Origin: Methylococcaceae bacterium
Lineage (GTDB): Bacteria > Pseudomonadota > Gammaproteobacteria > Methylococcales > Methylomonadaceae
DNA length: 32,994 nt
Assembly: GCA_006844585.1 (NCBI GenBank)
Contig: SPJM01000093.1
Coordinates: forward strand, 1 to 32,994
Direction of reading: 5' to 3'
Part shown: positions 1 to 32,994 of the stretch, one piece after another
Layout: the number at the start of each line of letters is the position of its first letter
How positions within the stretch are numbered: the stretch's first letter is position 1
Notes under the pieces: model-generated
What the model was told of the DNA's origin: nothing
What the model saw: only the letters and a program-made list of their open reading frames with translations
Database searches by the model: none
Program-made: the position numbers and the translations under genes

Positions 1-941
1 GCTTGTTTATCCTGTTCCCAGGCTCGCGTCAATTCCCTCAAGTGATGCGCATTGCAGAGCGAATGTGTGCAGTCATAGTGATAATAGGGCTTCCAATGAT
101 CATGACATAAAATGCCATGATAAAGCGGTAAAATGCCTATGTCATTCATGGCTTCTGTGCCACGTTTGGTATGAGGAAAGAAGTGCGTCCACTGGTCATT
201 GGACGTTCCATGAAGCCAATGACGCTTACCATTAATATTGATGCCTGTTTCATCGGCATGAATACAGGGCGATTCGACGAGGTGCTCTTTACTGATAGCT
301 TCAAATTCAGCTAATTGCTCATAAGCTTGATGATTGAAATTATAAATGGAGCCTTCACTCATCGGCAGACCTAACTGATCAGCGAAATACTCCTGTATTC
401 GGTTGTAAGGCAATAACTGATATTGCGAAAGATAAACCACATGCGCTTTTACGCCATGACCATATTGCACCGCTTTAGTGACTTCATCTGGAAAAGGCGC
501 TGTAAAACACTGCCCTTTTTCATTGATCAACCGTTGTGCCTGGTATTCTGTCACCACCCTTGAAATATCAATATCGAATACCTGACGTGTTTCAAAGCCA
601 TCTTCCGTGTATTGTCCTTTTGGCAGGGTTCGGCGATCAAGGGTAATGACTTCGACTTCATCCGGGTCATCAATTTTTTGAAGTGTCGTGCCGATATGTG
701 ATTTTTGTCCACCAGAAGGCTTATCTGATTTTTTTCGATTGCCTTTTTTCCGGTTGGGATCACTGGCAGGTGGTTTACTGCTGTTTTTGCTGTTCAGCGT
801 TACTCGATTGAGTAATACCGTGACTAATAATAGAATCACTTCCAATGCTGATTTTAACGCAGGCGAGATATCACGCTCAGTTTCTAGCAACTGTTTGGCA
901 TGATTGATTGCCGAATCAACATCAATGGATTCTATTTTCAA
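1..941 (-). CDS. IS66-family transposase (TnpC), 5' part, truncated by window edge
   Basis: An open frame of about 313 codons runs on the minus strand from a TTG at 941 off the left edge without a stop. It follows the IS66 TnpC layout: a short helical N-terminus, a Lys/Ser/Pro-rich linker with SSKPPASDPNRKK (near residue 55-70), a central zinc-binding-like region, and the start of the DDE catalytic core. HADETG with GKRHWLH gives the first catalytic Asp, and CHDHWKPY gives the second. The catalytic Glu would lie beyond the window. An in-frame TAA 18 nt before the TTG makes TTG the furthest upstream start; no ATG lies near it, so the start is uncertain. The family normally has about 450-530 residues. 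Confidence 0.85.
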   Translation of the reverse strand, partial: MKIESIDVDSAINHAKQLLETERDISPALKSALEVILLLVTVLLNRVTLNSKNSSKPPASDPNRKKGNRKKSDKPSGGQKSHIGTTLQKIDDPDEVEVITLDRRTLPKGQYTEDGFETRQVFDIDISRVVTEYQAQRLINEKGQCFTAPFPDEVTKAVQYGHGVKAHVVYLSQYQLLPYNRIQEYFADQLGLPMSEGSIYNFNHQAYEQLAEFEAISKEHLVESPCIHADETGININGKRHWLHGTSNDQWTHFFPHTKRGTEAMNDIGILPLYHGILCHDHWKPYYHYDCTHSLCNAHHLRELTRAWEQDKQ

Positions 942-1203
942 GGGGTAACCGGTATTGCGTTAAGAACAGCTATATTATCTCATGGGTTTTAAAACCCTAA
1001 TTTTCCTTATTGTATACAATTGTAAGGCGATTAAAAAAGTTGTTCGAGGTCGTCATTGTCTGAGGAGGTTTTTCGGCATGACGAGTGCCCTAGAAGCAAT
1101 GCAGCATGAATTAATAGACTGCTGGAAGGTTCACTAAAAATTACAAAAATCAGGCTAAAGCCTTGTCAAGCACTTTTTTAACTTATTTACGCTGAGTAGT
1201 TAC
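1..1203 (-). mobile_element. IS66-family insertion sequence, right part (left end outside window)
   Basis: The interval holds the first two thirds of an IS66-type transposase gene reading leftwards plus about 260 bp upstream of it. The proposed right end is 1203, where the 13-mer GCTGAGTAGTTAC stops; read inward this is GTAACTACTCAGC, and IS66-family ends typically begin with GTAA. The same 13-mer recurs just outside at 1282-1310. The leader (942-1190) shows neither tnpA nor tnpB, so this would be a tnpC-only member of the family. It has a 14-nt palindrome at 984-997. The exact right end is inferred, because the left end and the target duplication lie outside the window. Confidence 0.7.
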
Positions 1204-1310
1204 GTTTCGGGTTATATAAAATCCTCAGTCCTAAATTTGACGGCTACACACAGAGAGGGATGAATGAGTGTTAAAAGTAATGTAACTACTCAGCTTCGCT
1301 GAGTAGTTAC
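1191..1310. repeat. Three copies of a 13-nt IS-end-like repeat, two forming a perfect palindrome
   Basis: GCTGAGTAGTTAC occurs at 1191-1203 and 1298-1310, and its exact complement GTAACTACTCAGC at 1282-1294. The last two face each other across only three bases (TTC), giving a perfect 13-bp-arm hairpin at 1282-1310 flanked by TAAT on both sides. The copy at 1191 is read as the IS66 right terminal repeat. The palindrome could be two abutted IS ends, a minimal derivative element, or a structure used by the IS. Confidence 0.7.
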
Positions 1311-1326
1311 TAATGTTTTAAATAAA

Positions 1327-1361
1327 TAGGCGCTATTGAATTGCGCGCAATGCATAGCCTA
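1327..1361 (-). terminator. Possible rho-independent terminator after gmk
   Basis: Just downstream of the gmk stop, the minus strand folds into an interrupted stem: TAGG/CCTA, CTAT/ATAG and ATTGC/GCAAT paired around GC, with small internal loops. It is followed on the minus strand by T-rich TTTATTT. The loops weaken the call. Confidence 0.45.
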
Positions 1362-1363
1362 CA

Positions 1364-1993
1364 TTAGTCTCCACTAGATGCCATTAATTGAGGAATCAAA
1401 TCAGCCAAAGTTGCGTGTTGACGTTCCTGCTTCAAACGATTAGCCAAAAGAATACTCTTTAATTCGTTCAAAGCTTGCTCAAAATCGTCATTCACAACAA
1501 GGTAATCGAACTCATGATAATGGCTCATTTCAGTTACCGCATCGCGCATGCGTCTGGCGATGATTGCTTCGCTATCCTGGCCTCTGGATCTTAATCGACT
1601 TTCCAAAACCGCTATCGAAGGCGGCAGAATAAAAATTGACTGACTTTCCGGCAACATGTGCTTAATTTGTCTCGCCCCTTGCCAATCAATTTCCAAAATA
1701 GTATCAATGCCGTTTTGCAAGTTCATCTCAACGCTTTGTTGAGAAGTGCCATAATAATTATCGAATACTTGGGCATATTCCAAAAATTCTCCCTCGTCGA
1801 TCATTCCTTTAAATTCATCGCCCGATACAAAGCAATAATCTTTTCCATCGGTTTCGCCGTCGCGCATTGCTCGCGTGGTATGGGAAACTGAAACCCCCAG
1901 ATTCGCCACTTGCGCGTTTAATTGCTTAACTAAACTGGTTTTCCCGGCGCCGGAAGGCGCAGAAATAATATATAAAATACCTCTACTCATCAT
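1364..1993 (-). CDS. gmk: Guanylate kinase
   Basis: It phosphorylates GMP (and dGMP) to GDP with ATP in the cytoplasm, an essential step of guanine nucleotide supply. The 209-residue product has the usual length. The P-loop SGAGKTS is at residues 14-20, followed by the GMP-binding region with VSHTTRAMRDGETDGKDYCF, and later EIDWQGARQIK and the lid region RLRSRGQDSE. Two adjacent ATGs (1993 and 1990) are possible starts; the Shine-Dalgarno is weak. It lies 15 nt downstream of apaH on the same strand, so it is probably co-transcribed. In many gammaproteobacteria gmk is followed by rpoZ and spoT; here the downstream side is an IS66 element instead. Confidence 0.95.
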   Translation of the reverse strand: MMSRGILYIISAPSGAGKTSLVKQLNAQVANLGVSVSHTTRAMRDGETDGKDYCFVSGDEFKGMIDEGEFLEYAQVFDNYYGTSQQSVEMNLQNGIDTILEIDWQGARQIKHMLPESQSIFILPPSIAVLESRLRSRGQDSEAIIARRMRDAVTEMSHYHEFDYLVVNDDFEQALNELKSILLANRLKQERQHATLADLIPQLMASSGD

Positions 1994-2008
1994 TATGCAT
2001 TAAGAAAA

Positions 2009-2815
2009 TTAAAGATCTGATTGAATACTGATTTTTTTAGGGTGATTACCCAGCTTGAGCGCGGTCAATTCCCCTCCCCACAAACAACCGGTATCGATTG
2101 CATAACAATTGTAACCGTGAAAAAAACCTAATGTAGACCAATGCCCGAAAACGATTTTCATGTTGATGCTTTTCCGCCCCGGCACGGCATACCAAGGCAT
2201 TAAATGCGGATGTTGAGACCCCGGCTCGCCTTTTTGATGAAAATCCAAACGACCGTGACGATCACAATAACGCATGCGGGTAAAGCAATTGACAATAAAA
2301 CGCGCTTTTTCCATATTCGCCAAATCTTTAGACCAAATATCCGGTTTATCGCCATACATGGTTTTAAAGAAATAGCCGTAATCCGAACCGCGAAATATTT
2401 TTTCCACTTTAGCAGCCATTTTTTGAGTGGTGTCAAACCCCCATTGCGGCGGCAAACCGGCATGCAACATGCAAAAATCTTTATTGTGATGAAAAATGGG
2501 TCTTTTCCTCAGCCAATCAATCAATTCCTCACAATCCGATGCTTCCAAAACCTGCGATAAGGTATCTTTTCGGCGAGTTTTACGCTGATTCAAAAAAGTA
2601 GCAATCAAATGCAAATCATGATTACCCAATACCGTCACCGCAGAATCACCTAATGATTTTATAAAACGCAAAGTCTCCAAAGATTTCGGACCGCGATTGA
2701 CTAGATCGCCGACAAACCACAGCTCATCCCGTTTTGCTTCAAAATCGAGTTTATCCAATAACCGACGTAATTGATCATAACATCCCTGAACATCGCCAAT
2801 CGCGTATATAGCCAT
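2009..2815 (-). CDS. apaH: Symmetrical bis(5'-nucleosyl)-tetraphosphatase
   Basis: It hydrolyses Ap4A symmetrically to two ADP and, in related bacteria, also removes Np4 caps from RNA 5' ends. The 268-residue protein is a metallophosphoesterase with the motifs in order: GDVQGCYDQ (residues 7-15), GDLVNRGP (about 36-43), LGNHD (about 63-67) and HAGLPPQW (about 118-125). The start ATG shares one base with the apaG stop (TGATG), so the pair is translationally coupled. This is the conserved apaG-apaH order of gammaproteobacteria. Length is close to the E. coli enzyme (280). Confidence 0.95.
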   Translation of the reverse strand: MAIYAIGDVQGCYDQLRRLLDKLDFEAKRDELWFVGDLVNRGPKSLETLRFIKSLGDSAVTVLGNHDLHLIATFLNQRKTRRKDTLSQVLEASDCEELIDWLRKRPIFHHNKDFCMLHAGLPPQWGFDTTQKMAAKVEKIFRGSDYGYFFKTMYGDKPDIWSKDLANMEKARFIVNCFTRMRYCDRHGRLDFHQKGEPGSQHPHLMPWYAVPGRKSINMKIVFGHWSTLGFFHGYNCYAIDTGCLWGGELTALKLGNHPKKISIQSDL

Positions 2816-3192
2816 CAGTGCAAGGTTCGCGGAATGGACAGGGTAAATTTAGGAATCGCCGCCTTAAAGTTTTCACCGCTATCGGAAATCATTGTGTAGC
2901 GTCCCTCCATCACTGCGACCGGCGTTTCAATCATCGCTCCGCTGGTATATTTAAAAGACTCGCCGGGCTTCAAATAAGGCTGTTCGCCAATGACGCCTTT
3001 ACCGCTGACCTCCTGAATTTTACCATTGGAGTCAGTAATCAGCCATTCGCGGGAAATTAATTTTGCCGGAATCAAACCTTTATTGGTTATAGTAATCGTA
3101 TAAGCAAACACATAACGTTCATCTTTCGGAGATGATTGCGCTTCAATGTATTGAGGCAAAGCTTCGACTATAATATTATTTTTTTCTTTCAT
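2815..3192 (-). CDS. apaG: ApaG family protein (DUF525)
   Basis: A small beta-sandwich protein of the ApaG/DUF525 family; its biochemical role is unsettled. Starting at the ATG at 3192 (MKEKNNIIVEALPQYIEAQ) gives 125 residues, the family length. An upstream in-frame ATG at 3228 would add 12 residues with no family counterpart, so 3192 is preferred although neither site has a strong Shine-Dalgarno. Typical motifs are YTITITNKG, LISREWLITDSNGK and VSGKGVIGEQPYLKPGESF. It is the first gene of the apaG-apaH(-gmk) set and is transcribed divergently from the ankyrin gene, with only 48 nt between the two starts, which must hold both promoters. Confidence 0.93.
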   Translation of the reverse strand: MKEKNNIIVEALPQYIEAQSSPKDERYVFAYTITITNKGLIPAKLISREWLITDSNGKIQEVSGKGVIGEQPYLKPGESFKYTSGAMIETPVAVMEGRYTMISDSGENFKAAIPKFTLSIPRTLH

Positions 3193-3240
3193 ATGTAAAT
3201 GATATAGCAATTCAAGGCATAATTTCATCTTAAACTTATC

Positions 3241-3822
3241 ATGATTCTCAATAACCAGCGTTTTTTCACCGGGTTTATCGTATTCTTGCTAATCAGCGGT
3301 CTTGTTCAGCCGGCTTTAGCTGAAGACGCCAGAGACCTGTTCGCCGCTGCTGGCAACGGCAATACCGCCCGCTTAAGCGCTTTATTAAAACAAGGCATAG
3401 CAGTCAATGAAAAAAACGCCCAAGGCCGAACAGCGTTAATGATGGCCGGGTTCAATGGTAATCTGCGTAATGTTAAATTGCTGATCAGTTACGGCGCTGA
3501 TGTCAATATTGCTGATCAACAAGGCGTCACCGCCTTGATGGACTCAGTCACCTTCGGCAATGCTAAAATTATTTCACTACTGATTGCCTCCGGAGCGGAT
3601 ATTAATGCAACTGACCAGCAAAATTCAACCGTCTTAACCAGAGCGAAAAAAATAGCCCCCAAACATATTCTTAAAATACTGGAACAAGCCGGCGCCAAAG
3701 AAAAGCAGGAAATCGAAGAACCGCAACAAACTGAACAAGCGCCGCCCACTCCACCCGCCGAGCAAGCCCCGGCGGAACCAAGCCCAAACGACGACCAACA
3801 AGCCCCTACGGAGCCGCAATGA
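3241..3822 (+). CDS. Exported ankyrin-repeat protein
   Basis: 193 residues. The N-terminus has a signal peptide (hydrophobic FFTGFIVFLLISGLVQ, then PALAEDA with a likely cleavage after ALA near residue 27). About four ankyrin repeats follow (residues ~30-155), with diagnostic phrases such as AQGRTALMMAGFNGN, ISYGADVN and GVTALMDSVTFGN. The last ~40 residues are a low-complexity Pro/Glu/Gln tail. It is probably a periplasmic protein-protein interaction module. Its stop overlaps the mpl start by four bases (ATGA), indicating translational coupling, so it may act in the envelope or simply share the promoter. The partner is unknown. Confidence 0.88.
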   Translation: MILNNQRFFTGFIVFLLISGLVQPALAEDARDLFAAAGNGNTARLSALLKQGIAVNEKNAQGRTALMMAGFNGNLRNVKLLISYGADVNIADQQGVTALMDSVTFGNAKIISLLIASGADINATDQQNSTVLTRAKKIAPKHILKILEQAGAKEKQEIEEPQQTEQAPPTPPAEQAPAEPSPNDDQQAPTEPQ

Positions 3823-5189
3823 AGCAAAACCCTGAACCTTTACATATTCACATCCTCGGCATTTGCGGAACCTTTATGGGCGGCCTGGCCTTAATCGCCC
3901 GCGAATTGGGCTACCGGGTCAGCGGTTCGGATCAAAATGTCTACCCGCCGATGAGCACTCAGCTAGAGCAACAAGGCATCCGCCTGATGAATGGCTATAA
4001 AGCCGAAAATCTGGATTGCAAACCGGATTTAGTGGTGATCGGCAATGCCTTATCACGCGGCAATGAAGAGGTTGAAGCGGTTTTAAATCGCGGTTTAAAC
4101 TATGTCTCCGGCCCGCAATGGCTGGCTGAACATGTCTTGCAGCATAAATGGGTTTTAGGCGTTGCTGGCACCCACGGCAAAACCACCACCAGCAGCATGT
4201 TAAGCTGGGTTTTGGAATATCAAGGCTTTAAACCCGGCTTTTTAATCGGCGGCATTCCGTTAAACTTCGGCATCTCCGCCCGCTTAGGCGAATCCGACTT
4301 TTTCGTCATTGAAGCCGATGAATATGACTCCGCTTTTTTTGATAAGCGCTCCAAATTTGTCCACTATCGACCGCGCACAGCGATATTAAATAATCTGGAA
4401 TTCGACCACGCCGATATTTTTGACGATTTAGACGCCATCAAAAAACAATTTCATCATCTGGTCAGAACCGTGCCAGGCGAAGGGTTGATCATTACCCCGG
4501 AAAACGAACAAAATATTCATGATGTTTTAGAACAAGGCTGTTGGACACCGGTGGAAACCACCGCTATCAAGCAATCAAGCGCCTGGCGAGCGGAGTTGAT
4601 TAAAGCTGACGGCAGCCACTTTGCAGTCATTCACAATCAACAAAATCAGGCCGAAGTCAATTGGTCGTTAAGCGGTCAACACAACGTCTACAATGCCTTA
4701 GCCGCCATCGCCGCCGCTCGCCATATCGGCATTCTACCGGTAGACGCCGCCAAAGCCTTGTGCGCCTTTAAAAACGTCAAACGGCGCATGGAAGTGATTG
4801 CCGAAATCAACGGCATCACTTTATATGACGATTTCGCCCACCACCCCACCGCCATCCAAACCACTCTGGACGGCCTACGCAAGCAGGTCGGCGACACACA
4901 AATCATCGCAATAGTCGAGCCGCGCTCTAATACCATGCGCATGGGCGTACATACGGAATCTTTAGCCTTATCTTTGGCCGAAGCCGACCAAGCCATCATT
5001 TATCAACCGGAAAATCTGGACTGGAACCTGGAAAAACTCACCCGCTATGCCGATAACATCAAAATCTGCACAAACCTGGATCAAATCATTGACTCCGTCA
5101 AGAGCCGCGCCCAAGCAGAATGCCATGCGGTGCTAATGAGCAACGGCAGCTTCGGCGGCATTTATGAGCGTTTGAAGCAGGAATTGTAA
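3819..5189 (+). CDS. mpl: UDP-N-acetylmuramate:L-alanyl-gamma-D-glutamyl-meso-diaminopimelate ligase (murein recycling)
   Basis: It ligates the tripeptide recovered from old peptidoglycan to UDP-MurNAc with ATP, returning it to wall synthesis. The 456 residues match the family (E. coli 457). The order is a Rossmann-like N-terminus starting HIHILGICGTFMGGLA, the P-loop GVAGTHGKTTTSSML (about residues 113-127), the central Mur-ligase motif DYRP-type region (FVHYRPRTAILNNLEFDHADIF) and the C-terminal domain with DDFAHHPTAI and EPRSNTMRMG. The IEADEYDSAFFDKRSKF motif separates Mpl from MurC. It overlaps the upstream ankyrin gene by 4 nt. Confidence 0.96.
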   Translation: MKQNPEPLHIHILGICGTFMGGLALIARELGYRVSGSDQNVYPPMSTQLEQQGIRLMNGYKAENLDCKPDLVVIGNALSRGNEEVEAVLNRGLNYVSGPQWLAEHVLQHKWVLGVAGTHGKTTTSSMLSWVLEYQGFKPGFLIGGIPLNFGISARLGESDFFVIEADEYDSAFFDKRSKFVHYRPRTAILNNLEFDHADIFDDLDAIKKQFHHLVRTVPGEGLIITPENEQNIHDVLEQGCWTPVETTAIKQSSAWRAELIKADGSHFAVIHNQQNQAEVNWSLSGQHNVYNALAAIAAARHIGILPVDAAKALCAFKNVKRRMEVIAEINGITLYDDFAHHPTAIQTTLDGLRKQVGDTQIIAIVEPRSNTMRMGVHTESLALSLAEADQAIIYQPENLDWNLEKLTRYADNIKICTNLDQIIDSVKSRAQAECHAVLMSNGSFGGIYERLKQEL

Positions 5190-5196
5190 TAGATTG

Positions 5197-5808
5197 ATGA
5201 GAAAATCGATGTCATTAGCAAAACAAAAAACGACCAAACAGATCAGCGCAGAAGACTACTTAGTCGCAGAACTGTCGTCTGAAATTAAGCATGAATTTGT
5301 TGATGGGGAAATCTATGCAATGGTCGGCGGCAGTGATAATCATGACTATATCGTCGGCAATATTTTCGGCGAATTTCATCAACATTTAAAACATTCGACT
5401 TGCAGACCCTTTACCTCAGATAAAAAATTAAAAACCGCAAAGGGTAATTTTCGTTACCCCGACTGTATGGTGGTTTGCGAAGCAGACAATGAAGACCCTT
5501 ACTATAAAACCAAACCGGTTATTTTGGTTGAAGTGCTTTCCCAGTCAACCCAAAAAATCGACAGAAAAGATAAGTTATTGGAATATATCAATATCCCCAG
5601 TTTGCAGGAATATCTGATAATTGAACAAAACTATGTAGATATAGAAGTCTTTCGCAGAAACCATGACTGGTTTTCCAGACATTACTTTTTAGGCGATGAA
5701 TTAACGCTGGAATCAATCAACTTGACCTTATCCGTAGCCGATATTTACCACCGTGTTGAAAATGACGATATAGCGGAACTTTCTGCTGAACAAAACAAGC
5801 AAAGGTGA
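5197..5808 (+). CDS. Uma2 family endonuclease (DUF820, PD-(D/E)XK fold)
   Basis: About 203 residues of the Uma2/DUF820 family, predicted restriction-like nucleases common in bacteria with many copies, whose role is mostly unproven. The family signature is visible: SAEDYLVAE, KHEFVDGEIYAMVGGS, then the fold's active-site strand YPDCMVVCE (Asp) and VILVEVLSQST (Glu-x-x), and LLEYINIPSLQEYLII. The start is ambiguous between ATG 5197 and ATG 5209 (MSLAKQKTTK, preceded by GAGAAA). It begins only 7 nt after mpl and may be read from the same transcript. A second Uma2 gene lies at 17923-18492, but the two are clearly divergent. Confidence 0.85.
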   Translation: MRKSMSLAKQKTTKQISAEDYLVAELSSEIKHEFVDGEIYAMVGGSDNHDYIVGNIFGEFHQHLKHSTCRPFTSDKKLKTAKGNFRYPDCMVVCEADNEDPYYKTKPVILVEVLSQSTQKIDRKDKLLEYINIPSLQEYLIIEQNYVDIEVFRRNHDWFSRHYFLGDELTLESINLTLSVADIYHRVENDDIAELSAEQNKQR

Positions 5809-5836
5809 TTTGATGCATTGGCAAGAAGCTGTGTAG

Positions 5837-5853
5837 GGTACGCACTGCGTACC
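5837..5853. repeat. Small hairpin GGTACGCA-C-TGCGTACC
   Basis: Perfect 8-nt arms around one base, shortly after the Uma2 stop (5808). It may act as a transcript end or be the tail of an intergenic repeat; no clear T-run follows beyond TTT. Confidence 0.45.
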
Positions 5854-5924
5854 TTTCAGCGACAACAAGCGAAATCTTATGAGTGATAGATGTTGGGGGC
5901 GCAAACTTTTGTCTGTATATAAGC

Positions 5925-6123
5925 ACCCAAGCACAATTAATTTAACATTTCACTTGTCTTTTTTTCCATCTTCAGCGTTGCCTACATGGATGTAGGTAAG
6001 GGGCGTGAGCAGGAGCGGAAGCTTTGCATAAATAGTTACATAGCGGGCTATGCGCCTATTTATGCGCCTTGAATATGAAAAAAAATCCTGTGTGAAATTT
6101 AGTTAAATTAATTGTGCTTGGGT
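5925..6123. repeat. MITE-like intergenic element with 22-bp perfect terminal inverted repeats
   Basis: The left arm 5925-5946 and right arm 6102-6123 are perfect complements (22 bp, ACCCAAGCACAATTAATTTA plus AC), and similarity extends a few bases outward. Inside are further nested dyads: CCTACAT/ATGTAGG at 5981-5996, and GCATAAATAG paired with CTATTTATGC around CATAGC-GG-GCTATG (about 6025-6066). The 199-bp unit has no coding frame. The layout is that of a non-autonomous miniature element or large intergenic hairpin repeat. The neighbouring 5809-5924 and 6124-6180 also lack a gene; the latter holds the palindrome TGCATTATTTAATGCA at 6158-6173. Confidence 0.75.
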
Positions 6124-6180
6124 ACTTAAGCTAAAGCCTGAGCCCCAAATGAGATTATGCATTATTTAATGCACGGGGTG

Positions 6181-7237
6181 CTAATCCATACAAGCCTGAT
6201 TATTGCCATTCGCTCCGCAAGGAACCTCAACCGTCATCCAGAACATATAATCGGTGCTGATCTGCTGATCTGCTGACCGCTACTTTGTTTATACACTGAT
6301 GAACTATGGCAACCAATACAATTAGATCGTTCATAACTTTCCATACTTGCGTTCCCTACCACTGATTTTTTTCCTACTGTATGCGGCATAATGGATTCGC
6401 GCGTACTGTTTTGCCGAACAGTAGGCGCATTATTGATATCGCCGCTGCCGCCGCCTTGAAACCATTGAGTGGCGATTAGCTGATAATCTTGACCGGCTGC
6501 TTGGCTCGGCCACTGACTATTAGTAATTTGACGACATAATTGCGCAGGTTTAATGACGTTTTCCGGATTATCAATACATAATTCGCCGGTGCAAATGCTT
6601 GGCGCGGTATTACATGGTTCACAGCCGCTTTCACCGCCCGCACAGGCATTAAGAATATAAGAGGATTTATCGGTGGTGGGGCAACTGCTATTTACACCAG
6701 TACTTGCATCTCGCCTTTCCAGCTTTCCAAAACAGAGGCCTGGTAGAGTTTATTCTTGACCACCCAATCATAAGCCGTTTTATTAATCAGGATTTCATAG
6801 CGCAAAAAACGGTTATTAGCCGCCAACACAGGATCTCGACTTAACCCCACATTGTTTTGTCGAGCACCTTTTCCATTATAGGTATATTGATCGGTGGCGG
6901 CGCTGCCAGCCTCAAATATTGAGTCATGAACCTTACCGACTTGCGACAATACGCGTAATTTGGATTTGGGATATTTTTTTGAACACGCTTCCGGCACATA
7001 ACGCGAACCAAAATTGCCGGGGGTCTTGGATTCCAACAAATCCGCAGTAGACGACCATGCAGCCCAGGTATTGTTTGTTAAATAACCGGTAAAGGTCTTT
7101 ATCGCACACTGATCCAGATTTTTTTGCCCATTCTGTGTACAAAAACTGTTTGTTTTGTAGACAGCAATGCTTGTAGCGGAAAACAGCACACAGAGGGTTA
7201 GTAAAATCAAGCTTGTGAAATTTCGGTAAATCAGCAT
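6181..7237 (-). pseudogene. Secreted c-type cytochrome-like protein, broken by two frameshifts
   Basis: The start at 7237 has a good Shine-Dalgarno (AGGTGG, 5 nt before ATG) and encodes a signal peptide (LILLTLCVLFSATSIA). The first frame ends at 6692, but homologous-looking coding continues one frame over: SSCPTTDKSSYILNACAGG, a Cys-rich stretch, a heme motif NCIGCH at 6306-6320, then QQIS. A second break follows, after which TDYMFWMTVEVPCG reads to a TAG at 6181-6183. Break 1 fits a 2-nt GA duplication near 6709-6712. Break 2 coincides with a tandem 8-nt repeat GCTGATCT at 6256-6271; removing one unit restores the frame. One heme site suggests a periplasmic mono-heme protein. A sequencing error cannot be excluded for either break, but two in one gene favour decay. 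Confidence 0.8.
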
Positions 7238-7299
7238 AAACACCACCTAGTTATAGCGTTTTAAGAACGTGCCGAGAATAGCGAATTAAAAAGCCGCTA

Positions 7300-7431
7300 T
7301 TATAGTTTTTCTACCTCCGCTTCAGTTAACCCTGTTGTTGCCGCAATTATCTCTATGGCTATATTTTGCTGTTTTAGGGCCTTGGCGACTTCCATTTTGC
7401 CTTCTTTCTTACCTTCAACTTTACCTTCCAT
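7300..7431 (-). CDS. Possible intragenic small C-terminal product of the Rpn gene
   Basis: Inside the rpn gene, in the same frame, ATG at 7431 is preceded by GGAAGG with a 4-nt spacer, a strong ribosome-binding site, and would yield a 43-residue peptide starting MEGKVEGKKEGK. A second internal ATG at 7395 has GAAGG upstream (31 residues). In enterobacteria, Rpn C-terminal domains are made separately from an internal start and neutralise the full protein. Whether that happens here is inference: the purine-rich EGK repeat also creates GGAAGG-like sequences by itself. Confidence 0.4.
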   Translation of the reverse strand: MEGKVEGKKEGKMEVAKALKQQNIAIEIIAATTGLTEAEVEKL

Positions 7432-8163
7432 CAAACCTTCCGATTTTCCTTCATAAAACGCCGTGTCTTTAACATTCTTTACTTCCCAATATTCCAGCAG
7501 ACTTTTTTGATATTGTTCGCATTGCTCGGGCTTTAAATGGGCAATTTCCGCAATTTCAAAGCCTTTGTTAAAAATCGGTTCATTCAAAATACTTGGAATA
7601 TGGTCAAAGGTTTCCAGATTTTTTAAAAAATACACCCATTTATCAAAATGCGTTTCCAATTCCTCAGCCTGTTTGTTAAATAACGGCATTTGCAGAAATT
7701 TAAAATGCAGTTTGTCGTAAAACAATTCACCGTCCTGGTCTTTTAAACTGACATCGCGACGAAATTTGCGCATTTCTTCCTGTTCATCGTAATGAAAATC
7801 CAGAATGGCAATAAAATAAATCGGCAGCAGCCTAAAATCCCAGCCGCCTTTTTCGGCTTGTTCGCGAATAGGAAAGGTGGAGTAGAACAGCGAGCGGTCT
7901 TTAAAAAAATTGACTTTCGCCTTTTGCATTTCAACAATAAACTTTGCGCCGGTGTCCGTCTGACAGTAAATATCAAAAATAGCCGTTCGGCCTTGCTCGG
8001 TATCGTCCAGATTTTCCGGATTCTTGAAGCTCAAATCGGCGATTTGATGATGCGAAGGCAACAGCTGATTCAAAAAATCGACCAGCAAGTCTTTACTGCC
8101 TTCTTCGCCGAATAGTTTCTTAAAACCAAAGTCGGTATATGGGTTGATATATTTGGCTGTCAT
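7300..8163 (-). CDS. Rpn family nuclease / PD-(D/E)XK transposase-like protein
   Basis: 287 residues beginning MTAKYINPYTDFGFKKLFG, the hallmark of the Rpn/PF12784 family of PD-(D/E)XK DNA nucleases linked to recombination and phage defence. Catalytic-type elements are FDIYCQTDTGAKFIVEMQKA (Asp ... Glu-x-Gln) near residues 64-83, then RSLFYSTFPIREQAEKG. The C-terminus has short repeats of E-G-K (SEGLMEGKVEGKKEGKME) and a helical tail ending TTGLTEAEVEKL. GGAAG 3 nt before the ATG at 8163 supports the start. It is a single gene between the cytochrome pseudogene and can. See the internal start at 7431. Confidence 0.88.
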   Translation of the reverse strand: MTAKYINPYTDFGFKKLFGEEGSKDLLVDFLNQLLPSHHQIADLSFKNPENLDDTEQGRTAIFDIYCQTDTGAKFIVEMQKAKVNFFKDRSLFYSTFPIREQAEKGGWDFRLLPIYFIAILDFHYDEQEEMRKFRRDVSLKDQDGELFYDKLHFKFLQMPLFNKQAEELETHFDKWVYFLKNLETFDHIPSILNEPIFNKGFEIAEIAHLKPEQCEQYQKSLLEYWEVKNVKDTAFYEGKSEGLMEGKVEGKKEGKMEVAKALKQQNIAIEIIAATTGLTEAEVEKL

Positions 8164-8239
8164 CGTCTTCCAAAATAAAGGAAAGAAAGGCTATATTTGT
8201 ACGCATTTCAATACTCCTCCTAATGTGTAATGATGGGGT

Positions 8240-8890
8240 TTAATAAACCGGGTTTCCGTTCTCTCTCACCTGATAAATATCATCGACTTGGTTCATCTGA
8301 TGAATCGGCACGTTTAAATCATGCAATATGCCGTTTTCCAAACCATAAATACAACCATGAACGGTCAGTTCCTTATTATTGCGCCAGGCTCTTTGTACAA
8401 CCGGGGTATGACAAATATTGCGCACTTGTTCGAGAACATTCAGTTCACATAAACGATTCAAGCGCTGAGTTTCATCCTCAAGGTCGGATATTTGCTGCTC
8501 ATATTTTTGATGAACTGCTTTAATATGCCCCAACCAATGATCAATCAAACCATGTTCCTGAGATTCCATCGAAGCCTTAACGCCGCCGCAGCCGTAATGA
8601 CCACAGACAATTATATGCTTGACTTTTAGAGCCTCCACCGCAAATTGAACCACTGACAAACAGTTGATATCAGTCGGCGTGACAACATTGGCAATGTTGC
8701 GATGAACGAAAATTTCCCCCGGTTGTAGACCGACTAACTGCTCGGCGGCCACCCGGCTATCAGAACAACCTATCCATAAAAAATCCGGCGACTGCTGTTT
8801 GGAAAGTTCGGAAAAAAAAGTCGGATTGCTTTGGGTGATTTTCGCCGCCCAGGCTTTGTTATTATCTAATAAGGTGTTCAGATCGCTCAT
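8240..8890 (-). CDS. can: Beta-class carbonic anhydrase
   Basis: It interconverts CO2 and bicarbonate in the cytoplasm. The zinc ligands are C42, D44 (CSDSR) and H98, C101 (GHYGCGG), counted from the ATG at 8890, with R46 pairing to D44. The product (216 residues, MSDLNTLLDNNKAW) then aligns end to end with the E. coli Can type (220). The frame is open up to 8962, but the extra 24 residues have no family counterpart and overlap the parB stop, so 8890 is preferred. HRNIANVV, DINCLSVVQ and ELNVLEQVRNI also match. It is transcribed in the same direction as parB and may be read through from the mnmG-parB operon. Confidence 0.94.
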   Translation of the reverse strand: MSDLNTLLDNNKAWAAKITQSNPTFFSELSKQQSPDFLWIGCSDSRVAAEQLVGLQPGEIFVHRNIANVVTPTDINCLSVVQFAVEALKVKHIIVCGHYGCGGVKASMESQEHGLIDHWLGHIKAVHQKYEQQISDLEDETQRLNRLCELNVLEQVRNICHTPVVQRAWRNNKELTVHGCIYGLENGILHDLNVPIHQMNQVDDIYQVRENGNPVY

Positions 8891-8958
8891 AGCGTCATTA
8901 TCTCTCTCAAAATGCTTAGGAACGTGAATTTTATTTAGGACTGAGGAAAAGGCATCCA

Positions 8959-9822
8959 TCAATGAATTTTATTAATGATGCCTTCCAGCTCTTCCAGACT
9001 GGTATAGTTAATCACTAATTTTCCCTTGCCATTGTTATTGTGATTGATTTCAACTTTGGCGCCGGTTCGAAAACTGAGATCCTGCTCCAATTTGATGGTA
9101 TCGGTATCTTTGTCTGCTTTATCCGCTGTAGCCGCCGCTTCCGGATTTAAAATTTGTTTTACCAGTTTCTCAACCGCACGCACCGATAATTTTTGGGCGA
9201 CAGTTTTATTGGCGACTTGCACCTGTTGTTTTTCATCCAGCGGCAACATCGCTCTAGCGTGCCCCATTTCTATCAATCCTTTTGACAACAGAGTTTTAAC
9301 ATCCGGACTTAAATCCAATAAACGCAACAAATTAGAAACCCCGGCGCGGGATTTGCCGATGGCGTCGGCCACTTCCTGATGAGTCAAACCAAACTCATCC
9401 AACAAACGCCTTAAGGCCTCTGCTTCCTCCAGCGGGTTTAAATCTTCGCGCTGAATATTTTCAATCAAGGCGATAGCCATCACCGCCTTATCATCCAATG
9501 CTCTGATCATCACCGGCACTTCGTGCAATTCAGCCAGTTGCGCGGCTCGCCAACGACGTTCGCCGGCAATGATTTCATATTTCTCTTCAGCAATCAGACG
9601 CACGATAATCGGTTGAATGATGCCTTGCGCTGATATGGAATCCGCCAACTCCTTGAGTTTGTCCGGATCCATATCTTTACGCGGTTGATATTTGCCGCGC
9701 TGCAAAAATTCTATCGGCAAAGTTTGCGATTCTTGCGATGTTTTTTCATCGGCGGCTGCCACCGGCGTTACATCGCCTAATAAAGCATCCAGTCCGCGCC
9801 CTAAGCCTCTTTTAACCGCCAT
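8959..9822 (-). CDS. parB: Chromosome-partitioning protein ParB
   Basis: It is the centromere-binding CTPase clamp of the chromosomal ParABS system. The 287 residues show the ParA-interacting N-terminus (KRGLGRGLDALLGD), the CTP-binding ParB/sulfiredoxin domain with GERRWRAAQLAEL (about residues 87-99), the helix-turn-helix LTHQEVADAIGKSRAGVSNLLRLLDL (given here by its first and last residues: L-T-H-Q to L-D-L) and a C-terminal dimerisation tail. The start overlaps the end of parA by 11 nt. No canonical parS (TGTTTCACGTGAAACA-like) was noticed in the window, so binding sites must lie elsewhere. Confidence 0.95.
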   Translation of the reverse strand: MAVKRGLGRGLDALLGDVTPVAAADEKTSQESQTLPIEFLQRGKYQPRKDMDPDKLKELADSISAQGIIQPIIVRLIAEEKYEIIAGERRWRAAQLAELHEVPVMIRALDDKAVMAIALIENIQREDLNPLEEAEALRRLLDEFGLTHQEVADAIGKSRAGVSNLLRLLDLSPDVKTLLSKGLIEMGHARAMLPLDEKQQVQVANKTVAQKLSVRAVEKLVKQILNPEAAATADKADKDTDTIKLEQDLSFRTGAKVEINHNNNGKGKLVINYTSLEELEGIINKIH

Positions 9823-10594
9823 GTTTACCGCCTTTTTCCTTACGGATCAATTCACCGGCCATAGCAATATAAGCGACCGCTCCCCGTGAGGATTTGTCAT
9901 ACGCAATCACCGGCAAACCATGACTGGGGGCTTCCGCCAGGCGGATATTTCTAGGAATGCAAGTTCTAAAGACTTTATCGCCGAAATATTCAGTCAATTG
10001 ATCAGAGACATCTTTAGTCAAGCGGCTGCGATTATCAAACATGGTGCGCAAAATACCTTCCAGATGCAAACCCGGATTCACCGTATCGCGTATATTCTTC
10101 AAGGTATCCATCAAGGCGCTCAAGCCTTCCAACGCATAATATTCGCATTGCATGGGAATTAACACGCTGTTGGCCGCCACCATCGCATTCAAGGTCAACA
10201 TATTTAATGATGGCGGGCAATCGATCAAAATATAATCGTATAGTTTAAGGACTTGCAATAAAGCATCCGCTAAACGCCTTTCCCGATGCGGCGCATCCAT
10301 CAGGCGTACTTCAGCGGCGGTCAGATCTGAATTACCGGGAATAATATCGAAACCCAGTTCCTTGTTTTCAACAATAATTTCCCAAACCGGCACTTCTTCC
10401 AATAACAATTCACAACTGGAATATTTAGCGGCTTCCTTATCCACCCCGCAACCCATCGCGGCATTGCCTTGCGGATCCAGGTCTATCAGCAACACGCGCC
10501 GTTTAGCGCCCGCCAGCGACGCGGCCAGATTAACACTGGTGGTGGTTTTACCCACCCCGCCTTTTTGATTGGTTACAGCAATCACTTTAGCCAT
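9812..10594 (-). CDS. parA: Chromosome-partitioning ATPase ParA (Soj-like)
   Basis: It is a ParA/MinD-type deviant Walker ATPase that binds nucleoid DNA and moves ParB-parS complexes. The 260 residues include the deviant Walker A KGGVGKTT (11-18) with the signature Lys, LLIDLDPQGNAAMG (Walker A') and YDYILIDCPPSL (Walker B). The short N-terminus, without an HTH, marks it as the chromosomal type rather than a type Ia plasmid ParA. It overlaps rsmG by 8 nt upstream and parB by 11 nt downstream, so the operon is tightly coupled. Confidence 0.96.
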   Translation of the reverse strand: MAKVIAVTNQKGGVGKTTTSVNLAASLAGAKRRVLLIDLDPQGNAAMGCGVDKEAAKYSSCELLLEEVPVWEIIVENKELGFDIIPGNSDLTAAEVRLMDAPHRERRLADALLQVLKLYDYILIDCPPSLNMLTLNAMVAANSVLIPMQCEYYALEGLSALMDTLKNIRDTVNPGLHLEGILRTMFDNRSRLTKDVSDQLTEYFGDKVFRTCIPRNIRLAEAPSHGLPVIAYDKSSRGAVAYIAMAGELIRKEKGGKHGG

Positions 10595-11213
10595 TTGCTT
10601 TCATCTCTATACTAATCAAAACTCTTTCCGCATCGACGCCCGGAACTGTAAGCGGAATCATTGTACAAGATTCACTCATCAAATCTATTTCCTGTTGGTA
10701 ATTTTGCCCTTTCATCGCCAGCAACAATGCATCATCCGCATAGAGGTGGCGAGTTAATGAAATGATTTTATCTAACTGGGCAAAGGCGCGCATGATAACA
10801 GATGAAAACAAAGTATGCGGTTTAAATCGTTCCACTCGGCTATGTTCTACATTGACATTATTTAATTTCAACTCAAGCGCGGCCTGCTGCACAAATCGCG
10901 TTTTCTTGGCGTTGGAATCCAACAAAGTAAATTGTTTATCGGGAAAAAAAATGGCTAACGGAATGCCGGGCAGACCTGCGCCCGTACCGATATCGGCAAT
11001 CCGGTCGCCTTTCAGATAGGGCATAATCGCCAAACTATCCAACAAATGCAAACGCGCCATTTCTTCAGGATCGCGTATCGCCGTTAAATTATAGGCTTTA
11101 TTCCATTTTATCATTAAGCTCAGAAACGCTAACAACGCTTCCAACTGATCTTCTGAATAGGCGATCTCCAAAGTTTGCAAACCTTGCTGCAAAATTTCTC
11201 TACAATTGTCCAT
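10587..11213 (-). CDS. rsmG: 16S rRNA (guanine-527-N7)-methyltransferase RsmG (GidB)
   Basis: It methylates G527 of 16S rRNA with SAM. The 208 residues (E. coli 207) contain KWNKAYNLTAIRDPEEM, the SAM loop IADIGTGAGLPGIPLAI (about residues 69-85) and FTLLDSNAKKTRFVQ, all characteristic of GidB. The start shares one base with the mnmG stop (TGATG), and the end overlaps the parA start by 8 nt. This mnmG-rsmG-parA-parB order is widely conserved and often lies near the replication origin. Confidence 0.96.
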   Translation of the reverse strand: MDNCREILQQGLQTLEIAYSEDQLEALLAFLSLMIKWNKAYNLTAIRDPEEMARLHLLDSLAIMPYLKGDRIADIGTGAGLPGIPLAIFFPDKQFTLLDSNAKKTRFVQQAALELKLNNVNVEHSRVERFKPHTLFSSVIMRAFAQLDKIISLTRHLYADDALLLAMKGQNYQQEIDLMSESCTMIPLTVPGVDAERVLISIEMKANG

Positions 11214-13081
11214 CAGGCCGATTTCTTTTTCAAATGCACCAGCAACAAAGAGATAGCGGCCGGGGTCACGCCGGGAATCCGCGATGCTTGCCCCAAGGTT
11301 TCAGGCCTTTGTGCTTTCAGCTTTTCACTGACTTCATTAGAAAGCCCTGAAACAAGGCTGTAATCGACATTTTCCGGCAAGCGCAAATGATCATAACGTT
11401 TACTGCGGTTAATTTCAGTTTGCTGGCGATCTATGTAACCAGCGTATTTGGCTTGGATCGCCACTTGTTCGGCAACTTGTTGAGGAATATTTTCCAGTTC
11501 TGAAAAAGCGATTAAATTATCGACATCGACTTCCGGGCGGCGCAATAAATCCATCAAGCTGGCTTCTTTGTGCATTTTTTTACCCCAAATCCGTTCAACT
11601 TCATCGGCTTGCTGGGTGCCTGTGCGCACCCATTTAGCGGATAATTGTTGTTGTAATTGGCCGATGCTTTCCCGTTTTTCCTGAAATTGCCGCCAGCGTT
11701 CATCATCCACCAAAGCTAAAGCGCGGCCTTGTTCGGTAAGCCGCAAATCGGCATTATCTTCACGCAGTAATAAACGGTATTCCGCCCGGCTGGTAAACAT
11801 CCGATAAGGCTCCTGGGTGCCGCGAGTGATTAAATCATCAATCATCACCCCAATATAAGCTTCATTCCTGGCCGGACACCAACTTTCCTCCTCTCTCACC
11901 AATCTGGCCGCATTAATACCGGCAATCAAGCCTTGCGCCGCCGCTTCTTCATAACCGGTGGTGCCGTTAATCTGACCAGCGAAAAACAGGCCGTTCATGT
12001 GCTTGGTTTCCAAAGAGGCTTTTAAATCGCGCGGATCAAAAAAGTCATATTCAATGGCATAACCGGGACGCACAATTTCCGCCTGTTCAAAACCTTCCAT
12101 AGATCGCACAAATTGATATTGCACCTCAAACGGTAAACTGGTGGAAATGCCGTTCGGATAGACCTCGTGAGTATGCAAACCTTCCGGTTCAACAAAAATC
12201 TGATGCGAATCGCGATCGGCAAAACGGACGATTTTATCTTCAATCGACGGACAATAACGCGGCCCCACTCCCTCGATAATACCAGCGTACATCGGTGACT
12301 GATCCAGTCCTGAACGGATTATGTCATGGGTTTGACTATTGGTGCGGGTGATATAACAGGGAATTTGCTGCGGATGCTGGGCTTTATCGCCTAAAAACGA
12401 GAATACCGGCGTCGGCTCATCCCCATGCTGCTCTTGTAATTGTTCATAATTAATGGTTCTGCCGTCAATTCGCGGCGGGGTGCCGGTTTTTAAGCGATCA
12501 ACCCTAAACGGCAGCTCCCGCAAACGGTCAGCCAAGGCGACGGAAGCTGATTCACCGGCTCGACCGCCGCTGTAATTTTCCAACCCGATATGAATTTTAC
12601 CGCCCAAAAACGTCCCGGTGGTCAATACCAAGGCCTGAGCGCTGAAATCCAATCCCATTTGGGTTCTCACGCCTGCCACCCGATCGCCCTCCACAATCAA
12701 ATCGGCAACGGTTTGTTGAAACAAGGATAAATTCGGCTGATTTTCCAGCGTTTCCCGTATCGCCTGTTTATATAAGACACGATCCGCCTGAGCGCGAGTG
12801 GCGCGCACCGCAGGCCCTTTACTGGCGTTTAAAATACGGAACTGTATGCCGGCGCGATCTATCGCTTGCGCCATCACCCCGCCTAAAGCATCCACTTCTT
12901 TTACCAAATGACCTTTGCCGATGCCTCCGATAGCCGGATTGCAGCTCATCTGCCCTAAAGTATCAATGTTTTGCGTTAATAATAATGTTTTCGCGCCCGA
13001 ACGGGCAGCCGCTAATGCCGCTTCGGTACCTGCATGACCGCCGCCGACCACAATGACATTAAAATTTTTCTGGAATTTCAC
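11213..13081 (-). CDS. mnmG: tRNA uridine-5-carboxymethylaminomethyl modification enzyme MnmG (GidA)
   Basis: With MnmE it installs the (carboxymethyl)aminomethyl group at U34 of certain tRNAs, using FAD, NADH and 5,10-methylene-THF. The 622 residues match the family (about 629). The FAD Rossmann motif [19 protein letters not shown] is at 11-29. Family signatures include [57 protein letters not shown] and the C-terminal helical MnmE-binding domain, with [13 protein letters not shown] and [13 protein letters not shown]. It is the first gene of the block; the 55 nt between it and the divergent small gene at 13137 must hold its promoter. No DnaA-box cluster or origin was recognised beside it. 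Confidence 0.97.
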
Positions 13082-13136
13082 AGCACTTTTATGTTCAAAT
13101 AAAAAGTTTATTTTAATACTTTAAATGGAAAAAATC

Positions 13137-13382
13137 ATGAAAAAACGCAATAAATCAAAACACTTGGATTCCGGGGGCCAGGTTAACCCGGTCGCCAAAT
13201 ACGCCCGTCAATTCAATAAGGCGCAGGTTTTCCAAGATCGCACGCAATATAAAAGAAACCGCAAACATAAAGGCCAGGAGCCTTTTCCAATGCTATTACG
13301 CAATATTATTGGAAAAGGTTTCTTGCCTGTTGGCAACCGTTTATCAGTAAACGAATACCGCACCCTTTTTATAGTTGACTAA
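13137..13382 (+). CDS. Small basic protein resembling ribosome-rescue factor ArfA, with in-frame hairpin
   Basis: The frame is open from ATG 13125; ATG 13137 (MKKRNKSKHLDSGG) has GGA at a good distance and is preferred, giving 81 residues. The first ~50 are strongly basic, with NPVAKYARQFNKAQVF, then YKRNRKHKGQEPFPM. A K-rich segment ending in KHKG-type residues recalls ArfA, which releases ribosomes stalled on truncated mRNA. A perfect 11-bp hairpin (13281-13318) sits inside the frame right after this core. In ArfA genes such a structure cuts or stops the mRNA before the stop codon, so the active protein is made only when tmRNA fails. The tail beyond the hairpin looks unconserved. It could instead be an uncharacterised family of small basic proteins. 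The CDS is likely; the function is moderate. Confidence 0.6.
   Translation: MKKRNKSKHLDSGGQVNPVAKYARQFNKAQVFQDRTQYKRNRKHKGQEPFPMLLRNIIGKGFLPVGNRLSVNEYRTLFIVD
13281..13318 (+). promoter_or_regulatory. Perfect 11-bp stem-loop inside the ArfA-like reading frame
   Basis: CCTTTTCCAAT (13281-13291) pairs perfectly with ATTGGAAAAGG (13308-13318) around a 16-nt loop, followed by TTTCTT. Its place, after the conserved core and about 60 nt before the stop, matches the RNase III site or terminator that makes arfA mRNAs non-stop in other proteobacteria. Confidence 0.65.
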
Positions 13383-14571
13383 AAAAAACACCGTTCAAAC
13401 CGATGTAGTCATCATCGGCGCCGGTGCTTCGGGTTTGATGTGCGCCATTGAAGCCGGCAAACGCGGCCGCCAAGTCATCGTTATTGATCACAGCAACAAA
13501 GCCGGTAAAAAAATTCTGATGTCCGGGGGAGGTCGCTGTAATTTCACCAACTACCAGGTCGAAGCAGAAAATTTCTTGTCGGAGAATCCGCATTTTTGCA
13601 AATCTGCGCTCAGTCGATACACGCAATGGGATTTTCTGGATTTAGTCAACCGCTACCGTATTCCCTACCATGAACGCGATCACGGCCAGTTATTTTGTAA
13701 TGACAGCGCTAAAGACATTCTCAACATGCTGTTAAATGAATGCGCTGATCATCAAGTCGAGATCATCCTGAACACGCAAATTTCCAATATTCAACAACTT
13801 GACGACAAAGACTTTTTATTAACTTCCGGCAACGAAAATTACCGTTGCCAATCATTAGTCATCGCCAGCGGCGGCTTATCCATCCCCAAAATGTCCGCCT
13901 CGCCTTTCGGTTATCGCATTGCCGAACAATTCAATATACCCCTTGTTCCCACCCGCGCCGGTTTAGCGCCGCTCACTTGGCAGGACACCGATAAAACCCG
14001 TTTTAGTCCGCTTAGCGGCATCGCCATTCATTGCCGGGTCAGTCTTGACAATATCAGCTTTACTGAAAATGTACTGTTTACGCATCGCGGATTAAGCGGC
14101 CCGGCTATTTTGCAAATCTCTTCCTATTGGCGCCCCGGACAAACTATTCAGATTGATTTTTTACCCGATGCCGACTTAATCGAAGAATTAACTGAACATA
14201 GGCGCTTAAAATACGCAGGAACCAACAAAAATTTATTGGCTAAACAATTGCCGAAACGATTTTTGGAAAGTTTATTATCCCAATCCTTACTAGACATCCC
14301 CGTCACAAACTGTTCCGACAAACAAATCAAAGCTATTGCCCATCAACTGCAACAATGGTCAATCATGCCCAACGGCACAGAAGGCTATCGCACTGCGGAA
14401 GTCACCGTAGGCGGGATAAATTGTAACGCTTTATCGTCTAAGACTATGGAAAGCAAAGCTATCAACGGGCTTTATTTTATCGGTGAAGTTGTCGATGTCA
14501 CCGGCTGGCTGGGCGGCTATAATTTTCAGTGGGCGTGGTCATCGGGTTGGTGTGCGGGGCAGTATGTTTAA
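13375..14571 (+). CDS. HI0933-family NAD(P)/FAD-dependent oxidoreductase
   Basis: A flavoprotein of the HI0933/YhiN (BaiN-like) family; the physiological substrate is not established for most members. The 398 residues carry the FAD-binding VVIIGAGASGLMCAIEAGKRG (V10 to G30), the family motif GKKILMSGGGRCNFTN (about 44-59), SLVIASGGLSIPKMSASPFG and the closing flavin-binding segment GLYFIGEVVDVTGWLGGYNFQ. No ATG precedes the FAD motif, so the TTG at 13375 is the best start. It overlaps the end of the ArfA-like frame by 8 nt. If the hairpin in that gene ends transcription, this gene would need its own promoter or read-through. Confidence 0.9.
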   Translation: MTKKNTVQTDVVIIGAGASGLMCAIEAGKRGRQVIVIDHSNKAGKKILMSGGGRCNFTNYQVEAENFLSENPHFCKSALSRYTQWDFLDLVNRYRIPYHERDHGQLFCNDSAKDILNMLLNECADHQVEIILNTQISNIQQLDDKDFLLTSGNENYRCQSLVIASGGLSIPKMSASPFGYRIAEQFNIPLVPTRAGLAPLTWQDTDKTRFSPLSGIAIHCRVSLDNISFTENVLFTHRGLSGPAILQISSYWRPGQTIQIDFLPDADLIEELTEHRRLKYAGTNKNLLAKQLPKRFLESLLSQSLLDIPVTNCSDKQIKAIAHQLQQWSIMPNGTEGYRTAEVTVGGINCNALSSKTMESKAINGLYFIGEVVDVTGWLGGYNFQWAWSSGWCAGQYV

Positions 14572-14757
14572 ATAAAGTAGACGCATGTATAGAAAAGTAA
14601 AATAGTTACCCGTTTGGAAAAATATCATCCATCCGATTACACACTTTTTTAATGATAGAATAAAATATAAAGAGTACTGTTATAAAAGCGAATATAGCAA
14701 CAGGCTGAAGTCGACAAAATAATCAGCTTAATCACCTAATAAGAATAAGAGGAATCT

Positions 14758-17391
14758 ATGCGAAACTGGAAACTGGCGCCTGCATTGATTGGCGGATCAA
14801 TCATCATTGCGATCGTCTCATATGTTGCGTTCTATTTTGTTTTTCTCGATCTGTTCGTTGACCTATGGTGGTTCCGTTCACTGGAATTTGAAGCCTATTT
14901 CTGGTTAAGACTGATTTATAAATTTTTATTCACGCTGGCGGTTACCGCCTTCTTCTTCCTGATTTTCTGGTTCCATTTTTGGATTGCTTCCAGTTATCTA
15001 GGCTTGAACCCGCCCGACTCCATTTTGCTGGATGCCGATAAAAGGCGGCGTTTTCAACGATTTTCCGAGGTTTTCATGGATGGCTCCATGAAAATTTACC
15101 TACCGTTATCATTAATACTGGCTGCAATTATCGCCTTACCTTTTTATCAGCAGTGGGAAGACGCTTTATTGTTCTTTTTCGGCCGCAATTCCGGCACGGT
15201 GGACCCTGTTTATGGGCGCGATGTCAGCTTTTATATGCTTTCCTATCCCATTTACATGCTGATTCAGCAAGAGCTGCTATACACCTCCATTGTGTTATTT
15301 TTGCTGGTCGGTTGTTTATATTGGGTGGAGCATATTTTCGTCCCCCATCAAAACCTTGAATACCCCTTAGGCGCAAAAGTGCATTTAACCGTGCTGCTGG
15401 GCTTTATTGTGTTATTTTTGATCTGGGGGTTTTTACTGGATCGTTACGCTTTACTGTATACCAATAGCCATGAACCGGTTTTCTTCGGTCCCGGTTTCGT
15501 TGATATCCGTTATCAATTACCGTTGATCTGGCTGGCCATCGGGACGATTCTGGCCGTTTTTATCACTGCCGTGGTGTTTATTTTTTCCGAAAAACACCGG
15601 GTTAAATATCCCTTAATCATTTCTTTCGCTTGTTTTTTAATTGTGAACGGTTTTTCAAGAATTCAGTGGATACCGAATTTATTGAATACTTTTATCGTTA
15701 AACCTAATCCGGTTAAGGCGGAAGGCTCGTTCATGCAATACAATATCGACGCCACCTTAAACGCTTTTGATCTGGATAATATCAATACCATAGACTTTAC
15801 GATAAAACTGGATGCCAGAGCCGATATTGAAAAATGGTCCACCCAACAACATGTGGAGAGCATCCCGGTTTGGGACCGAGAGTATCTCACCGATGGTTAT
15901 ATGCAATTACAAGGCATACGACCTTATTATCGTTTTCCCGCCGTTGATGAAGACCGCTATTTTTTAAACGGTCACTATCAACAAGTCAATCTGGCTGCTC
16001 GGGAAATGAATATCAAAAAACTGCCGCCTGAAGCGCAAAATTGGGAAAACCGGCATTTACGTTATACCCACGGTTTCGGCGCTGTCGTCACCCCGGCCGC
16101 GCAAGACGCCGACAAGCCCATTATGTGGTATTTACGCGACCTGAACATGACCTCCGATGTCGGTTTCAAAATCAAAAACCCGGATATTTTTTACGGTCAG
16201 GAACGTTATAACTATGCAATTGTGCCTAATGATCTGGAAGTGGCCGATTTATCCGGCTCTGCAGGCATAGGCGACAGCCATTACACAGGAACCGGCGGAG
16301 TACCGATTCCTTCCATGTTTAGAAAGTTATTATTCGCCTTTTATTTCCAGGATGAAAAGATTTTCTTTTCAACCAATATCAATAAAAAAAGTCGTTTATT
16401 AATACGCCGAAATATTGAAGATCGGATTAATACCTTAACGCCGTTTTTACAATTGGATAACGATCCGTATTTGGTAATTACTGAAGACCGTTTATATTGG
16501 ATTCAAGATGCTTACACCACATCCAATAGCTATCCGGTTTCCAAACCCGCCACCACCAAATTTTCCAACGGCTCCCGTAGCTTTAACTATATCCGTAATG
16601 CGGTGAAAATAGTAATTGACGCTTACGACGGCTCTGTGACTTACTATAAAACTGAAGATGATGATCCGATTATCAATGCTTATGACAGAGCTTACCCCGG
16701 CGTATTTAAAGAATTAAACGAAATGCCGACTGTGTTGCGACAGCATTTGCGTTATCCGCGCGATTTGTTTTATCTACAGATGAAATTATTCGCCAAGTAT
16801 CATCAAACCACGCCGGCTTTGTTTTATGAACAAGCTGAAACCTGGGAGTTTTCTCAAGTCAATGACAAAGAAGTGCGGCCTTATTTCATCACCATGGATT
16901 TCGGTCGTTGTAATAACAAGGAAGAATTCGCCATGATTGCGCCGATGACGCCTATCCATCGCGATAATCTCAGTATGATCGGCGTCGCCAGCATTATGGA
17001 TACGGAAAAATGCGATAATACTTATTCGCCCAGCGTTACCGTTTATAAATTCAGGAAAGATATTCAAGTCAACGGCCCGGCTCAGGTGGAAGCACTGATT
17101 GATCAGGATCCGGAAATTTCCGAGCAGTTCACCTTATGGGATCAACACGGCTCCAGCGTGGAAAAAGGTCGTATGATTATCTTGCCGATGGATAATTCAG
17201 TGCTTTATGTGCAACCGATTTATATGCTTTCCACCAAAACCCGGATTCCGGAATTAACCCGGGTGATTGTTTCGATAGGCAACCAAGTGGTAATGGATAA
17301 AACTTTATGGTCGGCCTTTCAAAAATTGAAAACGATGTTTGTTAAGGAAGTAGAAGAGTCATCAGGATCAGGAACCACAGTCGGTAATTAA
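14758..17391 (+). CDS. UPF0182 family large membrane protein
   Basis: 877 residues of the UPF0182 (COG1615) family, function unknown. The N-terminal third has about seven transmembrane helices (near residues 10-30, 50-75, 115-130, 175-195, 210-230, 255-280, 288-305). It is followed by a large soluble domain, probably outside the cytoplasm, with family phrases such as NIDATLNAFDL, WDREYLTDGYMQLQGIRPYY, LRYTHGFGAVVTPA, YGQERYNYAIVPN and LRYPRDLFYLQMKL. AAGAGGAA lies 4 nt before the ATG. The gene stands alone, with 186 nt of non-coding DNA upstream and a hairpin repeat downstream. Confidence 0.9.
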   Translation: MRNWKLAPALIGGSIIIAIVSYVAFYFVFLDLFVDLWWFRSLEFEAYFWLRLIYKFLFTLAVTAFFFLIFWFHFWIASSYLGLNPPDSILLDADKRRRFQRFSEVFMDGSMKIYLPLSLILAAIIALPFYQQWEDALLFFFGRNSGTVDPVYGRDVSFYMLSYPIYMLIQQELLYTSIVLFLLVGCLYWVEHIFVPHQNLEYPLGAKVHLTVLLGFIVLFLIWGFLLDRYALLYTNSHEPVFFGPGFVDIRYQLPLIWLAIGTILAVFITAVVFIFSEKHRVKYPLIISFACFLIVNGFSRIQWIPNLLNTFIVKPNPVKAEGSFMQYNIDATLNAFDLDNINTIDFTIKLDARADIEKWSTQQHVESIPVWDREYLTDGYMQLQGIRPYYRFPAVDEDRYFLNGHYQQVNLAAREMNIKKLPPEAQNWENRHLRYTHGFGAVVTPAAQDADKPIMWYLRDLNMTSDVGFKIKNPDIFYGQERYNYAIVPNDLEVADLSGSAGIGDSHYTGTGGVPIPSMFRKLLFAFYFQDEKIFFSTNINKKSRLLIRRNIEDRINTLTPFLQLDNDPYLVITEDRLYWIQDAYTTSNSYPVSKPATTKFSNGSRSFNYIRNAVKIVIDAYDGSVTYYKTEDDDPIINAYDRAYPGVFKELNEMPTVLRQHLRYPRDLFYLQMKLFAKYHQTTPALFYEQAETWEFSQVNDKEVRPYFITMDFGRCNNKEEFAMIAPMTPIHRDNLSMIGVASIMDTEKCDNTYSPSVTVYKFRKDIQVNGPAQVEALIDQDPEISEQFTLWDQHGSSVEKGRMIILPMDNSVLYVQPIYMLSTKTRIPELTRVIVSIGNQVVMDKTLWSAFQKLKTMFVKEVEESSGSGTTVGN

Positions 17392-17420
17392 TTTGTAACT
17401 GCTCGCCCCTTTTTAAACTC

Positions 17421-17521
17421 GGGTGTAAGGGTATTAATTGATCAGGTTTGTGCAGCAGGGATGTTGCACAGAGCTACATGGATGTATTCACGGGACTTGA
17501 TTGATTAATCACCTTATGCCC
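17421..17521. repeat. Nested-hairpin intergenic repeat between convergent genes
   Basis: The outer arms 17421-17447 and 17495-17521 match in 20 of 27 positions, and most mismatches are of the kind that leave G-U pairs in RNA. Inside are TGTGCAGCA/TGTTGCACA (17449-17470) and TACAT-GG-ATGTA (17475-17486). It lies between the UPF0182 gene and the minus-strand gene at 17533, so it could terminate both. TACATGGATGTA is shared with the element at 5925-6123. Confidence 0.6.
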
Positions 17522-17532
17522 AAACCGTTACA

Positions 17533-17913
17533 TTAATTTTGATTCTGTTGCCTCAATTGTTTAATTTGCGGCATTAGTTTCAACCAATATTCATTGATTT
17601 CATCACCATAACAACGATTTTTCCAGCGCTGAATCAAAGCGGAAAATATCCCTCTTTTAAATTGGCGATTTTTACGAATGCTGGCAATAAGCCATTCCTC
17701 ATCAAAGCCTTCCCAAACTCCGGCTACCGTCATTAAATTATCGGCGCAAACTGGAGCAACTTCACTTTTTAATATTGCTTCGAGTTCGTTCAACGAAAAT
17801 GGCGATTTTGCACATTGTTCAACAATATGCGCATAATAAATGGTCACATCTGTATCCAGAAAAAGATTGGATAAGACGATCCATACTTTTTCTCGATCAC
17901 CTCTGTATTCCAT
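17533..17913 (-). CDS. DUF7079-like hypothetical protein
   Basis: 126 residues, soluble and without a signal peptide. Phrases such as KVWIVLSNLFLDTDVTIYY, LNELEAILKSEVAPVCADNL and VWEGFDEEWLIASI resemble a family of small bacterial proteins of unknown function (DUF7079, recognised from memory). It is rich in predicted helices. It sits 9 nt downstream of a Uma2 nuclease gene on the same strand and is probably co-transcribed with it; whether the two act together is not known. Confidence 0.7.
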   Translation of the reverse strand: MEYRGDREKVWIVLSNLFLDTDVTIYYAHIVEQCAKSPFSLNELEAILKSEVAPVCADNLMTVAGVWEGFDEEWLIASIRKNRQFKRGIFSALIQRWKNRCYGDEINEYWLKLMPQIKQLRQQNQN

Positions 17914-17922
17914 CTGTCTTAT

Positions 17923-18492
17923 TCAAAATATCTGCTGTAAATTTATTTTTATTTTGGATAAAAGCAATGGGGATATTGTTTCAGGCGAACGTAAGGTAAT
18001 TTCCAAGGAATATTGGTTTTCGACTGGTTTTTGAAACATTGTGATAGATTGCTGTTGAAGGTCAATGAGCCATAATTCCGGAATTTTGAATTGGGCATAA
18101 AGCGGCGCTTTAATTTGGAGATCATAGCGCAATGATGAATCAGCAACCTCTATCGCCAACAAAATATCCTGTGCTTGCGGAAGAGCATCTTCATAATCAT
18201 TTGATTTCGGCTTTAACAAAACCAAATCGGGCACCGGTTCTGAATAATCGCCTAACACCACCGGGTTTTGTACCGAAACTATGGCATCTTTGTCTGTCGC
18301 ATTGACAAGTAAACGCATTAAACGATTAACAACGGCAGCGTGACGTGATCCAATCGGCGCCATATCAACTATTTCTCCTTCCACCAGCTCTACTCTTACG
18401 CTTTCATCCAAAATTCCGGTTTCCGCCATTTTTTGATAATCGGAAACCGAAATATTATGCGGTTGATATAAGGTTTGAGTACTGTTTAGCAT
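17923..18492 (-). CDS. Uma2 family endonuclease (DUF820), second copy
   Basis: 189 residues of the Uma2 family: ISVSDYQKMAETGIL, VRVELVEGEIVDMAPIGSRH, then PVPDLVLLKPK (the fold's Asp) and DILLAIEVADSSLRYD (Glu with a following helix), KAPLYAQFKIPELWLID. The residues expected for a PD-(D/E)XK active site are present. The sequence is far from the copy at 5197-5808, so this is separate acquisition or old paralogy rather than recent duplication. Downstream lies the DUF7079-like gene; upstream (23 nt) is rsd. Confidence 0.88.
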   Translation of the reverse strand: MLNSTQTLYQPHNISVSDYQKMAETGILDESVRVELVEGEIVDMAPIGSRHAAVVNRLMRLLVNATDKDAIVSVQNPVVLGDYSEPVPDLVLLKPKSNDYEDALPQAQDILLAIEVADSSLRYDLQIKAPLYAQFKIPELWLIDLQQQSITMFQKPVENQYSLEITLRSPETISPLLLSKIKINLQQIF

Positions 18493-18515
18493 AGAGAAAA
18501 TATTTCTTGCGCTGT

Positions 18516-18968
18516 TTATCTAAGTAACAAAGAACAGAGTTGATCCTCAATTTCCATGCGCTTAGCCAAATTCTCACCTAACTTGGATAAATCAGCTTCC
18601 AGGTTATTAATAGAAAATCCGTGAGTGCTGTCATCATAACTATCATTAAAAGAAACCACGATGTCCGTCGTGTTGGAAAAATCATCATACATATCTTGCG
18701 CTTTGCCTAATATATTATCCCTACGCTCTTTACCGGCCAAGATACGTTCATAGATGCCGAAATGTCCTAATGAAACATAATCCACCATAATTTCGGCAAA
18801 TTTCTTCAGTCTGGGTTTAATTTCAGCATTGCCGTCAAAAGGCTTTAAATCGGCAATTTCAAAAAATAACGACCAAACTTCTTGTCGCTCTTCTTTCAGC
18901 TCATTCACTAATTGTTGAGCTTGTACGCGTCTTTCAGGGGTATAAGTTGAAGTTGTCGAACCCGACAT
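18516..18968 (-). CDS. rsd: Rsd/AlgQ family anti-sigma-70 regulator
   Basis: Rsd/AlgQ proteins bind region 4 of sigma-70 and help alternative sigma factors in stationary phase. The frame is open to 19007, but ATG 18968 (MSGSTTSTYTPERR) has GGAGAA at ideal spacing, so the product has 150 residues, near the E. coli length (158). Family signatures include EVWSLFFEIADLKPF, LKKFAEIMVDYVSLGHFGIYERIL and the helical C-terminus GENLAKRMEIEDQLCSLLL. It is transcribed divergently from the glycosyltransferase, with a 164-nt AT-rich region between. Confidence 0.88.
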   Translation of the reverse strand: MSGSTTSTYTPERRVQAQQLVNELKEERQEVWSLFFEIADLKPFDGNAEIKPRLKKFAEIMVDYVSLGHFGIYERILAGKERRDNILGKAQDMYDDFSNTTDIVVSFNDSYDDSTHGFSINNLEADLSKLGENLAKRMEIEDQLCSLLLR

Positions 18969-19090
18969 ACAGTTCTCCATCATATTAAAGCAAAAGGTTG
19001 CCGCCATAGGCGTTTATCCAAGCGGCTAAACGGTTTTTTAATTTATGTTAATTATTAGAAAAATTCAACAATTATTTAAAAGTTAAGTAT

Positions 19091-19100
19091 TATACTTCGC
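19091..19100 (+). repeat. Dispersed intergenic motif TATACTTCGC, copy 1
   Basis: It lies 33 nt before the glycosyltransferase start, in the rsd/GT divergent region. The TATACT part could serve as a -10 element, but the exact 10-mer recurs in other intergenic spots in both orientations. Confidence 0.55.
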
Positions 19101-19132
19101 ACAATCACAGTTGCGGTTTTATCCATTAATTT

Positions 19133-19963
19133 ATGTCCGGCATCACTGTCATCATTCCCAGTCATAATCGTTGTGCGTTATTAATGCGCGCTTTAGAATC
19201 GATAATGAAACAAACTTATCCGCCTGATCAAATGATTGTGATTGATGACGGATCCACTGATGATACCGTTGATCAAGTGAATAAGCATTTTCCTGATGTC
19301 GAACTGATAAAGCAGAGCAATCACGGCGTCAGCCACGCCCGAAACCAAGGCATCCGGCGCGCAAGCGGCGAATGGCTGGCGTTTTTGGATTCCGATGATG
19401 AGTGGTTGCCTGATAAATTGCAGATTCAAATGACGGCGCTTGAACAACAACCGGAATTTAAGGTTTGTCATACCGAAGAGATTTGGGTGCGTAACGGCGT
19501 TCGAGTCAATCCTATGAAAAAGCATAAAAAAACCGGCGGCTGGATTTTTCAACAGTGCTTGCCGTTATGCGCCATGTCGCCTTCTTCGGTACTGATTCAT
19601 CGCAGTGTGTTTGCCGAACTGGGCAATTTCGATGAGGATCTTCCGGCTTGCGAAGACTACGATTTATGGTTAAGAATCACCGCTCGTTTTCCGGTTATCT
19701 TTATCGAAACGCCGCAAATCGTAAAATACGGCGGCCATGAGGATCAGCTTTCACAAAAATACTGGGGCATGGATAGGTTTCGTATTGAAGCTTTATTAAA
19801 AATTTTGCGGCAAAATATACTAAAGGAAGCGGATAAACGGGCGGCGACGGAAATGTTGCTGAAAAAATGTCGTATTTTCAAACAAGGCGCATTAAAGCGC
19901 GATAAAACCGAACAAGCTGACTACTACCAAAATATTATTGACCGTTATAGCTGCAATGTCTAA
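19133..19963 (+). CDS. Glycosyltransferase family 2
   Basis: 276 residues of the GT-A fold that transfer a sugar from a nucleotide donor, acceptor unknown. It begins SGITVIIPSHNRCALLMRAL and continues with IVIDDGSTDDT (residues 35-46), HARNQGIRRASGEWLAFLDS and the metal-binding DSDDEWLPDKL (about 84-94), then the acceptor-side SVLIHRSVFAELGNFDEDL and CEDYDLWLRI (catalytic-type Asp). No signal peptide or membrane helix. It overlaps the nucleosidase-like gene by 8 nt, so the two are coupled. No other polysaccharide genes are nearby. Confidence 0.9.
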   Translation: MSGITVIIPSHNRCALLMRALESIMKQTYPPDQMIVIDDGSTDDTVDQVNKHFPDVELIKQSNHGVSHARNQGIRRASGEWLAFLDSDDEWLPDKLQIQMTALEQQPEFKVCHTEEIWVRNGVRVNPMKKHKKTGGWIFQQCLPLCAMSPSSVLIHRSVFAELGNFDEDLPACEDYDLWLRITARFPVIFIETPQIVKYGGHEDQLSQKYWGMDRFRIEALLKILRQNILKEADKRAATEMLLKKCRIFKQGALKRDKTEQADYYQNIIDRYSCNV

Positions 19964-20780
19964 TAAGCAACCCTATCTATTCATTTTCTGTGCTTTGCAT
20001 TGCGAAGCCAAACCGTTGATTCAATATTATCAATTAAAGAAAATCAATCGCCATAAAGCTTTTGAAGTCTACCAAAATAATGAAATGATCTTAGCCATCA
20101 GCGGCGTCGGTAAAGTTTCTATGGCCGCTGCTGTTGCTTATCTTATGGCTATAAACCCGGAAGTCGATTCGCCGATTTTAATCAACATCGGTATAGCCGG
20201 TCATCAATACAAGGCTATCGGCGAACTTTATCTTGCAGAGCGAATTTTTTGCGAGGATGAGCCAAATCGTCAATTTTATCCCCAAATTATCGGCAATATT
20301 GCTCTCCAAAGCGATAGCGTTAAAACCGTCAATGCGCCTAATCCCCATTATCCCAGCGAAGAACTTTATGATATGGAAGCTGGCGCATTCTTTCCGATTG
20401 CCTGTAAATTCAGTAGCGCGGAATTAATTCATAGTCTAAAAATCATTTCCGACAATCAACAGCAAGGCGTCAAGGAAATTAACGGCAAAAAAGTGAGTCG
20501 GTGGATTGCTGCTAAAATAGACATGATCGCAATATTTATTGAGGAATTACGAGGTCTGCGTGAACAGATTCCTCAAAATGATCAACAACTATACTTAGAA
20601 ATCATTCAGCTGTTTCACTTTACCGTCAGCAACCGGGTTAAACTTAAAAGCCTGTTACAACAGTGGCAAGTCATTAGCAACCAACAACCTTTGAACTATC
20701 ATGCCGCCGATTTCAATCATGCTGCTGAGTTATTAGCCTGGCTGGAGCGCAAAATAAAATCGCAAACTATTCATTTATAG
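19956..20780 (+). CDS. MTA/SAH nucleosidase-like protein (nucleoside phosphorylase superfamily)
   Basis: 274 residues from ATG 19956, which overlaps the glycosyltransferase stop; the frame extends to a TTG at 19938. The N-terminal ~185 residues follow the PNP/UDP/MTAN fold: FIFCALHCEAKPLI, LAISGVGKVSMAAAVAYL, ILINIGIAGH and ELYDMEAGAFF, where the Glu matches the purine-side M-E motif. It is shorter and more divergent than true MTAN in places. About 85 C-terminal residues form a helical extension absent from E. coli MTAN (232 residues). It may be a specialised nucleosidase; in some bacteria relatives sit beside spore photoproduct lyase, which is not here. Confidence 0.75.
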   Translation: MSNKQPYLFIFCALHCEAKPLIQYYQLKKINRHKAFEVYQNNEMILAISGVGKVSMAAAVAYLMAINPEVDSPILINIGIAGHQYKAIGELYLAERIFCEDEPNRQFYPQIIGNIALQSDSVKTVNAPNPHYPSEELYDMEAGAFFPIACKFSSAELIHSLKIISDNQQQGVKEINGKKVSRWIAAKIDMIAIFIEELRGLREQIPQNDQQLYLEIIQLFHFTVSNRVKLKSLLQQWQVISNQQPLNYHAADFNHAAELLAWLERKIKSQTIHL

Positions 20781-20788
20781 ATCTGATT

Positions 20789-20805
20789 TATACTTCGCGC
20801 GGTTA
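20789..20805 (-). repeat. Dispersed intergenic motif, copy 2 (17-nt version)
   Basis: TATACTTCGCGCGGTTA on the plus strand is the exact complement of 25494-25510. It lies 9 nt after the nucleosidase-like stop, in the gap before sirB2. Confidence 0.65.
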
Positions 20806-20838
20806 CTGTTAAGCTACATAATTTATTCCAAATGATGA

Positions 20839-21195
20839 TTAAATAAATCCCTGCTTAGTGATTCCGATAGAGAAAATATAGATAAAACACAAGATGGCGC
20901 CGGCAAAAGCAGCCCAACGCTTACCGCCTCGGTTACGCATCGCCATCACGCCCAATCCTACATAACATAGCAACACAATGAATTTACTGACAATCCATCC
21001 ATATTCTGCGGATAACCAACCACCATGAAAAACCAGCATAAAACCGCTAAGCAATAATAAAGTGTCAATTACATGCGGAGCAATTTTAAACAATTTTGTT
21101 TGTAATAAACTCGAATTGAATTGGGAAAGCGCTATACGGCCGACAAAACTGATAAGCGATGAAAAAATAAAAATAATATGTATAGTCTTTAGCAT
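20839..21195 (-). CDS. SirB2 family membrane protein
   Basis: 118 residues with four transmembrane helices (about 5-20, 43-58, 68-84, 94-112). The pattern LKTIHIIFIFSSLISFVGR, KIAPHVIDTLLLLSGFML and WIVSKFIVLLCYVGLGVMA is typical of SirB2 (COG3094), an inner-membrane protein of unclear function first seen as a regulator of invasion genes in Salmonella. AGAGGAAACC precedes the ATG. It is the last of four closely packed minus-strand genes that begin with lexA, so it may be SOS-induced here; no direct evidence. Confidence 0.88.
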   Translation of the reverse strand: MLKTIHIIFIFSSLISFVGRIALSQFNSSLLQTKLFKIAPHVIDTLLLLSGFMLVFHGGWLSAEYGWIVSKFIVLLCYVGLGVMAMRNRGGKRWAAFAGAILCFIYIFSIGITKQGFI

Positions 21196-21216
21196 GGTTT
21201 CCTCTGGAATACAGCT

Positions 21217-21330
21217 TTAAATGGCAAATAATGATCCACCATTATATCTTTTCGTTAATGTCTGGCAAACAGGGTTAAACGGTTGCTCACATATTCTTAT
21301 CGGCAGCAGCAAGCACTGTATGCTTTTCAT
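21217..21330 (-). CDS. Micro-ORF (37 aa) in the lexA operon
   Basis: ATG 21330 overlaps the stop of the preceding 51-codon ORF by four bases (ATGA); the frame ends at TAA 21217-21219, 21 nt before sirB2. The product begins MKSIQCLLLPIRICEQPFN, has three cysteines and no recognised domain. The support is position and overlap only: it fills the otherwise empty gap in a tightly packed operon. Confidence 0.45.
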   Translation of the reverse strand: MKSIQCLLLPIRICEQPFNPVCQTLTKRYNGGSLFAI

Positions 21331-21482
21331 TGCCAGCTTAGCCCCAAGGCCATAAATAAACTGACTAAGGAAAACGTAACTGCATTTTGAAAAATTTCAT
21401 CCCAATCCATCTGTAACGATTCATTCATTATCTCTCTCACCCGGTTCGTTTGTTGATCTTTCATGTGAATTCGGTTTTTCAT
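21327..21482 (-). CDS. Small protein (51 aa) directly downstream of lexA
   Basis: It begins 9 nt after the lexA stop, with AGGGG five bases before ATG 21482, an excellent ribosome site. The product starts MKNRIHMKDQQTNRVREIMN, a charged N-terminal half, and continues with WDEIFQNAVTFSLVSLFMAL, a hydrophobic C-terminal helix that could enter the membrane. No family was recognised. By position it should be controlled by LexA. In other bacteria lexA is often followed by small SOS genes such as the division inhibitor sulA; a similar role would be a guess. Confidence 0.7.
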   Translation of the reverse strand: MKNRIHMKDQQTNRVREIMNESLQMDWDEIFQNAVTFSLVSLFMALGLSWQ

Positions 21483-21491
21483 ATTATCCCC

Positions 21492-22115
21492 TCATTTATA
21501 ACTTCGCATTTGGCCGACTAACACGCCTTGAATTTCAACCTGACTCGGCTGATAATGCATAGCCGGCATTGATTCATTCGCTGGAATTAACACAGTCTCA
21601 TTCGGAGCTTGTTGAATCGTTTTCAAGGTCGCTTCCACTTTATCAATTAAAGCGACGACGATTTCTCCGTTTCGGGCATAAGCTCTTTTTTCAATGACTA
21701 CCCAGTCGCCATCAAATATGCCGACTTCTATCATTGAATCGCCTCTCACTTGCAAGATGAAGCAAGGCATTTCCGTCTTCAGTTGTTCAGGAACGGTCAT
21801 GTAACGAATATTTTCAATTGCTTCTATCGGCTGTCCGGCGGCTATCGTTCCGACTAAAGGCAATTCATCCGCCGTTTCCAGTATTTGTTCGCTGACCTCA
21901 GTCAGCCGAATACCGCGTTGTTTGCGATTAGGCGCTTCCACCAACCCTGCTTCGATTAAACCTTGAATATGCTTATGCAAAGAACCTCTGGACTTTAAGC
22001 CCATCGCGCTACAAATTTCACTTAGCGTGGGTGGATGTTCAAAATGATTTTGGTTTTCCAACAAGAAGTTATACACTTCTTGTTGTTTACGTGTGATTGC
22101 TGCTTTTGTTTTCAT
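21492..22115 (-). CDS. lexA: SOS repressor LexA
   Basis: The 207-residue repressor of the DNA-damage response cleaves itself when RecA is activated. The N-terminal winged helix-turn-helix runs from about 5 to 72 (RKQQEVYNFLLENQNHF, PPTLSEICSAMGLKSRGSL). The scissile Ala93-Gly94 is in GTIAAGQ, Ser127 in RGDSMIE, and Lys165 in ATLKTIQQ. AAGGAG is well placed before ATG 22115. The recognition helix (SRGSLHKHIQGL) differs from E. coli LexA (which has SPNAAEEHLKAL), so the operator is likely not the CTG-N10-CAG box. It heads a likely operon with the two micro-ORFs and sirB2, divergent from an M20 gene. Confidence 0.96.
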   Translation of the reverse strand: MKTKAAITRKQQEVYNFLLENQNHFEHPPTLSEICSAMGLKSRGSLHKHIQGLIEAGLVEAPNRKQRGIRLTEVSEQILETADELPLVGTIAAGQPIEAIENIRYMTVPEQLKTEMPCFILQVRGDSMIEVGIFDGDWVVIEKRAYARNGEIVVALIDKVEATLKTIQQAPNETVLIPANESMPAMHYQPSQVEIQGVLVGQMRSYK

Positions 22116-22118
22116 AAT

Positions 22119-22168
22119 GTTCTCCTTTTGTTCTGTGTCAATATAAAAAAAGAACGAATAGAAAACAA
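22119..22168 (-). promoter_or_regulatory. Candidate lexA promoter with repeated GAAC/GTTC half-sites
   Basis: On the minus strand, TTGTTT (22163-22168) and TATATT (22140-22145) are 17 nt apart, a fair sigma-70 promoter. GAAC occurs as a direct pair with a 7-nt gap (22119-22122 and 22130-22133), and GTTC inside the spacer (22152-22155). No E. coli-type SOS box is present. The GAAC pair overlaps the ribosome site, so it may be coincidence. Confidence 0.4.
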
Positions 22169-22242
22169 GTTTTTTAGCAAAAAAAAATAATTATATTTAA
22201 CTTTATTTCATAAACAACTGATATATAAATATTTTACTCATA

Positions 22243-23415
22243 ATGCTTTATCCTGAAATCGAGCACATCCAGCCGGAAATGCAAAAGTGGCGTCGTCATT
22301 TACACCAACATCCAGAAACCGCTTTTACTGAATTCAACACTGCGGAATTCATCAAACATAAGCTGATTGACTGGAATATCGAAGTTCATGACGGCATTGC
22401 CGAAACCGGTTTGGTGGGCATTATCCATAAAGGCGACAGTGAAAAAAAAATCGCTTTGCGCGCCGATATGGACGCCCTACCCATTCAAGAGCAGAACCCA
22501 TTCGATTATAAATCGGTCAATAAAGGCAAAATGCATGCCTGCGGACATGACGGACATAGCGCTATGTTACTGGGAGCGGCGAATTATTTAGCTCATTATG
22601 GCGCTTTTAATGGTACGGTGTATTTAATCTTCCAACCCGCAGAGGAATCCAGAGGCGGCGCTAAAGCGATGATCGACGCCGGTTTATTCGAACGTTTCCC
22701 GGCCCAAGCGGTTTACGGCATGCATAATTTTCCGGAAATCCCCACCGGTCATTTTGCGGTTAAGAGCGGGCCGCTAATGGCTTCATTCGATGGCTTTGAA
22801 ATTATTCTCCAAGGTCATGCAACCCATGCCGCGATGCCGCATTTAGGCAACGATGTTATTTTAGCGGCCGCCCAAATCATTACTCAATTACAAAGCATTG
22901 TCAGCAGAAATGTTAACCCCAACGACCCGGCGGTAGTCAGTATTACCCAGATTCATGGCGGCAACACCTGGAACGCTATTCCCGAATCTGTCATGTTAAG
23001 AGGCACATTCCGCTGTTTTAACAATGCCACTCAAAAACTGATCATGGATAAAATCACTCAGATCAGCTCCGCTACAGCGCAATGTTTTTCCGTTAATGCA
23101 CAAGTGAATTTTAATCCTGAAAACCCGGGGTATCCGGTAACCGAAAACCACCCTAATGAGACGCAACACGCCTTAGCCGCCGCTCAAGCAGTTGTTGGTT
23201 CAGACAATATCGTGTTAAATCCTGAACCCAGCCTGGGCGCGGAAGACTTTGCTTTTATGCTGAAAGAAAAACCGGGCTGTTATTTATGGTTGGGGAACGG
23301 CTCAAGTTCAGGCGATTGCTTGTTGCACAACCCGCACTATGATTTTAATGATGACATACTCGCTATCGGCGCCAGTTATTGGGTAAAACTGGTGGAGCAG
23401 CAATTAGCCAGCTAA
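22243..23415 (+). CDS. M20 family amidohydrolase (hippurate / N-acyl-amino acid hydrolase type)
   Basis: 390 residues of peptidase family M20D, di-metal enzymes that hydrolyse N-acyl amino acids or related amides; the substrate is not determined. Motifs in order: WRRHLHQHPETAFTEFNTA (residues 15-33), ALRADMDALPIQE, MHACGHDGHSAMLLGAA with metal-binding Cys/His (about 98-106), IFQPAEESRGGAKAMIDAG with the Glu pair, the dimer domain with GHATHAAMPHLGND, and SLGAEDFAFMLKEKPGCY near the C-terminus. No signal peptide. It is divergent from lexA; the 127-nt gap is very AT-rich. Confidence 0.92.
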   Translation: MLYPEIEHIQPEMQKWRRHLHQHPETAFTEFNTAEFIKHKLIDWNIEVHDGIAETGLVGIIHKGDSEKKIALRADMDALPIQEQNPFDYKSVNKGKMHACGHDGHSAMLLGAANYLAHYGAFNGTVYLIFQPAEESRGGAKAMIDAGLFERFPAQAVYGMHNFPEIPTGHFAVKSGPLMASFDGFEIILQGHATHAAMPHLGNDVILAAAQIITQLQSIVSRNVNPNDPAVVSITQIHGGNTWNAIPESVMLRGTFRCFNNATQKLIMDKITQISSATAQCFSVNAQVNFNPENPGYPVTENHPNETQHALAAAQAVVGSDNIVLNPEPSLGAEDFAFMLKEKPGCYLWLGNGSSSGDCLLHNPHYDFNDDILAIGASYWVKLVEQQLAS

Positions 23416-23462
23416 CCTTCAAGATAATTACACAAAGCGAAAAATAGTAAGATCGATTAGGC

Positions 23463-23540
23463 AATGAGCACAATATAAATTGACCTATTTCAGACTAGAG
23501 GGGGGATCAGTCGAACAGATTTTCTTTATATGTGCTCATT
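23463..23540. repeat. Inverted repeat downstream of the M20 gene
   Basis: AATGAGCACAATATAAA (23463-23479) pairs with TTTATATGTGCTCATT (23525-23540) with one bulged base, around a 45-nt centre. The surrounding 23416-23694 has no gene; a weaker stem with CCCG/CGGG and a trailing TTCTTTTT follows near 23573-23591 and could end the M20 transcript. Confidence 0.6.
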
Positions 23541-23694
23541 CCAAAAAATCGCTTCTAAATTACCCGAAAAACTATCCGGGCAATTCTTTTTGAAAAAGCT
23601 TAACTATTTCAGCTTAATCAATGCTTAAGCCAGCCTTTAAAAAAAAGACAATAACTTATAACATCGCTTAAAAAATTAAATGCCGAAAAGCGGA

Positions 23695-24207
23695 TTAAAC
23701 AACCGCATTTAATTCTACATTTTCATAAAGTCGTATTTTCTTCCAGCCGACAAATTTAGTATCGTCAAAAGGAAGATCATGATCAATTGCATGTTCATAA
23801 CAACTACGGAACAAGCGAGCTGTTCTAAAAGCATGTAATTCATCATCCGCCGTTACCGTCTCTACGTTACCGACTTGAAATGTTTTGTTGCGTGATTTGC
23901 CATCTTTCACCCAGAAAACAGTGTAGCAAAGATAGCTCTTATCTTTTCTGTGATCATATTTAATGGTTCTGGATACGCCTGTAACCCCGGTTGTGGTCTT
24001 GTTTTTCGGCGGTTTCAAAAATCGCGTTCGGCTGCCTTTTAATACGACCAACATCTGATCGCGCCAAGTAATGGCTGCCTGTAATGACTTTGTTTTATTT
24101 CCCCATAATTTATGAGAAAAATAGCGACTACTCTCTTTACCGCGTCTGACTATGCGTACTTGATAACCAAATGCATCCGGTTCTGTTATATGTTTTACTT
24201 TTGCCAT
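23695..24207 (-). CDS. AP2-like DNA-binding domain protein, copy A
   Basis: 170 residues with two consecutive AP2-like units: residues ~6-53 (ITEPDAFGYQVRIVRRGKE, SRYFSHKLWGNKTKSLQAAI, WRDQ) and ~69-145 (TTGVTGVSRTIKYD, NKTFQVGNVET, ELHAFRTARLFRSCYEHAI). In phage and bacteria such domains occur in homing endonucleases, integrases and stand-alone regulators. No nuclease motif is visible, so a DNA-binding regulator is more likely. It is closely related to copy B at 31934-32470. It is divergent from the peroxiredoxin gene, with 243 nt between starts containing a perfect dyad. Its target is unknown. Confidence 0.8.
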   Translation of the reverse strand: MAKVKHITEPDAFGYQVRIVRRGKESSRYFSHKLWGNKTKSLQAAITWRDQMLVVLKGSRTRFLKPPKNKTTTGVTGVSRTIKYDHRKDKSYLCYTVFWVKDGKSRNKTFQVGNVETVTADDELHAFRTARLFRSCYEHAIDHDLPFDDTKFVGWKKIRLYENVELNAVV

Positions 24208-24276
24208 GCTCTATAACTCAAGTTTAGGTGACTGTAATTTTTGTATAACTTAGAGTTACACACCATTTATGTTATG

Positions 24277-24298
24277 TTTGTAATTCAATGATTACAAA
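24277..24298. promoter_or_regulatory. Perfect dyad TTTGTAAT-N6-ATTACAAA in the AP2-like / peroxiredoxin divergent region
   Basis: Two 8-nt arms separated by six bases (TCAATG), 70 nt upstream of the AP2-like start and 153 nt before the peroxiredoxin start. It has the size of a dimeric repressor or activator operator and lies in a shared regulatory region. It does not match a regulator consensus I can name. Confidence 0.5.
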
Positions 24299-24450
24299 TT
24301 ATCGCTAAAGTTCAGATTTTTTCAAGTAAAATTTTATCATTTTTAAACTTATTTTCTTTTTTTGGTGGTAAAATAACCAAGGAACGTGAATGGTAATTGC
24401 GTTCTACAATTTTGTAACTTTTTGTTTTATTTGGATAATTGGAGAAAAAG

Positions 24451-25056
24451 ATGAGCGTATTAGTCGGTAAACAAGCACCTGATTTTACAGTGCCCGCAGT
24501 ATTGGGCGATGGTCAAATTGTTGATGCATTTAACTTTTCTGAGGCAACCAGTGGTAAATACGCGGTAGTTTTTTTCTATCCACTGGACTTCACTTTTGTT
24601 TGTCCTAGTGAATTAATCGCTTTGGATCACCGCATGGATGATTTCACAAGCCGCGGCGTAGAAGTGATTGCAGTCTCTATCGATTCTCATTTCACTCACA
24701 ATGCATGGCGCAACACGGCGATTAACGATGGCGGCATTGGCCCGGTTCGTTACACAATGGCGGCCGATATTTCTCACGGCATCTGCCAAGACTATGATGT
24801 GGAAGCAGACGGCGTCGGCGTTGCTTATCGCGGCAGTTTCCTGATCGACCAAAACGGCGTAGTTCGTCATCAAGTGGTTAACGACTTACCTCTAGGCAGA
24901 AACATGGATGAAATGTTGCGTATGATTGATGCATTGCAATTCCATGAAGAACACGGTGAAGTTTGTCCTGCAGGATGGAGCAAAGGCGATGCGGGTATGG
25001 ATGCAAGTCCTGACGGCGTTGCCAAGTACTTGGGCGAACACGCGGAAGGCTTATAA
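24451..25056 (+). CDS. Peroxiredoxin, typical 2-Cys (AhpC/Prx1 type)
   Basis: It reduces H2O2, peroxynitrite and organic peroxides with thioredoxin-like donors in the cytoplasm. ATG 24451 (MSVLVGKQAPDF) has GGAG six bases upstream and gives 201 residues; the frame extends to a TTG at 24439. The peroxidatic Cys51 lies in FVCPSE, with the catalytic Thr48 before it. The resolving Cys is in HGEVCPAGW. The GGIG loop of overoxidation-sensitive enzymes is present (NDGGIGPVRY), but the C-terminus ends KYLGEHAEGL without the usual YF motif, so sensitivity may be low. A strong terminator follows. Confidence 0.95.
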   Translation: MSVLVGKQAPDFTVPAVLGDGQIVDAFNFSEATSGKYAVVFFYPLDFTFVCPSELIALDHRMDDFTSRGVEVIAVSIDSHFTHNAWRNTAINDGGIGPVRYTMAADISHGICQDYDVEADGVGVAYRGSFLIDQNGVVRHQVVNDLPLGRNMDEMLRMIDALQFHEEHGEVCPAGWSKGDAGMDASPDGVAKYLGEHAEGL

Positions 25057-25083
25057 TTCCAGCTTAATTCCCCATATATCTAT

Positions 25084-25122
25084 AAAAAAGGCGCATGGCG
25101 GTATCCGCCTGCGCCTTTTTTT
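25084..25122. terminator. Strong bidirectional rho-independent terminator
   Basis: AAAAAAGGCGCA and GGCGG pair with CCGCC and TGCGCCTTTTTTT around TAT, with a single-base bulge. A runs on the left and T runs on the right let it end both the peroxiredoxin gene (plus) and the membrane-protein gene (minus). Confidence 0.9.
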
Positions 25123-25131
25123 ATTCAGTGC

Positions 25132-25419
25132 TTATTCTTCGCTGTTTTCCGTACTGCTAATGAGTTTTTTTCTAATAAAAACGGCGGCTAAAACCGCAAG
25201 CACCGCAGGAATTTGGGTAATCACAAATACTAATGCGGTATTACTGATTTTGGCGGCCGATAGCGGCCCTAAAATCAATAAATCCGCCAGCCACCAAGTG
25301 ATCCAGTAACCCACCAAACCAATAACCGCCCATTTAATCGGCGGTTCGCCCAGTTTTTTTCCAGTGAGATAAAACCAGATCATTGTTAGAATACCAAACA
25401 GTTTAGCCAATAAAAGCAT
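25132..25419 (-). CDS. Small inner-membrane protein of unknown function
   Basis: 95 residues with three predicted transmembrane helices (about 2-18, 29-50 and 60-82), a Trp-rich second helix (WAVIGLVGYWITWWLADLL) and a charged C-terminus RKKLISSTENSEE. No family recognised. The start at 25419 (MLLLAKLFGILTMIWFYL) is the first ATG after a GAGGG purine run, a good ribosome site. It is convergent with the peroxiredoxin gene, sharing the terminator, and divergent from the AsmA-like gene. Confidence 0.75.
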   Translation of the reverse strand: MLLLAKLFGILTMIWFYLTGKKLGEPPIKWAVIGLVGYWITWWLADLLILGPLSAAKISNTALVFVITQIPAVLAVLAAVFIRKKLISSTENSEE

Positions 25420-25466
25420 ACTCGCGCCCTCTTATAATTATGTAAATGATCCTGATATTGAATAGT

Positions 25467-25510
25467 TATACTTCGCTATATAATCCATATCCATAACCGC
25501 GCGAAGTATA
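25467..25510. repeat. Dispersed intergenic motif, inverted pair (copies 3 and 4)
   Basis: TATACTTCGC (25467-25476) faces GCGAAGTATA (25501-25510) across 24 nt. The right copy extends to the 17-mer TAACCGCGCGAAGTATA (25494-25510), the exact complement of 20789-20805. It lies upstream of the AsmA-like gene and near the start of the divergent membrane-protein gene. Confidence 0.7.
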
Positions 25511-25582
25511 TTCATATCGAGTTAATTATCATATTCTAAATTGGCTGATGATGACATCTTTTTCCCAAATATGGAGCCTGTT

Positions 25583-27700
25583 ATGGGTAAATTTTTAAAA
25601 ATTATTTTATCTATTTTCGCCGCGATAATTTTACTTATCGTCATTGTTGCAATAGCCCTACCGATTTTTATCGATCCCAATGATTTCAAACCACAGATCC
25701 AACAATTCGTTAAAGACAATAGCGGACGGGATTTGAATATTGAAGGCAATTTGGATTTGTCTGTTTTCCCCTGGCTCGGCATCGCTACCGGACCATTGAT
25801 GTTAGATAACGCTGACGGTTTCGGCGATCAGCCTTTCGCCAAAATTGATGAAAGTAATATAAAAGTCAAATTGCTGCCTTTGCTATCAAAGAAACTGGAA
25901 GTCAATAAAGTCATCTTAAAAGGGCTGCAATTAAACTTGGCGAAAAATAAACAAGGAGTCAGCAATTGGGATGATCTAAGCTCCAAACCCGCCGAAGAGC
26001 CTGAACCTGAAACGGAAACAGCAGAGCAATCATCTAGTCCGATCCTGGCGGCATTCGCTATCGGCGGCGTTGCCATTGAAAATGCGGAAATTAATTGGGA
26101 TGATGCACAAAATGATCAACATTTTGCGGTCAAAGAATTCAACTTAAATACCGGCACCCTGGAGTTTGACCAACCAGTGGCGATTCAATTAGCTTTGTTA
26201 TTCGAGGATAAAAAATCACAATTGAGCGAAAAAATTGATTTAAATACTGAGATCAGCATCAATGAAAGTTTTGAGCTGATTAATATCGCAAAATTAGTTA
26301 TCGACAGCCATACGCAAGGCGAAAACATTCCGGGTAAATCTTTGAAGGCCAAATTAACATCGGATATCGCCATTGATTTAAATAAACAAACGCTGGATAT
26401 ACCGACCTTGAACCTGAGCAGTCATAATTTGAACCTGAATGCTAATCTCAAAGGAAGCCAAATCAAAGATAATCCCGCCTTTCAAGGCGCTGTGAATATT
26501 GCCGAATTCAATCTGGCTAAATTGATGCAACAATTAGCAATGCCTCTGCCAAAAATGAAAGACAGTTCGGCAATGAACAAAGTGGCTGTGAAGTTTAATC
26601 TTTCAGCAACGCCAAAATCCGCCCAAATACAAAATTTGGTTGCGGTGCTTGATGAAAGCCAACTCACCGGACAAGCGTCAGTGAATAATTTCGCAGCACC
26701 GGCTATTCAGTTCAAATTAGATTTGGATAAGATTGACGCAGATCGTTATACGGTGCCAAAATCTGAGAAAAGCGCAAAAACGGTAACATCCCCCGCCGCC
26801 GCAACCAGCGCCGCCGTCGGCTTATTCCCGGTTGACGCGTTGAGAAAGCTTAACGCCAACGGTGAATTCAATATTGGTCAACTCAAAGTTAATCAATTAA
26901 AAATGCAAGGGCTGAAATTAAAACTGAACGCCAAACAAGGCATCGTTAAAACACAACACACTATCAGCCGTTTGTATCAAGGCAATTACTCAGGCGCAGT
27001 CGCCATTAATGTTAAAGGCAAAACGCCCTCGATTGCTTTAAATGAAAAGTTGAGCAATGTCCAAGTAGAACCTTTGCTTAAGGATTTACAATCATCACAA
27101 CAAGTCAAAATGAGCGGAACAGTCAACGCTCAAACTCAATTAAGCGGTTACGGCAACAGCGTCCAAGCCATCAAATCATCATTAGGTGGAAATTTAAGGT
27201 TTAATTTTAGCGACAGTACAGTACGCGGATTTAATTTACAAAAAATTATTGACCAAGGTAAATCTTTACTCAAAGGAACGCCGTTGCCTGCTGATCCGAA
27301 AAATGACCAAACCGTCTTTTCTGAAATCAGCGGCACGGCAAATATCAAAAGAGGCCTGGTCAGCAATCAAGATTTAAAAGCGGTCTCTTCACGAGTTAAG
27401 GTGAATGGTCAAGGAACCGCCAATTTAGCCAATGATGCCTTGAACTTTACCGTTAATTCACGGGTTACTCGTAGGACAGTTGCAGGCCAACCGGAACAAA
27501 TCAAAGGCATCCCGGTGATTTTCAAAATCGGCGGAACCCTTTCCAAACCGGAAACCTCTCTGGATATTCCCGCCATGTTGAAACATAAATACGGCGAAAA
27601 AATTGAAGAAAAGAAACAAAAACTGTTGAAAAAACTGGATGAAAAATTAGGCGATAAAGTCAGCCCTGAAATCAATAACCTGATTAAAGGTTTATTTTGA
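25583..27700 (+). CDS. AsmA family protein
   Basis: 705 residues from ATG 25583, which has GGAG at good spacing (the frame opens at 25541). AsmA-like proteins are inner-membrane-anchored periplasmic bridges thought to help lipid transport to the outer membrane. One N-terminal helix (about 4-28), then FKPQIQQFVKDNSGRDLNIEG, typical of the AsmA N-terminal domain, then long beta-rich repeats. The C-terminal AsmA_2 domain includes LSGYGNSVQAIKSSLGGNLR, VRGFNLQKIIDQGK, and GIPVIFKIGGTLSKPETSLD. A Lys/Glu-rich helix and ELNN-like end follow. A strong hairpin follows the gene. Confidence 0.92.
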   Translation: MGKFLKIILSIFAAIILLIVIVAIALPIFIDPNDFKPQIQQFVKDNSGRDLNIEGNLDLSVFPWLGIATGPLMLDNADGFGDQPFAKIDESNIKVKLLPLLSKKLEVNKVILKGLQLNLAKNKQGVSNWDDLSSKPAEEPEPETETAEQSSSPILAAFAIGGVAIENAEINWDDAQNDQHFAVKEFNLNTGTLEFDQPVAIQLALLFEDKKSQLSEKIDLNTEISINESFELINIAKLVIDSHTQGENIPGKSLKAKLTSDIAIDLNKQTLDIPTLNLSSHNLNLNANLKGSQIKDNPAFQGAVNIAEFNLAKLMQQLAMPLPKMKDSSAMNKVAVKFNLSATPKSAQIQNLVAVLDESQLTGQASVNNFAAPAIQFKLDLDKIDADRYTVPKSEKSAKTVTSPAAATSAAVGLFPVDALRKLNANGEFNIGQLKVNQLKMQGLKLKLNAKQGIVKTQHTISRLYQGNYSGAVAINVKGKTPSIALNEKLSNVQVEPLLKDLQSSQQVKMSGTVNAQTQLSGYGNSVQAIKSSLGGNLRFNFSDSTVRGFNLQKIIDQGKSLLKGTPLPADPKNDQTVFSEISGTANIKRGLVSNQDLKAVSSRVKVNGQGTANLANDALNFTVNSRVTRRTVAGQPEQIKGIPVIFKIGGTLSKPETSLDIPAMLKHKYGEKIEEKKQKLLKKLDEKLGDKVSPEINNLIKGLF

Positions 27701-27757
27701 TTTTCTAATTTCTACTCTGTTTTGTCTATAAAATAGATGCTGTGCATCTTATAACGG

Positions 27758-27786
27758 AATCAGGGTATGCAATGCATACCCTGATT
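27758..27786 (+). terminator. Perfect 14-bp hairpin downstream of the AsmA-like gene
   Basis: AATCAGGGTATGCA and TGCATACCCTGATT are perfect complements around one base. No T-run follows (AAAATAAA), so it may stabilise or process the mRNA rather than terminate alone. A minor stem, GATGC/GCATC, lies just before at 27736-27748. Confidence 0.6.
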
Positions 27787-27812
27787 AAAATAAATTGAAA
27801 AAGAAATGAAAG

Positions 27813-28004
27813 ATGAAAGAAATAGAATTTACATACTGGAAAAACGATGATTTTTACATAGGTTTCATCAATCAATATCCTGACTATGAAACTCAAGGAA
27901 TCAGCTTGGATGATCTAAAAGCAAACTTAATTGATTTATGGAAAGACCTGGAAAGCGATGAAGTCCCCTATATTAGAAAAAAAGATAAATTATTAGTCGC
28001 CTAA
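27813..28004 (+). CDS. Orphan HicB-like antitoxin-family protein
   Basis: 63 residues that look like the short HicB-type antitoxin fold: a beta-strand start EIEFTYWKNDDFYIGFIN, the family core YPDYETQGISLDDLKANLID, then LWKDLESDEVPYIRK. Full HicBs usually carry a C-terminal DNA-binding helix, which this lacks. No hicA toxin gene is present on either side: upstream is a hairpin, and mutY starts 27 nt downstream. It could pair with a distant toxin, or be a remnant. Confidence 0.75.
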   Translation: MKEIEFTYWKNDDFYIGFINQYPDYETQGISLDDLKANLIDLWKDLESDEVPYIRKKDKLLVA

Positions 28005-28030
28005 TATTCTTACCTAAATAATTCAACCCT

Positions 28031-29068
28031 ATGGATCCAAGCCAATTCCAACGCAATCTACTCAGCTGGTTCGAGCAACACGGACGCCATGATCTACCCT
28101 GGCAGCAAAATAAAACGCCTTATCATGTTTGGGTTTCTGAGATCATGCTACAACAAACGCAAGTCAACACTGTAATTCCGTATTATCAAAAATTTATTCA
28201 ACGTTTTCCTGACGTGGATCAGCTGGCTCAAGCACATTTAGATGAAGTGTTACAGCACTGGTCCGGTTTAGGCTACTATGCGCGGGCGCGAAACTTACAT
28301 AAATCCGCGCAAATCATCCATCAACAAGGGTATTTCCCTGAAGATTTGGACAGCTTGATCGAGCTGCCTGGCATAGGTCGCTCCACTGCCGGCGCCATAC
28401 TGAGCTTGGCTTTACAACAACACCATCCCATCTTAGACGGTAATGTAAAACGCGTATTGGCTCGTTTCAGCGGCATACACGGCTGGACTGGCGACAATAA
28501 AATTCAACAGGAATTATGGCATCTCAGCCATCATTACACACCGAATAATAGAACCGATGATTTCAATCAAGCCATGATGGACTTGGGATCAATGATCTGT
28601 AAACGCAGTAAACCCTTATGTCATTCATGTCCGCTGAATAGTCAATGTTATGCTTTACTGCAAAACAAAACCACTGAACTGCCGACCCCTAAGCCGAAAC
28701 AAAAAATTCCAAGCAGACAATGTTATTTTTTAATCTTAAGCAACCGCCAACAACAACTTTTTTTATATCAACGCGCGCCTAGCGGTATTTGGGGCGGCTT
28801 ATGGAGTTTTCCGCAATTTAATTCATTGGATGAACTGCAAGACTGGTGTTTATTAAAGCAAACAAACGAAACAACTTTTAACTTTTTAAATCAACAAAGA
28901 CATACTTTTTCACATTTTCATCTGGATTACACCCCGGTAATAGTAGAAAATATCCATTCAGAAAATCAAATTCATGAGTCCGGTGGCGGAAGCTGGTTCA
29001 ATCCCGCTCAAACTCAATCATTAGGACTTCCGGCGCCGATAAAACGATTAATCGAGTCGCTTAACTAA
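28031..29068 (+). CDS. mutY: A/G-specific adenine DNA glycosylase
   Basis: It removes adenine mispaired with 8-oxoguanine in base-excision repair. 345 residues: HhH-GPD domain with catalytic Glu37 (VSEIMLQQTQV), helix-hairpin-helix LPGIGRSTAGAI (112-123), catalytic Asp136 (LDGNVKR), and the 4Fe-4S cluster C190-x6-C197-x2-C200-x5-C206. The C-terminal NUDIX-like 8-oxoG-recognition domain starts around 225 (FLILSNRQQQLFLYQR, GIWGGLWSFPQF). It is followed by GST and yggX; mutY-yggX is a conserved pair, here with GST inserted. Confidence 0.96.
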   Translation: MDPSQFQRNLLSWFEQHGRHDLPWQQNKTPYHVWVSEIMLQQTQVNTVIPYYQKFIQRFPDVDQLAQAHLDEVLQHWSGLGYYARARNLHKSAQIIHQQGYFPEDLDSLIELPGIGRSTAGAILSLALQQHHPILDGNVKRVLARFSGIHGWTGDNKIQQELWHLSHHYTPNNRTDDFNQAMMDLGSMICKRSKPLCHSCPLNSQCYALLQNKTTELPTPKPKQKIPSRQCYFLILSNRQQQLFLYQRAPSGIWGGLWSFPQFNSLDELQDWCLLKQTNETTFNFLNQQRHTFSHFHLDYTPVIVENIHSENQIHESGGGSWFNPAQTQSLGLPAPIKRLIESLN

Positions 29069-29125
29069 AGTTCTTCAGTTCTTCTGACTTATTCAACTCT
29101 TATTCAACAAAATAGGAGACGCTTT

Positions 29126-29767
29126 ATGCAATCATTTCATCAGCAGGAAAATATCCGCCTTTATTACTTTCCAACAACGCGGAATTATAGAGTCCAATGG
29201 TTATTGGAAGAATTGGAATTAAAATACGAACTCCAAATAGTTGATTTAAAAAACGGCGAACAAAAAAACAAAGCATATCTGTCTATACACCCCTTAGCTA
29301 AAGTACCGGCTTTGCAAATAGAGCAAATGGTGATAATTGAATCGCTGGCAATCTGCCAGTACTTATCGGATCGTTACCCCCACATTTCTATGTCGCCTGC
29401 AATAGACTCGCCGCAAAGAGCAGCTTATTACCAGTGGATGGCTTTGGCGGGAACAACTTTAGAGCCAGCCATCATTGAACTCAAACGAGATAGAATAGCG
29501 AAAAAGAAAGGTCTAAGCACCGTCGATATGGGACCGGTATTTACGCCATTTGAACGAATTGAACGTTATATTGAAGAACACTTGAAAAATCAGCAATTTT
29601 TGTTGGGCGAAAAGATGAGCAGCGCCGATATCATGGTGGGATCTTTATTGATTTGGGCGGATGAACAAGGTTTTTTATCGGATTTTCAAAATACCAAACA
29701 CTGGCTAACTCGATTACAACAACGCCCTGCTTATCAGCATATGATTTCTCGCTCATCAGCAGACTAA
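29126..29767 (+). CDS. Glutathione S-transferase family protein
   Basis: 213 residues with an N-terminal thioredoxin-like domain (about 8-88; YFPTTRNYRVQWLLEELEL, HPLAKVPALQIEQM, IIESLAICQYLSDRYP) and an all-helical C-terminal domain (FLLGEKMSSADIMVGSLL). It probably conjugates or reduces with glutathione; the substrate is not predictable. The glutathione-activating residue is probably among Thr/Asn near PTTRN. AGGAGA precedes the ATG. It lies in the oxidative-damage cluster between mutY and yggX. Confidence 0.92.
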   Translation: MQSFHQQENIRLYYFPTTRNYRVQWLLEELELKYELQIVDLKNGEQKNKAYLSIHPLAKVPALQIEQMVIIESLAICQYLSDRYPHISMSPAIDSPQRAAYYQWMALAGTTLEPAIIELKRDRIAKKKGLSTVDMGPVFTPFERIERYIEEHLKNQQFLLGEKMSSADIMVGSLLIWADEQGFLSDFQNTKHWLTRLQQRPAYQHMISRSSAD

Positions 29768-29820
29768 GGAACGTTCACAAAATAATTTCATTCCCGTTCC
29801 TAAGACCAGTCTGTAATTTC

Positions 29821-29830
29821 GCGAAGTATA
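29821..29830 (-). repeat. Dispersed intergenic motif, copy 5
   Basis: GCGAAGTATA on the plus strand, in the 183-nt gap between GST and yggX. Confidence 0.55.
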
Positions 29831-29950
29831 ATGGTAATAGGATTTTTTCCTAATTTCATCTGGATTCGCTCTCCTTGATAGTAGACAATACCGTTTCAGA
29901 AATTCAAACTCAGCAATGTATAATCTTACCGCTCAATTAAAGGAAGTTTT

Positions 29951-30220
29951 ATGACTCATATGGTTCACTGCAAAAAATTGAATAAACAAGCTGAAGGCTT
30001 GGATAAACCGCCTTTTCCAGGCCCCAAAGGGCAATTAATATACGAAAACATTTCCCAAGAAGCCTGGGGAGAATGGTTAAAAATGCAAACCATGATTATT
30101 AACGAGCAGCGCTTGGCCAGTTTTGATCCTAGATCCAAACAGATTTTGGAAGAAGAAAGAAACAAATTTCTATTTGCCGGCGGTTTTGAAATGCCTGAAG
30201 GATATGTGCCTCAGAAATAA
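29951..30220 (+). CDS. yggX: Fe(2+)-trafficking / oxidative damage protection protein YggX
   Basis: 89 residues (E. coli 91). YggX protects iron-sulfur enzymes from oxidative damage and binds iron. Signatures: the conserved Cys7 (MVHCKKL), PFPGPKGQLIYENISQEAWGEW, QTMIINEQRL and FLFAGGFEMPEGYVP. AGGAAG precedes ATG 29951, which is preferred to the inner Met4. It closes the mutY-GST-yggX run. An imperfect terminator follows. Confidence 0.95.
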   Translation: MTHMVHCKKLNKQAEGLDKPPFPGPKGQLIYENISQEAWGEWLKMQTMIINEQRLASFDPRSKQILEEERNKFLFAGGFEMPEGYVPQK

Positions 30221-30247
30221 CTTGTTATCAAATCGTCAAATTTAGTT

Positions 30248-30273
30248 AGCCGCCGCCTCTCCCGACGGCGGCT
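30248..30273 (+). terminator. Hairpin after yggX
   Basis: AGCCGCCG pairs with CGGCGGCT around a 10-nt loop, 27 nt after the yggX stop. It is GC-rich, but the following T content (GCTTTCAT) is weak. Confidence 0.7.
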
Positions 30274-30332
30274 GCTTTCATAGCCTGAGCATAATAAGTC
30301 AACTGAATAAAATGACACTCAAACAGCGAGGT

Positions 30333-31106
30333 TTAATCATTTTTTTTCACTTGATCTATTCCTAATTTTTGAACCAATGTTGTCAAGCTGGTAAAGACAT
30401 AACTTGCAATCAGAAGCAGAAAATCGGTTTTATCTTCATCAATATTGCATTTTTCCAATGCATTGTAGTAAATCAGTCTGCTTTCCGCATCACCCGCAAT
30501 ATTAGCGATGGGATAACCATTCTGTAACAGCGCCAAGTTCATTAATAATCGGGCGGTTCTGCCGTTTCCGTCGATAAAAGGATGAATAGTTGCAATACGC
30601 TCGTGGAGTTCGGCCGCAACAACAACGGGATGCAAGGTCTCTGCCTCATCCTGAATCCAATGACTTAAGTTCTCCATTAATTTAGGAACCTGCCACGGTT
30701 GTGGCGGAAGATGCCGACTACCCGAAATTGACACAGGAAGGGTGCGATATTTTCCAGCATTGTCACGGTCAATGCCGCGCAAAATAATCGCATGGATAGC
30801 CTTAATCAAGTTTTCTGAAATCAGCGTATCCTTTTTGATCAAATCACGGATATATAAGATCGCCTCGTAATGATTATTTGCCTCCAAATGCTCACGCATC
30901 GACTTGCCGCCGATAGTCAAGCCTTTGTTAATCACAATATCGGTTTCCCGCAGCGTCAGCGTATTCCCTTCAATGCGGTTGCTTTCGTAGGTATATTCAA
31001 TATCGATGGCATTCACTATCGTTTCATTCAAAAGCGGACGAGATGAATCCAAGATCTGTTTAAGCGAATCGATTTTAGCGAGTATATTTTTCAATTCGTC
31101 AGTCAT
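30333..31106 (-). CDS. Fic family protein (AMPylase-type)
   Basis: Fic proteins transfer AMP or other phospho-groups from nucleotides to protein hydroxyls. 257 residues. The catalytic motif HPFIDGNGR is complete at 175-183, His175 being the base. Upstream, SNRIEGN at 42-48 is the inhibitory (S/T)xxxE(G/N) helix that keeps N-terminally regulated Fic enzymes off, so this is a class II, self-inhibited type. No C-terminal DNA-binding domain. No antitoxin gene beside it, consistent with the built-in inhibition. The target is unknown. Confidence 0.93.
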   Translation of the reverse strand: MTDELKNILAKIDSLKQILDSSRPLLNETIVNAIDIEYTYESNRIEGNTLTLRETDIVINKGLTIGGKSMREHLEANNHYEAILYIRDLIKKDTLISENLIKAIHAIILRGIDRDNAGKYRTLPVSISGSRHLPPQPWQVPKLMENLSHWIQDEAETLHPVVVAAELHERIATIHPFIDGNGRTARLLMNLALLQNGYPIANIAGDAESRLIYYNALEKCNIDEDKTDFLLLIASYVFTSLTTLVQKLGIDQVKKND

Positions 31107-31215
31107 GGCCTGCCTCTTTTGTTAAAGGAATCTACTAATGAAGATACGCTTTGGTAGTATTTTTGTATAATTATTCCACCCGCTATGGATACAATCAAAA
31201 CTTTTATACAGGATT

Positions 31216-31827
31216 ATGGGAATCGAAGATAGAGATTACTACCGGAAAAAATATAAACGCCTGAACAGGCAGCCTGATCAAGACATACGCAATACCGGAT
31301 TAAAGTATTTATTGATTTGTCTTGGCGCTTTTGCTGTGCTTTGGTATGCAGCGGATCACTTTATCAATGCCCGCTATCGCTTGGATACACAAGTCACTCA
31401 AATATCGACCGATACTCAAGGCAGTATCATTCTAAAAGCCGACAGACAAGGGCATTTTCGCGGAACCCTTACCCTTAATCATATTCCTATGCCGTTTATG
31501 ATTGATACCGGCGCCACCCAAACCGTGATACCGGAAAACCTGGCTAAAAAAGCTGAATTAGATTTTTTAGGAAAAGTCAGAATCCGCACAGCCGGGGGCA
31601 ATTCATATGCGCATTTAACCCGCCTTAAACAACTCGACATTGCCAATGTAAGCCTTAATAATCTATCGGCTTATATCAGTCCCCATATTGATGAAGTGTT
31701 AATAGGGATGAATACATTAAAATATTTTCGAATAACTCAACAAGGCAATACTTTACTCTTGCAAGTTAACGACAAAAAAAATTCAATGTTCAATAATGAA
31801 AATGATAACGAAGAGATTTATATGTAG
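31216..31827 (+). CDS. Retropepsin-like aspartic protease, TIGR02281 type
   Basis: 203 residues. One transmembrane helix (about 30-46) leaves the rest outside the cytoplasm. The single protease motif MIDTGATQTVIP has catalytic Asp97; like other clan AA retropepsins it would act as a dimer. GTLTLNHIPMPF, IRTAGGNSY, LKQLDIANVSL and VLIGMNTLKYFRI are typical of this bacterial family. The role is unknown. It is divergent from fic and ends in a strong hairpin. Confidence 0.9.
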   Translation: MGIEDRDYYRKKYKRLNRQPDQDIRNTGLKYLLICLGAFAVLWYAADHFINARYRLDTQVTQISTDTQGSIILKADRQGHFRGTLTLNHIPMPFMIDTGATQTVIPENLAKKAELDFLGKVRIRTAGGNSYAHLTRLKQLDIANVSLNNLSAYISPHIDEVLIGMNTLKYFRITQQGNTLLLQVNDKKNSMFNNENDNEEIYM

Positions 31828-31838
31828 AACCGAAATTA

Positions 31839-31878
31839 ACAGTAGTCGCCCCATCTTGCAATAAGATGGGCGCACTGT
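31839..31878 (+). terminator. Terminator after the aspartic protease gene
   Basis: CCCATCTT pairs with AAGATGGG around GCAAT, with an outer ACAGT/ACTGT pair, followed by GTTTT. Confidence 0.75.
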
Positions 31879-31933
31879 GTTTTAGCAAGCTGCCTTTCGC
31901 GACTCTTATCAACAGGATTAAGGTCTTTTTTGT

Positions 31934-32470
31934 TTACTTCACAAATGGCGACTGTAACCCCGAACTGTCATATAAACGTTCTTTTTTCCAGTTTTTGTAT
32001 TTTGTCGGATCAAACTGCGACTCTAAGCCATTGGCCCGGTACATTTCATATTCATGACGAAACCTGATCGCTGTTCTAAACGCGTGCAACTCCTGGTCTG
32101 CATTAATCTCTTCCATTCTGCCGACATGAAAGGTCTTGGTGTGGCCTTTACCGTTTAAGCGCCAATGACAACTATAGATCAAACTCCGCACATCCCTTCT
32201 TTTATCATATTGTATCGTTCGAGACACGCCGGTCACCCCGGTGCTGATCTTATTCGGAAAAATCCGCGTCATCTGCTGATAAGTCGGTTTTGATGAAAAC
32301 AAAACCAAAGTTTGATCCCGCCAATTGATTGCGCTTTTTAAAGCCTGCTGTCTTCCGCCCCAGAGTTTGTGAGAAAAATAACGGCTGTATTCTTTTTTAT
32401 TTCTCACGATTCTGACTTGGAAACCTTTATTGTCAGGTTCGGTAATCTGTTTGTATTTTTTCTCAGTCAT
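31934..32470 (-). CDS. AP2-like DNA-binding domain protein, copy B
   Basis: 178 residues, plainly paralogous to the protein at 23695-24207: the same ITEPD start, VRIVRNKKEYSRYFSHKLWG, AINWRDQ, then STGVTGVSRTIQYDKRRD, TKTFHVGRMEEINADQELHA and FRTAIRFRHEYE. Two AP2-like units in tandem and no nuclease motif. The copies keep order and length but differ in linkers, so this is an old duplication rather than a fresh transposition. It stands alone, with ~470 nt of AT-rich non-coding DNA upstream that could include operators. Confidence 0.8.
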   Translation of the reverse strand: MTEKKYKQITEPDNKGFQVRIVRNKKEYSRYFSHKLWGGRQQALKSAINWRDQTLVLFSSKPTYQQMTRIFPNKISTGVTGVSRTIQYDKRRDVRSLIYSCHWRLNGKGHTKTFHVGRMEEINADQELHAFRTAIRFRHEYEMYRANGLESQFDPTKYKNWKKERLYDSSGLQSPFVK

Positions 32471-32941
32471 TGATGTTCTTTGCTAGTGGATACAATCCAA
32501 AGAATAGTCAACTCCATTTAAAATTTTGGGATTCATATCACATAATATAGTAAATCAAAAAAACATTTGGCTAATGAGTGAACCAGTTCCGGTTTAATGA
32601 CCAAACATTGATCATTAACGCTTTTCCTTCTATCAATTACCGGTTTACTCACTGTAGATCATGCCTGGTTTGCATCATCTTTAGCCAAAATCTGTTTAGC
32701 CAAGCTGTTGAATCAAACAATCATTAAGCGTTAATACTAACGCTAATATTTTAAGCATCATTTAATATTCGCTTAACCCGGCTTTTAAATATCACTTAGA
32801 TTCAACTAACATGGCCGGTTTTAATTGAATTATTTTTGACAACAGCATGATGTAGGGTCTCATAATTAATGAAAACTCAAACATTATAACATTCAATACC
32901 TTACATACATTATGAAATTTGAATTTCTATAGAAAAATCAT
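32471..32941. other. AT-rich intergenic region without a recognisable gene
   Basis: No supported coding frame. It contains AGCGTTA-ATAC-TAACGCT (32727-32744) and a related inverted pair ATTAACGCTT (32614-32623) / AAGCGTTAAT (32726-32735). Weaker symmetry links GAGTGAACC near 32577 with GGTTTACTC near 32643. It may carry promoters for the AP2-like gene and the ORF beginning at 32942, or a decayed element. Confidence 0.6.
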
Positions 32942-32994
32942 ATGACAAGTCAATACCTGAAAAGTTTCGTTTCTCTTCATGATTTAAATTTTAT
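32942..32994 (+). CDS. Start of an unidentified ORF cut by the window end
   Basis: ATG 32942 opens a frame (MTSQYLKSFVSLHDLNF) that runs off the window. The ribosome site (AGAAAAATCAT) is weak. Seventeen residues are too few for identification, and the frame may not be real. Confidence 0.3.
   Translation, partial: MTSQYLKSFVSLHDLNF

Follow-up and report, generated by a model that had tools for sequence, protein, structure and literature searches.

SOS-induced proteins with a single membrane span, many of them encoded next to lexA, have been described as division inhibitors (PMC6851548 and PMC4211646, in the excerpts available of both papers). Inhibitors of this kind that adjoin lexA, such as SosA of Staphylococcus and YneA of Bacillus, are known in Gram-positive bacteria, and SosA is described in the same excerpt as requiring its extracellular C-terminal part (PMC6851548). 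In Caulobacter, SidA and DidA are very small, damage-induced proteins of the inner membrane; SidA, an SOS inhibitor of 29 residues, is under LexA control (PMC4211646, in excerpt). SulA of Escherichia coli (PF03846), also controlled by LexA, is a cytosolic protein that binds FtsZ (PMC6851548, in excerpt). Two further small SOS proteins are TisB of E. coli, described as a membrane toxin of 29 residues, and DdrR of Acinetobacter, a corepressor whose gene faces a umuD-type repressor gene; the excerpted account calls DdrR unique to Acinetobacter and mentions no anchor for it (PMC11332147).

Here we describe a protein of 51 residues, called S below, whose gene lies directly behind lexA in a contig of a Methylococcaceae bacterium (SPJM01000093.1, assembly GCA_006844585.1); the 32,994 nucleotides analysed are referred to as the window. 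S resembles SosA, YneA and the other lexA-adjacent inhibitors in its small size, its one predicted span, its position beside lexA and its predicted LexA control. This likeness is one of layout and control, and no sequence kinship was seen. S lies downstream of lexA, whereas sosA is divergent from it, and in S the span is followed by almost nothing and preceded by the conserved part, the reverse of what is described for SosA. With SidA and DidA it shares a Gram-negative host, very small size, and predicted inner-membrane location and damage induction, although it has 51 residues where SidA has 29; its predicted box, GTTC-N7-GTTC, is that reported for the Alphaproteobacteria (PMC8565304, in excerpt). 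S would be similar to SulA in its proposed role and its LexA control, but it has no PF03846 match. Like TisB, S is a tiny, SOS-related, predicted membrane protein; unlike a TisB-like toxin, it has a conserved soluble motif and a variable anchor. To our knowledge, SidA has no N-terminal motif of the S type and is not encoded beside lexA.

The lexA locus and its small reading frames

Four ORFs of the window follow one another on the minus strand in the order lexA, S, a 37-codon ORF and sirB2. The features of the locus are as follows.

22150-22168, minus strand: second predicted LexA box, inverted, GTTTTCTATTCGTTC (pattern search, 3 mismatches)
22117-22135, plus strand: first predicted LexA box, GTTC-N7-GTTC, immediately ahead of the lexA start codon (pattern search, 3 mismatches; motif derived from lexA promoters)
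21492-22115, minus strand: lexA (Pfam PF01726 and PF00717, TIGR00498), of a type unlike that of E. coli, with the helix SRGSLHKHIQ
21488-21493, minus strand: predicted ribosome site of S, GAGGGG, overlapping the lexA stop codon (read from the sequence)
21327-21482, minus strand: S microprotein gene, 51 codons (conserved behind lexA; purifying selection; hydropathy)
21217-21330, minus strand: 37-codon ORF, overlapping S by ATGA, judged not to be a gene (no homologue, no conservation)
20839-21195, minus strand: sirB2 homologue (Pfam PF04247), 21 nt past the 37-codon ORF

An earlier note on this DNA had described two micro-ORFs in a packed lexA-sirB2 operon. Its coordinates and spacings proved correct when the sequence was re-read (9 nt between lexA and S, the ATGA overlap, 21 nt before sirB2), as did the good ribosome site that it had claimed for the 51-codon ORF, with GAGGGG ending five bases before the ATG. 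The two ORFs fared differently. The 51-codon frame has homologues behind lexA throughout the family; a tblastn search of the fetched loci with the 37-residue product returned only copies of the window itself, and in a DNA alignment with six relatives conservation drops where the 51-codon frame ends. A clear ribosome site was not found for the 37-codon ORF either, the nearest GGGG lying 11 nt 5' of its ATG. Lack of conservation of the frames in relatives had been named beforehand as an observation that would overturn the proposal; the longer ORF is conserved there and the shorter is not. With no homologue in the fetched loci and no Pfam match, the 37-codon ORF was rejected both as a gene and as a relic of sulA. 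The tight packing is true of the window, where sirB2 is probably co-transcribed with S, but it is not general: 8 of the 107 distinct S genes, that of the window among them, are followed by sirB2 within 600 nt, and we rejected lexA-S-sirB2 as a generally conserved operon.

Elsewhere in the window, a pair of related proteins, 170 and 178 residues long and without an assigned role, is encoded on the same strand (23695-24207 and 31934-32470), with the shared motif ITEPD..G.QVRIVR..K..SRYFSHKLWG.

A conserved family of small proteins

We searched 201 genomes of the window's family, the methanotrophic Methylococcales, and obtained homologues of S, the best at E 1.3e-17; most of the stronger matches stand directly behind lexA. 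A profile built from 35 members (A1) matched 126 of the 201 family genomes at E <=0.01, spanning 24 of 29 genera. In a sample of 201 genomes of the order it matched 100 at E <=0.1, a few of them weakly. Among 369 genomes of the class, a wider profile of 21 members (A3) had matches in 11 at E <=0.01, and nine of these 11 fall outside the order. Among 299 genomes of the phylum the window alone was convincing; four other matches (E 0.0007-0.004) were reading frames without the HMxDQ motif and were set aside. A search of phage sequences with S gave a single match at E 10. The fetched loci yielded 107 distinct S proteins, which form the set for the counts of anatomy and linkage. In all 142 close pairs of S (pairs that are not independent) dN/dS is below 1, with a median of 0.12, and S is by this measure under purifying selection. 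Such conservation goes far beyond chance and shows the 51-codon ORF to be a genuine gene. Its product founds a family, conserved and so far unnamed, that is shared by methane oxidisers and some of their relatives.

S is present in the laboratory strains Methylotuvimicrobium buryatense 5G and M. alcaliphilum 20Z. Copies on the plasmid MEALZ_p (WP_014133136.1) and on a plasmid of Methylobacter sp. YRD-M1 (WP_268121189.1) are both entered as 'hypothetical protein'; in relatives, S has thus been annotated but given no function.

Layout of the S protein

The family is characterized by the N-terminal motif [KR][IV]HM[QRH]DQ[VI]xN[RK][IV]xx[IL]M, usually followed by a C-terminal hydrophobic anchor; in the window protein the motif reads HMKDQ..NRV..IM and precedes a hydrophobic helix. 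Across the 107 proteins, conservation is concentrated in this soluble motif (Q10 100%, M7 and D9 98%, M19 93%, H6 89%, N13 85%) and the C-terminal part is variable. The conservation of M7, D9 and Q10 is partly built in, because the set was seeded with the pattern M.DQ; a later filter removed none of 185 profile matches. For the 51-residue product, the charged half and the hydrophobic helix proposed earlier were confirmed, the former N-terminal and the latter C-terminal.

Judged by hydropathy only, 88 of the 107 proteins have a predicted membrane span (a 17-residue stretch with a Kyte-Doolittle mean >=1.6). All but one of these 88 have at most 8 residues after the span, and none has K or R there, a layout that suggests a tail anchor with the N-terminus in the cytoplasm. 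We consider it likely that S is tethered to the membrane. The other 19 proteins have no clear span; 16 of them come from genus g13, whose span-less proteins end in a basic tail, for example YKKRPVEQIVYVLKNIM. AlphaFold2 predicted one featureless helix over residues 4-50 (pLDDT 79, pTM 0.40), which is uninformative on a target, and the helical periodicity of the conserved residues is not significant (P 0.43). A copy of S that faces umuDC in M. buryatense 5G (L234, G010:C1:1628282) has only 34 residues and has lost the hydrophobic anchor; this copy may be decaying.

Known families and SulA

Searches of Pfam, NCBIfam, PHROGs and PDB gave no convincing match for S and none common to its members, the best matches of single members being E 0.003 in PHROGs and E 0.018 in Pfam; membership of a known family was therefore set aside. 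The window's own 51-residue protein has no Pfam match and a chance-level NCBIfam match only (E 0.14); its neighbours LexA and SirB2 match Pfam. The SulA model PF03846 does not match S. It matches 2 of 101 family genomes, has no match in the window's genome, and finds E. coli alone among 14 control genomes. Some 200 bases away from each of the two family matches (G038 and G061) there is a second LexA (38-39% identity); these matches are presumably ImuA-like proteins.

Linkage of S to one type of LexA

Across the 201 genomes of the family we scored window-type LexA as a full LexA at E <1e-60 and S by profile A1. Both are present in 123 genomes and neither in 74; one genome has this LexA without S, and three have S without this LexA (Fisher P 3e-50, relatedness not corrected). 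The genome with LexA alone (G194) has a weak S match behind its lexA (E 0.024). Of those with S alone, G115 has a weaker LexA match (E 6.7e-16); G009 and G059 carry S without window-type LexA, and the box is absent upstream in the loci read. The absence of both from 74 genomes is an apparent joint loss; three of these genomes (G016, G043 and G066) are listed in the window's own genus. Within the set of distinct S genes, 76 of 107 start just after lexA, the place beside the repressor gene taken to mark the SosA, YneA and SidA functional kind, with gaps of -26 to 132 nt and a median of 17 nt. Two loci of genus g10 (L096 and L098) have an S gene with neither an adjacent lexA nor a box, within about 1 kb of a divergent uvrA-like gene.

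Outside the order, window-type LexA (54-62% identity) is present in 7 of the 9 genomes that bear S, three of which also have an E. coli-like LexA. The remaining two are G542 (85% complete), with S and an E. coli-like LexA only, and G408 (87% complete), with S and in which LexA was not found. Two types of LexA are seen side by side in three Gammaproteobacterial genomes (L252-L258 versus L259, L262 and L264): one has the SRGS helix and mostly a GTTC-N7-GTTC box upstream, whereas the other is E. coli-like with an FRSPNAAE helix and in two loci precedes imuA/imuB-like genes.

Predicted LexA operators

The region upstream of lexA has the consensus TTGTTCTC-T[AT]TT-TGTTCT[TC], a GTTC-N7-GTTC direct repeat of the form reported as the LexA operator of Alphaproteobacteria (PMC8565304, in excerpt). 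A predicted box within 6 mismatches of it precedes lexA in 81 of 84 distinct upstream regions, and GTT[CT]N7GTTC occurs exactly in 74 of the 84; the lexA of the window has two boxes, at 22117-22135 and 22150-22168, each 3 mismatches away. A scan of the window's whole genome is weak on its own, because it gave 7 matches and the reversed control 4. Some 160 nt ahead of a large helicase-like gene in that genome (G000:C213:2571, L227) stands a box of the LexA type, and the gene is possibly a further member of the SOS set.

The 31 S genes that are unlinked to lexA served as an independent test of the operator. The repeat occurs within 250 nt upstream of 18 of 27 of them, at 72-132 nt and in sense orientation, compared with 16 of 746 other 250-nt windows from the same loci. 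One of the four unlinked genes left out at first also has it, so that 19 of 31 carry the box and in 12 of 31 it was not seen upstream. All six distinct unlinked S genes from outside the order have the repeat (L174, L175, L176, L177, L178 and L246), and there the box also stands upstream of window-type lexA in 6 of 7 genomes.

Additionally, 14 genomes hold 46 strong sites within 2 mismatches of the consensus (reversed control, 4). As many as 27 of these lie at most 1 kb upstream of S, where 0.02 would be expected, and between them they cover 23 of the 28 S genes listed. Thirteen of the other 19 sites were read, with genes named by eye: five adjoin umuD-type genes (L239, L280, L285, L289 and L295), one adjoins integrase genes (L283), and the others fall inside or close to unrelated genes. 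Of 10 sites within 3 mismatches in M. buryatense (1 control match), 5 serve S genes, namely three lexA-S pairs, one stand-alone S and the 34-residue S facing umuDC. On MEALZ_p S faces umuD, and on the YRD-M1 plasmid lexA-S faces umuDC.

The co-occurrence with LexA, the adjacency to lexA and the shared predicted boxes together strongly predict SOS control, and S is almost certainly an SOS-regulated gene. The earlier note had predicted SOS induction from the placement of the gene. On sequence grounds that prediction stands and now goes beyond placement, since many copies away from lexA carry the lexA-type operator. Word searches of open papers found no published account of the S family or of LexA operators in Methylococcales; in excerpt, PMC12911358 mentions lexA in a Methylotuvimicrobium genome and PMC3765255 describes other SOS components.

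Proposed function of S and its alternatives

We infer the following course for the induction, membrane insertion and topology of S. DNA damage would lead to cleavage of window-type LexA and thereby derepress the lexA-S pairs and the stand-alone S genes. The protein of about 50 residues would accumulate with its C-terminal helix in the inner membrane and its N-terminus in the cytoplasm, and the conserved peptide HMxDQVxNRIxxIM would be the working part. This peptide would most likely dock on the cytoplasmic face of the division machinery and delay septation, so that S would do the job that SulA does in E. coli. The combination of a conserved soluble motif with a variable anchor fits a tethered binding peptide better than a pore. 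Since SOS-induced single-span proteins elsewhere are division inhibitors and SulA is nearly absent, a division checkpoint is our first choice; it is drawn by analogy with the lexA-linked inhibitors, from the near absence of SulA and from the anatomy of S. We put division inhibition, with its hypothetical target, at or slightly short of an even bet, and give an even chance to the whole explanation, namely that S is a LexA-repressed, SOS-induced, tail-anchored checkpoint inhibitor of division that replaces SulA. Several findings count against it: the unlinked S genes without a box, the weak box scan of the window's own genome, the two genomes with S but without window-type LexA, the 19 proteins without a span, the lack of significant periodicity, the featureless predicted helix, a sequence that points to no division protein, and the layout of S, which is opposite to that of SosA with its required extracellular part (PMC6851548, in excerpt).

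The tight tie to one LexA type leaves room for a role of S as a partner of that LexA, either as a corepressor or by keeping LexA or its fragments at the membrane and thereby shaping the SOS response or making it last longer, in the manner of an anchored DdrR. Co-occurrence in the family is nearly perfect and extends to 7 of 9 S-bearing genomes outside the order, and DdrR, encoded facing umuDAb, offers a precedent in that it binds the repressor and aids repression (PMC11332147, in excerpt). However, plain operon linkage would also yield co-occurrence, a membrane anchor is odd in a corepressor, S persists in G009 and G059, which lack this LexA, and the incomplete genomes G542 and G408 have an E. 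coli-like LexA only and none found, respectively; we regard a partner role as rather unlikely. Less likely again is the reading in which Gammaproteobacteria hold a second LexA lineage with a direct-repeat GTTC-N7-GTTC operator, with S, the most constant SOS output, acting as a membrane-tethered feedback partner of LexA, coupling the timing of the SOS response to the membrane or divisome, and moving with lexA and umuDC on plasmids.

An SOS-induced toxin of the TisB kind, depolarising the membrane and making cells dormant, would suit the small size, the hydrophobic C-terminal helix, the SOS control and the plasmid copies. In such a toxin a conserved membrane helix would be the active part; in S it is the soluble N-terminal motif that is conserved, and the hydrophobic part is variable and absent in 19 of 107 proteins, which makes this reading improbable. 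A role of S in error-prone repair, as a membrane tether or helper of UmuDC, seems to us very improbable: S or lexA-S does face umuD genes on two plasmids, as the 34-residue form does in M. buryatense, but the shared operator accounts for this neighborhood, and for 76 of 107 S genes the linkage is to lexA. That the 51-codon ORF is a chance frame has a probability close to nil; nothing but its shortness and its lack of a Pfam or NCBIfam match speaks for this, and against it stand the family-wide conservation, the purifying selection, the copies away from lexA and those already annotated as hypothetical proteins in relatives.

The favoured reading of S as a division checkpoint protein bears on the biology of these methane oxidisers. 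SulA is matched in only 2 of 101 family genomes, which raises the question of how they restrain division during DNA damage. A gene of about 50 codons that accompanies this lexA in almost all genomes possessing it, has 27 of the 46 strong boxes of 14 genomes upstream of it and is present in M. buryatense 5G and M. alcaliphilum 20Z makes that question directly testable. If the reading is true, lexA-linked membrane microproteins would occur in Gammaproteobacteria as well, in a reversed layout with the conserved cytoplasmic motif first and the anchor last.
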